Source: Panaeolus papilionaceus
Taxonomy: Eukaryota; Basidiomycota; Agaricomycetes; Agaricales
Direction of reading: 5' to 3'
Length of the DNA stretch: 64,000 nucleotides
Assembly (NCBI GenBank): GCA_015501605.1
Contig: JADNRZ010000040.1
Location: 124,001-188,000 of the forward strand
Made by a program: the position numbers and the translations under genes. The notes beneath the pieces were generated by a model. That model was not told the DNA's origin. It worked only from the letters and a program-made list of their open reading frames with translations, and searched no databases. This document shows positions 1-64,000 of this stretch, one piece after another (position 1 is the stretch's first letter; every line of letters starts with the position of its first letter).

Positions 1-189
1 AAGGAAACACGAATGAAAACAAAAGAAATTGAAAGGATTTAAGGAAAGTAAGCGCCGAAGCGTTTCAAAGAATCGAAAATAGAATGAAAAATAAACAAAA
101 TAAGCGAATAGGGAAGGCACCGTGCAGTCGGGGAATGAAGGAGGAACAGTAAAATACCGAAAATGCGAAATTCGGAGGGATGTGGGTTC

Positions 190-330
190 GGAGCTCATCA
201 ACGGCTCTTCACGGCTTTGCACGTCCTGGCACGGCACTTCACGTCTCTGCACGGTTTTCAGTATTTTCAGCACGGAAGTAGCACGTCACTCACGGTAGAG
301 TGCACGGTATGACACGGTTGATTGATACAC
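190..330. repeat. Left subterminal CACGG iteron array of the MULE
   Basis: About ten copies of CACGG or CACGT occur at 8-16 base spacing, mostly in one orientation. The same order of bases recurs in the miniature element at 42840-43030. A binding array for the element's own transposase is the simplest reading, but this is inference. Bases 1-189 are A-rich and show no gene. Confidence 0.6.
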
Positions 331-618
331 TTAGAAAGGTGACGCAGATTCAGCTGTTTGTTCCGAGAAAGAGTGTCTGCATCTCCAGAAGGTAAGCTCC
401 ATGCTCAGCCCTACCAATGGTAATATTGGCAATCAAATCTCATTTATTTCATCAAAGAGTCGGTTGCGGACCCTGCTGACTGCGCAGGGGCTCTTCTTGT
501 TTTGTTCTAATATCCCCTTTACCTCCTGTACCATTGATAGCACCATAGAGTAGAGTTTCATCAGTAGTCCGAATAATTTGAATATATTATTTTTTATTTT
601 AGTGTTGGGGTACAGAAT

Positions 619-3157
619 ATGTATAAAAGCTGCTCGAAGATGACCACTAACAAGACCAAGATACCCTCTGCTCCCTCATCCAACTTGATACGAGATTCGA
701 CGCCCCCCCCCCCCCCCCCGCCCCCCCCGCCCCCAGCGCGAAAGAGCCAAGCAGCTTCCATTGCTGACTATACCCATGGTTTGTACATTGCCCTCCCAGA
801 CGCTACTGTGTTATCTAACGGATATCATTACCACAGGACTTTATCCATCATATCTTGAGCTATTTTGGCCGTCCTTCGAAACATGAGGAATTCAACAGGC
901 CTGCGGATTCGAGCACTATCAAGCGCCTGGTTCCTGTATACTCTGAATCAGGCGTGTCACATACTTGATAGAGTCTTGTTGAATTTATCTAATGGGGTGA
1001 ATATAACAGGAGACATCATTCGATATGTTGAACAAGCTCACTCATGGTCCACCCCACATCATACCATGAAACCTGCAGCTGGTATGTACAACTCTTCAAA
1101 TGACCTTTCATGTTCTAATCACTATTCAAACGATACAGCCTACCGTGATGACCGACACAATGGTCAACCAATACCAAACCATCGGGATCTACAGGATACC
1201 TTCTACCGTCGTGACACTCATGGTCAATTTGTTCCCATTTCCAATGAAACCAGAGCAACATCGTCTTGTATCAATGATAACACCACCAACTCTGGCACTC
1301 CAGTCGGCTCTTCGACTCCGGATTGGGATGGATGGCCTGATGGTTACTTCACTCGAAACTTCACACAGGACGAGTTTAATGAAACAGGCAAGCTTCGAAC
1401 ACATTGGGCTATGTTTGTGAATGGAGGTGACCGCAAAGGACAAACCAGTTCGAGCACCTGGGAAGGAGGGAAGAAGGCTACACGCCGTTGCCTCGGAGTC
1501 ATCGAGTGTGATGATCCAGTCTGCAAGGTACTCATTCGTCCATACACCAAAGGGCACCAACAGCAACTTCAGGAGAAATGTAAATGTGGTGGGACCCTTG
1601 AACTCAGATCCTGCAATGTTGTCTCTGTTTTACATACCTGGGCTGGTGGGGTTCACTACTCCAATGGTGGCTATCATTTACATCGTCGTCCAACACACAT
1701 TCTCCATCTTCTGCCAGACCAGGAAAATCGATTTCAGGAGCTTGTCCGTTCTCATCCCAAATCAGGTCCGCTTCAGCTCGTTGTTGGTGTCCCTGGTCTA
1801 CATGGTCCTGGAAAGTCAGCAGCAGATATATCTCGCGTGTTTCTAAATGCTGCTCGGGTTAGCAAGGAACGCCAAAAGGTTACCAACGAGATCGGACCGA
1901 GTGCGGATGGCTTTATTGCCTCATTCTCTCGCTTCGAGGACGAGCACCCGGGATTCGTCATCAACTCTGTTATTGGGAAGGTTACAGTCATTTCTGTACA
2001 GACAGAATTCATGCGCAGTCAGCTGGTTAAAGACTCCACCCTCAATGGTCCTATCAATGGCATGGTAAACGATGCAGCGCATGGCTGGTGGAGGGAGTCT
2101 AACTCTCTCCTCATGGTTACATCAACATACTGTCCGCAGCTTCATTGCTGGGTTCCAAGTGTGATGTCATACACCAATGGGGCTAGTACAGAACACTTTA
2201 CACAACACTTTCAGGCAGTATTCCAAAGTATTTCACTCGAGGTAAAGAAGCGGAAGCGAAAGCTGACAGATGCCGACTTTGCAGGGGTGAGTAACATTTC
2301 AACATTCAATACTTTCTTCTTTAAAATTTAATCCTCAATTTTACTATCCAGGTTATGGATTTTAGTCAAGCCGAGCATGCAGGGTTTGTGTCTGCATTCA
2401 TCATGTTCTGGTCAACAAATCCGGAGGACACCCGTACCCGACAGGAGCTCCAGATTGCCGCTGAGCGCCTACTGAAGGGTTGTCGGGAGCATTTCCGCGC
2501 CCAAGTCTCACGTGTTGCCTGTATTACTGGTGTCATTCCTCCATCTGAGAAGGAGGGCTTTACCAAGCGCGCTCTGGCACTGTTAGACGCACCAACTTCT
2601 GCTCTTTTCCTATCACATGCCTCTCAGCTTATTGATGACTTTCCCAAAATCAAATCCTGGATAGATTGGTGGATGCGACCATCAGTAGCGTCAATGCTCT
2701 TTGAGTCTGAGAGGAAAATGGATGTTGAGCTGTGGGACTCGTTACCTGCATCCACCAATGCTGAAGAGTCGATGCATTGGAAGCTCTACAGTGCATGCGG
2801 GCGCAATCATGCCTTTCTCGAAGGAATGTATAGCTTGCATGCAGTTGCTGTGTATTATGAACGGCTCTTCCTTGCAGCATTGGGTATGTTAATTTCCCTC
2901 GTTTCTCAAGCATTATTAATCATGGTTGTATTTGGATAGAAGGAGCTCCAATTCGTTATGGAGACGCAGAGCCATGGAAGGTCATAGCAGCGCACATAGG
3001 TCGAACAAAGAAGTCACGAGCGCCAGATCCAGCGGAGGGAAAGAAGAGAAAGAGAAATGATGGTCGTCCGCCCGATACAGCCAAGGAGCTCCTTCAAGTC
3101 AAGAAGCCAAGGATCAATAGCACCAAAAGGTCAAACACATCGAAAGTTGAACCAGTT
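619..3157 (+). pseudogene. MULE transposase, N-terminal part: GCM-like zinc domain plus DDE domain
   Basis: The start is ATG at 619 or the in-frame ATG at 640. The first exons, with a proline run coded by a C tract at 703-733, are not resolved: an in-frame TGA at 856-858 needs an intron or marks decay. The main exon runs to 2286 (GTGAGT donor) and resumes at 2352. It encodes a GCM-like zinc domain at about 1480-1710, with Cys pairs, a CKCGG knuckle and the string RRPTHILHL. The DDE domain follows: first Asp in NDAAHGWW (GAT 2071-2073), second Asp in VMDFSQAEHAGF (GAT 2358-2360), a C-x2-HF motif, and Glu in STNAEESMHWKLY (about 2763-2768). This D-D-C/H-E order is that of Mutator-like transposases and agrees with the 9-bp duplications. 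After an intron near 2887-2940 a lysine-rich linker (GKKRKRN, KKPRIN) looks like a nuclear signal. A splice near 3157 to 3213 joins it to the peptidase domain. The gene is broken downstream by two insertions. Confidence 0.8.
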
Positions 3158-3212
3158 GAGTAATCAATTATTTTCCTGCTGTCTATCTGTTTCTGACTGT
3201 TAAATTGTGTAG

Positions 3213-4098
3213 AAAAAGCTTTCGAGTCCAACATTAATTTCACATCCACCACTTTACCCCTGGAACCAGAATTCGTGCTGGCTTGATAGTTCACTCCAGC
3301 TCCTTTATATTTGTCTCTCTAAGGACTGGCTTGTGGTTGACACCATAATGGATGGGCTTTCCAAGGATTCGGCGATCAAGCTTGTCTTAGAACACTTCAA
3401 GTACCGCCTGCATCTCAATTTGACAGATAGGTCAGGCGCCTACAGCATGGAGCAAGATCGAAACAAGATTCGAACACTGTTAAGAAAGCGAAAGGTCATA
3501 AGCACCATTGGGGAACATGAACCTTTATTGGTGCGCTTTTTTTTAGTACTAACCCGCACGCGCACTAAAATCAGCTTATCGTCAGTCATGGTTTTATCAA
3601 CTACTTCGTCTGGAGGATAAGCCTTCCACGTTTCGATCAATTGCCGCATTCGAAATCCACTCTATCAATATCCACACTTGTTCGGGCACACCGCCTACAG
3701 GTGGTACTCATGTCCAGATATCACGACAGCAGTATCGTGGTCGTGTTCATCAACTCACTCGCGAAGACTACACAATCTTCTCTGGCGATTTTGATCTTTA
3801 TTTCAACAACTTGCTTTCACTTGAACGTCAACCGACTGCACACTCTACATGCTGGCGGGTCAAGGACGGAGTCTCACTTTGCCCAGGGAAGCACACAAGC
3901 ACCGGGAAACTGGTACTTTCCATGCCTCTCATTTACACCTTCGATATTGCACTCGATGACGACGACAACCCCCCTTCATGGAATTTCCCAGAGATCTTGA
4001 ACCTCACTCAGGACAATCCAGATCTTGTGTATGAGCTTCTGGGCCTTGGATTCATCAACGATGCACACAACCACTTTATTGCGCGATATGTTTCCGAC
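3213..4098 (+). pseudogene. MULE transposase, middle part: USP-like cysteine peptidase, N half
   Basis: The exon 3213-3530 contains YPWNQNSCWLDSSLQLLY, the shape of the catalytic Cys box of ubiquitin-specific peptidases (Cys codon 3276-3278). An intron 3531-3585 follows, then an exon from 3586 that stays open to the insertion at 4098. It holds a CW..KDG..LCPGK segment and the beginning of the His box, YELLGLGFINDAHNHFIARY (His near 4072-4074). Reading resumes at 5263 with the acidic or Asn position in LTYND and with PYQVFYRL, which matches the closing strand of that fold. The Zn-binding CxxC pairs of many USPs are not seen. Peptidase activity is inferred. ULP1-like peptidases are known as partners of some plant MULEs, but the Cys box here looks more like USP. 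Confidence 0.6.
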
Positions 4099-5262
4099 GG
4101 GCACGGGAAAAAAGCCGTGCAGAGCCGTGCGCGACCGTGCAGTACCGTGCAGAGCCGTGTGGGGTCATCCTCGACCGTGCAACGACCGTGCGTCTACCGT
4201 GCACCGACACCAATTGGGCGTCGAAGTTCAGTGCACATCCCTATATGTACAGTGTACGATGGCTAATGTCAGGATAGTACCTCTCTGAGAATAAATTGGT
4301 CTAAATAGCATTGTTTTGACCCCGTCCGACATTCGTGATATACGGTATTCCTAGAAAATAACCCTCTTCGCAAGGCTAGTTTACGTCAAATATATATGGT
4401 CTGCGGTGTGTCAATGGTAAAACTACTCTAAAAATTGGCAGTTAAATGTCTAAGTGCGACCCAGATACACGATCACTTGCACTCGTGAGTGCATAGTTAG
4501 TTACTGTAACTAATGGCAAGACATAAATCTCTCATGGTACTTGAAGTCAGCTCAAAATGAAGTGTAATATTGAGTACTATCAATTACCATTGATTATGAC
4601 GTGCATGTAGAGCCTTCATTTTTCTAATTGCCCCAATCATGGTAATTGAGACCATAGAGCGACCGTGCAGAGCCGTGCTCACTTCTCTGCCTGCCGTGCA
4701 AAGACGTGCAAAGACGTGCGTAGCCGTGCATAGCCGTGCATGACCGTGCAGGGCCGTGCGTCAGCCGTGCACCGACCGTGCGACTGCCATGCCAAGGAGA
4801 GGTCAGCCGTGCGCCTACCGTGCAGATGGGCAATGATTTGAAGTGGAAATCTTTTGGGTCTCAGAATGCTTACTAGTTAACCTAGTGGATTGAATTCAAT
4901 GTGTACAGTCGATTTAGAGAGCAACTTTATGTCCCTACTGCTCATCACTGATAGTCACACTCATGATTAATGTACCACAAGCTAAGGTTCTGGGATAAGC
5001 TATAGAGATGTGAGAGTCCAATGCTGTGTTTCCGTTGATATTGATACTTGTGTTGAACACACTGGTGATACTGACAAAGATGCCATATGCTATCTCTATT
5101 CGGGAATCTTCAACGAACCTGAATACGAGAATAAGGTATTTAGTCCCTTGGGAAATCAGCCGTGCAGCCGTGCAGAGCCGTGCATGACCGTGCATTTAGC
5201 AGAATTGCACGGTAGACGCTGCACGGCCATGCACGGCTCTGCACGGCTTTTTTCTTTTGCCC
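4099..5262. mobile_element. Nested non-autonomous MULE element, AAAAAAGCC-end type
   Basis: The ends are GGGCACGGGAAAAAAGCC and its inverted counterpart ending in TTTTTTCTTTTGCCC. The flanks are gtttccgac (4090-4098) and gtttccgat (5263-5271), a 9-bp duplication with one change. The 1164-bp element has CCGTGC arrays near both ends (about 4111-4200 and 5155-5250) and a further array at 4660-4825. No transposase sequence is recognised in it. It lies inside the peptidase exon of the large transposase, and the reading frame continues exactly across the duplication. Confidence 0.85.
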
Positions 5263-6578
5263 GTTTCCGATGATGGACGAATTCTCACTTACAACGACAC
5301 TGCCAATGGTTCCGCTCCTACTGAGGAGTATGGCGCCACAATTGAAACACATCTGGCTGGCGAAAACACCCACATCCCAGCAGGGTTTGTGCCTTATCAA
5401 GTCTTTTATCGCCTCCGTGGTGGCCTCGATGCCCAATCTTCCTACTTCAACCTTCGAAGCGATCTAATTTCACGGAAATTCAACCTCGGCATTGCAGCTA
5501 ACGGGTTAAGCGCTCCCTGTTCCATCACGTACATCGATCCTACATTTATCCCGATGAAGGTGAAGGATCGTACCTGGATTTATAATCCATTCAAGGCCAA
5601 TACTTTGGAGTATATCACTAAGGGTGCTCGTGGTCGTCGTCCTCCTTCGAAATTGTCTATCAGCTCCGTCACTAGCGATAGTCCAGAGTCGGAGGAAGAG
5701 GTTCAATATAATCTCAACTCAGCAGCTTGTTCTCGCAGTGGGAGTCCAACTGGCGTCATGGACTTTCCAAATTCGTCGAATTCCCCTCAACGTCTAGGCA
5801 GCATTGCACCCTCTGATACCTCTCTCCCTTTATCCTCGTTTTCTCTGGACTGCCTGTGCGGGGTGCACGGCGACGGAAACCTTCACTACAACCCAATGGT
5901 TAACGGTCCTGCAATACAGTGTGACGACTGCAAAGGTTGGTCGCATATCGCATGCCAGCGCAACGGTCGAGCTAGCAATTTGAGCGCTAAGGAGTCCTTC
6001 ATTTGCGATAACTGCGATCCAACACACATCCTTCCCAAGCGCCGGGCATCGGAGAGAAAGTAGGTTCTCAACTCTGGAATGTGTTTATATCCTCCTCCTC
6101 ACCTGATTAATCTCGCAGAAAGATCGAAGCTCGTACAGGTTACAAGGAACCGTTGACTTTGAGATTAAGGTACTATTTTATTTGAATATTCGACTTTTGT
6201 GTACGAATAACCGATTAACAGGTCCGGGAGAGGCGCTTTAGCACGTGTTGGCATCTACTTTTATCCTGTGCGACTGATCCAGATGGTGGGTGATGGTTGG
6301 AACGTTCGATGGTGGAGAGGAAACGAGTACAGTTCAAGTGTACCAGGTCCTCCTGTTGAAACCTCGTTTGTTTCTCTCACTGACCTGCACGATTCACTAT
6401 GGAGGAATCGTTTTGAGAGACGACAAATTCGGGTAAGTTTACCTCTGATTCTATTCCATTTTCCTCGAATCAAGCTGATGAAATCATATCCGCTACATAT
6501 GTAGCTCGGAAAGTGGAAACATGCATGTGAAGTCCCAACATCTGAAGACATCCTTTCCGATCCAACTAGCGTCCCCTA
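5263..6578 (+). pseudogene. MULE transposase: peptidase C half, PHD finger and barrel-like segment
   Basis: The frame open at 4098 resumes here with DDGRILTYND and runs through PYQVFYRLRGG, completing the USP-like fold. A Ser/Pro-rich linker follows. A C4HC3-type PHD finger lies at about 5851-6014: CLCG, then CDDCKGWSHIAC with the Trp two residues before the His, and a closing CDNC. PHD fingers usually read histone tails. Short introns follow at about 6060-6118 and 6169-6221. The next exon encodes YFYPVRLIQMVGDGWNVRWW, which resembles a small chromatin-type barrel, though no family is assigned. An intron near 6433-6504 leads to LGKWKHAC. The exon stops at a second nested element at 6579 and continues in frame at 7613. 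Confidence 0.65.
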
Positions 6579-7612
6579 GGGCATAGGTAAAACGCCGTGC
6601 AAAGCCGGGATCTGCCGTGCGCGACCGTGCATTACCGTGCAAGGTCATCGTAAAGCCGTGCAAAGCCGTGCGGAACCGTGAGCGAGCCGTGCATAATCGT
6701 ACATGTACCGTGCATGTACCATGAGTGTGCCGTGCAGCGTACCGGGAGTGTGCCGTGCAACGCCCCGCGCATGGCTGTTGATGTGGTCGTGGGGTTATCT
6801 GACTGAAAAGGTGAGCAGTGGTGAAGGTGTGACTGAGGGATAAGCTGGTGCAATGGAAAGGCAAGGGGCACCGGGCATTTATTCTTTGTAAAATAGGTAC
6901 ATAATATATGTAAAACTATGTAAAATCATGGAAATAGAAACAACGCGTGAACGAAGCGCTGTGGCGAATAGAAATGCATGGGAAAATATCGAAAATCCGA
7001 AAAATAAGGGGATATCGATGCAGCACTCATCAGCGTGTGTGGAATTGAAGAGGTACTCAGGGATCGGTGACTCTTTGATGAAATAAATATGATTTGATTG
7101 TCTGATATTGTCATTTGTAGGGCTGAGCATGGGGCTTACCTTCTGAAATGTATGATTGATGAAAGATAATTGTGATACAGTGCTACTGAGGATTCAGACA
7201 CTCTTCGAAGGAACAAACAGATGGAACTATCTTACCTTTTTAAGTGTATCAATCAACCGTGTCGTACCGTGCAGCTTAACGTGAGAGACGTGCCACTGCC
7301 GTGCTGAAAACACCTAAAACCGTGCAGAGACGTGAAGAGCCATGCAAGGACGTGCAAAGCCGTGCAAAGCCGTGTCCCTGCCGTGGTCAACCGTGATGAG
7401 CCGTGTCCCTACCGTGTCGAAGACATACAGAGACGTGGAAAGCTCTAAAAAATAGTCGCTCTAATTGTATGCTACCTATTGATTCACTACCGTGCTACTG
7501 TGTGCTCAAGTGAAGAGCTGTTCGAAGCTGTGCAAAGCCATGAAATTCGCTGTGGGACACAGTAGTGAGTTCACGGCAGCGCACGGCTTTGCACGGCGTT
7601 TTCTAGTTGCCC
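6579..7612 (-). mobile_element. Nested miniature MULE, AAAACGCC-end type, copy 1
   Basis: The ends are GGGCATAGGTAAAACGCC at 6579 and GGCGTTTTCTAGTTGCCC at 7612, an imperfect inverted pair. The flanks cgtccccta (6570-6578 and 7613-7621) are identical. The 1034-bp element has CCGTGC iterons at 6596-6770 and 7255-7435 and no coding sequence. It shares long stretches with the copy at 29189 (for example around 6900-7260) and is inverted relative to the copy at 42604. It splits an exon of the large transposase, whose frame is restored exactly if element and one duplication are ignored. Confidence 0.9.
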
Positions 7613-8383
7613 CGTCCCCTACACAGCACTGACTCACGAAATCCTCTCTCCTTTCAAAGACGTTCTGATGAAGCTAACACTGAATAGTGCATCAATCGAC
7701 AGCAGTGACATTCCAGCAAAGGCATGGCTCGAATCAAACAATCTGTCACTCAAAGATTCTCCCGTTCCCTTCGTTGGGCATCTCTCCCTAGTAGAGAGGG
7801 CGCAAATTTCGAATTGGTTTGATCAGCATATCACTGCCGGAGATCCCAAATTACGCCTCTCATGGCTAGCTCGGCTACCAATCGCTCATGCCTTTACAAT
7901 TTACATCGCTCACTCCCTTCAACCTTCTGGTTCAACTCCAGTCTCGCAGAATGAACATAGTACAGAACTCATCAACGAGGCATGGGAGATCCAAATGTCA
8001 GGTATGCCATTGAGGTCGATTGATATTGATGTCGATCGAACCTGTCTTCACCGGCTTGAGGAAGATATGTTTGAGGTGTCGTCCCGTGCGGAAATGGCTG
8101 GATACTATCAATGGGGTCTCGACGCTGGACCTCATCAAGACGATTGGGACCCGTATTTGGGCCTTCCTGATAGCTGGAATCTTGGTGATCATCAATTTGA
8201 CGAGGAATTGCTTCAGGTAAGTTGATCTGTTTCTTTGATCAGCTCAGACACCATACTTAACGAGTATTATAGAGGGGTCTACAGTACATCGAACCTACGC
8301 TGCGCATCGAGGAAGTTAAGATGGACCTTTCTGTTAAGCAGCATATCCCACCACGCAAGAACTCGAGAAAGCGGAAGCGGTGA
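7613..8383 (+). pseudogene. MULE transposase, C-terminal tail
   Basis: After the second nested element the open frame resumes and runs to a GTAAGT donor at 8217. An intron of 56 bases ends with TATAG at 8272. The last exon ends in PRKNSRKRKR followed by TGA at 8381-8383, a plausible nuclear signal at the C terminus. The region is mildly acidic and rich in Asp, His and Trp (for example HQDDWDPYLGL). No domain is recognised. The exact fit of frame and splice sites shows that the coding sequence was intact until the insertions. Confidence 0.65.
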
Positions 8384-8489
8384 TCTCATTCTTATTATAC
8401 TTGTAGTACTGGTAATGCATTTGATCTTTAATGTATCATGCGTAGTTTGAACCTCTGCAACTGGCGAGATAAATGGCTTACTTCCCTCT

Positions 8490-8709
8490 CTTCTCCTTCA
8501 CGGCTTTGCACGGCTTGTGCACGGTTCTTGCTGTCATTCCACTCACGGTTATGCACGGTACTTACACGGTACTTACACGGCACACACACGGTTATGCACG
8601 GCTCACTCACGGCTTAGCACGGCTTTGCACGGCTTTACGGGGTACTTACACGGTAATGCACGGTTTCGCACGGCAGATCCCTGCTTTGCACGGCGATTTA
8701 CCTATGCCC
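8490..8709. repeat. Right subterminal CACGG iteron array and MULE terminus
   Basis: Some eighteen CACGG units at short spacing run up to the terminus TTTGCACGGCGATTTACC ATGCCC-type end at 8709. It matches the ends of the miniature copies apart from one base. The repeat makes spurious open frames of Met-His-Gly-type peptides, which are not genes. Confidence 0.75.
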
Positions 8710-9006
8710 TCGAGGTTGCAGTGCCGTAGTTCTTGACCAGGATTTCCTGAGTTATAACCTCTTGTACTTCATAGGTAGTGACATCGCTGCCTTGTGAGGG
8801 ACTGATGGCCCTGTATGATACTGTGAAATCCTCTTGAAAGCTGACGGAGGGCAGGTCGGAAGGCATGGGCCCCGTGAAACTGACACCATAAAGAGTGACG
8901 ACGGCCGCACCTGGAAGCAGTTTAGTCGATGCCGCTAAGATTTATCTGAATACGTACATGCATGCATAGCGAGCACTGAGAGCCAGATGAACGCTTTGGT
9001 AATCAT
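8710..9006 (-). pseudogene. Secreted-protein gene cut by the MULE (5' part only)
   Basis: On the minus strand an ATG at 9006-9004 begins a signal-peptide-like run (MITKAFIWLSVLAMHAC). An intron (8957-8911, GTACGT...CTTCCAG) follows. The next exon reads AAVVTLYGVSFTG and continues with a beta-like Thr/Ser/Val-rich sequence until base 8710, where the MULE target duplication begins. A TATA-like box lies about 70 bases upstream. The family is not recognised. The remainder must lie beyond the left end of the transposon, outside the window. Confidence 0.6.
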
Positions 9007-9199
9007 GACAGTTACGCGATCTTCAGCGGGGAAGGGAAAAGGAGATTGGTATGAAGGTTTCTTGCAATGCCTCTTGGATATAAATAACCTACGTTGGGTG
9101 CCCACGGACCATACACGGAACGATAAAGATCAAATAATGTCTAGGTAGAAGTGTAAGGTAACCGGGAAGCTCGCAAATCGCTGGTCCGCTGATCTGGCC

Positions 9200-10140
9200 T
9201 AATATGTGCTTCAGAGATGGGGAGATTATGGAGGTTGGGCAAAGTGTCCCTCTGTTGTAAACACGACGAGCATGATACTTCTTTTGATGCACAGCCTGTC
9301 CGTTGATAATCATCCGGGTGTAGCCCTATCGATGTCGACATTTGTTTCCGCAGTGCAACTACTCTTGCATTGGAGATTTCAACGAAGCTAGAAACGCTCT
9401 CTACGGCGGTATCGTAAAGCCATGTCCCCGTATTCTCTGTAATCTAAACGGACATGCCTCTCCAAGCGAGTTTTCCAGGTACTTGTCTTTGCAAACATCA
9501 CATTCACTCCTTTCGAGACATCTTCAAGACCTTTCTGACCTGTACATCACTACATCGTTTCAGATGGACATTGTGGGTGGTTTTCCAACCGCACACTGAT
9601 AAGTTATCGAGTCCAAGCACCATGAGGGACGTACTGAATTCAACGCTCTTGATTTATTTTAAGGCTTTCGTCCATCGTCGTCAAGTGTATCATTGACAGG
9701 CATGAACGGAGATTTGTCGGGATTATAATGCGGCTTCGGCGGACCCTGAGGATCTTCCTCCTCTGGACGCACCTTCTGATTCTGGAAACGGTGCTACTCA
9801 AAATGAAGCAAAAGAGCGTCGTGATGATCAGGGGTTCTTTCTGTTGTGGCTGGTGGACATGACGATGTCATGTGTTGAAGTGGATGATCGCCAAGTAGTT
9901 AACGACGGATTAGTATGGACGATGTGCTATAGGCGTATCATCCAATTTGTACTCCTCCGGGCATAGCGTCTCGAATTGATGCAAGAGGGCGGCGCGAGCG
10001 ATACTTGCGACGCTGTATCTATAGGCCCCTAAACACCCAGCCTTGCATGATGGTATTACACAGCTTCAACTGTACGGTGCTCGGTATGGGCAGTAGGACG
10101 GTATGATACCATCCGAGAAGGGCATGTATCCACTTTTTTC
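9200..10140 (+). pseudogene. Decayed duplicate of the 15999-17615 membrane-protein gene
   Basis: Segments line up with the gene at 16900-17615: a VVNTT-type string, a membrane segment followed by WRFQR, the string SEFSRYLSLQTSHSLL, then LSDLYITTSFQM. Frameshifts and stops separate the pieces, and the tail after about 9590 has lost its frame. Similarity continues past the coding part: the bases after 9830 resemble those after 17630, and 10110-10130 resembles 17898-17920. This indicates a segmental duplication rather than a retrocopy. Confidence 0.6.
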
Positions 10141-11023
10141 ATCAATGTCATTTTGGACAGCTTCCTCTGCGCACCTACCCATCTTAAAGATCGAGCCGTG
10201 AATCACTGGTTCTTGGTTTTTGGCTCATGCTTCCAATCTCACCGTTCGTCCCAATCGAGCGTCGCTCTATCGCGCGCCACGTTCACGACTCTCCCCAACG
10301 CGGGTACCTCAACCTCCGCTTATCTCCAATTTCCATGTTTCTGACCATCCGATGATCTTTCAGCTCCTTTTAAATGTCGCCCAGGAGTCGTATGGGCTCA
10401 TGCTGCTATTGATGTATGGTGTGTCGTGAGAGACGGGGATGATAACGAGAAAGAGGCATAGCAGGAGGGAGTCAGAGGGAGATCGTGGGTGAGTGATGTC
10501 GAGGGTTTCGGGATCAGGGAAGTGAAGTGGTGAAGACCATTGGGAGGGGCGCAGTGGTCGTGACGTGATGATCCAACGTCATGTTCCATAATATGAGTTA
10601 TCGGTGATCTCTTGATCCACATCGTTTCACCGCCTGAGATGGTGCGGTTGTCGAGCCGATTCGGGGTGGAACGTTGAACATTAAGATTCCGTGGACGAAT
10701 TGATGATGCTTCGGACTATGGGATGTAAGTGCCTTAGCCGGCAAGAACGCACTTTTACTTCATTTGCGAAACAAATTTAGATGTTCTTTCACTTTTACTT
10801 TTGACTTAAGGTTGGACTTTTGGATGAAGACAGACAATAATCTCAGAAATGGTGGTAAAAATCACATGAAACAGATGAATTGAATCACAGAAAGAAGAGC
10901 TATGCGTATGAATTACAGAGCAGTAACGACTGAAAATGTTTCTCTATCAAGCCCAGACTTACGAGCCGTCAGCAAAAGCAGGAGTAGATAGTCCCTGTGC
11001 TTCGCCATGGGAGTCTAATTGGC
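10141..11023. other. No gene recognised
   Basis: Short open frames on both strands lack splice context or recognisable motifs. I see no repeat or RNA gene here. Confidence 0.4.
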
Positions 11024-11203
11024 TCAATGAGCTGGTTGCGACTGGTTCACTGCCTCTAAATATTGCCTGATCTCAGAGATCCGAGCAAGGAGTGCCTTAA
11101 CCTCTCCATCTGTGAACAAGAGCTTGCCGTCTGGATGGCGGCTGATGTAATGTATCTTTCTCTCGAGCGCGGCGAGTTGATTCATCATCCGGGTACTGGT
11201 CAT
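11024..11203 (-). CDS. Short 59-residue protein, unrecognised
   Basis: The minus strand reads ATG at 11203-11201 to TGA at 11026-11024. The peptide is charged and looks helical (QLAALERKIHYISRHPDGKL in the first half, ARISEIRQYLEAVN near the end). Start codons also occur at 11188 and 11185. A TATAAA box lies on the same strand at 11303-11298, about 95 bases upstream. A pyrimidine-rich CAG at about 11215 could instead be a splice acceptor, making this the last exon of a longer gene. The family is not recognised. The amino-acid composition looks coding, but length alone cannot prove it. Confidence 0.4.
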   Translation of the reverse strand: MTSTRMMNQLAALERKIHYISRHPDGKLLFTDGEVKALLARISEIRQYLEAVNQSQPAH

Positions 11204-11699
11204 GTTCGAAAAGCTGGTTGTGAGAGGGATGTGTTAAAATTGGGAGGGTGGGAGGCATTGGGAGGTGATGCCTTGATATCCACCGGTTCGCCTCTTCTTT
11301 ATACCCCGCGTTCTGACACAAAGGGATGAAGCAGGCACACATGGAATGCTGATGCTGGGACTGTCTAGCTTCGCGCGCAACAACAACGCGTGCTCTGTCC
11401 ACTTGCCTTTTCGAGATACCATACTCGAGTATGTGGGTAGTGGTCAATGGGGGTGGTCAAAGGGATTCGTATAGGGATGGGACCTAGCGAAGCGCACATA
11501 AAGACACGCTCCAACTGGTAGGATCTTGGCGTGCAAGCGCTAAGTATGGGAGCTTGATTGAATGTCACCCAGATGTGGTATATCGAAGAGCGGAGGCGGG
11601 AAGAACCCGCGTTGCCATTGCGTGCTCATTGTCAATGGGACGGCCTAAGCGTCAGAATGATGTGTATGCCCGCTTTGCATTCCCTTTTCTCAAGCCCGA

Positions 11700-12095
11700 C
11701 TAATGACTCGGGATCTCGGAGTATGAATAGGGATTCAGTTGGTAGGGTTTAAAGTAGCACATCGATATCTTACCACAACCCCTCTCACGAACAACTTCCT
11801 GAAGAACCACCACCGATCTCCAAGCCGCAATCCTAACAGGATGCGCCCGTTGGTTAGCACTTTCCTTTAATTTATGGGGTTGATTCCTCCGTTTCTCTAT
11901 ACCTCTCAATAAGCGATGGTTGATCTGAGGAATGATAGAATTTAAATGGATAGATGTCCAGAAGAGCGACAGGGATGAGCAGACAGTCCTCAGCGACGGA
12001 TCGGGGTGTTGAGAGAAGAATTGAATGAAGCAAAATATTGCGAGCAATATTATTGAACTCAGATACGCTAACATGAATGCCGCAGGAATTTTCAT
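11700..12095 (-). CDS. Possible small membrane protein
   Basis: An ATG at 12095 opens 131 codons. The first 30 residues are hydrophobic (MLAYLSSIILLAIFCFIQFF) and a second weakly hydrophobic stretch follows, then a basic tail with RGIEKRRNQ. A GTAAGATAT donor at about 11776-11768 suggests the true exon ends there. No family is recognised. It could be an exon of a multi-pass protein or a relic. Confidence 0.3.
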   Translation of the reverse strand: MKIPAAFMLAYLSSIILLAIFCFIQFFSQHPDPSLRTVCSSLSLFWTSIHLNSIIPQINHRLLRGIEKRRNQPHKLKESANQRAHPVRIAAWRSVVVLQEVVRERGCGKISMCYFKPYQLNPYSYSEIPSH

Positions 12096-12935
12096 GAAGG
12101 TAGTATTATTGAGAAATAAGACCTAGTAAATATGGGTAGGGTTGAAAATACGGGATGATGCGCACTGGAGGCAAGGTGTTGCCGATGGTTGGGCCTGTTG
12201 AGGACGTGAGAGGCAAGTTCAGATAAGATATGTAAGATGTGGTCGCAAGATCCGGTTCACACAGAATTGTTGTGTTGACACGTCAGTCCTTTCTTCCCTT
12301 CTCCCCATCATCACCGCCCTTTCCAAACATCTCATTCTGTCCTCAAGCCCATTTCTAGTCCTCTGTTAGGCTTATAGTCTCCAAGCCCTATGTGCTCCCA
12401 ATTGCTAATACGAACTTACCGACACGCCTTTGAGGCCTACTACGGAGTTGTTCGTGCCAAGCTTTTCATCGAGGGTTTTTAAGCCTGTCATCTATTGGTC
12501 AATTATGCCTCACGTTTGATCTGTCTCCATCGTATCCGTCTCGTCGCCGTAGTTTTCTCGACTATCACTTATCTCTACCTTCATAGCCGCATCTTCGTCA
12601 TCCACAGTTTACTCTCTAACATGTTGACGCCTCACGTCATCCAAGCTATCCTGCGTTTTCAACCTTTGTACCGCCCTCATTCTCCTGAGATACTCCCGCA
12701 TCTCCGTTGCGGCGTTCCTTTTTGGCTTCGCTCTTCTACGACGATCCTCAAACACGTCAGTTCACCATCTCCGTGCTGCGCTTTGTTCACGCAGTATCCC
12801 AGCGTGCAATAGGTTTTCTGCTTATCTTTCAATGTGCTCGAGATCAACGACATCACCCACAAGCAGTCCTTGGCTCGCGATCCTTCATTCCTGGTGCCGG
12901 ATCTCCGGCGCGACTCTCATCTTTACCGTTCGCTT
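12096..12935. other. No gene recognised
   Basis: The stretch is pyrimidine-rich on the plus strand from about 12290. Its open frames are overlapping and without motifs. Confidence 0.35.
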
Positions 12936-13096
12936 GTACTATCATCGACCAGTACTTCGTTTTAACCAGGACTTCATGCCGCGTTACGTTTTGGCGGGGA
13001 ATTTCTCACTCTCGGGCACGAGCTGCCACTATTCCCCGCTAATTTCGTGACCTCACGAAGTTCTGGTTGGAACGAATTACTGGTCGATGATAGTAA
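12936..13096. repeat. Imperfect foldback (inverted repeat about 160 bp)
   Basis: ACTATCATCGACCAGTA at 12938 is answered by TACTGGTCGATGATAGT at 13079-13095. Pairing continues inward with AACCAG/CTGGTT and with GGCGGGGAAT/ATTCCCCGCT near the centre. Few mismatches occur in the outer 40 bases. It could be a small foldback element or a mobile-element scar. Confidence 0.5.
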
Positions 13097-13573
13097 TGCC
13101 TCATCGGCTGCTTGAACTCGCACATGCAGCACCCAATGCGATCGTCTCATGAGAAATGTGTTAGATACCCTGCTTGCTCATCGGCCTCGTCTGGCTACGA
13201 CATATTCCGTTCACACTCTGTTCCTCACCGTCACCACCACCTATTCCACTTCTTATCGTATCCTCTGTATTTCTCAGGTGAAATCCCCGCTGCCGTCGAC
13301 GTTGATTCACTCAATTTAATCATTTCCTGCCGCGCACATCCTTATCCTTTAAGTACGACGAAAGTGACACCCCTTGAACTCGACATGGTGAAAAAAGAAG
13401 GGAGGAGAATACAACCTTGTTCTATCCGTCTCTCAGGCTCACAACGACTTCGGATAATGCATGTTAATTCTTTGGGTATTTTGGCTAAATTTTTACAGGT
13501 TTTGAATTGTCCGGCACGCGTAGAGCATAGAGTCGAGCGTTGATCTACAGGTTTGAAAGAAGGGCTGTCTTCT
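13097..13573. other. No gene recognised
   Basis: A 143-codon plus-strand frame overlaps this stretch but has no recognisable motif and no sensible start context. The right part is the 3' flank of the secreted-protein gene that follows on the minus strand. Confidence 0.35.
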
Positions 13574-14695
13574 CTAGGATATTTCGCACCATAAAGCTGA
13601 ACCGACAATGAAGTTAACTGATCCGTTTGGCTGAGTTTGACCACCGTTGTTGGTCGCACTTTCTAGACCATGGCAGGAGCGAAATAGAGAACATGTCAGG
13701 TAAGAAGATCCGTTCTGACAATGTGTGGCTTAGAACACGAAACTTGAGACATGAATGGGCATGTTGTACCTTCCCATTGACATCAAAGTAGGCTGTCGTT
13801 CTATTGCTTCAGAACATATATCGTGTGATTCGAGCATTCCTGTAGACTCACTGTTCGCAAAGATGCATTCGTCAACTGAATCACACATGCTCAGACAGTC
13901 TGAATAATAATAATTTAGTAACATGTTGAAGCGTCAGCGCATTGAATATGTTTATATGGGTCCATGAACGTGGAAACCCACCTTCAACTGAAGCCGCCAA
14001 CCCATATGTTATATAGTCATCAGCCTGTACAGCTGCAGTAAGATTCCAGAACAGCTGAGTATAGCTGTTTAAGCTGGGTAAGGCCGATGCTGACGGCTTT
14101 GAAGGAGAGGGGGAGCCATTGCTTGGTAAACCATCGTTGCCTTGTGCCGGGCCGCCCTCACCTCCGATGCCACCTAGTTCTCCTCCGATTGGTGTAGTGT
14201 CCTGTCGCTTTCGGAATTTATGGCCCCTGTACTATGTATGTGGACAATGTAACGTGTTTGGGAAATAACTGAGGATGTTACAGAGTGGCTAACCATGATC
14301 GAGGCGTGGTTTTTTTGAAAGGTTGTCAATGCAGTCAAAAACCCATAAAATTCAATTAGTGACGAGAATAGACATCACAATGCCTCACTTACAGATCCGT
14401 AGTAAAGACAGGGTATGTTCGAGTCTACACAGTTGTTCGGGCGCTGAGCATCATGGGACCACCCTGGCTGAGCACCGCTGACCCACGGAGGGATTGGGGA
14501 GCCATAACTGTTCGCCTTTGAGTACTTTGTGACCCAGACACCTTGGAGCTCCTCTTCAGCGAGTGCACGGGCGGGAGTGGATACGAGAGCGAGCGTCGTA
14601 GGTATGACACTATGGAGGGGTAATACAAGTGTGAGAATTAGGGGTATCACTTTGGTGAGCATCGTCATGTCGGGAGATGAGAACTCGGGGTACAA
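13574..14695 (-). CDS. Secreted protein of the DVNGK / GGQTQP family (PAN-like, fungal)
   Basis: The ATG is at 14695, with a second Met at 14668 before a hydrophobic run that looks like a signal peptide. The first exon ends at a GTAAGT near 14390. Later exons encode a Gly/Pro/Ser-rich linker (about 14215-13985), then DYITYGLAASVE, DCLSMCDSVDECIFAN, a short YFDVNGK exon, LTCSLFRSCH and GGQTQPNGSVNFIVGS. It ends in WCEIS and TAG (13576-13574). The order of these Cys-containing motifs is that of a large family of secreted agaricomycete proteins of unknown role. The first exon is less typical and its junctions are approximate. Location is presumably extracellular or cell wall. Confidence 0.6.
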
Positions 14696-15998
14696 CTGAT
14701 AGAGACTAATTCAAGTAGGTCTGATTTTATAGCCTGTTGTGTGCCCGTGTTTTTTCTATAGATTGGGCGACATTTTATTGAATGGTGAAATAAATAACGA
14801 CAGAAATCTTGCAGGGACTCTGTCTAAGTATCAGTTTCCCATGGGTACTTGGATTTGATTTCAGGTCTTGGTGTATGAAAAAAAGCCCATTATTCTGCAT
14901 CATGTAGGGCAGTCGAACGTCTGGTAGTACCTGTAGCGTTCAACGCTGTTGTTGATTTGCACATCCCAAGACTTACGGGAGAAAGGCACATCATCAGTCA
15001 GGCAACAGTTGTACTGTCTACGTCAGGCTCCAACCGTGCAGGATGTACAGTATATCGTAGGAGTGGGCGATACGAGCACTATCATATTTTCAGGGTAAAG
15101 AATTTACTAATCGTATGATATGATTGATGACCGCCGGATTGAATGGAGTTATTTCGTCATCAAGCCCTGGTGGTGTTACAACGATACAAACTACTTCAAG
15201 TCACCCAAAGTCATGGCCCAAATCGTTGCTGCAGTGTCCGTCTCCAGGATACAACTTGAATAAAATGTCTGATCTTAATTCTTACACAACCCGATGTTCC
15301 TCCCTAATCGTCCTTCTGGGTGACTCAGTAATTCGTCGGAGTTTATAAAATATCAAGCGCAAGTCTAGAAGGTGTGTCGCAGAGGATGATGGTGATATTT
15401 TTTCCTGATGTTGGGTGGCAGCGTTCTCATCGCGACAGCGCCAGCTCGTCCCCTCATGATCTTTGGGGGCAGTTTCCAAACAATGTACTGCTGGTTTTTG
15501 CCTTATACAACTAACTGAGAAGTAACGCGCGCCCTGACCTCCATGGTTCATCATGACCTCATTTTCACCTAATCGAAGCCCTTTCGTCGCCACTGTAAAC
15601 TGTTGTGCCAGTGACAGTGATACTACAGCCAGCAGGATATCCCTCCTTAGCTTTGTCGCGTTGTTTTCATGGTTAAAGCAGGATTAGGATACTCATGTTC
15701 AATCATGCGACACAGGCAATGCTTATTCTCGTATTCCTTTTGATGCCCCCGTGGACCTCGGTACAAGTCATAGCAACATGGGACTTGAAGCTTGAAGCTT
15801 GACGCTTGATCGGCGATTCGGTGTCCTATCATGCCCCATCACGGTACGTATGGTTCCAAATCCCGAAACCGAGTTTGGCATGCGTGATTCGGGATCGCAG
15901 GAACTGGAATATGGAGAGCCCACATTCAAATACACCATTGGTTCAGATGGTTATACATAAAGAATGGGTCGCTGAATTTAACTTATTCTCGGCTCGAA
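14696..15998. other. No secure gene; possible minus-strand relic at 15280-15650
   Basis: A minus-strand stretch near 15650-15590 encodes a signal-like segment (RRDILLAVVSLSLA) without an in-frame ATG, followed by about 90 open codons. This may be a decayed secreted-protein gene. Nothing else is recognised. Confidence 0.3.
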
Positions 15999-17615
15999 AT
16001 GCCCTTTCTCACTTCCTTGGCTCCCCTCCAGCTTGTTTTGATAACGCTTCCTATTACCTTTGTCGCTTCGGAGCTCATCTCCAGGTCATTCACATGGGGC
16101 TTTGCCGCAGGCAGTGTGAGTTATTTTTTATCCATTCCTGCTGGTTTGTCTGTACTGACAACCAGTAAAACCGTCCGCAGGTGCAGTCCCTCACTGCGTT
16201 ACGCACAAAATGATGGTGACTCCTGATCACACAACAATCCCTTCCCCACCTACTACATGATTTCGTACCCTTTCAACGGAACCCCTCAATACTACACCCA
16301 TTGGTAACGACACTGAAAACCTGCAGTACAAGTGCTCTCAACCCCCTGGTGCGTCAATGGCATGTTGCTATTTCAATATCATCCTACATTGACGACAGTC
16401 ATGTAGATACTTGGTACTTATTACAGGTCGTCGACTCCATGGGTAGGGCTGGAGGAGTGCCACCACAGTTATGGCGTAGTTCAAGTGTGGGTAAGCTTTC
16501 TGTCTGTATTATCGCTGCTTACTACAGTGTGAATGACTGCGCAATTCAGAAATTTCCGGTCAATGTTCCAACCCACCCCGCGTTCATCCTCCATTTAAAG
16601 CGACTTCCAATGTATCCGCCGGTCAGTTCCTCGACAATTGTGAGCCATGGAAAATCACTATTGAAGGAGGGATCCCGCCTTATAGCATTAGCTTCTTCCA
16701 ACCCCATTCAAACGTTATCACGAACGTTACGATGCCAGGTGGCGATAATGTCTACACCTATGTCAATTCCTCAATCCCCGATACGCAGCTCATGGGTGAG
16801 TGTTTTTCCTTCGTATAAGTAATTTGCGACTAATAATGCACCCATACTCTGGATCTTAGCGACTGTCAGCGATGTGTTCGTCTTTTCTCTCTGAAGATCA
16901 TTACATCGACGCTCACATTGGCGTGCTCTGCAGTTCTGGACATTGGGCGACGAATCCGCCTGTAGTGAACACGACAGGTAAGATTTCTCCTTCGATGCAC
17001 AGCCCTGCCATTGATAATCATTCAGGGGTAAACACTGAAACAATTTGCGCAGGCCAAAGTAGTTCCACCTTTATACTGATCGTGAAGAACTCGGGTGCTT
17101 CAAGACGCACCTTGGCAATCGCCCTATCTGTGTCAATATTCGTTTCAGCAGTACTGCTATTTTTGCTTTGGAGATTTCGCCGAAACCAAACACGCGCTCT
17201 GCAGAACAATCCTAAGGCCAAGTCACAGCACCTCGATTATCCTACCGAGCACTCCTCTCCGGGCGAGTTTTCCAGATACTCGACTGAGGGTATATCACAT
17301 TCGCTCCTTCCGGGACATCCTCAAGACCTTTCTGACCTGTACATCACCACGCCGTTTGAGATGGGCAGTGTAGGTCCTTCAACCTCACGTCTATCAAATC
17401 CGAGCACCCTGGGTGACATACTGGATTCAACCCTCTTACATTACTCCAAGGCCTCGATGCAATCGCCATCGAGTGTATCGTTGACGGGCATGCATTCACG
17501 GACGGAGCTTTCTCGGAATGACAATGCCGCCTCGGCTGACCCTGAGGATTTTCCTCCCCCGTATGTCTCCTCCAGCTCTAGCCGCGGCACTACTCAAAGA
17601 GGAGCCAAAGATTGA
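15999..17615 (+). CDS. Single-pass membrane protein with PPPY tail, family of unknown role
   Basis: The ATG at 15999 begins a signal peptide (LQLVLITLPITFVASE). The first exon ends at GTGAGT (about 16116). Later exons contain DTWYLLQVVDSMGRAGGV, then an extracellular module with LDNCEPWKITIEGGIPPYS and several N-glycosylation sites. A membrane helix near 17110-17170 is followed by WRFRRN, a Ser/Pro-rich cytoplasmic tail with LSDLYITTPFEMG and LSNPSTLGDI, and FPPPYV close to the TGA at 17613-17615. The PPPY string is a possible WW-domain ligand. In the second exon the frame that matches the paralogue at 19317 meets a TAA near 16302, so a frameshift or misjudged splice exists there. Paralogues lie at 9200, 19317 and 28641. 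Confidence 0.55.
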
Positions 17616-18382
17616 TCTTGAAGATCAGGGGTACTTCCCTTTGTGGCTGGGCAGATGTGCCGACGTCATGTGTTGACGCTTTCAGGGTGTTGTGCGCGAT
17701 GAATGAATGATCATCATGGGGCTAAATACATGCATCCGTCTTGTCTGTATTCTATTGCTCTGGGTTCATTACTAGTTGGACATAGCGCTATATTTATCTG
17801 ATTCTAAAAGATGGTGCTTTGAATGGTATAGTAATACAATTGAATGCAGGTGAGACCGCAGTCCTGGCCCACTCAATGTTTGGAGTACTCAGTGATGCGG
17901 CATGATACCACCCGAGAAGTGTGCATATAGTCTTATGTACAATGACTACTTGGTAGAAATCTGAGGGGTGCCTCATCCCCGTCGATAATAGAAACCCATT
18001 CATGTTATGTGAGCGGCTAACTATGAGAACCATATCGGTGCAAGGGCGTCCTATTGTTACAGCGCCCACAGCGAGTCTTCGTGATTCATCTGAGTCGCAC
18101 GGTTTGTGCATATTCAGATCGGTGGAGTAAGACAAACAGTGGTTCATCACACCCGTTCAAGTTTTTGTAGTGGAATCCCTATGGGCAGGGGTCAGTTATT
18201 CTTATCTTTCTCTCCGGTAGTTTCGGTGCAAAGGACGCAAAGGGGTAGAATCGAACTTGATCACGATAATGCATCATAGACCTGGAGAAATTGACCGCTC
18301 TGCTATGATCTCCGCAATAAACGAAGCCTAAAAATATTGCGAACAGGTATGCATAAATAACTACAACGAATAGCTTAAATCC
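17616..18382. other. 3' flank of the membrane-protein gene; no gene recognised
   Basis: The first 300 bases resemble the sequence after 9830, part of the same segmental duplication. Minus-strand open frames here have no motifs. Confidence 0.4.
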
Positions 18383-19299
18383 TATGGTGCGCCTTCTGCA
18401 CATTGATTACCTATGACCCAATGTTTGATGTATCGGTATGCAGGCACTATCTACATCGTATCGTAGCGCTGGGGGTGGCACAACCTTCGAAGTTGTGCCT
18501 AATTTCCCGAACATTTGTGGCACAACCTTCGAAGGTTGCGCCTAATACCTCGAATATTTGTGGCACAACTTCGAAGTTGTGCCAAAACCCGTCGAGATGA
18601 TGCCACAACTTTGGTTCATTGGCACAACGTGCTGTTAATTCTTCGAGAATTGTGACACAGCTTTCGAAATCTGGGCACAACTTCGACGAAATTCCTGTAG
18701 ATCGTGGCACAACTTAGATTGATGATTGAAAATTAGCCCGAAAAACACCTCAAATCCTGGCACAACTTCACAAATGAGGCACAACCTTTCAAATTTTACA
18801 TGAAATCGGAAAATAAGGCAATGATTAAAGGGATACCTGTACTTTTAGCATGCCAAATATTTTTAAAATTACGCTATTTTGGAAATACTCTTTGATTTCG
18901 AGCGGTGATTTTTCAGAGTTAAGCCATAATTCTCGTTATTTTGGCACAACTTGGCATGAATACCCTCAGGTTGCACCATGATTCTCGAATATATGGCACA
19001 GCCTGTGCCAATTATTCGAAGTTTTACCACAATCCTTGAAGAATTAAGCACAAGTTGTGCCAATGAACCAAAGTTGTGGCATCATCTCGACGGGTTTTGG
19101 CACAACTTCGAAGTTGTGCCACAAATATTCGAGGTATTAGGCGCAACCTTCGAAGGTTGTGCCACAAATGTTCGGGAAATTAGGCACAACTTCGAAGGTT
19201 GTGCCACCCCCAGCGCTACGATACGATGTAGATAGTGCCTGCATACCGATACATCAAACATTGGGTCATAGGTAATAAATGTGCAGAAGGCGCACCATA
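18383..19299. mobile_element. Foldback MITE with palindromic iteron arms
   Basis: TGGTGCGCCTTCTGCACA at 18385 is mirrored by TGTGCAGAAGGCGCACCA ending at 19297. The arms extend nearly unbroken for about 230-285 bases. TA lies at both outer edges (18383-18384 and 19298-19299), as in Tc1/mariner-type insertion. Alternatively aatcc is duplicated outside. The arms are built of repeated units of roughly 43-46 bases, each a near palindrome around TTCGAA (GGCACAAC...GTTGTGCC), and the motif GGCACAAC recurs through the centre. No coding capacity is seen. The right edge is 17 bases before the start codon of the next gene. Confidence 0.8.
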
Positions 19300-19316
19300 G
19301 AATCCCACTCTTGTAC

Positions 19317-21020
19317 ATGGCGCGACTCTCTTCCGTCGTCAACTTTGTGGTCATTTGCGTACTTTGTCGGGTTTCAATGGTTTCAGCACAAATAACTTGG
19401 TCTCTCGAATGGGGATTTAACAAAGACGACAGTGTATGTGGCATTTTTTATATCACTTTTTCATTGTGTTCGGGTATTCATGACTCTTGGGTTTCAATAA
19501 GCCGCCTGGTGGTGTGCTTGCGTATTGTGTCTTGTACTCAGTATATGCGCAATACAGGCAAAATGCAACACGCCCTGCACCCCCGTACTCCATGATATCA
19601 TACCCGTTGCACGGGACCCCTCAAACCACATACTTGGGAGACGATCTGTCGAAGTTGAGTTGGAAGAACACTCAACCACCTGGTAAGTAACTGCGCTGTG
19701 CTGGTTCGTCCTCATGGCCGACACTTAAGACCTTTTGTAGACACAAGATTCCTTCTCCAGCTTGTTGACGGCAGTGGTGCGGCAGGAGGTGTGGGTACCT
19801 TAATTTTCAAGAGTGTAAAGGCAGGTTAGTAGAGCACCTTCTTCTATATTAGCTCCCTTTTGGCTTGAATGACATCAAACCATTTGCAGACGATTCCGGT
19901 CAATGCTCTCCCCCATCTGAGGTCCACCCTCCGTTCACGGCTACCTCTAACGTCACCACAGACAAATTGCTTGATAATTGTGAGCCATGGGCTGTCACGA
20001 TTGCAGGTGGTTCACCACCCTACAGCTTGAGCTTTGTGCAACCCGACGGCAACGTTATTACGAACGTCACGTTACCTGCTGAAGACAACACCTACACGTT
20101 CGTTAACTCATCGCTCCCTGGTACTGTGCTTTTAGGTGCGATACTTCTGCTCTCCTTTGATATTGTGAACTTTGTTGCCAATTTTACGTTCTCTGTCCAT
20201 CGAGTAGCCGCTGTAAGCGATGCGTAAGTCCATATGCCTGACAAGGTTTCTCTCACACTCACGCCTTGCGTAGCTTGGGTCCGTGGGCTACGAACCCTCC
20301 CGTTGTGAATACGACTGGTAATACATTGTTTTTTATCTTCGTAAAAAATGACTCATGCAAAATTTAGCATCGACACGGGATAAGAATCCCACCTGCCCTT
20401 GGAAAAGCAGCTCTACGTTTATACCGATACCCCAAAAATCCAACAATTGGAGACTGGCGGTGGAAATTGCGGTCCCTGTGGTGGTGGTTGTGTGTCTCGT
20501 GATGCTGCTTCTTATGTGGCTGTACAGAAGAACAAAGAAGCGGAATCGTAAACGCCAATCATCCGTTCTATATGACCCAACCGATTTCTCGCCTTCGACC
20601 GATTTTTATGGGTACACGAATGAAGCTGTTACGCAGCCATCCATCGCGTCACCTTTAACTGGTCTCATGCGAGAGCTTTCAAGTTCGTAATTGGCTACAC
20701 CACTGGATATGAGCAACTCGGGTCCTGCATCGGTGCTACGGATGTCGAACCCCGGCGCAACGGGGGATGGGACCGACTCTAGTCTTTTGCGTCATTCAAA
20801 AGCTTCGATGCAGTCTCCAACCACAATGTCATTCAATGGAACAAACTCTGTTGTTCCTGAGGACACTCCTCCCCCCTATGATCCGTCTGGCTCCAGCGGG
20901 AGCCAAAGAATAACGAAACGAAGAGGTAAATTGTCGATTTTAGTTGATTTTGTGCAAATGCCAACGATACTTCTTGCTGACATATGTTGGGTTATAGATT
21001 TGGAGATAAATAATCCATGA
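19317..21020 (+). pseudogene. Single-pass membrane protein paralogue with premature stop
   Basis: The ATG at 19317 starts a signal peptide (VVNFVVICVLCRVSMVSA). Exons carry YSMISYPLHGTPQ, DTRFLLQLVDGSGAAGGV, and the module LDNCEPWAVTIAGGSPPYS, matching the gene at 15999. A membrane helix (VEIAVPVVVVVCLVMLLLM, near 20460-20517) is followed by a very basic RRTKKRNRKR stretch. An in-frame TAA at 20688-20690 falls where the paralogue has a sense codon, and homology resumes after it (LATPLDMS..., LRHSKASMQSP, TPPPYDPSG) to TGA 21018-21020. The product would lose the PPPY tail if made. A foldback element abuts the start, so its own promoter region may have been displaced. Confidence 0.55.
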
Positions 21021-21236
21021 AGGGCGTTTCTTTGGACGGTATTTGGCTCCTCCAGACTAGAATACCTATAGAATCCTTAAATGCAACGTGTGAAGCAGGA
21101 CCAGACGATGTGATCGGATTTGATATATTTAACTTCATCACGTTTATACATGTCATCGTTCAATTATTGAGGACTGCCTCATGTTCCTTGAAACGCATGG
21201 ATGTTAAGGATGTACTGTGCAACATGCGTGGGTCAG

Positions 21237-21602
21237 TGTTGAACCTGGTAAATCGTACGCTGTAGATAATAAGACGAGACTCAGTCAAGGTATATTCGAC
21301 TAATTAGTACATGACAATACCTGTAGATAATAAGACGAGACTACAGAGAAATTGTCAGAAAATAGAATAAGAAAATGAAAGGAATAAAGTGGCTCACCTC
21401 AGTCAAGGTATATTCGACTGAGGTGAGTGAGTAAGAATGAGAAGAATATATACTACGCATATGACAAAGGTCGTTTGTAGTCTATGAATGTCCGTTGATT
21501 AAATAAAGAAGAGTAAAAGGATAGTCAAAGATAAGATAGAACCGGATGTTATACAATCCTTGATCCGTCGATCCATGTTGTCCGTGACCGTCTGTCTCAA
21601 CA
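21237..21602 (-). repeat. Copia 3' LTR
   Basis: This 366-bp repeat is nearly identical to 28270-28635. The two differences seen are g/a in the AAGACGAGAC string and t/a in the CCATGTTGTCC string. It holds an internal inverted repeat around CTCACCTCAGTCAAGG. Confidence 0.9.
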
Positions 21603-24003
21603 CTCCTCCTCAGCATGGAACGACGTGATAAATAGGACTCCTCCTTACGATGGTTGGTGAGGAATCCTACAGTAGACCAGTGAAGGCTCGAAGGCGAGTG
21701 AACAGTCCCTTGTGTAGAGCCTTGGTGAAAATGTCGGAGATATTTTCCTTCGTATTGATGTAGGTGAGTGTGAGGTCTCCTTCGTTCGCACGCTCTCGAA
21801 GATAGTGATAACGGATGTCCATGTGTTTTACTCGGGAGTGGAGCGCTGGGTCTTCAGACAAAATGATGGCGGCTTGGTTGTCGCAGAAAATGTGAGGAAT
21901 TACGTCGGGAGCCATGAATTGAAGTTCTTGGAGGATCTGTTTTAACCACATTGTTTCCTTTGCGGCTTCGAAGGCGGCGACGTATTCAGCTTCGCACGAG
22001 GATGTCGCTACTGATCGTTGCTTCTTCGATGACCAGCTAATCAGACCTCTTCCCAGAGTGAAACCATATCCTGCGACGCTTTGTCGTGTTCCCTGGCATT
22101 GTGCCCAATCGGAATCGGAGTATCCAGCGAGTTCGATTTTGCTGTGTCCACCGAGTGTGAGTTTTAGCGTTCGAGTTCCTTTGAGGTATCGGACAACGCG
22201 GATGGCTGCGTTCCAGTGGGATTGGTCGTAGCAATCGAGATACTGAGATAGGCATTGGATTGAGAATGATAAGTCTGGTCGTGTTCCGATAGCGAGGTAG
22301 AGTAGGGAGCCGACTAGTGAGCGATACGGGAGTTTAGCTTGTGCAGATGGGTCTCGTTTGTCTTCTGGAGGGCGAACTAATTTCAAGCCAGGGTCCATCG
22401 GTGTTGAAACTGGGTGAGCGTCCGTCTGTCCAAATTGTTTAATGATACGATCGATTAACGCGGTTTGTGATAGCTTGATCGTTCTGGTTGTACGGTTTCG
22501 TTCAACAGCGATGCCGACAATGTGTTTGGGTTCGCCTAGGTCCGTGATTTCCCATCTGTTCTTCATCTCCTCCTTAAACTCACGTAGCGCGCTTTCGTTC
22601 GATGCGATGGTGCCGCTGTCATCGACGTGGACGGCGGTGATAACAATTCCTGATTCCCGCTTCCTCCAGTATACGCAGGGGTCCGATTTAAGAGGTTGGA
22701 ATCCCCATTCCTTCATAGCCAGATCATAAGTCTTATTCCAGATCCTGCCAGCTTGTTTCATCCCATAGAGTCCTCGCTCGATTCTCCAAACATAGTCTTC
22801 CCTGCCTGGATCGATGCATCCCTCCGGAGGTTTCATGTATTGGATTTCATCGTCGGGTAAGACACTGTAAAGGAAGGCGGTTTTGACGTCCATCTGGTTC
22901 ATCTCCCAGTCCAGGGAGGCGGCAATGTGGAAGAGGATGCGCCACGATTCCATCCGGGCTGTGGGTGAGGTGGTGCTGTGATAATCTCGGCCGAAAACTT
23001 GTTCGAAACCCTTTACGACGATGCGAACTTTGTGGCGGATCACTTCACCCTTCTCATTTCGTTTGCGCTTGAAAACCCTTTTTGCTCGAAGAAGCTTGTA
23101 TCCCAGCGGTATTGTTGATTTGTGGACCCATCGGAACACCCCCATGCTCTGTAGCGAGTTAATCTCCTCCTGGTCACCTTTCATCCATTCTTCTGCATCT
23201 GGTGCGGCTTTAGCTTCGGCCCAAGTTTTTGGATCGTCGTCTTCATCGTCCATAGAAGTGTAGGCCTGCTCTGTATTGTCAATAGAGCTTCGAATTTGAT
23301 CGACGACGGAGTTGCTGAATAAGGTACAGTGGTTGACTTTTAATGAGCAGAGGAGTGTTTCGAGTTCTGACACCAGTGTAGTGTCATCGTCATGGTTTGG
23401 GTAGGGAAGTTCTTCGAACACCTTCTGTGCGTCCCGGGTGGTGCGTTGTTCATCCCTGTGCTGCTTAGCTCGAATGGCGACCTCTCTCGCTTCCTGGATT
23501 GCTCGCTGGAGCCTATCTTCGGCTGTTACGTGACCTCCTCTCTCTCTGGCTTCAGCGATTCTGGATGAGCGCTTTGGCGGAGCGGGAGGCTGAGGAATGA
23601 GAGGTGCGGCTGGTAGTTCACCAGTCAACAGGTTGGGATTCGAGGTTGTAGGTTCTGGCTCATCCTGCGGACCGGGTGGCGTTTCAGGGGTTGTATACAT
23701 GTCGTCCTCGTCATAGTCAAGTGAATCTGGTTCTCCTTGAGCATCGATCATGGGGACCTGTGGTGGGGTTATCGAGACTGGAGTCTCAGGGATGTGACGC
23801 TGTTCATGGCTCTCGATGAAGCTTACATGCGCTGACGTTAGGATCCTCCTAGTTGGTGGGTGGTAACAGCGATATGCTTTAGCGTGAGGTTCGTACCCAA
23901 CCAAGACACATTCGATGGAGCGCTCGAGGATTTTTGGGTTGTGAGTTTGGATGAGGACAAATGCGCGGCAACCGATTTCTCGCATGTATGAGTAGTTTGG
24001 CTT

Positions 24004-25798
24004 GGGGCATTGGAAAAAAGCCGTGCGCGGCCGTGCATGGCCGTGCAGTACCGTGCGTAACCGTGCTCCTACCGTGCTGAACCGTGCTGTCTCAAGTGAC
24101 TGCCGTGCAGTGCCGTGTAGTCCAACTGGTCAGCCGTGCATAATTCCAAGGAATCTTATTCGGTCTCTTCAGTAATGGGGAATAAGAGATGTGAGTTGGA
24201 TCAGATAGGATAGCTTCAGACAATTCAAAATCGCAGGCATGCTGCCACTTCCCAAGCTGAGACAATGGATATTGAGCTGATAATTTAAGTGTAAGCATCA
24301 AAAATCAAGCAGGAACGGTGGTCTTCATTTGTCCCAGCCTATCACGCCAAAGTGCATCACAAAGGTCGTGAACTACAACAATTGAGGTATTGGTGAGGGG
24401 AATATAATTGGTGGAGGCAAACTCATTCCCTCGCCGCCATCTAACAACCCAGCCTTCCTGAGCATTCTGCATGAGACGCACAGGATAATAGTACTCCTTT
24501 AATTCTTGCAAGAGCACCACTCCCAGCTCTTGGAGCGATTAGTAGAGAAAAGGGTCAAATTCGAGGCAATATTTTGCACCTAAATCGTTTCTCAGTTAAT
24601 TGCTTATACCTGTTCTGGCTTCCAATTGTCTTAAACATTGGAATTAGTAAATTTTACTAATGGAGCCAATGATAATTACTTACTTGCTCTTCGACACTCG
24701 ACGGCCTGGAAGGACATGTATCATATCACATGTATCACAGATGAAACAGTCCTAGACCTCAAGCAATCACCAGAGATATCACCCTCATTGATAATCATAA
24801 ACAAAACCGCACTATAACGTCTACCGTGTCGACCGTGCACTTCATTCGAAGGCCGTGCCAGACGTCAGAGTGGACGTGCATAACCGTGCCAAATTTAGAC
24901 GCTACCGTGCGGAGCCGTGCAGAGCCGTGCATTGACCGTGCATAGCCGTGCGTGAACCGTGCAGTAGCCGTGCCAAGGGTACGACAGCCGTGCATGAGCC
25001 GTGCACAGACAGAGCTCTGACACATAGCAGCAAACCACTCCATCTGGACCTTACAACCCATCTGACTATAAACCTACCATGAAGAAAATGCGGGATGTTG
25101 CACACCGGAGTAGAGAATGAGCCATCAATCAATGCACAAACGAGTTATCCAAGCATTCCAGAAGGCGAAATCCCCTGGAAAGACGTCATGGTGTCTTCTC
25201 CCAAGCTAGATATTAAAAATTTGCTCAGCATGACGACGAATTTTGGGTAGTGGACTGCCGTGCAGGAGGTACGCAGGCCAAGACTGTGTCTATGAGATTC
25301 GGTTGAACTCTGGGCCCTCTTGGTTGACATAACATTGTGTGGGAGGTACACAGGTCCGACGTATCTCGTCCAAACCCCCTGGCAAGAGGTAAAATGGATT
25401 TGTGGGATTTACATCTAGTAGGGTAATTTTACGAGGGGTATATATAGTCTTTGGAACAATCGCCTGTGTCGTGATTCATATAATGGGACTACCCTTGTTT
25501 TGTGTTGGCAACACATCGTTAGGATTCGGACTGGCCTGGCGAGGACCACGTCAAGGAACCATGTTTCATTATTAATACCTTTACAGGCATTGTTCCTGAA
25601 TTTATAACTCTACACTGAACCATCGCCAACGATACAACAACAAGGTATTCTTTATAATACCTAAGTACCTCAGCAACTGATACGTGTGCTATAACCGTGC
25701 AGCCGTGCATGACCGTGCATGACCGTGAATTTTACCTTTTTGCACGGTAGAGACTGCACGGCTGTGCACGGTCACTGCACGGCTTTTTTCTTTTGCCC
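24004..25798 (-). mobile_element. MULE derivative inside Copia, AAAAAAGCC-end type
   Basis: Ends are GGGGCATTGGAAAAAAGCC and CTTTTTTCTTTTGCCC. The 9-bp duplication gtttggctt lies at 23995-24003 and 25799-25807. The 1795-bp element carries CCGTGC arrays at 24020-24140, 24830-25010 and 25695-25785. It keeps the tail of a transposase gene related to the one at 619-8383. It belongs with the element at 4099 by its ends. Insertion split the Copia integrase without a frame change. Confidence 0.9.
24092..24560 (-). pseudogene. Transposase tail carried by the internally deleted MULE
   Basis: The minus strand encodes SGALARIK, then YYYPVRLMQNAQEGWVVRWR, then LWRDRLGQMK. A splice follows and leads to LGKWQHACDFELSEAILSDP. 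These align with 6222-6578 of the large element, including the intron position. One extra base between ARIKG and YYYPV shifts the frame relative to that copy. No DDE, peptidase or PHD part remains. This is a remnant from internal deletion of a related autonomous element. Confidence 0.65.
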
Positions 25799-28258
25799 GT
25801 TTGGCTTGCGTCCGTGCCATAATTCCCAAGGTGTTTTGCCATCAGCATTTGCACGGGTGACAGTTTTGACGTGAATATGGGAGGCAGTGAGATACATTTC
25901 ATCCCATAAGAACTCGGGGAGTTTCGCATCTATGCGCATGGTGCGTCCTTTTGCCATAAGGGTTCGATGCATCCGTTCTACCCTTCCTGCATGTGCTGAT
26001 GTGTGTGGGGCAGTCAGGTCGTGAACAGTTCCTCGGGACTTCAACCACTCCTCCATCTCAGTGCTCTTCAATTCGCCGTTGTCCGTTCGATAGCGGTGCA
26101 CAGGATATCCCACTTCAAGTTCTCGCACCTTCTCCCAAGCTTTGAGTTCTGGGAAGGCATCGGACTTCGCTTTCAAGGGGATGGACCACACATATGAAGA
26201 AAAATCATCAACGATGTTCATTATGTAGTACATTCCACTTCTCGACATAACACTCTGGGGTCCCGTAAGGTCAACCCACACCTTCTCTAATCGCTTCGTT
26301 GCCTTATGCCCCTCCCCTTCAGTTCTCTTCTTCGGAATCGAAGCGCGAGTCTGTTTACCGAGAATGCATGAGTCGCATTTCGGAGGGTTTTGGGAGATTT
26401 TAGGCATACCTGTAATATGACCTTGCTTGGCCATCTCTTGGATGGCACGAGCGTTTGCATGGCCAAGGCGTTTGTGCCAGGTATTGAAGTCAGCGACGCT
26501 GGTGGCGGTGAGAGCGTGGATCGTTTCGGTGGAGAAGAGATCCACGGAATAGAGGCTTCGAGAGGGAATGACTAATCCTGTTGCGATAACAGCTCCTGTG
26601 AGCTTCTGCATGAGACGGCATTGTTCGTCATCGAACTGAGTGATGATCTGAGAGTCCCTGGCAAGAAGGAAGACCGAAAGGAGTCGAACGGCAGCGGTTG
26701 CGACATAGAGGGCGTTGTGAAGTGTGATGTAAGAACCCCGAGAGACGCGAAGCTTGATATTGCCAATACCGGTGGCTTGAATACAGGAGCCACCAACACC
26801 CTTGATCGGGCGTGGGGTGATAGCGTTCAGGGTGAGGAAGTCTTCCTTATGGGGGGAGAGATGAATGGACGACCCTGAGTCGATGATGAAAGGTGATGAT
26901 TGTGGGGCAATAGGCGCACGGTAAGGTTGGGGAACCGGGGAGGTGTTTAACGCATCCTTGTTAATGGGAGCAGGTGAGCTGTAGACGTTCCAGTCGACAT
27001 TTGAGGTGGGTTCATCCAGCGAAAACCAGACCTCGTCGAGATGTGGGTCGAAGGGGGCGTGATGTGGGTTAGCATCAACATTGGTGCTGGGGAGGGGGTG
27101 CGATGCGAAGTTGGCAGCGGCAACGGCTGGTGTAGCAGCGTGCGCCTCGTTCTTCTTACCCTTCGCTTGTTCAGCGGCCTCCCTATCTTTGCGTTTTGCC
27201 TCTTTCGACTGCTCAACGGTGCTTCCGAACATTCCTCCACCCTCATTGATACAATATTTCTTCGTGTGGTGTCTGCCATTGCAGTTCTCGCAAATGATGG
27301 GAGCTCTGCCGCCCTTCTTTGCTGGTGCGGCAGCGAGTGCTACGTCGGGGTTTTGGCGTTTTTGGGACGTGATTTCGGTCTGGCGTTGGGTTATGAGAGA
27401 GCGAACGTCGTCGATGGTGTAGGAGTCCCGATCACCAGTCTTCGCGGCACGGTGGATCTCACTGTGAATCGTGGATTTGATGTGGGAGAGTGATGGGATG
27501 CGGGAGATCATGTGTGTTAACGCTAGAACCTGAAAGGTGTTCTTGGTGAGCTTACTGCCATAGGCTTGTGAAGCGAGATCGACTGCGGAGTTGAAAGATT
27601 TGAGTAAGTTCTCCCCATCTTCCAGTTCCGTGTAAAAAACTTGTTCGAGCAACGTGAACTGGCTTACTGCACCAGCGTTCGCGTATTTCCCCTTCAACGT
27701 TTTCCACAATTCGGTGGCAGGTTGGATATCGCGGACGTCGAGGGCGCGAGCCTCGTCACGGTCCATGGCAGAGTCGATGTAAAGTCGAGCAACGCGATCA
27801 TTACTCTTCCAGTTCCTGTAGGCGCGAGGTTCCTTGTCCTTGTTTGGGCATGGGACGTAACCCAGCACGTAATCCCATAGACCTGTAAGACCGAGAGCCC
27901 CCTCTATGTCCCACTTCCAATCGCGCCAATTTCCCTTTGACATAGATAAAATAGTACCAGTGAATGCCGAGGGGGGCGATAGGAGCGTGATGGATGGCTT
28001 GGTCAGGTCAGTAGGATTGATTTGGATTGGGGTGGTGGTGTTGGGCTTCGCCCCTGGTTTCGTGGATTCCTCGTTATCGCTGGACATGATGACGGATAGA
28101 GAATGTGAACGTAGTGGTAGAACGACGGGATAGGAGTACAGGTGAAGTGATGAAAGAGATGTAAATGCGTGATGTGATTGGGCGCGTAATTAGCGCGATA
28201 AGATAAGATAGCGGTGCGATCCAAAGTTCGGTGCCACTCTAATATTAGTGGTGGCAAT

Positions 28259-28269
28259 GGCCCATAACC
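28259..28269 (-). other. Copia primer-binding site (half initiator tRNA-Met)
   Basis: On the element strand GGTTATGGGCC directly follows the 5' LTR. It is complementary to the anticodon stem-loop of initiator tRNA-Met, the half-tRNA priming known from Copia. Confidence 0.75.
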
Positions 28270-28635
28270 TGTTGAACCTGGTAAATCGTACGCTGTAGAT
28301 AATAAGACGAGACTCAGTCAAGGTATATTCGACTAATTAGTACATGACAATACCTGTAGATAATAAGACAAGACTACAGAGAAATTGTCAGAAAATAGAA
28401 TAAGAAAATGAAAGGAATAAAGTGGCTCACCTCAGTCAAGGTATATTCGACTGAGGTGAGTGAGTAAGAATGAGAAGAATATATACTACGCATATGACAA
28501 AGGTCGTTTGTAGTCTATGAATGTCCGTTGATTAAATAAAGAAGAGTAAAAGGATAGTCAAAGATAAGATAGAACCGGATGTTATACAATCCTTGATCCG
28601 TCGATCCATGATGTCCGTGACCGTCTGTCTCAACA
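28270..28635 (-). repeat. Copia 5' LTR
   Basis: Same 366-bp sequence as 21237-21602 and in the same orientation, followed by the duplication gtcag. Confidence 0.9.
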
Positions 28636-28640
28636 GTCAG

Positions 28641-29180
28641 AACAATTCGACCCCAAAAGTCAAGCACCTTGAAGCGGATGATATCATGATAGCAATCGCG
28701 ATTTCATCATTCATTTTTGCGTGTCTAGTTGCATCAATATTCATCTAGGTATGCATGCGCAGGCGGAGACGTCGGCTTAGAATTAGACTGGATCATAGAG
28801 TATCGGTTCTAGAAGATTCTTCGGGATCTGAAGTTTGCAACGAGTTCCCCCGGTGTTCCAACGAAGTCCGAGTCGCATTACGGCCTCCAAGCTAGTCGCT
28901 GTCCGATTGTCACTTCCAGAATCTTTCAAGCGCTTCCGTCACAACACCCTTCGATATGAGCATTGCAGGGCAGGTATTAATACTGAGGTTTCTCAATCCG
29001 AGTACCATGGGCGATATTTTGCTCGGACCTGGTACGATACGCGGCAGGATCGGTACGATGATCATTCAAGGCATCTGTAGCAGGTGGTCACTCACTCTCT
29101 GATCCATGGAGGAGCACTCGTGCAGTGTCATCAGCAGCAGGAGATGCATGCCTTGACAATAATCTTGCACCATACATTGC
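28641..29180 (+). pseudogene. Relic of a fourth membrane-protein paralogue
   Basis: From 28648 the plus strand reads a membrane segment (IMIAIAISSFIFACLVASIF), a stop, and then CMRRRRRLRIR. Further on, in other frames, come HFQNLSSASVTTPFDMS and LNPSTMGDILL, which match HPQDLSDLYITTPFEMG and SNPSTLGDILD of the gene at 15999. Frameshifts and stops are frequent. Copia inserted at its left edge and a miniature MULE at 29189. Upstream exons may be the degraded sequence before 21237, but I could not align them securely. Confidence 0.55.
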
Positions 29181-29188
29181 ATCGAGAT

Positions 29189-30255
29189 GGGCATAGGTAA
29201 AACGCCGTGCAAAGCCGGGATCTGCCGTGCGCGACCGTGCATTACCGTGCAAGGTCATAGTAAAACCGTGCAAAGCCGTGCGGAACCGTGAGCCAGCCGT
29301 GCATAACCGTGCAGCGTACCGTGAGTGTGCCGTGCAACGCCCCATGCATGGCCGTTGATGTGATCGTGGAGTTATCTGAGTGAAAAGGTGAGCAGTGGTG
29401 AAGGTGTGACTGAGGGATAAATTGCTGGAATCGAAAGGCAAGGGAGTGACGCGCAGTACGAGTTAGTGGGGTTGGACTGTAATGTGAGCTGGGGGCAAAT
29501 ACAACAGTGAATACGACGAAAATGACAAATATATGCGCTGACGAAGGTGCGCACGGGCACCGGGCGACGGCGAAGACGAAATACGAAGATGAAACGAGAA
29601 ATATGGGGTGGAAAGAGGCATTTATTCTTTGTAAAATGGGTACTTAATATATGTAAAACTATGTAAAATCATGGAAATAGAAAGAAAACACTCGAAAATA
29701 CGAGAACCAAGAACACGCAACGCGTGAACTTGAACGAAGAGCTGTATACGAATAGAAATGCATGGGAAAATATCGAAAATCCGAAAAATCAGGGGATATC
29801 GATGAAAGGTAATTGTGATACAGTGCCACTGAGGATTCGGACACTCTTCGAAGGAACAAACAGATGGAACTATCTTACCTTTCTAAGTGTATCAATCAAC
29901 CGTGTCGTACCGTGCAGCTTAGCGTGAGAGACGTGCCACTGCCGTGCTGAAAACACCTAAAACCGTGCAGAGACGTGAAGAGCCATGCAAGGACGTGCAA
30001 AGCCGTGCAAAGCCGTGTCCCTGCCGTGGTCAACCGTGAAAAGCCGTGTCCCTACCGTGTCTAAGACATACAGACACGCGGAAAGCTGTGAAAAATAGTC
30101 ACTCTAATAGTATGCTACGTATTGATTCACTGCCGTGCTACTGTGTGCTCAAGTGAAGAGCCGTTCGAAGCCATGAAATTCGCTGTGGGACACAGTAGTG
30201 AGTTCACAGCAGCGCACGGCAGCGCACGGCTTTGCACGGCGTTTTCTAGTTGCCC
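29189..30255 (-). mobile_element. Miniature MULE, AAAACGCC-end type, copy 2
   Basis: Ends GGGCATAGGTAAAACGCC and GGCGTTTTCTAGTTGCCC. The duplication catcgagat is identical at 29180-29188 and 30256-30264. At 1067 bp it closely resembles the copy at 6579, with the same iteron order near both ends and the same A-rich middle. It has no coding sequence. Confidence 0.9.
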
Positions 30256-30264
30256 CATCGAGAT

Positions 30265-30386
30265 CCAGCGGGAGTGACTGCAATTCGAAACAGAGCGGAG
30301 GGCTGCCTACATCCCCTTCAAGATTTAGGGTGGGTACATTGATGTTTTCTATTGATTTCTTTTGGGGTGCAGATGTAGGATCATGA
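30265..30386 (+). pseudogene. Tail end of the fourth paralogue
   Basis: After the miniature MULE the plus strand reads SSGSDCNSKQSGG and runs open to a TAG or TGA near 30386. SSGS plus a basic residue pattern echoes PSGSSGSQRITKR at the end of the gene at 19317. This supports the insertion lying inside that relic. Confidence 0.4.
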
Positions 30387-30718
30387 GCGCGGTCATACAT
30401 GCATGATATTCAAGAATGATAACGAACTGATCATGATAAGTCAACTTACAGAGGTGGGGACCTACCCTTATGCCTTTATATACAACTGAACCTTTGCTTG
30501 TGTTGCTGTAGCGGTGTATTAATGACTAAATAGATACAACGTTTGATCAGAAAAATTGGTGTTCTGCGACCCTGTCGGCATTATAAATAGTTCTCTATAC
30601 TGATCAGTCGGTCGAAGGCTGCCTCAGGCACAGTTGACGACTCGGCATGAAGTGACAGGGTACAAATGTGTGAGGCTGGTAATATAGTACAGTATGCCAG
30701 GGAGGGTCACACGGGCAC

Positions 30719-31250
30719 TGATGAGCAGCGCGCTCACGTGTACCCGCGAACACTCTAATTTGGCATCTAATCATCACGCACCCACGCACCTTTCACGCAT
30801 ATCGCTCACACATCCCCGCATCGCTCGTTATCACTCCTATCAGCCGCCACCACACGAAATGGGATGAACTGGCGCCACACCTCGCAGCAGTGCACCTTGC
30901 AATTTATATGGACTTTATATTCCGCTTTCACCCATTTCGAGTCATTCCCCTCGTTTCGAACCCCTTCGTTGGTAGTTTAGCTCCGTAGCACATTGTACTT
31001 AGTTCAGCAACCCTCGTAAAAATACAATAGCTTATTTTGTCCCACATTTCGAACCTTAGTCTCCCAGTCCGTTGCTTTAGTCTCAGGAAGCGTCGTAGGC
31101 TTCAAATATTGTCTTATTTCCTCGCTACGAAGGCCTAGTTACCTACGGAAACGTCAACCCGCGCCCTCAGAGAGCCCTCAGTAACGTTGACCTCACTCCG
31201 ACCATCGAGTGCGTTTGTTTTATGCACTTGAAGACGTTGCGCGCACATCA
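30719..31250 (+). repeat. Solo-LTR-like repeat, copy a
   Basis: Begins TGATGAGCAGCGCGCTCAC and ends GCGCGCACATCA. It shares the start, the CATCACGCA.. stretch, the TCGAACC..TTAGT stretch and the end block with copies at 33540 and 41610. It is shorter (532 bp), and the flanks gcac / gcgc do not match perfectly. No coding. Confidence 0.6.
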
Positions 31251-31270
31251 GCGCAACGGATGGGACTGAT

Positions 31271-31900
31271 ATGACGGTAAAATTTGTCAGATATTCGAAG
31301 TGTTCAGGTTTGAGTGACTTGTGTACGTTCAGGTCGCAAGACGTGACAAGTTTATACATTGAACTCTACACCGTAGTCGATCCAGGGTCGAATGCAGAAG
31401 GTATGACATATTTAATGTAACGCTTCAAGAGACCTCATGAGTTAACTGGTTTTTTTAAAGATTTTATATACGGCACTGGTTATTACTTGTATAGAAAATA
31501 TGATTGAGGGGATTCTGAAAAGCCTATCAATCGAGCTTATCCCTGAACTTTGCGGCGAATGCCATTGGTTAAGCGCATCCTCATCGGAGTCAAATTATGG
31601 AATAATATTAGTTTGAATAAAAAAATTACAAATGTATTCCAAATTCTTGAAATGCAATGCACTGTAATTTTATGGTGTTTTATCCCATTTAAGCCTTGCT
31701 TTCGACATTTGTGCGACGGCTTATCGAGTCAGGGGTGAAAAGGTCGACCCTGAATTGCATACACTGCACGAACTACGTTTCAGTGATCTGTCACACCCAG
31801 AGACCTGAGCGATATTCGAAAGACGTACGCTTGAAAAACTGCATACGCTCAGGTCTCTCAAGGATACGTCCTTCGAATGTCTGACAAAATTTACTGTCAT
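31271..31900. repeat. 630-bp sequence with 30-bp inverted ends
   Basis: ATGACGGTAAAATTTGTCAG at 31271 is mirrored by CTGACAAAATTTACTGTCAT ending at 31900, with pairing through ATTCGAAG. A second inverted pair, GAGACCTGAGCG / CGCTCAGGTCTC, lies at 31800-31860. No target duplication is evident. It may be an old MITE, or two inverted pieces of a degraded repeat. Confidence 0.45.
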
Positions 31901-33539
31901 AAAGATTAAATAAAGATGGAATGCGCACGATCAGTTCCCCAGCTCCACTACCAGCTCTCTACCCCTAGTCCAGTACTTGCCTTCTGTGAGCTCCGAGTGG
32001 ATTCAATATGCGAGTCCTCGAGGACGAGAACCACAAAATTGAATGAAGGAAAAAGTCCAACGCCTTTCGAGGGATTCCGGAAGATAATAGACCTGTGTCT
32101 ACGAGGTGTGAAACGTGAGTATTCACGTGATCCGGGTAGCTGAGGATAGGGGGGGGTAATGTCAGGGAATGGTGGCAGGTAGCTGGGTTAGTGATGGTGA
32201 TGAAGACTTTGACGATCGAGATCATGAGCTGATGTAGACTGCGGCATTGTACCAACCGATGCAGTTCGACAGGGGTCACCCACTGTCAATCCCCAGGGGC
32301 AAGAAAAACCGACTGCAGGTGCGGGGAGAGTTTCCGTCGCAGGGTAGTAGGGTTACGACCTTGCGCTCAGATGCTAAAATAGGAAAAGTGGTGTGAAAAA
32401 TTGACCTTGAGTAGCACAAAAATGTCCGCTTTTGAGATGGGTTTGACGGCCGTTATAACCTCCACCCACAGAGCAGAATGGGCAGAAATTACGACCACAA
32501 ATCGAACAATTGCGGCCCCATAAACAACCCGTACGAGCGGAATTTCCTACCCGCATAAATTTCCAACCCTGTGGATAATTTTGGCTCCTATAGGGTAGGG
32601 CAGGGTATTCATCCTTGCGTCACACATTAATGAATGTCATAAGTTAAATATATTAATCACCAGAGTGAATTGCAGGAAAGCGCATACACGTGTACATGAT
32701 ATACATAATCCATGTTGTAGTTTACACATAAAATATAAGATGTTGACGTACCAAGTCAGTAAAATGGGAAATGAGTATACCTTCGTAATGTGTTAAAAAT
32801 GGGTATATGTGGGATAGTAAATCAAGGACTTACTGCAGACTATACCTGCACTAAACTGGATTCTCCCCGCGTGGACATGGAGCTTGGAAACTTGAAGGAA
32901 GTTTGATTAGAGAGTCATGCATACGGGGATTTTGAAGGGAGACTTACATGTTAATAGGTAGACAGTGAGTTGAACTAGGCAGATGGACAGAGAGAATTTT
33001 GACTATGGTGAAGTTGAGGTTTTGACGATGGTGGTGGTGAGTGGCAGAGAGACTTGGGACTCAGGACGATTCATCAAATTAACCATAAATAGCGACCAAC
33101 CATTAGTCACATGCTAATGCCGTAACATTGGACTTTGAAATATCTCCAAGTCCATGCACTGTGAATGTGGAGAAGATCCGAGGGTGAAATTCTCGCCCTG
33201 TGGCCGGATTTTGCACCATACAAGCTCCCTCCTGTGTAACTAAGATAAAATTCCACCTACTGGGCAGTTTATTCCCTTCGCTACTCCTACCCCCAATCCT
33301 CCGGCTGCGTAATTTCTGACTCCATGAGTCATAGTTTCCCGCCTCAAAACCCCGCCAGTCGGTTTTCCCGCCTCATATGGTTTCACAGTGACCTTCTGAC
33401 TTGCCAGCTGAAGCCCGGGCTGTGCTATCGGCTCTCGATGTCCAAGCAGGCGATACAGCAGCGCCACACCCTGTCGGAGCGCTCCCATCGCAGCGTCCCG
33501 GTTCTGAAGGGCTAACCTTGCGCGGTCATTCTACTCCAG
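31901..33539. other. No gene recognised
   Basis: AT-rich around 32600-32850. A Cys-rich 60-codon minus-strand frame at 32374-32556 has no upstream support. No repeat copy or RNA gene is apparent. Confidence 0.35.
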
Positions 33540-34176
33540 TGATGAGCAGCGCGCTCACCTGAACCCGTAACCCACTCTTTTTGCATTTTCACCATCACGC
33601 ACGCACACAGGCACGCGCTCCAAATCACGACGCTTACCCATCCCGGTCATCACGGCTTCATCACTACTTCACTGCTCGACTTTATCATTACGAGCGTCGC
33701 TTGTTACCATTACCATCAGCCGCCACAATACCAAACGGGATAGCCCCGACCATTGTACCTTACAACCACGCACCTCATGATGCGTACGGGCGTTAAGTCC
33801 GTTTATTTCATCAATTTCTTTAACATTTACCCTTGTTTTTATATTCCAACTCCCGTTTCCCCTCACTTCTTATTTCGTTTCGAACCCCCTTAGTTAGTGG
33901 TATAGCTCCCATTCAAGTTTGTACATAGTCTACAGTGCTTCGTAAAAATACAGGAGCTACTTTTATGCCCACATTTCGAACCTCTAAGTTTTAGTCTCAC
34001 ATCTCAGTCCTAGGAAGCGTCGTCTGCTTCAAATATCTGTTTATTCTATCGCTACGAAGGCCTAGTTAACTACAGAAGCACCTATTTGCAACCTCAGAGC
34101 GCCCTCTGCGACGTTGACCTCACGCCGGTCATCGAGTGTGTAATATCCCGTGCTTGAAGACGTCGCGCGGACATCA
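33540..34176 (+). repeat. Solo-LTR-like repeat, copy b
   Basis: TGATGAGCAGCGCGCTCACC to CGCGGACATCA, flanked by ccag at 33536-33539 and 34177-34180. It aligns with the copy at 41610 over most of its 637 bp, including CACCATCACGCACGCAC and GACGTTGACCTCACGCCGG. The TG...CA ends and short duplication suggest a solo LTR, but no internal retroelement sequence is present. Confidence 0.65.
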
Positions 34177-34180
34177 CCAG

Positions 34181-34345
34181 CAAAGAGAGGGATTCTTGCA
34201 ATCTCGATCTCTTCCTTGAAGTTCTGGAGTCGAGATATTCATGAACATCACGATCTTTGATGGTGTTCGGCAAGTCTAGTTCATTTCTGATCAGAAGGTG
34301 TTGGGCTATTGATGCTTAGTGCATTCTACATCTAGCCAAGATCCA
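34181..34345 (+). pseudogene. 3' fragment of a G-domain gene
   Basis: CGATCTCTTCCTTGA and ATCATGATCTTTGATAG-like strings here match the last codons and 3' flank of the gene at 37244-38596 (38540-38690). Only the end of the gene is present, directly after the solo LTR. Confidence 0.45.
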
Positions 34346-34399
34346 AGAAGAATGACCCAGAATGGACTTTAAGCTTTTACATGGCAGTCAGATAGAATT

Positions 34400-34775
34400 A
34401 TTTTCGTTCATTCTTTAATGAGGAGTTCAAATTTAATACCTGAGCTGAAACGAAATGGCGACACATCCTCGTATGCTCCAATATCATAAACGTCATTTTG
34501 GGGTTGGGTACAACACCCAATGGTATCGCACGAGTCTTGGGTGACCATTCCCCTTCCTGCACTTTCCCAGCACCTGTGGCTCCCATGAGTCTAACTCACG
34601 AATGAAGCAACAGGTCAGTAATGATATCATGGGCGTAAGTGTAGCAACAATTCAGACATGATGAGAACCACCTCAACTCCATTGAAGTCACTGGTGCTTA
34701 TGTGTTGGACATGTACTGGACCATCGACACTGATGTTCCGGTATCGCTGAGCCTCCGGGGGCGTTGTGAGCGTCC
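34400..34775 (-). pseudogene. 5' fragment of a G-domain gene, start lost
   Basis: The minus strand encodes PPEAQRYRNISVDGPVHVQ, a splice, and LMGATGAGK, matching the start of the gene at 40413-39074. The ATG of that gene is replaced by ACG. One A is missing in the run that encodes the end of the P-loop Lys-Ser, so the frame is lost there. The downstream exons are absent. Confidence 0.6.
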
Positions 34776-36219
34776 GAGTCGGAGGCCGTTCGTTTGGAAT
34801 GACTGAAAATCAAAGTCCTAGTGCTTCATACGAAGACTAAACACTGCTGACGGGGGGAGTCTCGACGCGTGATGTTTTCGACCCTGTTATGAAGATATGG
34901 ACACGTTGCCGATGGCAACGGCTTGCTAAAAAGAACGAGAGGGATGGTCTTTGCAAGATTGAAATTAAATAGATTCTGGCGAGTCAGCGAAGAGGGGTTG
35001 CCCGAATGATGAATCAATAAACCCGCGCGTGATACAAATTTGAATATGCGGAGATAAGATAAAGATGAGATCAATTGACACAGCCACAGTAAAAAGTTGA
35101 ACTCCCCTGTCGTCGTTTCTCCGTCTCTCATCAACACGAACGACGCCATTCCTGTATTGTATTCTTCATGACTTGGTTCTGTGGTTGCTGAGCACTGAGC
35201 TCTTGGCACCGTATGCATAACTGGGACAACACTCTTGTCTGTTTCGTGGTTAGGGTCTGGTTCTCCCCTGGAGCGGTTCATTTCTCTCGTCATATTTTCC
35301 CTCTCTAGCCCCAGAAACACCTTTAAGGCAACTTTTTTCGTTTCATAAAGCCCTACTGCCACCCATACTCCCGACCTCCATTCAACTCATGCAGTGGTAA
35401 CATCGCACTCGCATCACTCTACTAGACGACAGTCGCGCTCTTCTACTCCCTTCACCTTTTAACTGAACTGGTACTCTTTCTTACGCATAAGTTTGGGTCA
35501 TGCAATTTTGAATTGTTGTGCGTTGAAAATTGGGACGAGGGACAGTTGGGGTGACATGGCGACGCTGACTACTTTCCCTTTCACGCAAAGCACTCTTCTC
35601 TTCCACTCGTTGAAAATTTTCCTCTTTCATTTAACGAACCCTTTAACGTCCCTCATGTCTAATTTCATTGACATTGGTTTGGTTCTTCCTGTAGCCATCT
35701 CTTTCTTTGCGCATTCCGCTCACGTCATCATTCACCTCATACGTTTTTGTGACAACCCTGCTTGTGTCCCTTCCTTGGAACACTCATGGCGCTCACGTTC
35801 AACCTCCCTTCCCCTCTCTATATTGTTCCCCACACTTGTGTACTTGTTAAGCCCCCGATCTCGAATATGAAAACTTTGGAGGGACTATGGTCAGGGTCGT
35901 GAAGTGGGGCTGGGTGCATACTTTCAATACGTTCGTTTCGCTCCTTTCTTGACTCCAACCTAAGTCCAACTCGTCTAAAGCGAACATCACTCTCTTCCAA
36001 TGACGTTCGCTCGCGTTCATGTCCTTGTTTATGATCTGCTCTCTGCGTTCGCAAGCAACAATTCCACGCCGAACAACCTACTGGTCATCCGACTCCCCAT
36101 CAAATATCAGCACATCACACCGTAGTTTAACTGGCAAACTGAAACGCTCTCCTCCAGCTGTTCACTGAATACGCCTACCCACTATCAGTCAATCGACGAA
36201 TATGAATTGACATGTGCAG
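34776..36219. other. No gene recognised
   Basis: A 178-codon minus-strand frame (34826-35362) and a 125-codon plus-strand frame (35493-35870) have no recognisable motif. The plus strand is pyrimidine-rich from 35540 to 35840, which favours long chance frames. Confidence 0.35.
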
Positions 36220-36836
36220 AAGATGAGTCGTGTACTTGTTGAGTTAAATACAATTTCGCTTCACTCCACCCTTCGTGATTCATTCTCTCGTTGTTCATTC
36301 GGGACTCTGCGACCCATCGTGTTTCAATTTTCTCTGTCGCCACCCAAGGTGCGCATGAAACACAACAAGCATCACTCTCAATCATTGCTGTCAGCCAGTC
36401 GCAACACCAAGCGGGATAATTGACTGATTTGCCCTGCAATAGCGCTGCCGCGTTGTCATTACTCCGTGTTTCGTCGTTCAACTCCCGTTCACTTCTCCCG
36501 TCCTTGTGCGCCCTGGCTGTTTCTTGGTTGGTTTCGTATCGCCGTTGCGTAGCTCATTTCGCATTCTGTACTGAGGGTTGGAGCCTTGGTAGAATTCATC
36601 AACTGCTTTTATGCCCAACTTTTGAGCTTTTTGTGTTACATTCTTACATCTCAGTCTCAGAATGTGTCGTTTGCTTTGGTCCTGGTTTTATGCTATCCCT
36701 ACGAAGTCTGCGACAACACCGGAACACGCGGCTGAACCCTCAGAGCCACCCTTGAGACGTTGGCCTCATTTCGATCTTCGACTTGTGTGTTGTTTTTTCG
36801 CACTTGAAGGCGTCGTGCACACATTATTGCCACGGT
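36220..36836 (+). repeat. Diverged copy d of the solo-LTR-like repeat
   Basis: CAACACCAAGCGGGATAAT at about 36400 matches CAACACCAAACGGGATAGC of the other copies. The right block (GAGACGTTGGCCTCA..., CACTTGAAGGCGTCGTGC) matches their ends. The left boundary is approximate and no duplication is seen. Confidence 0.4.
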
Positions 36837-37243
36837 TCTAAGTAGCTGATTGGGCTCGAGACCGTCTCTTCTCAAGGTCATCTGGTCTCTCCCCGGCCGG
36901 TGCGATGACTATCGGGGCTAGCCATCTTTGGACCATCGTGATCACAGTCAACGACATTGAGAGTTTGATCATAATGCCTCCCATTAAGGTGTGAAAAGTT
37001 CTCGAATTCCTCGCTCTATTCGTATTCGACGTGTTTGAAGGCATCTTTGAATATATTATAAGTCAACTTAGCTTTAGTGGGAAAGCTCTGGAGCCTGATG
37101 CCACGAGGCATGACATAATCAGGCTCGTGACCGCCACGTTACACCTAAAGCCTTGAGGCACCGCTAAGGCATCCTTCAGCTTGCATTTCCTTGAATTGTA
37201 TTTTCTTTCCTGCAACCACGGGTACCTGTTTCTACACCTGAAA

Positions 37244-38596
37244 ATGACCGCCAATCCACCAAAAAGATCCTACAATTCAATAAGAATCGATGGTCCCATC
37301 TCGATACAAAGAGTCGAGCTTGCTCGGGGCGTCGACCAGAGTAACATTATCTTGTAAGATTTTTGTATCGGAGGATCAGTATTGAAACTCAATATGCGGA
37401 TGCCCGAATAGACTACTAGGACCGACCGGGTCGGGCAAAAGTAGCGTAAGTAGCGGTTGTCCCGACCCACATGAATCCGAGGCTAATTGCGGAGAGTTAT
37501 AGCTCATCGAGGCGCTCGCACCCAAGGGGTCACTTCAAATATCGAGCCACCTCTTGGAAGGGTGCACCCAATCGATATCTATGTATAGCGTCAAGAACGT
37601 GAATTCACTCGTGTACCGTACCCACGAGCAAATCCATATCGTTGACGTACCTGGATTTGGCGACACGAAGATATCAGAAATGAGTATCGTCTCGATGATT
37701 AAAGAATGGATGCAAAGGATGAGGTATATGTTTGCTATTCATCTTTTACTTGAACGGACTGATAATAAAATCGTAGTTTTGGTCATGTTGGCAGGATTCT
37801 TTATTTCCCACCGATCAACGTTGTGCGATTGCCTGGAAGTCAGCGCCAGATGCTCAAAACCTTTCAGACAATGACAGGTGTCGGCACAGCGGAGAATGTT
37901 ATAATCGTATCCACGATGTGGGACTTACTTTCTGGTGAATGCTCCACAAGCAGAGCGGAGCGCAACTTCAAACAACTCCGGGATGTCATATGGCAGGTAC
38001 TGTGGTGTTCTTCATCATGCATTTCACAATCATGCTACGTCTCTGACGCATCTCTTTAGGACTACATTCAAGAGGGGAGTAAGCTTGTCAGATTTGAGAA
38101 CACTTTAGAATCGGTGCTCTCAATCCTTGACGATGCGTGTCAGGCTCTCAATTCAACCTATTTTCACGTTGAGCAATCATCCCTGATCCGTGAGGCGGCA
38201 TACGGACCAGACCTCTACAATAATCTTCAAATTCGAATTCAAAACCTCCATATTGAACGAACCAACATCATATCAGAGTTGGAAGGGGCAAGGTTACGCT
38301 CAGACGCACAGCTTGTCAAAGCTGTTTCGTTACAACTGGAAGAAACGGAGAGGTTGCTTGCGAAGTTTGGCAAGGAACTGGAGGATTTTGGACCACCTCC
38401 AAGTCCCGACCTGCCAGCTGATGCCACTGTCGCACCGCCGGCTCTTAGCGTCGCACCGCCAGCTCTTAGTCACCCACCAGCCGATACAGCGACTTTTCCC
38501 GATCATCCTACCCCAGAAAAACGAGGCATTGTTGCGAGAGCGATCTCTTCCTTGATGTGTTGTGTTCAAGATGTTCATGAGCATCATGATCTTTGA
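37244..38596 (+). CDS. P-loop G-domain protein (AIG1/septin-like fold), copy B
   Basis: Five exons fit: 37244-37353, 37412-37445, 37503-37723, 37795-37996, 38060-38596, giving 367 residues. The G1 P-loop is LLGPTGSGKSS, split just after it by an intron. G3 is IVDVPGFGDTKISE. VSTMWD sits where G4 (NKxD) is expected. A coiled-coil-like C-terminal half follows (LRSDAQLVKAVSLQLEETER), then a Pro/Ala-rich repeat (VAPPAL twice) and an end with CCVQDVHEHHD, where two Cys could be lipidated. This layout recurs in the neighbouring genes and is common as 'G domain-containing protein' in agaricomycetes. The role is unknown. GTP binding is inferred from motifs. Confidence 0.8.
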
Positions 38597-39073
38597 TAGT
38601 TTTGGTAAGTGCCATCGTTGTCTAACCGCAGAGTGATTGGGTTATTGATACTTAAAACACGTCACACCTAGTGGAGAAAAATACAATTTGGACGTACATA
38701 TTAAACCGCGAATGTAAAATTATCAGTCCTTGTATCATCGTTTCCTTTGCGTAGTGGAATAATGGGACTGTCACCCTCATATGATCACGGATAGAGGCTT
38801 AATCCAATGATCGTGCTGTAGCTTTCTCTCAACACGACGACGGTCCACTACCCGTGCCATACCGCGTCTAAGCGTATCTATAGACTCCAGTCATACGCTC
38901 CATGTACGTTGCTGCGATTTTTGAATGTAATGGCGATGTGCGTGCGACACGTTTGAGTGCGGAAACAACACCCAATGACACTTAAGTTCAAAAGGTGCAC
39001 GAACAACTAGCCATTCCAAAGGCGAGTAAAAGCTCAATAATATAGTAGTAAGACCTACACTATACGTATACAA
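38597..39073. other. Convergent intergenic region
   Basis: Lies between the 3' ends of two convergent G-domain genes. Nothing else is recognised. Confidence 0.4.
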
Positions 39074-40413
39074 TCACTTCTCCATCCTCAGAGCCCACTT
39101 AACAGGCGCCACTAACCATTTGAAATGTGTTTTCAAATGTGTCGATGAGGATCCTTGAAGTCTTACAGGAGGGAATGGTAGATCGGGGAATGCAGACCTA
39201 TATGCACTCTGATCGAACTCATACAGGTCGTATATAAACGCCTGTAACACTTCCCTGGTAGCTTTTTCTTTCTTGTCGAGAACTTTTAGCACACGCTTGC
39301 TTGTTAAGTTTGACCCTGAAGCGAGAGTGCTGGCTTTGTCCTCTGCGAGAAACAGCAACTGTTGTTGCGTGTTGGTGATCCGGCTGAGCGAGTTGGAGAG
39401 CGTGAGAGCGTGATAGTGGGGGTATCGGTTTACATCTTGTACTTTGTCAACGTTGTGGTGCCACCCGCGCCATGTGGTGTCGAGAACGGACAGTGCTGTC
39501 TTTTTGGTGCACTTGAATTTTGAGAGGATGACGTCGAGAGATGAGGATTTCTGTGTAGGGATTCAGGACCTTGTGCTCCATAGAGAATTCAACAAGTATG
39601 ATCGGGAGCTTCTTACAGTGAACACCTCCAATTCTAAACTTCGATATCTCTTAGTAGCATCTTCGAGTTGTTTAGGTGTTAATAGCGTGTTCCACATCGT
39701 GGTGACGACGTTGATGCTGGCCGCTATGTATGACTCAGCGAATGATTTGAGGAGAGCGATGGAGTGCCGTTTTGAACCGCTCAAACGGATGTCTGTGATC
39801 GGGTGGAAGTAGTAGACGGATACCCAGAGGTCTTGGGTTATGCCACTGCCAGTGAGAAATGGGAGCCGTATGGTGGATCAGTTGAAATGAAATCCGGACC
39901 TGAAGGATAGTAAAGAGTTAACATACCGTAGAGTGTTCAGTTTATCGGTAATCATTCGGGTGATTCTGCTCTCTGAGAGAGTGGTGTCGAGGAATCCTGG
40001 CGTGTCCATGAGAATATAAGGCGCAACTGCGCGCTGGTTGGTTACGTTGACGAGTTTGTAGAGGTTGATTTCTTGGGTGACACTTTCTAGAGTGTTCTTG
40101 GAGATGTGGAGGTCTTGTTTAGGAGATAAGGCCTGAATGAACTGGGTGTGTTGTTTAGGTTAACCTGAATGAAAAAGGGATGCAAAGATAATTGAATTGT
40201 TCTTACTGCACTTTTTCCGGCTCCTGTGGCTCCCATGAGGCTAGATGGCGAAAGAAGTAACGGGTCAACAATTATAGTCGGAATTGGGTGTACTGACGAT
40301 ACGGACATGATGAGAAACACGTCTATTCCTTTCAGATCGCTCGGAGCTAAGGGCTGGACATGTACGGGGCCGTCAATACCTATATTCCGGTATCGCTGAG
40401 CCTTAGGAGGCAT
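39074..40413 (-). CDS. P-loop G-domain protein, copy C
   Basis: ATG at 40413 (MPPKAQRYRNIGIDGPVHV). The P-loop is LMGATGAGKSA, preceded and followed by introns. G3 is LMDTPGFLDTTLSESRI. VVTTMWN replaces the usual G4. The C-terminal part contains LSVLDTTWRGWH and a Lys/Glu-rich helix, and ends ALRMEK with TGA at 39076-39074. It differs from copies B and D in the C-terminal half and matches copy E better (HPITDIR, AFADEF/SFAESY, INVVTTMWN). Exon joins beyond the motifs are approximate. An older fragment of the same type is at 34400-34775. Confidence 0.75.
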
Positions 40414-41609
40414 CGTGAGCGTAGAGTTTGGTGAAATCTGCTCAGGCAGCCTCAGAGGGTTGATGGTCAATGTCGAACCAGCACGATATTGTATTTTACG
40501 TGGTGTGGGAGTCAGATGTCAGGGTAACACATTCAACTCTGTGTGGTTCCGATGTCCACAAATCAGAACATACGGAAAATTCAACGAACATCTGTTCAGA
40601 TTGACTGACATATCAATTGCTGCCGCTTCACACGAAGTCGAAGCACCGTTCATGGACGGAGTCTAGGCCCACAATGGTGTTTGCGATGTCTGAAATATCT
40701 GGATATTTGATTGGATACAGCGGTGGGAAGCCTGCTTGGAGGCCTGCTACGAGAGTTGAGGAGGGGAGTCGCCCGAAAACATCGTAACGATAAACGATAT
40801 CGCCGATGAATACGAAGAAAGCTACAGCAACCAAACAGCCCAAATACCACGCTATCAGACAAGAACCATTTTGAGGTGGTATAAATAGCTAGCATGAATC
40901 CGCGAGCGCGATGTGAATGACATTGAGGAACTTTTTTTTGAGCTTACGGGTGGCTGTGCCATCTTATCTTATCTCTACAACTTCAAATTGCGCCATTTGA
41001 GGACTCAGGAGGGGAACAGTAACAGCCTTACCTTGTAACACACACGATACCATGTCTCACAACTCGGGTCTTAGCTCTGTTATAAGGGTTGCGTCGTTTG
41101 AGTATGGTTGGTTGCGTTTAGATTAGAGGCTGCGACAGTTAGTGACCATCATCCCTCATTCCTCCCTTAACGTCGCACTACATCCTTGCCATCCTACCTA
41201 TTTAGCTATAACCCATACATTGGTCGTGTGTAGCTTCAGGTCTGATCTAAGGGTGTCCGACGATCCTTACAGCTGTTGACCTTTAATGATTTGGTTTGAT
41301 CCATTCCCAAGAGGGGTGGTCCAATCTACGTTGGGTCATCAGGCGAACTTGAGTCAGGGCTCGACCCTTTGCAAGAGTCCACCGTATGAGTAACCTATCC
41401 TCTGAACAATAACTACAAGGCCAGTTAATTTTCTTGCATATATTTACGTGGCTTAATATTGAAACTTCGTATAACAACAAGTTGGCCCCATAAATTTCAA
41501 CCTTTACGAAGGCTTTTCTTGCAACCAAAAATCACTCACCTGCGGGAATGCGTCCTCCTTAAATCCTTTATCGCCCCTCTAATAATGTTCGACCTGTGTA
41601 GCTCACTGG
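40414..41609. other. No secure gene
   Basis: The minus strand at 40843-40628 encodes a hydrophobic segment (LVAVAFFVFIGDIVY) and about 50 further residues, but lacks an ATG. TATAAATA lies at about 40878-40885. This may be a relic of a small membrane protein. Confidence 0.3.
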
Positions 41610-42311
41610 TGATGAGCAGCGCGCTCACCTACACCCGTAACCCATCAATTTCGCATTTTCACCATCACGCACGCACGCACGCGCTTCACATTACGACGCT
41701 TACCATCCCGGTCATCACGGCTTCGTCACCAACTCACGGCGCTATCGTATAACTACAAGCGTCGCTCTTTAGCATTACCATCAGCCGCCACAACACCAAA
41801 CGGGATAGCCCCGACCGATGTACCTTACAACGACACACCTCATGATGCGTACGGGCGTTAAGTCCGTTATTTTTATCATTTTCTTCATCTTTTATTCCCC
41901 TTTCGTTGTCCAACTCCTTTATCCCCTCACTTCACCCCCTCCTTTCACCCATTTCAAGTCATTTCTTTTGTTTTAAACCCTTTCTTGTGCGCCTCGGCGC
42001 TTTCCTATTTCGTTTCGAACCCCCTAGTCAGTATTATAGCTCCGTAGTGAGTTTTGTACATAGTCTAGGAGGCTTCGTAAAAATACAGGAGTTACTTTTA
42101 TGCCCACATTCCGAACCTCTAAGTTTTAGTCTCACATCTCAGTCCTAGGAAGCGTCGTCGGCTTCAAACATCTGTTTATTCTATCGCTACGAAGGCCTAG
42201 TCAACTACGGAAACACCTATTCGCAACCTCAGAGCGCCCTCTGCGACGTTGACCTCACGCCGGTCATCGAGTGTGTAATATCCCGCGCTTGAAGACGTCG
42301 CGCGCACATCA
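41610..42311 (+). repeat. Solo-LTR-like repeat, copy c
   Basis: TGATGAGCAGCGCGCTCACC to GCGCGCACATCA, 702 bp, flanked by ctgg at 41606-41609 and 42312-42315 (tcactgg can also be read as a longer duplication). It is the longest copy of the family. Confidence 0.65.
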
Positions 42312-42603
42312 CTGGTTTTCGTACCCTTTGTTACGAAGCCGATCCAGGTCTGCCATTTGCTATGCCATGTGACGGCCGTAATCCCGTACCACAATTCTCA
42401 GGTTGAAACGTGGACGATGTGCCTCCTTGGGTCGAAGGCGATCACCGTTTGTTATACTTGAAGCAGAATCCTCAGGGTTAGACTAGAAGTACACATTTAT
42501 TGACGTTTAATCATGATTATTGAAGCACAGATATATGTACACTATGAGTAAATCATATTTGCAAGGCGAATTTATATTGTATACCAGAGCAGTGGTCGTC
42601 ATA

Positions 42604-43381
42604 GGGCAACTAGAAAACGCCGTGCAAAACCGTGCGCTGCGGTGCGCTGCCGTGAACGCACTACTGTGTCACACAGCGAATTTCATGGCTTTGCACGGCT
42701 TTGAACGGCTCTTCACTTGAGCACGCAGTAGCACGGTAGTGAATCAATAGGCAGCATACTATTATAGCGACTATTTTTCACAGTTTTCCACGTCTCTGTA
42801 TGTCTTAGACACGGTAGGGACACGGCTCATCACGGTTGACCACGGCAGGGACACGGCTTTGCAAGGCGTTTCACGTCCTTGCATGGCTCTTCACGTCTCT
42901 GCACGGTTTTAGGTGTTTTCAGCACGGCAGTGGCACGTCTCTCACGCTAAGCTGCACGGTACGACACGGTTGATTAATACACTTAGAAAGGTAAGATAGT
43001 TCCATCTGTTTGTTCCTTCGAAGAGTGTTTACATCCTCAGTAGCACTGTATCTCAATTATCTTTCATTTACATATATTATGTGCCTATTTTACAAAGAAT
43101 AAATGCCTTTTCCACGCCATATTTCGTGTTTCTTCTTCATATTTCGTCTTCGTCGTCGCCCGGTGCTCGTGCGCACCTTCGTCAGCGCATATATTTGTCG
43201 TTTTTGTCGTATTCACTGTTGTATTTGCCCCCAGCTCACATTATTATGCACGGTTATGCACGGTTATGCACGGCTCGCTCACGGTTCCGCACGGCTTTGC
43301 ACGGTTTTACTATGTCCTTGCACGGTAATGCACGGTCGCGCACGGCAGATCCCGGCTTTGCACGGCGTTTTACCTATGCCC
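42604..43381 (+). mobile_element. Miniature MULE, AAAACGCC-end type, copy 3
   Basis: Ends GGGCAACTAGAAAACGCC and GGCGTTTTACCTATGCCC. The duplication gtcgtcata is perfect at 42595-42603 and 43382-43390. At 778 bp it is shorter than the copies at 6579 and 29189 and inverted relative to them. Its left 420 bases hold the same iteron order as 190-400 of the large element. Iterons at the right end lie at 43245-43365. Confidence 0.9.
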
Positions 43382-43450
43382 GTCGTCATACAGCGCAACA
43401 TCGCAATACTAGTACTACTAACTCGGAAGGGATGCTCTAAACTGCGAAAT

Positions 43451-44943
43451 TTAAACGTCATAATTCTTGTGCACACCTTGACCACAGCATATAATCAAAT
43501 TTAGAGCACGGGTGAACGCCCCTTGCCTCATTGACGGCATCTTGAGTCCCGCCCCATTATCGGTGCGATCGAAACCTGTGAATCGGTTGCTGGTAGATAG
43601 AGAAACATCACCGGATCCAACGGTGTGTGGTAATGATTTTGGTCGACCTGTTCTGAGGAAAGATGAAGACCCCGGTGAAGCTACAACAACTGGAGAGTCG
43701 AGACTGACATCTGGTGACACCAGATCTTGCTGAATGTTGGGTGATAATGACAGCGCTTGGGTCGTCGTGCGATCGAGTGGCAGTCCGAAAGTCTGCAGCT
43801 CCTGCTCGAACGTTGCAAGAAGTTTCTCCGCTTCTTCAAGTTGGGGGGCGACTACCGAGGAGAGTTGCGTGTCACCCCGGATAATAGCCTCTTTCAGTTC
43901 TACCTGCACAGTCGTTATTTGAACCCGCAGAGTGTCAACTCGGCTTTGCAGGTTTTCATAAAGATTTGCTCCAAAGGCAGCCTCACGTAGATCTTGTGCG
44001 CTTTCGAGTGTTGCTTCAATGTGAAATAAATTTGGGTCCATTCCTCGAGATGCGTGATCGAGAATTGTGAGTGCGGAATTGAGCGTGTTCTCGAATTTGA
44101 AAAGCTTGCTGCCGCCTTTTATGTAGTCCTGATCAACGGCGTGAGTGAAGTACTATTTACGAAAGGAGAAAAATCGTCAAACCTGCAATATGTCCTCCTC
44201 TAGCTGCTTGAAGTTGCTACATGCGCGTCTCGTCGAACTTTCACCCCAAAGTATGTCCCACATCGTAGAGACGAACACGACATTCTTTGCAGAATCTATA
44301 CCTGTGAGGGATTGGAAAGTCTTGAGCATCCGACGCTGACTTCCAGGTAAGCGGACACAGTTGATGGGTGTCAGGTAGAAAATTCGACCCAAGTCTCTGG
44401 CGCTGTATACAGGCTATTAGTAAGTATGCTCGAAGCAGTAACGGAGATTACCAGTTACCCAGTCTGTTCTTTCCATTCTTTTATCATATTTACAATGCGC
44501 ATCTCCGATATCTTGGTGTCCCCGAAACCGGGTACATCGACGAGGTAAATCGGTATGCTGGGAGAAGAGAACATATTCTTGATCTGGTACAAAGATATGG
44601 ATCGCGTGAACCCCTCCAGTTGATGACTAGATATGTCAAGCGAGCCCTTGGGCGCGAGTGATTCAATGAACTACACGATGAGAATCAAATAATTAAGAGC
44701 GGAAGACAGAAACCCCACTGTGCTTTTACCGGAACCCGTGGGTCCAAGTAACCTAGTTTGAATGAAAAAAATAACCCAAACCTGGCGTTGAAGGTCGAAA
44801 GAAGCGAAATGACAATTGAGGACCTACATGAAGATGAATACATTCCTTGTGGTTGGTAGGTCTGTTACCAGTTCCACCGTGATTGGTCCATTGATGACGA
44901 GTTCTTTGTACGAGTCCGTCGGAATACCAAGCTCGCTGCTCAT
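43451..44943 (-). CDS. P-loop G-domain protein, copy D
   Basis: ATG at 44943 (MSSELGIPTDSYKELVINGP). The P-loop LLGPTGSGKST is near 44750-44715. The next exon has FIESLAPKGSLDISS and YLVDVPGFGDTKISEMRIV. A further exon has VRLPGSQRRMLKTFQSLTG and VSTMWDILWGE. The tail exon contains a coiled-coil-like stretch, a Ser/Pro-rich linker and IICCGQGVHKNYDV at the end (stop 43453-43451). It is the closest relative of copy B in sequence and layout, including the CC near the C terminus. Its open frame seems undamaged. Confidence 0.75.
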
Positions 44944-45354
44944 CCCGCTGCTTGTACTATGTGGACCTCCAATGTCTGCTGACAAAGTTGTTATGGTGAA
45001 ATGCAACCCCGGATATGACAATCCCAGCTGACGTGGCAGTCGTGAATACGTCCCGTGCCCAACTTTGCAGGAACCTCACACGATTCAGGTTGGGGAGGTA
45101 CTACTTATGCGTAAGAGATGTATAAATAGTTACAGCCTGGGTAGACCTCAGTTGAGCCTTCGCACTCTACATATGAATTCAACGTGGAATGACCACAAAA
45201 ACGTTCCGACCATTGAGAATAACAAATGGATCACTGATCACTCCGCGCGGTGATGCGCCTCTGAGGCTTTGAACTCGGACAGGATCAAGGGATTTGATTC
45301 ATGGAACGGATGTATAAGTAATAAGTATTCAAAGTTTCGAGCCAAAGTCTACGG

Positions 45355-45362
45355 AAAAAAAA
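45355..45362 (-). terminator. Pol III terminator after tRNA-Gly
   Basis: A run of eight T on the minus strand about 18 bases past the tRNA 3' end. Confidence 0.6.
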
Positions 45363-45380
45363 TCTGGGATACCAAAGTTA

Positions 45381-45458
45381 TGCATTAAGAGAGAATCGAA
45401 CTCCCGGCGGGTCGAGTTTAAATGGCAACGACCCAGGTTACCACTACCCCATTAATGC
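45381..45458 (-). tRNA. tRNA-Gly (GCC)
   Basis: The minus strand folds into a cloverleaf: acceptor GCATTAA with TTAATGC, D arm GGGT-AGTGGTA-ACCT, anticodon stem GGTCG with CGACC, T arm GGGAG-TTCGATT-CTCTC and discriminator A. The anticodon loop is fourteen bases, TTGCCA followed by TTTAAAC and T. This fits anticodon GCC (45426-45424) with a very short seven-base insert after position 37, where tRNA introns lie. The B box GTTCGATTC is intact. Confidence 0.75.
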
Positions 45459-45812
45459 GATACGACTTGATGGTAATATCCCTGCTTATCCTGAGGACGG
45501 ACATTCGGTCTGAACAACGGAAAACCATTCATCAACTTCATCATGATCATATTTGCATAATGTAGCGCTCAGGGGTTTCAAACGCGAACCGCTCTACCCT
45601 ACGCACATATCGTACTATTTTTGGACGACCCCTGTCCATCACATTCGGCATGCACTGCATTCGCTCCATGTGTTCTGAATAAATGACGTATCTGATGAAC
45701 TGGTCAAGGTAGGTGCGTTTGAGCCATTAATTGTAAGGGAGGTAAAGGAAGAGAGCTAGGAACGAGGTGAGCGATCGATCCGCCTAACTAGTAATACTAT
45801 ATCCGTACTCAG

Positions 45813-46076
45813 TTAGGTCGTCACCTTTACATTCGTCGACGGGAAAAGCTCTGTTGGCTGCTGAATGTTGTGTCCGTAATCGAGCAGAGTTCCGCTCGTT
45901 GAGGCTGAAGTGAATGATAGAGCGTCAAGAAGCCCATTTCCCCTGGCCTCGAGCTCAAATTCGGACCATGTGGTGCTAATTGGACGTGCGGCGACATTTG
46001 AGGATGCGATGAAAAGAAGAATCCAAACGATGCTGAAGGTGGGGGTTATGAAGCTGATGAGACCTGCTCCATTCAT
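45813..46076 (-). CDS. Small secreted protein (87 residues)
   Basis: ATG at 46076, single exon to TAG at 45815-45813. The N terminus is a signal peptide with a long hydrophobic core (FSIVWILLFIASSNVAA). The string FELEARGNG resembles pro-regions of secreted fungal proteins cut after basic residues. The rest is Ser/Thr-rich and has no Cys. TTATAA lies about 65 bases upstream. The family is not recognised. The next gene on the same strand also encodes a secreted precursor. Confidence 0.5.
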   Translation of the reverse strand: MNGAGLISFITPTFSIVWILLFIASSNVAARPISTTWSEFELEARGNGLLDALSFTSASTSGTLLDYGHNIQQPTELFPSTNVKVTT

Positions 46077-46442
46077 TTTGTGAAAACTGACGGCCTGCGT
46101 CGGGGTGAGGAAGATAGGGCAAGGTGGATGAGCGGTGAGTTATAAGGAACAGTTATGGGGTTTGTTTCATATTCTTCGGAATCAGCATCGATTTAGAATA
46201 GGCTCATACCCAATATGAATAGTTTGGAGTCGTTTGGAGTCAAGGCCCCACCAACACAGCCACAGTGGTATTATTATTTCATCACTCCATGAAGGGATAA
46301 AATAAGGACTGAGATCCGCCGTGCCTCCAACATAATGAACCTCCGGGCTCGACGAGTTCATGATGTGAATTGGACAAGGACAAGAACAGCTATTATAAGA
46401 CATTGTTCCTAAACAGTTCAAGTTGCATCAATGCAACAAATC

Positions 46443-46818
46443 TTAACATAGGGATGGATCTAATCCGCTGTCGGAACAGATTGGGTTGGGGAATTGACGC
46501 TCCTCCACCTTCACCTGACGGTCGTCAATGCAGAGCGATGGGTCCAACCCGCTATCAGCACAGGTTGGATTGGGGAATTGACGTTCGACGACTTTGCGAT
46601 CGTCGACGCAGAGAGAGGGGTCGAGACCGCTGTCTGCGCAAGTGGGGTTGGGGAATTGACGTGAAGAGATACCAGCTGGCATTTGTGTTAGCCAGGGAGA
46701 AGGAATAGTGGGAGAAAGTTCACATACCTGAGCTGGGTGGTTTGAAGAGCTGGACGATGGGGAGAGCTTGGACTGTCGTTGCGAGCAGGGCCAGTTGAAG
46801 GATGGTTGTTGAGCGCAT
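46443..46818 (-). CDS. Secreted precursor with three repeated Cys-containing peptides
   Basis: Two exons fit, 46818-46728 and 46675-46443, giving 107 residues. Exon 1 encodes a signal peptide (STTILQLALLATTVQALP). Exon 2 encodes RQFPNPTCADSGLDPSLC twice, spaced by short acidic/basic linkers (DDRKVVE and DDRQVKVEE), and a third copy with Ile for Thr and Ser for Ala just before the stop. Each copy has two Cys and begins after Arg-Gln, so a basic-site protease could release identical peptides with N-terminal Gln. Repeated-core layouts occur in Kex2-processed fungal precursors, including some RiPPs. TATAAAT lies about 100 bases upstream (46923-46917). No UstY-type modifying gene is recognised nearby. 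It could also be a small wall or effector protein. Confidence 0.65.
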
Positions 46819-47214
46819 AGTGATTGTTTACTTTAGGCTAACTTGCGACGATCTCCGAGTCTTCAAAAATCCACGATGAGGGAGTTGATGACTGACATTA
46901 CTGAAAGACACTCCTCATTTATAGCACGATTGAATGAGGCGCTTCGTGCTTAGCGGTTGTCGAGGAGCATGTTAGGTGGTCAGATGAATCGTGTTATTTG
47001 GTTTCGTAGCCAGGTTAACGATGCTTCTTGGGATGCAACGAACATGTTGGCACCTGGTATTGGGAACGCGTTGTATAAATATATATTGTAATTTACACGC
47101 ACAGGCGAAGTGGGAGCATAGGAGTTGCGGAGCTCATGTTCAGGTGAATCTCCTGAAAGGTCATTGATGATGAACACGAACGTCAAAGTTCAGTGCGTCC
47201 ATCATCCCACCCGA

Positions 47215-47760
47215 CTATGTCGTTCCATAATACCAATCGCGCCAAAAACTAGCTGTGTCCAATATTTCTAGAGTAAAAAACCTATTTGACGAATAGGGCA
47301 AACGGATGGACTCTATCCGGGTGAACATTAGGCGCTGTCCATCACTGATGAAGCGTGTGAGAAGAAGGTAGGGCTGTTGTCGAGGTTCTGGGGTGGGGCT
47401 ATAAGTCCCAGGTCTAGTAATTGAAGGGAAGTTGAGCACACTGGAGATATAGCGGTAGATCAGCGCTCGTGAAGTGTTGTTATGAATGCGTATTTTCAGA
47501 GCGTCGTCGGTCGTGACAGGATCAAACCAAGGACTGATTGTTTGAGATACAATAGGACCCGGTCCTGAACGGGAGTTGGGTTGTGGAGATTGTGTGGCTT
47601 TAAGGGTCAGATGAAGATCAAATTGAATTAACACTTCAGCAAGTTCATATGTAAAAGTGGGACAACTGGAAATGTGACTCGCCGAAGCGCTGAAGGAGCG
47701 CAACACGCGTTGTTGGTTTTTGTTTGCACCAGGGGGTAATGTCAGCCTCTGGTGCTTAAA
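47215..47760 (-). CDS. Hypothetical protein exon
   Basis: About 180 open codons end in FWRDWYYGTT and TAG. No ATG opens the frame. A pyrimidine tract with CACCAG near 47750 looks like a splice acceptor, so an upstream exon is expected. A minus-strand donor GTAAGT at about 47896 could belong to it. The sequence has a pattern of hydrophobic beta strands (LLLTRFISDGQRLMFTRIES) but no recognised domain. An adjacent frame at 46981-47186 may be another exon. Confidence 0.3.
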   Translation of the reverse strand, partial: FKHQRLTLPPGANKNQQRVLRSFSASASHISSCPTFTYELAEVLIQFDLHLTLKATQSPQPNSRSGPGPIVSQTISPWFDPVTTDDALKIRIHNNTSRALIYRYISSVLNFPSITRPGTYSPTPEPRQQPYLLLTRFISDGQRLMFTRIESIRLPYSSNRFFTLEILDTASFWRDWYYGTT

Positions 47761-47769
47761 AACAAACAA

Positions 47770-48880
47770 AGCATCACATCAAGCCACCAACACGCCGTCC
47801 ACCCAAACTCCCTTGTCCAAAATTATGATGTACCACGTTCATCACCTTTCATAGCCATTGATTCCAGAAGTTTCTCTGTTGACATTGTACTTACTATAGA
47901 TGTTCTTATCGATGCCTTTCAACGCACGGAACCTCATCAGGAGCGAAACATGAACGTCCACGTCACTCCAGACTTTCACCTCGTTTCACCCCCTTCCTAT
48001 CGATTGTCGGGCTCGGAAGATGGGTTCAATCACGCCTTTCACAATATTAGCTTTGACAGGAAGAATTGATCTATTTAGGAATGGAATGATCGTCGATGTG
48101 TGGAAGCAGAGGTGATCAGGTGGCAGTACCGTGGAGCAGTGACTGGTCGAGCAGTGGATACTAATAGGATATCGCGGAATACTCATCGCCACTGAAATGG
48201 AATTCGTGATATCGGGTCGAGTTGGGCGCAAAGCGAGTGGCCTGGGCGTTGCTTCGAATGGCGACAGCACCCTATTATGCAGAGGTATTTATATTAATGA
48301 TGGTTGATTTTAGATTTTGATCGTTGCTAATCATCATGATATGTAGATGGACTCCAAGACTTAGACTCGACCCCGCCATCCTCGACCTCGATAGGCGACG
48401 TCACTGCCTTACCCCTTTCCTTGAAGAGTTTAGTGTGTCGTTACACTCTTTGAACCAGCCTCTCGTTACATCTTTCGGCGATCACGCCCCACCTGCGGAC
48501 TCAGGGGGTTTTTAGGAACGCCAATGTGACGTGCTGTCATCCATCGATATGGGTCGAGGCCCCTTTCGGTGAGTTCACAATCGGATAATCATAGCATGCA
48601 CCCTGAAAGCTAATCACGTTCGTACCTCACAGCTTGCCTCGGATGGTGTCCATTCTTTCTCATTTGTAGCTTGGAAAGTGGTTGAAAGCACGAAGTTTGT
48701 GTTGACAACTGCCGCGTTTGGTGAATTTCAATGCCAAGATCACCAACGGAGACTCCCGAGCGAAAACGATTCTCCCCCTCACCGATGGGGTTCAAATCCT
48801 ATTCTTGCCATTTAATGGGTAAGCAAGCATCATTACACCGCCATCGATAATCACAATCAAATGAAAAAGTGCTAATTTCT
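47770..48880. other. No secure gene
   Basis: Overlapping open frames on both strands at 47880-48270 cannot be told apart. GGTTCAAATCC at about 48787 mimics a tRNA T arm, but no cloverleaf can be built. Confidence 0.3.
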
Positions 48881-48889
48881 TATATAAAG
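48881..48889 (+). promoter_or_regulatory. TATA box of the CBM-DM9 gene
   Basis: TATATAAAG, 97 bases before the start codon at 48978, followed by a CT-rich leader. Confidence 0.6.
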
Positions 48890-48977
48890 GGGCTTGTAAC
48901 CACCACCACCACACATCTCTATTCTCCAACGCCCAACAACATCGTTTAGCTACTCTTCACCTCATCTCTGATTCATT

Positions 48978-50500
48978 ATGACTCAATACTGGGAACCTGG
49001 CACTCAATACAACTACAACGACGTCGTCGAGTACGAAGGTATGTAGCTGCCGCGTACTCTATCAACTGATTTCATTCTAATTCGCATTGCTCTTCTCTTA
49101 AGGTGTTCGTTACAAGATCATCCAGCCTCACCGCTCTCAGGTACATCGAGATATATTCCATTGGCATCTTCACTATGCTCATGACCTTCATCGATTAGGG
49201 CGACTGGACTCCCCCTGTGACTCCTGCTCTCTGGGGACGCATGCAGGGCAACGACCACGGACACAGTGGTAAATGGGACCAACCCCAACAACAGAAGCCC
49301 GAGTGCGACGACAAGCCCCAACAACACCAGCAGCAGCAGCCCATCCAGCCGCCACCACAGTACGGCAGCAACAACAGCAACAACAGTGGAAACCGTGCGT
49401 ACCTTCCTGATTCTCATAGCCGTTGATTGACTGACGCCTAAATTCATCATATAGAAGGTGACTCCGGTGATGAAGGCAAGAAGGGCAACTGGTTTGATGA
49501 TCACAAGAAGGAACTTGGTGTATGTCGTTTTTTAGTCATCTGGCTGATGTCGATGTTGACGGTGACGCGTTCCACGTAGATCGCGGGTGGTGTGGTTGGA
49601 GGAGCTGCTTTGCTCGCTGGGGGTCTCTTCGCTTACAAGAAACACGAAGAGCATAATGAGGAGGTACGTATTCGCGCATACACTCCCTCTCCACGTCACT
49701 CATTCTCTCCCGCTCTCCATTAGGCTGCCAGCCAGCAATGGGCCTCCAACAACTGGCTCGAGGAAGCCCGTGGTCGCGCTGCTGCATTCAGCCAATACGG
49801 CCCTCAGGGAAAGCCCTACACGTGGTTCTTGACCTCTGGCAAGAACATCCCCAACGGCGCACTCCTTATCGGCACAGAGCACAGCTGGAACCTCTACGTC
49901 TGCCGCGCGCTCCATGATGGTGCGCTTGTGCTTGGTAAAGCCTCGGACGCGTTCAAGAAGGGTGGTGTTTTGGGTACGCAGAACAAGGAGGTTCATGTAA
50001 GTTTTCGCTGTTTTTATTCATCCTTCGTCCTTTCCTTTTATATTGATGTGTGCCTACAGACCGAGACCTACGAGATCCTCCTCGCTGACCCTAACCGCAT
50101 CCGCTGGGTTCCTTACTCTGGAAGGTTCTCCATCGCCTCGCTCGGTGCCCAGCCGATTGAGGGAGGCCGTGAGGCGAATGGCACGAAGATCTATGTGATC
50201 CAGGCGTTCCACAAGGGCGCTGTGCACCCTGGCAAGATCGGCGAGGGATGGGATAGTGAGTTTTTTTCGCTTCATTCTCTCTCTCTGCCTCTCTTTTTCT
50301 CGTTCCATTTTGCGCGAGACTCCCGCTTCGATGTGGCCTTTTTCGCTCCCTCTCGTTGCTCTCCCGGTCTCTTTTTATTTATTTCGTTTTTTTGCTTGTG
50401 GAACGAACTCATGCTGATCATTTGTGTTTTAGCTGGATACATCCCCTACGACGGTCATGAGAAGGCTGTTTCGGACTACAAGGTTTTGTGCCTTGCTTGA
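48978..50500 (+). CDS. CBM5/12 - glycine zipper - DM9 (DUF3421) protein
   Basis: ATG at 48978. The first two exons (48978-49038, 49103-49140) and the start of the third encode YWEPGTQYNYNDVVEYEG and GDWTPPVTPALW, the aromatic pattern of a family 5/12 carbohydrate-binding module. A Gln/Asn/Pro-rich linker follows, then an acidic/Lys segment (GDEGKKGNWFDDHKKELG) and a glycine-zipper stretch (IAGGVVGGAALLAGGLFAY). The C-terminal half has two DM9-type repeats: NIPNGALLIGTEHS with YVCRA, and PIEGGREANGTKIYVIQAF with HPGKIG. It ends in YKVLCLA with TGA at 50498-50500. DM9 proteins include mannose-binding lectins. Chitin or glucan binding and membrane interaction are inferred. About seven exons. Confidence 0.85.
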
Positions 50501-51589
50501 ACGCCCTTAGCCTCTGTCCGCCAACCTCGTCAGCATGGGCTCTCGTTGTCCTGTCCGCCTCGGTGTGCAGTGAAACGCGCTTGTTGGAGGAATACATGTA
50601 TAGCATTAAAAACATTTCATTTTAAATTCGTCAATTGTACTTTTACTTTTCATTCAAGGAATTTGAATCAATTTTGTGATTTTATCGATTGGCGAGTATC
50701 AGGTCGGGTGTAGCAGTGTCGCGATCGCGTCGCGTTTTTGATTTTTTTGACTTGGAATTGTGATGATTCACTCTTTGGCTGTACACTTTTCGGGTCTCCG
50801 TTGTATTTCGTATTTCGACTTTCTCATTTCAATGGTTTTAGGGATGGAAATCCCTTCGTCTCAGCTTAGGAATTGTTGAATGAGCTGTCATATTCCCTAG
50901 TTCCATCTTTTCGTATCCCATTCACCTCGGCCGCACACAGTTTCAGCATGATGTCCTCACCAGCTCATAAATATGTGCGACTCGTGAACTAAATGGAATG
51001 AATGATTATGGATTTAAAGGAGAAGCACGGTAAGGTATTATGTAAAGGGAGTTTCGAAAGGACGCCAGTGACAGAGCGGGAGGTACGCCATGCAGGGAAC
51101 GAGTGTTTGCTTATTTACAGCATGTTTGCGAATTAGCAGACGCTATATGTGTCTCAGAATAAAGGAAGGTGTACCTACGACGCGACTTCAACAGGGCCCT
51201 ACGGGGTGCTCAAAAATTGACGGAGGCGGGTGGATGCACACTGCGCTTATCATCTGCACATTGCAACTGAAACGCTTCGAGTCTCCGGCATGATGCTCTC
51301 AAACACCAACCTGGCGTAAGCGTCATTCATGGAGCAATATGAATGATAATGAATTAATCCAGCATGTGTCTTCCTCGAGGCAACCAGTGCAGTATACTCA
51401 CCTGCTGCGGCTAGCTCACAGACTCATAACTCGATCATCTTCCACCCTAGAGTCTGCTTTATCTCCACTTCGACGTCAGCTCTTCCTCCACTCATTCTGC
51501 CCAGCTCCATATCCTCACCCGCTTTCGCCTCTCAATTCCGTCATTTTTTCTCTCCATATTTTGCTCAAAAAGCTTTGATACATCATACA
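50501..51589. other. Intergenic; nothing recognised
   Basis: Contains the 3' flank of the DM9 gene and a CT-rich leader (51430-51560) before the next start codon. A 67-codon frame at 51090 has no support. Confidence 0.4.
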
Positions 51590-52378
51590 ATGCAATACCA
51601 GCCCCCAGAACCGCACCACTTCTACGATACCGAATACTCTTATAACATAGAAGACGCAGAGCCCTACAATAACATTTCGACCAACTCAGCGTACCAGCCC
51701 GCCCCAAGCACCTACAGACAGCCTCTCAACATCAACCGCAACGGCACTCTGAATCGATCATACTCCCGATCCAAACCAGCAGGTGCACGCGCACCCACGC
51801 CTCTTCCTCGTGTCTCGCGTTCGCGCTCTCCAGGGCGTGTTAGTTTCGCTCAACAGTTCCAGGACTCGGATTCGGGCTTTGCAAGCGAGCCTGATAATAT
51901 TGATATCGCGCCTGCTACGTATTCGGAGTTTGATTATGGTGGAGAGGGCGTGATGCCTCATCGTGATCATGGGGATACGAATGGAAGTGGATTTTATCAG
52001 ATGATGCGGACTAGAGCGGGTATGTATTTTGTTTAAAATGCGTTCCAGTCACGACCAACTAAACAAAATTCATTTTCAGGCAACTATTATAGTCAAGACC
52101 TGACCCAGATACCCTTAATTTTCCAATACCTCATCCTCGTCCTCCTCCTCATCTGGTGCTTCTCTGTGACTGACGCCCAGTCCTCCTCTCAGCAGAACGC
52201 GGATATCGGTATACCCTTATCTGACTTGTTGAGATTAGCGTATTGGATGATACGCTTTACCGTTGGATTCGTTGCCAAGGTGTTGCTGATGTTGGGTTTG
52301 CCTGGAGAGCTGGTGTGGGCCATTATGGGGCTTCCTCCGATGCTGATGTTGGGGTATTTTGTGCTAGTTGTGCTCTGA
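51590..52378 (+). CDS. Two-TM membrane protein with disordered N terminus
   Basis: ATG at 51590. Exon 1 (51590-52019) is Pro/Ser/Tyr/Asn-rich and basic around RVSRSRSPGRVSFAQQF, probably cytoplasmic and possibly phosphorylated. An intron (52020-52079) leads to exon 2 with a helix FQYLILVLLLIWCFSV, a short polar loop, and a long hydrophobic C-terminal region with AYWMIRFTVGFVAKVLLML and MLMLGYFVLVVL. Stop TGA at 52376-52378. The total is about 242 residues. The family is not recognised. The nuclear-envelope or ER membrane is possible but unproven. Confidence 0.6.
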
Positions 52379-52952
52379 TTAACTGTACGGACGTACCACT
52401 TACATGAGCAGATAATTAGTGTTTTTTTACGTTTCCTAGTATGGTCGAGACCCGAATCCGATTCCGTGTTTCCGATCTATCAAGCCCTGAATTCATGTCA
52501 GCTCGAAATGTGATCAACATCCAGACCACACATATGCATAGACCGGACGGGTCTCGTAAGATAAAGCAGCATCTACGAACGCATATTCGCTGTAGTTATC
52601 TCTTCCCAGTGATCACTCATAAGGTAATACTGCTCGTCCTCGATCATTGCGATATTCTCGCATTGGTAACATTGCGCAAGCATCTGGGGTGAGAACCAGG
52701 TGAGAATAAGATGCAGTGAAATCTGAATTGAAAGCATCATTTCAGGTTCTCAATTGAAAGTCAATCACCCCTGCACACCACAGGCACAGCCCTTCATCGA
52801 GCATGTCCGCCGCTTGCGATGATAACAGAATATAACCCTGATTTTAAATGTTCGCCCATTGTTCCCTCTCCAGCTTGAGAACCACCACCACCCGGTCCAT
52901 TGGCGCTCCTCCTTACCAACCTGAGTGTTAGGTAGCCATCTATCGAGACGGA
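52379..52952. other. Intergenic; nothing secure
   Basis: An 83-codon plus-strand frame starting with ATG at 52441 has no motif. Confidence 0.35.
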
Positions 52953-54300
52953 ATGTTGAACTTTTTCTCAATTTTCGTACTTGGACTTGGTTCTCTGTGG
53001 TTGGTGTCTGCTCAAGAAGATATCTGTTTGCAACGACCTGAGTATCGATGGGTAGGCTTGCGATTTTACCCGAGCTTGTAGCATTCCAATCATGCTGACC
53101 TCTTTTAATTTTCTCTCAGACCTACAATTCGTTGAATCAGTCACCATGTATCGTCACGGGGATACTTCTCTCTGTATGTCTTAACGATAGTATGTTCTCC
53201 TCACTCCTTTAAATTGTAATCCGTCCTCTGATCTGACGATTGCGCTTAAGATGTTACCATCCGTACACTCAGCGGCATCGACGACAACTATCCCGGAGCA
53301 CAAGCCAGTGGGGAGGGTGCGGCCTGTAGATGTAGTACAGTCTATTATTCTATGCTTAGCGCCTGTGCTTATTGTCAAGCGCACGACTGGATTACGTGCG
53401 TACCCTTGGCTTTATTGAGGTTCCCTTCTGACACGTTTTGATGGTGTAGGTGGATAGAACAACGCAAGAACTGCATTGATACATCGGATAGACAGTGAGT
53501 TCTATCCTTGACTGTGTTGACATCATTGACACTGACAGTAAATCAGCATTCCTATCCTGATTCCAACCAACACGAGTGTTCCAAATTATGCTTATGCGGA
53601 TGTCATCGTAAGTTATTGCATCTCTACATTGTAACCTGCATTGCTTACCGATGTGGATGTCCATCTCATGTAGGCCAACTCTCGATTTGATATCGCCGCC
53701 GCTCAAGCGATGCTGAGCTCCCCCAGTTCAAGTTTGAGCTCCAGCTCAACATCAACATCGTCTTCCGCGTCCACCCCAACTCCGTCCAATCCACCCAACA
53801 CCAATCAAGGCGAACGCAAAAGCAGCAATACAGGAGCCATCGTAGGAGGTGTTATTGGGGGACTCATCATCCTCGGTCTTAGTGTTACTCTCATCGTCTG
53901 GCTCGTCGTACGCTCTCGACGAAAGACTGTCGCTCCAAATGGGGGAGGTCTCCTCGCCCCCAATTCACCCAACCCGTCCGTTCCACACTCCAGCCCCCAT
54001 ATGTCCGCTATGGGATACGGATCAATGCCTTCTCCTCCGCTCCCAGCAACCTCGACGGGTACCTCCATGTTATACGTACGTGCCTCGTCATATTTTCTCT
54101 GATGGTTCATTGCTGATCTTCACCTTATGATATAGAATCCCAACGACCCAAGCACATACCCCAGTCTGCATGGATCAAATGCTGGAACGCCGGCAATGGG
54201 GCCAACTGTTGGCCCAGGTCCAAGTCAGGCTATCCCACCCACTAACCCGACAACATGGGTTCATAATCATCGCGCAACAGGGTACGACGGTGCTGCATAG
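52953..54300 (+). CDS. Cys-rich, Ser/Thr-rich single-pass membrane protein, tandem copy 1
   Basis: ATG at 52953 starts a signal peptide (FSIFVLGLGSLWLVSA) followed at once by QEDICL. Small exons encode CIVTGILLSVCLN, NYPGAQASGEGAACRCSTV, YSMLSACAYCQ, TWIEQRKNC and IPTNTSVPNYAYADV. A Ser/Thr/Pro stalk leads to a helix GAIVGGVIGGLIILGLSVTL and RSRRK. The cytoplasmic tail is Pro-rich and ends shortly before TAG at 54298-54300. The layout is that of a wall-sensor-like or receptor-like protein: signal peptide, Cys domain, O-glycosylated stalk, helix and tail. The Cys domain matches no family I can name. The tandem copy follows at 54960. Confidence 0.7.
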
Positions 54301-54959
54301 GAGCCTACGTAACAGCACACACGAATCAGCGCAAACTCTACGCCCTGAGTTCACCTCATTTTTCACATTGCGGCAAACCCTCCCCTTGGTCATTCTGGCA
54401 CGTTTTTCATAACGATTTTGATGTTGAATTTCACGATATGTACAAGTTGTATTCTTAGATAGTTTTTTGTACCTGAATGATGGATCAATTACCATGATTA
54501 ACCGTTAAGCTATAAATAAGGCGATCAGCGCATTAGCTCGACGAACGGGGACAGCGACGCATTGGCAACTCACCAGCGGGATTGGCGTCCTCTCTGAGAG
54601 ATCGCCTGCAACCTGAAACGTCTTCTTCTCAACTGAGCCGTCACCGTCATTCCGATGTCCAAGGGAACGTGCACAAGTCTATTTGATTGGCTGAAGGGTG
54701 CTGATAAAAGGAAGTCAGGGTCCTAATTTCCCTAAGGGTCGGCCTTCCTCCAGAACCAGCAACCGCACATGATTCAAATGAGGTCAATGACTGCGTTTTC
54801 TTCCAACCACCACCACTCAGTGCAGTGTAGGCATTGACCTCCTCTTCAAGCTGAGAGCATCTGTACTATAGTTTTCTGTCTCGTCTCGCGTCTCTTTTAT
54901 TTTATTTTCTCTCTTTACCATTGGCATTCCAGCCCACTCGGCATCCCTATCTATCACTG
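54301..54959. other. Spacer between tandem paralogues
   Basis: No gene is recognised. The last 120 bases are a CT-rich promoter/leader. Confidence 0.4.
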
Positions 54960-56338
54960 ATGTGGTTTTTCACTGGACTGGCCCTACTTGGTTCCTTACG
55001 ACTTGCTCTGGCACAAGAAGACATCTGCCTCACGAATTTAAAATATAGATGGGTATGTCTTCGACTTCAATGTTCCCTCTGGAATCCCGCTTTGATCCCA
55101 TTCCATTTTTTAGACGTATAACGCCCAAGGCGCCAGTCCATGCGTCGTTGCAGGAGCATTGCTTTCTGTATGCCTCAATGAACGTATGTTTACCATCTCA
55201 TCCTCATATATATCACTCGTGAATTCTATTCTCATCATTTATTTTACCTAGCCACCAATATTCGGAAATTGGATCCAGGAGAACGCTATCCTGGTGCACA
55301 AGCAAGCGGTGAAGGCGCAGCGTGCAGGTGCAGCACGGTATATTACTCGATGCTGAGTGCATGTGCGTATTGTCAGGATAGAGGATGGATAACGTACGTA
55401 TTTCTTCTGAGTTTCAAGCCCCCTTGTCGCTTGCTAATCCAGAGACAACGTAGCTGGCCGGCCCAAATAGAACATTGTGCCGATACCTTTAGCCAAATGT
55501 TCGTTCCTTGTTTGCCTTGAACGTGAGGTTGTTTAACCTGAATTCTTATCCTTAGGCTTCCTATGACGGTACCCGGGAACACTACAATCCCTCCATGGGC
55601 ATGGGCAGACGTTGTGGTATGTTTTTAAACCTTATCAAATTCTCTACGTGATACCAATCTCGTTTTTTGTTTACAGTCCCAAGGCGCGTTTGACATCGCT
55701 ATCGCTCAAACAATAAGCACGACGCCCCCTCCAGGACCTACCGCAACGCCATCAGACACGTCCTCATCAACATCCAACGCGTCTTCGTCCTCATCATCCA
55801 TATCTAGTACATCTACGGCGTCTACAAGTAAAGATACACCCGTCGGACCGATTGTAGGAGGAGTCATTGGTGGTCTCGCTGTTCTCGGAATAGTAGCTGT
55901 GGTGGTCGCTTGGATAGTGACGCGCTCAAGACGTAACGCGGCGGCGGTGGGGCATACAACTGCGCCTTCGTCTATTGCTCCAACGAGCCCACCTATGACT
56001 GCAGTCGGATACAACATCACGACTTCACTTCCAACGTTCCCTGCGGGTCCAAGTGTTGGCGCAATGCCGAAATTATATGTAAGTCCCCATGTTGTAAGTA
56101 TACAGGGAGCTAATGGGCGCTGTAGGATCCTAATGATCCAAGCACATTCCCGATGATGATGGACCAATCCCCACCCGGAGTAAAAGCGAGTCCAGGCACG
56201 ACTTCTGTCGCCGTATCCACTGGTACACCACCAACGACCACGATTACCCCTAATCTTTCGCCTCAGACAAGTCCTCTTTTACCCTCAGCCCAGAGCCCGG
56301 CGAAGTTGACTCCCAATAGGAAGCCTACTGTATCATAG
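54960..56338 (+). CDS. Cys-rich, Ser/Thr-rich single-pass membrane protein, tandem copy 2
   Basis: ATG at 54960 (MWFFTGLALLGSLRLALAQE), then DICL. The exon and intron positions follow copy 1: CVVAGALLSVCLN, YPGAQASGEGAACRCSTVYY, SACAYCQDRGW, TWPAQIEHCADTFSQ and VPGNTTIPPWAWADV. The stalk is long and Ser/Thr-rich, the helix is PIVGGVIGGLAVLGIVAVVV followed by RSRRN, and the tail is Thr/Pro-rich to TAG at 56336-56338. The extracellular Cys positions are conserved with copy 1 while stalk and tail differ. This is tandem duplication with divergence. Convergent with the G-domain gene that follows. Confidence 0.7.
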
Positions 56339-56633
56339 ATGGGCGTTTCACAATCCTGTGGTAGTAATACTTGTATATGTGTCACCCTCTTTACTATTTC
56401 ATGGAACGATGGATATCTTATGTATGTACTTCAAGTGAACGTCGCTATGTATTGTTGGAGAATCAGTCACGCCGTGTTCTGACATCGTGTCACTCTTGTG
56501 GGGTTTTAACACCTGGTAGCAGTTTATAATAGAAAGGAAGTTGAAAATGAATACATGAGTTTCAGGTACCGATTTCTACGATGAGATATTGAGGTTCATC
56601 TGCAGAATCAGGTTGACGGCGCTATGGTGTTGA

Positions 56634-57830
56634 TTACCGCTTTCCAAATGTCCGCGTAAAGGGAGCGGAAATCTTCTTGAAAAAGGATAACGATGAATCT
56701 GGGTGAGGTGTCGACGCGCGTTCAAGTGCCTGGGTCGAAGCTAGGGGCGACGATGCGGATATATCCGTTTGGGTTTCTTGGGGAGGAAGGGAAAAACAGC
56801 TCATTGGATCGATCCTATACAAATCGTTCAATAATGAAGTCAACGTGTCCATCACAACCGGCTCCTTCTCTCGAAGTACCTCCAGCAGGCGTGTGTCCTC
56901 TTTTCCAGGGGTTGAAGCGTACTGCCTGTCCTCTTGCAAGAATGCCCATTCCTGATAAACTGTTTCTATGCGCTCCCACAGATTATCTCGGACGAGGGAG
57001 TGATATGGAGTTGGACTATTTTTAGCTTGCTTCTTCCTGTGAATCCACCCACTGAATAGGATATCAATGACAGACAAGGCGGAATTCGTTGTGAAAGCCA
57101 TCTTAGTCACTTGGATGCTCAGTTTTTCTGACTTCTGTCAGCGGGTGGATGGTGGATGAGTGTCATGTATTCGATAATCGCCAATGACGTACCTGGAATA
57201 TTTCTTCTTGCAACTTTTCAAACCTTTTATTGGCAACGTCGGTTTCCTGGGACGTTGGACACATATTCCACATTGTCGTTACCACGTTGATGCTGAGTGC
57301 GCCAAACTCATCTGCGAACGCTCTGAGCAAAACTACTGCCTGCCGTTTTTTTCCACCGACCCGAATATCAGTGATAGGATGGAAGTAGAAAATGGATACG
57401 AATACACCAGCAGCAGACTTCCTAGATGTTGACGTAACTTCACATCTGACATGATACAGATATATGTATGAGATGAATGCGCACCTTAATCTGTCCAGCA
57501 TCTTGGTGATCATTGTCGTAATTCTGCTCTCAGACAGATGAGGGTCCACAAATCCCGGAGTGTCCATTAAAACAAAGGTTCCTCCACCCCTGTCTCTTAA
57601 ACCTTCTACTCTATAACATGTAACATCTTGTGTCGCGCTCTGTAGCGTGTCCTTGGCTATAGAAAGCTCCATATCCGGTGATAACAATTCTATGAACTAA
57701 TACACGGCGTGAGCTATGTGACAGTTGGGATTACATGCCTCAACATTAGCAGAGTGGTGTGGGGAAACTCACTGTACTCTTCCCAGAACCGATGGGACCC
57801 AGCAGGCTAGCGAACAATATCACGATCTCC
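56634..57830 (-). pseudogene. P-loop G-domain gene, copy E, 5' end missing
   Basis: The exon near 57830-57776 encodes ILFASLLGPIGSGKST. Then come FIELLSPDMELSIAKDTLQS, LMDTPGFVDPHLSESRI, HPITDIRVGGKKRQAVVLL and INVVTTMWNMC. The tail ends SAPFTRTFGKR with TAG or TGA at 56636-56634. The N-terminal exon found in the other copies (the PVHV-type segment with the ATG) is absent. Immediately upstream lies the stop codon of copy F at 57836-57834, so the P-loop exon abuts the end of the neighbour. It may be expressed as a readthrough or spliced fusion with F, or be dead. The rest of its frame looks sound. Confidence 0.6.
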
Positions 57831-57833
57831 GCA

Positions 57834-58992
57834 TCAACCTGAACGTGACTGGGTAATACCAAAATCCTGAAGTTCCTTCTGAAATTTGACTAGAACTCGC
57901 TCAAGTTCACGGAATCGCGGAGAAAGAAAGCTTGCTTCGAGCAGATTACCACCCCACAATACCGCGTGGGATAACTCGAGCTGTAATTCAGCGCGCTGAA
58001 AATGGAGATTCTGAATTCTTGCCTGTAGATCACAATAGAGATCGAGCACTTGCCGGATGTCCTGGGGAACCGAGAAATAATTCTCCCGCGTACCAGACAA
58101 AGCTTGGTCAAGAATCGACAAAGCGGAGTCCCTTGTATTGAAGAATTTGGCAATCTGTGCCCCTTCTTCGATATAGTCCTAATAAGAAATAAACATCAAT
58201 TTACGTGATCAAGAAAAACCGAACGCACCCTCCAAAAGTCATTTTGATTCTGCTCAAAATTCTTCTCACCACGCCTTCTTGATGCTTCCAACCAAAGGGC
58301 ATCCCACATAGTCGTTACGACAGTGACGGTACTAGCCCTCTTAAATCCAATCAGAGTTTGGAATAGCCTAAGTGCCTGCCTGTGATATTCAGGTAGGCGC
58401 GGGGCGTTGATGGGGGTAAAATACAGCACGCCGTCAAAGTGCGCCTCTCTGAATTTCAAATTGGAGGAGATGTTACTGATATGCTTTATGGAGTGAATTT
58501 GAAAGTTCTAAACTTACTGGTTCCTACGGGCCCATTCCTGCAACATGACTATAACGCCCATCTTGGAGACTTGTGCATCCCCAAAACCTGGTGAATCGAC
58601 AAGATAAATTGGACGATTCTGGCCGTCCGTAACGCCGTCTACTCGGTAGGTGGAGACAACTTTAGTGAACCCCTTCAATTGGTTATTGGATATTTGAAGC
58701 AAGGATGTGCCAGCAACTGCCTCTATGAACTACAAGTTAATGCCCGTAAGTTGATTGCCTGGATCGATCGAAGGAATATAAGGGTTGACTCACTGAGCTT
58801 TTGCCTACACCTGTCAGCCCCATCACCCTGCGTATTTCCAGAGCTTGGTAAACACATGGCTCAAATTTTTTACGAGTTGACGTACAATATTTTTGTAGAA
58901 TTACCCGATGCTACACGCTCCACCGGTTCAACCAACACAGTGCCAGACACCTGAATCGTTTTGTATTCTCTCGTCTCGGTAGCATCATCCAT
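57834..58992 (-). CDS. P-loop G-domain protein, copy F
   Basis: ATG at 58992 begins MDDATETREYKTIQVSGTVL. The P-loop is VMGLTGVGKSS (near 58830-58795). G3 is YLVDSPGFGDAQVSKM. FTPINAPRLPEYHRQALRLF and VVTTMWDALW follow. The tail exon has DYIEEGAQIAKFFNT, SALSILDQALSG and a coiled-coil-like stretch, and ends in ITQSRSG. It lacks the long Pro/Ser tail and the double-Cys end of copies B and D. Its stop directly adjoins the truncated copy E, so a 3' deletion may have removed its own tail too. Confidence 0.65.
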
Positions 58993-59691
58993 ATGTTTAA
59001 GTCGCCTCAGAATTGAAGATAGTTATCAATGTAATGGGTGTGTGTGTAGTTCAAAACGACGTGAAGTGTTGGGAAGAGATTCTTTTATGGTTAATTATAT
59101 CCTTTCAATTTTTCACAACAATGAGGACGCCTCGTGTAAGCGGCCAATAAACGCACCAAGATAGCTTGAAAGAGGTTAAAGTTCCGCACGGTGTCCATGA
59201 CTGTACCCAACTGCACTCGCAATTTAGAACTGAGATCTTCGGCATCGGCACCTAATTGAATAATGGTACGCTTAAGTACGTAGTATGTCGTGTAATAATG
59301 AAGGACTAATGGAGAGTTGAGTCACATACCTAGATAAAAGGGGCTGATGACAGTCAAAGCGCACCAGGCGCGAGGTGGGCTAATCATTTACGGATAGCAG
59401 TTTTCTTCAAGGCTTCGAAAAATGACGCGATGGATCCTTCAGCATGAGCGTTCGTAGGAGATCGTATCATAAGGAGTGCTCTACTCCGGAGAGAGGTACT
59501 GTTGTTGGTAGGTTCTCGTCGTTGGGCGCGGCTTGGGTGAAATCACTTTCCAATACGTCAAGATTCAATAGATCGGATTGAGCATGAGCAGACACAGATT
59601 CTCCTGGTTGGACTCTGAATAGCCTAATCCGGTGCCCTGGATCTATGACTTGTTGAAGAGATTGATGGGCGTCCTGGAAGTCCTCAGGAGG
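58993..59691. other. Intergenic; nothing recognised
   Basis: Spacer between two G-domain genes on the same strand. No motifs. Confidence 0.35.
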
Positions 59692-60784
59692 TCACTTAAG
59701 TTGAACAAATTGACCAACAAACTTGGTCGATGTCTCCTCATTTTCCTCATGAGTTTTCTCCAGGATTGATTTGAGCTCGAGATTCCTCTGCGTTTCGGGT
59801 TGTGCGAGATCAAGCTCGATCGATTTCTTGATCTCCAAGGTGTTTTCGATTCGCTCTTGCAGGTCTTGGTAAAGATGACTCAACTGCGATGAATGATCGT
59901 TGTCAAATGCGGCAGACGATACCTCGTAGCAATCTAAAATTTCGAGAGCTGAGGAGGTTGTGTTGGTGAACTGAGTGATGGTGGCGCCCGTTTCAAGGAG
60001 ATCCTGTTTTCTTATCAGCCATGGTCGACTATTAGTGTGTAGAATAGACGAGGGACCTTGAATATTTCGTTCCTCAGTTGCTCGAAATTTGACTTTGCGC
60101 GTCGCAAAACACGTTCACTATGCACAGTATCCCACATAGTTGTCACGAATGTTATCGACGAGCCAGAGGGAAGTAGCTCCTTGAGCATCTCAATAGTTCT
60201 CCTCCTTGTTCCAGCCAGTCTTGTATCCGTTATTGGCACCATGAGCAGCACTCTTTGAACACCATGTAAGCTGCGGGGTAATATTAGCCATGATTCGCGA
60301 TAATCCGTTGAACAGTTGGGCTTACTCGTGACTAACCCGAAGCCAGTTCCGGACCATGTCGAGAATTTCAATCTCGGAAATTTGGCTGTCCGAGAATCCG
60401 GGTGTGTCGATCAGAAAAATAGGTCGGTCATGATGGATACCGATACAAGCGTTGATCAGTTGATAGGCATTGACCTGCTGAGTGTAGCCGCTAAGCTGGT
60501 CCTTGGATATTCCCAGGTTCTGAGATTTCGTGGCAAGGGCTTCAATAAACTGCGATACAGGACGTTACTATCTGATTTTAACTCAGATGAAAGATATAAT
60601 TACACTGCTTTTCCCAGAACCTGTAGGATCTATGACAGTATATGCGATCTGTCACGCATAAACGAGATTTAATTCTATTGGCATGCTATCGCCATGAATC
60701 AGACGGGACGTTGTCTAGCGCATCCACAGGATGAATGGCGATTTCGCCAGAAATTTTCAATATGTTGAATTTGTGATTTTGCAT
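59692..60784 (-). CDS. P-loop G-domain protein, copy G
   Basis: A possible ATG at 60784 begins MQNHKFNILKISGEIAIHPV. The P-loop exon carries DPTGSGKSS after a splice whose donor is unclear. Then FIEALATKSQNLGIS, IFLIDTPGFSDSQISEIEIL, MVPITDTRLAGTRRRTIEML and FVTTMWDTVHSE. The tail exon has SALEILDCYEVS and a helical, Glu/Lys-rich end (IENTLEIKKSIELDL). Stop at 59694-59692. The first intron has no good donor, so damage at the 5' end is possible. It is shorter than copies B and D. Confidence 0.55.
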
Positions 60785-61269
60785 GTATAAGTATAGTATG
60801 AGACAGGACAAAGTGGTGCGTTGTAGATCGTGGTTGTCGTCCGAGAAGAGCTGATGTCTCCGACATGATAACATGCACAAGATCATTGATAAGCCATCCC
60901 ATTTCTCAGCTTCGCCGACGTTGACAGCTCGAATGAGAGACTAGTCGTTTTTTTCGATGATTCTCCAATCGGTTGACAGTTATATAACCCTTGATACGTG
61001 CCTCACGTGGACCCTGTGATGAATATGTACCTTGAATCTAGACGATGCGAGGTATCCACCGCCGGTCACACATACCTGCTGATTGAGAATTATTTTGAAC
61101 CATAAGCTATCCCAATGCTGTTAGAAATTTCCGGAGAGATCTCTGTCGTAACTGTACGGGATGCGATACCAGCGGTCCTGATACACTTACTATTTTAAGC
61201 GATTAAAACTCGGGCACTATCGCACTTATCGCACTTACTCAAGGAGATTTAATCACGCTATTCACTCTG
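60785..61269. other. Intergenic; nothing recognised
   Basis: Divergent spacer between a minus-strand and a plus-strand G-domain gene. Both promoters would lie here. Confidence 0.35.
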
Positions 61270-62099
61270 ACTCCTGTCTGACTCCTGGGCTTGACAGGAT
61301 CGGGGAAAAGCAATGCAAGTTGTCATTCCCCTTTCACTTAGCCTATATTTCCTATAGTTCCTCGAGAAGTTATCTCCGACTAGCTGCGGTCGGTGATCTT
61401 GTTGCAAAGGTGGAGAGAAAACCAAGGGTGAGCCAGCCTCATACTTAGTCGCGGCTCATAGAATAAAACGATCTTGGAATGGCTAGGCAGAATCTGTGGA
61501 TACCAACGTCCTGTATTTTGTCCTGTAACTGATAAGCGGCCATCTGGAAGTCAGAAGAAGGCGCTTAATCTTATCTCAAAATTCGTTGGCCCTCCTGGGC
61601 ACTTTACACACACGCAGGTGGTGACCACGATGTGGGAGACCCTCTGGAGGCTGAGGTGAGAGTTAAGCAGTTGCAAGTGGATCATTCAAAGGTACATTTA
61701 ACTGATTTTTGCGCTGTCAAATAACATCCGGTGACGATAGGTGCATAGAGCGCCTTCGGTAAAGCCGGTGAAGATTTCCCTAAGGAATCGGCGTTGAATA
61801 TTTTGGTTACAACGATCATGAGGCCTTCGATTGGTGGGGTTAGAACCTACCTCCAGCCACCAGTCGAGCGACAACGAAACAATAGTTTTAGGTTAGGAGG
61901 GTTTGCTCAACCGTTATACGAGCTCCTGTTGGACAGGATCACGCCCGTGAAAGACAAGATAAAGCTTAGTGAAAAGGATCTTAGGATAAAGCAAGGGTAT
62001 GTGAAGGATAATGCCGGGGACCAAAGGCTGCTACGTAGCTATCTTGAAGATAGACCAATATTTGGCACTGCCGACGAACCACCGCAAGCTCAGTCATAA
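61270..62099 (+). pseudogene. P-loop G-domain gene, copy H, middle deleted
   Basis: GLTGSGKSN is encoded at about 61289-61315, followed by a splice and FLEKLSP. The frame then breaks and the G3 exon (DxPGF) is missing. A later exon has FCPVTDKRPSGSQKKALNLI and VVTTMWETLWRL. Another has SALNIL and LYELLLDRITPVKDKIKL, ending QAQS and TAA (62097-62099). The pieces are in family order, but the gene lacks a nucleotide-binding motif and has stops, so it is a relic. Confidence 0.5.
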
Positions 62100-62795
62100 C
62101 GCAGGCAGTCCCTGAATTTCAGAGGGGCCCCATGTACTGCCCATTCGCTCTTACAATTTAGACGCGCATCAGCCCATCAATACCATGCCGTGACAGTTCA
62201 AGACGTTTTCAACTTTCGGGAAGGAGCGAAATTACCCCAAGAACAGATCAAGTGAGTGCTATTCTGTCATCATGAAATGGTACAAAACCCTACATTAATA
62301 CGTAGTGGAAATAGGGGTCAGCATACACCCTTGGCAATACCAGTATCGATACACTTTATCTGGTCGATTACTGATGGATGGGAGCATGAAAGCGGGAAGA
62401 AGCAGAAAGCAGCAGAGTTTGATTTGAGGAACGTGGTTATGAGGTGAGTCCGCCTTCGGTTCATGGCTCACACCCAGCAGCGAAGGTTGAAGCGTTTCTG
62501 GGTCATTATTCATGCATCTGCCTATTCAGAATGGATCTCATTTCGTGCGTCTGCCGACGAACCCAGCGTCATTGACTCGTGAGGTCATGCTTCTCGTGTA
62601 GGAGACTTTTACAGGGAAAAAAGGAATTCAAATGTATGTTCGCATTCACAAGCTGGATAACTCGACTTATTTAACGGTAACTCGGGAGGCGGGGCATACA
62701 GAAAGAGATCAACCACGTCGACACGTCTCCTGTTGCGGTCCGGCAACCACATGAGAGCGAAAAAGTGCAACTTTCAGGCTTAACGAAAACAAGAG
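62100..62795. other. Open fragments, unassigned
   Basis: Around 62195-62250 and 62300-62440 the plus strand has open segments with good splice sites (VFNFREGAKLPQEQI, then WEHESGKKQKAAEFDL). No family is recognised. They may be exons of a gene that ended near here or of copy I. Confidence 0.3.
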
Positions 62796-63230
62796 GTGAA
62801 CGAGAAGCGGGAAGCGATATTAAGTGACAGGTTCTGGGGACATATGATCAAGAATGGCTCGAGGGTGACTAGGTTTTACGACGGCGATGGGAACTCAGCA
62901 CTAGACATTATTAGACCCATTGACATTATAGCGAATTCAAGGACATCAAGAAAGGCGTTAACTCTACAGAGGGAAATGAACGCCATGGAGCTTTCGTTGA
63001 CCGAGAAAATCGCGGGGAGGGTTCTGTATTCAAGGTTCTTTGCAATACGAGCCCAGATGGAGAATATTGTGAACGGTTATGGGACATCGAGGGCCAGGAC
63101 AACCAGGGGGAGACACAGAAGACACTGTAACGTGAGGTCTATGCGGCATTGCGGGAGATGAAGACTGCAAGCGCCAAATATGAGTGCGCCCTGGAGGCTT
63201 CTCATGAATCGAGGTCTAGATTTCCAGTTA
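62796..63230 (+). pseudogene. C-terminal fragment of a G-domain gene, copy I
   Basis: From 62796 the plus strand encodes FWGHMIKNGSRVTRFYDGDG followed by NSALDII, the segment that follows the TMWD motif in the other copies (DYIQEGSKLVRFENTLES). A helical stretch follows. The frame shifts near 63080 and continues as DIEGQDNQGETQKTL, stop, EVYAALREMKTASAKYE. No P-loop is seen upstream within a sensible distance. This is a 3' relic. Confidence 0.45.
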
Positions 63231-64000
63231 TGTTTTTGTCCTCGAACACGGTGAGTGATTCTCGTTTGATTCACTTGTGATACTGAGACTGTTCATTGCC
63301 GTAGCAACTCTAGGGTCTGATAGTTCGTGTGTATAACAATAAAAAGTGATGGAGAGTGAATGGAAGAAAGGTAACGTGTACAATGAAAAATGAGTGCGTA
63401 CAGTGAACAACGTGGCCAATGAAGAAACTGCTGCGGTTCAAAACCATTCAGAGGAGAAAGTCGGTCAATCGGGTGTCTTATCCGTGTCGAAGTTATTTTT
63501 GTATCAAGGCAGTATCAAGGTCCGACTGAGAAATGTTAGCCATGCTGAGCGTAACATGAGGCTACCGCATTGCTGGAAGGGCACGAAATGGAGTGCATTG
63601 CCCAAGCCGGGCGCGTCGCACAAAGGCCGGGCTCACGATCAACGCTGAAGACTGATCTCGCGAGAAGATCGGCTAGATATAGACAGGCAAGTCATGAATG
63701 AGATCATGGTTCATTGAAATATAGATGAAACGAGCTGGTGCTAAGCAACGTCTAGTGACATAACCTCGGATTATTAGGTGCAATTTACCCAGGACCGCTC
63801 GATATAGACGCGATTCTCCATCGTTATCAGATTCCGGCGTCTTAACGCGCTACTTCAACCATGAGAGACAAATGGGAACATGCAATCGACCATAAACCAG
63901 ACGCATGGGCATATGGGGTGGCTGTGGGAGCGCCCAGAGGACAATGGAACTGAGTGATGCAAATAGGAGGTTTTCCCAGACGCGACGCGACACGACCACG
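63231..64000. other. No gene recognised
   Basis: An 84-codon plus-strand frame at 63394-63648 has no motif and lies in sequence without splice context. Confidence 0.35.

Follow-up and report, generated by a model that had tools for sequence, protein, structure and literature searches.

Peptidases that act on ubiquitin or SUMO recur in unrelated transposons, as Ulp1, OTU and VTD domains and, in the element described here, as a predicted USP fold. The accessible part of the Ginger paper (PMC2836005) describes Ulp1 or OTU domains in Ginger1 elements, Ulp1 together with a PHD finger in Ginger1-9_HM, and Ulp1 in Mutator elements; it also names a Trichomonas vaginalis protein, XP_001314237.1, carrying transposase_11 and Peptidase C19 domains. 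For Helitrons, VTD deubiquitinases and OTU domains were described by Erven and colleagues (PMC9741609, accessible part).

The element analysed here comes from Panaeolus papilionaceus, a mushroom of the Agaricomycetes, and lies at the start of a window, by which we mean the whole stretch of 64,000 nucleotides that was analysed. It is probably a DNA transposon of autonomous type that belongs to the Mutator/IS256 group. Its one protein would run from a GCM domain and a DDE core through a USP-fold cysteine isopeptidase to a PHD finger, followed by a barrel-like segment and, last, a C-terminal domain. The direct support comes from the bounded element, the fused frame and the conserved active sites, and from GCM, DDE and peptidase folds as predicted in models of homologues.

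Like the Ulp1-bearing Mutator elements and Ginger1, the element joins a transposase to a ubiquitin/SUMO peptidase, in one of those cases also with a PHD finger (PMC2836005, accessible part), but the peptidases there, Ulp1 and OTU, have different folds and the Ginger core is integrase-like. Like XP_001314237.1, it combines a transposase with a USP (C19) domain, and because of that protein a transposase with a USP domain is not unprecedented. However, the Trichomonas case is a single named protein of a protist with another transposase type, and the accessible text mentions neither GCM nor PHD for it. The VTD- and OTU-bearing Helitrons likewise encode deubiquitinases (PMC9741609, accessible part), although these are rolling-circle elements with other peptidase families. 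Compared with the USP (C19) and USPL1 (C98) enzymes, the predicted fold and the order Cys, His, Asp/Asn are the same, with no significant sequence-profile match.

The transposase part resembles MULE/IS256 transposases in a predicted DDE fold best matched by ISCth4, a CxxH motif, 9-bp target-site duplications (TSDs) and an N-terminal zinc domain. It differs from MULEs in giving no Pfam MULE match, in having GCM in place of FLYWCH/SWIM, and in the extra USP-fold and PHD domains. The D2-E spacing is 136 both here and in Muta1 (D283-E419), whereas D1 and D2 are 74 residues apart here and 69 in Muta1 (PMC5225508, accessible part). A 9-bp TSD, a PHD finger in the transposase and a minisatellite near the 3' end are shared with Rehavkus; those elements, compared by description only, are from arthropods and annelids, and the accessible part of PMC6446971 mentions no GCM or USP fold. 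No paper was found to describe a transposase of Mutator/IS256 type that unites GCM, a USP fold and PHD in one protein, as judged by titles and the beginnings of abstracts, with Repbase and most subscription papers lying outside the search. A transposase, an isopeptidase and a histone reader in one polypeptide of one host class make the reason for the recurrence testable, and we suggest that many mushroom protein entries labelled 'hypothetical', 'PHD-type' or 'GCM domain-containing' are transposon proteins.

Boundaries and gene of the element

The preliminary description had placed the element at 619..8383; the real unit extends further both ways, from TIR to TIR. The features are as follows.

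C35:122822-132709 on C35, the contig that holds the window, whole transposon, 9,888 bp including inserts, bounded by TIRs and TSD; in-window part 1..8709, + strand
C35:122822, left TIR, starting GGGCAACTAGAAAACGCC..., 1,178 bp upstream of the window start
837..956, + strand, probable first recognised coding exon, translation DFIHHILSYFGRPSKHEEF...LVPVYSESG
1066..2286, + strand, exon with the GCM-type zinc domain (~1324-1700) and the start of the DDE core (D1 codon 2071-2073)
2352..2883, + strand, exon with the DDE core: D2 2358-2360, CxxH 2481-2492, E 2766-2768
2940..3154, + strand, exon model, basic linker from DDE core to peptidase
3213..3530, + strand, exon with the peptidase Cys box NSCWLD (Cys codon 3276-3278)
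3586..4098, + strand, exon interrupted by insert 1, holding the His box of the peptidase (His codon 4072-4074)
4099..5262, no strand assigned, insert 1, 1,164 bp, ends GGGCAC.../...TTTTGCCC
4090-4098 and 5263-5271, TSD of insert 1, 9 bp with one mismatch
5263..6059, + strand, exon with the peptidase end (third triad position Asn, 5293-5295) and the PHD finger (5851-6015)
6119..6169, + strand, exon model linking the PHD finger to the barrel-like segment
6222..6432, + strand, exon with the barrel-like segment, conserved in homologues
6505..6578, + strand, exon fragment ending at insert 2
6579..7612, - strand, insert 2, 1,034 bp, inverted non-autonomous copy of the host element's family
6570-6578 and 7613-7621, TSD of insert 2, CGTCCCCTA, 9 bp
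7613..8216, + strand, exon with the conserved C-terminal domain, 84% identical to the copy on contig C46
8273..8383, + strand, last exon, with stop codon
8552..8709, + strand, right TIR, ending ...TTACCTATGCCC at 8709, with CACGG-type subterminal repeats
8710..8718, right copy of the 9-bp TSD TCGAGGTTG; the same TCGAGGTTG borders the left TIR

The earlier claim that the frames join across introns and two nested insertions is confirmed. Stop-free exon frames can be read directly from the sequence across the introns and both inserts, and the paralogue on contig C46 aligns through both insertion sites without the inserts. By eye, exon 837..956 is similar to the N-terminal ends of P0002 and P0003, two homologues. 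The start codon of the gene was not found, and exon 1066..2286 is drawn from its first ATG, its true 5' end probably lying earlier. A proline-rich ORF at 619 was rejected as the start of the gene, and its counterpart was not seen in homologues; upstream of the gene, a C-rich run at 701-734 of the window encodes a tract of prolines in a frame that has no support. Database protein P0001, from the same species, is 96% identical to the window product. Its published model lacks the segment holding the active-site Cys, along with some of the third box, which partly explains why the peptidase is unannotated.

Both inserts begin GGGCA. Insert 2 matches the right end of the host element over 159 bp at 84% and its left end over 125 bp at 81%, inverted, and because of these shared inverted ends it has the look of a family member shortened by deletion. 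A stop codon arises at its junction in the window copy. This copy is broken: two GGGCA-ended elements jumped into it, one of them clearly of its own family.

The same ends occur on short non-autonomous copies; used as a query, insert 2 gave at least 100 matching pieces. Twenty copies were fetched, picked because both ends seemed present. Both ends were recognised in 17 of them, and all 17 carried a 9-bp TSD (16 perfect, one with one mismatch), the ends being chosen in each copy as the best fit from a small set of candidates, with a slight bias towards matches. When left flanks were paired with the right flanks of other copies as a control, 0 of 272 pairs gave a matching TSD, so that chance TSDs are untenable. 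The Mutator/IS256 group is characterised by TSDs of 8-11 bp with TIRs, and the 9 bp found here fall in that range. Over ~740 bases one copy matches insert 2 at 98% identity, which points to recent activity of the family.

Two further non-autonomous copies of the family lie in the window (29189-30255 and 42604-43381), each with a perfect 9-bp duplication. At window 6579-7612 and in loci L032-L051, the element ends bear signals resembling splice sites when read in one orientation. One end has ATAG|GTAAAA and the other TTTTCTAG|, and both exact strings occur in 16 of the 20 fetched copies. To judge by these strings, the family may be spliceable as an intron after landing in a gene.

Domains of the encoded protein

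The homologues number 138 in all. Motif counts were made on 85 of 850-1800 aa, leaving out 51 shorter than 850 aa and two longer than 1800 aa.

The GCM zinc domain was found by profile and in the predicted fold of homologues, with its Zn ligands conserved. The DDE core has an RNase H-like predicted fold in homologues, ISCth4 (IS256 family) being the best match; the DDE residues are kept in 67 of the 69 homologues filled at these positions (67/85 overall) and CxxH in 77/85. Pfam MULE (PF10551) found no match in the window exons, in 66 scanned homologues or in the genome, the control of the genome search being positive in 3 of 14 genomes, and for want of that match we call the element Mutator/IS256-related rather than a proven MULE subfamily. 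The genome searches with Pfam GCM and Pfam C98 also gave no match, but their controls were silent too and the searches say nothing.

The predicted peptidase fold of homologues is a USP fold, with Cys, His and Asp/Asn in USP order, and the triad is kept in 60 of the 61 readable homologues. Model confidence was low at the Cys box (pLDDT ~62), with a mean of ~82 for the peptidase and a pTM of 0.45. By its aligned range with USP7 (9iju_A), the Cys would fall, if ungapped, on residue 223, the USP7 nucleophile. Sequence profiles gave no significant match. Pfam UCH (PF00443) matched neither the window exons nor any of the 66 scanned homologues, and a peptidase-only profile of 8 sequences found no USP among its 9 hits up to E 10 in PDB sequences. 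Those hits (argonautes, best E 0.16; disintegrins; an ice-binding protein) were taken as chance. The peptidase profile likewise gave no significant match in ORFs taken from 30 loci of the genome that carry USPs, the single match (E 0.37) covering a Cys-box-like stretch only.

The PHD finger was matched by Pfam in the window exons at E 8.8e-5; all other Pfam matches on the raw exons had E 0.05 or worse and were taken as chance. All eight Zn ligands of the C4HC3 pattern are present in the window, seven or more are kept in 52/85 homologues, and PF00628 was found in 18 of 24 homologues scanned at E up to 1 and 21 of 34 at E up to 5. Against PDB sequences, the fingers nearest to the PHD profile were those of Bye1, SHPRH, MLL5, SET3 and PHF13, among others. 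Several of these are H3K4me readers. A Trp before the His, a feature of H3K4me3 readers, is present in 49 of the 66 homologues with a letter there. The barrel profile found no match in PDB sequences. The conserved C-terminal domain, of ~200 aa and kept in homologues, was absent from the preliminary description.

The remainder of that description fared as follows. The GCM-type zinc domain (by profile, predicted homologue fold and Zn ligands) and the C4HC3 PHD finger (by Pfam match and eight ligands) were confirmed. The D-D-E MULE core is upheld by the DDE residues, CxxH, the predicted Mutator-group fold and the 9-bp TSDs, but not by a Pfam MULE match. Similarly the USP-like peptidase is upheld by predicted fold and triad order, but not by Pfam UCH or any other significant sequence-profile match. 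A fold lacking the peptidase active site, named there as evidence to the contrary, was not seen, the predicted homologue fold having Cys, His and Asp/Asn.

Between the window and C46 copies, dN/dS was 0.15 for the DDE start and 0.03 for the DDE end, 0.035 and 0.09 for the peptidase, 0.155 for the peptidase end with PHD, 0.12 for the barrel and 0.07 for the tail, rough values because dS is 1.3-2.4, near saturation. From these ratios, selection appears to have preserved the peptidase with roughly the stringency seen for the transposase.

Possible roles of the peptidase and PHD finger

The transposon would move by cut and paste. The GCM zinc domain would bind the terminal repeats and the DDE core would cut and join DNA, giving the 9-bp duplications, while the PHD finger may read histone H3 tails, possibly K4-methylated, and tether the protein to chromatin or nucleosomes. 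The isopeptidase would act in cis, stripping ubiquitin or SUMO off the transposase itself, off its complex or off chromatin bound to it, and this de-tagging could leave the host unable to destroy or silence the transpososome. Putative self-protection in cis is our guess at the most likely role, with a chromatin target as the main alternative; the substrate we guess to be ubiquitin or SUMO, neither being favoured by the data. There are hints here that the transposon manipulates the protein-tagging system of its host when moving.

Instead of a deubiquitinase, the peptidase could be a USPL1-like (C98) deSUMOylase, in which case the fungal elements would have converged with the Ulp1 of plant Mutator elements. 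This is possible, although we would not expect it. A Trp after the Cys sets USPL1 apart from ordinary USPs; the Cys box here is N-S-C-W-L-D, and 51 of the 62 homologues with a letter at that position have the Trp. The only peptidase model in the Pfam scans of 66 homologues was PF15499 (Peptidase_C98), in P0026; however, its E of 0.066 is not significant, and C98 was absent from the other members scanned (24 at E up to 1, 34 at E up to 5). USPL1, a USP-fold deSUMOylase (PMC10540217, accessible part), was not among the 50 structural matches listed, which excludes nothing.

A wider proposal, which we offer quite tentatively, is that Mutator-type transposons of Agaricomycetes acquired, on their own, a USP-fold isopeptidase beside an H3K4-methyl reader. 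The result would be a mobile chromatin-directed deubiquitinase or deSUMOylase, required for transposition and converging on the plant Mutator Ulp1 by a different fold.

The preliminary description suggested that ubiquitin marks or chromatin at donor or target sites are edited, the part of its interpretation that goes beyond the supported domain fusion. That peptidase and PHD finger act at target chromatin in this way, the finger guiding the transposase to promoters that are active and the peptidase stripping histone ubiquitin, seems unlikely. The nearest fingers (Bye1, SHPRH, MLL5, SET3, PHF13) and the Trp before the His would suit such a role, but many PHD fingers do not read H3K4me3, and self-protection is simpler than chromatin targeting. 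Chromatin-acting transposon genes do have precedents in SET and TET/JBP (accessible part of PMC12730594).

Much less probable than any of these is a non-catalytic structural relic, for example a dimerisation or DNA-binding scaffold. USP-fold pseudo-enzymes exist, and one of them, Pan2, is among the structural matches listed; against a relic, the triad is kept in 60 of 61 readable homologues.

Unity of the gene and its copies in the genome

DDE residues and peptidase triad occur together in 46/85 homologues and all five features in 22/85, many of the remaining sequences being gapped at motif columns. The 51 short homologues mostly have the DDE part, show the Cys box by pattern in 3/51 and are in many cases labelled partial; truncated gene models and elements without the peptidase are both possible among them. 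Intact homologues include P0003 of Panaeolus cyanescens and P0020 of Mycena belliarum. The named source organisms are, we presume, all Agaricomycetes.

In both the window and C46 copies a stop codon immediately precedes the peptidase exon and no in-frame ATG lies ahead of the catalytic Cys, which speaks against a separate peptidase gene; the separation of DDE and peptidase into different genes, the finding that would have counted against the earlier claim, was not seen. In the window copy the intron between transposase part and peptidase exon is 58 bp, and both parts lie between the same TIRs. The order GCM, DDE, peptidase, PHD within one protein, as first proposed, agrees with the predicted folds, the conserved active sites and many homologues, and recurs in predicted proteins of several genera. 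That annotation merely fused a transposase gene with a neighbouring host peptidase gene is scarcely credible: the fusion is known from predicted proteins, and 51/138 homologues are short models mostly without the Cys box, but the stop codon and missing ATG in both copies, the short intron, the shared TIRs and the common order all argue against it.

Long copies found in the genome were two, in the window and on C46, and whole ones 0. In the C46 copy the GCM part is absent and the PHD finger is short of one cysteine. At its locus (L009) the 5' part of the paralogue, GCM included, is missing, and bases from ~6260 to 7196 hold repeated sequence up to the contig end. Relatives of the C-terminal part on C26, C8 and C12 were considered as peptidase-free elements and rejected, since only C-terminal parts match in the fetched stretches. 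The fetched stretches L010, L011 and L012 gave no GCM, DDE or peptidase match. L010 7779-9018 and L012 7241-8555 are diverged remnants matching only the PHD finger, barrel and C-terminal parts, and L011 2492-2770 is a remnant matching small pieces of these parts. Near the C-terminal-module remnant of L010, an ORF at 4895-5692 has an H-x-D-type motif, by which it looks JmjC-type dioxygenase-like.
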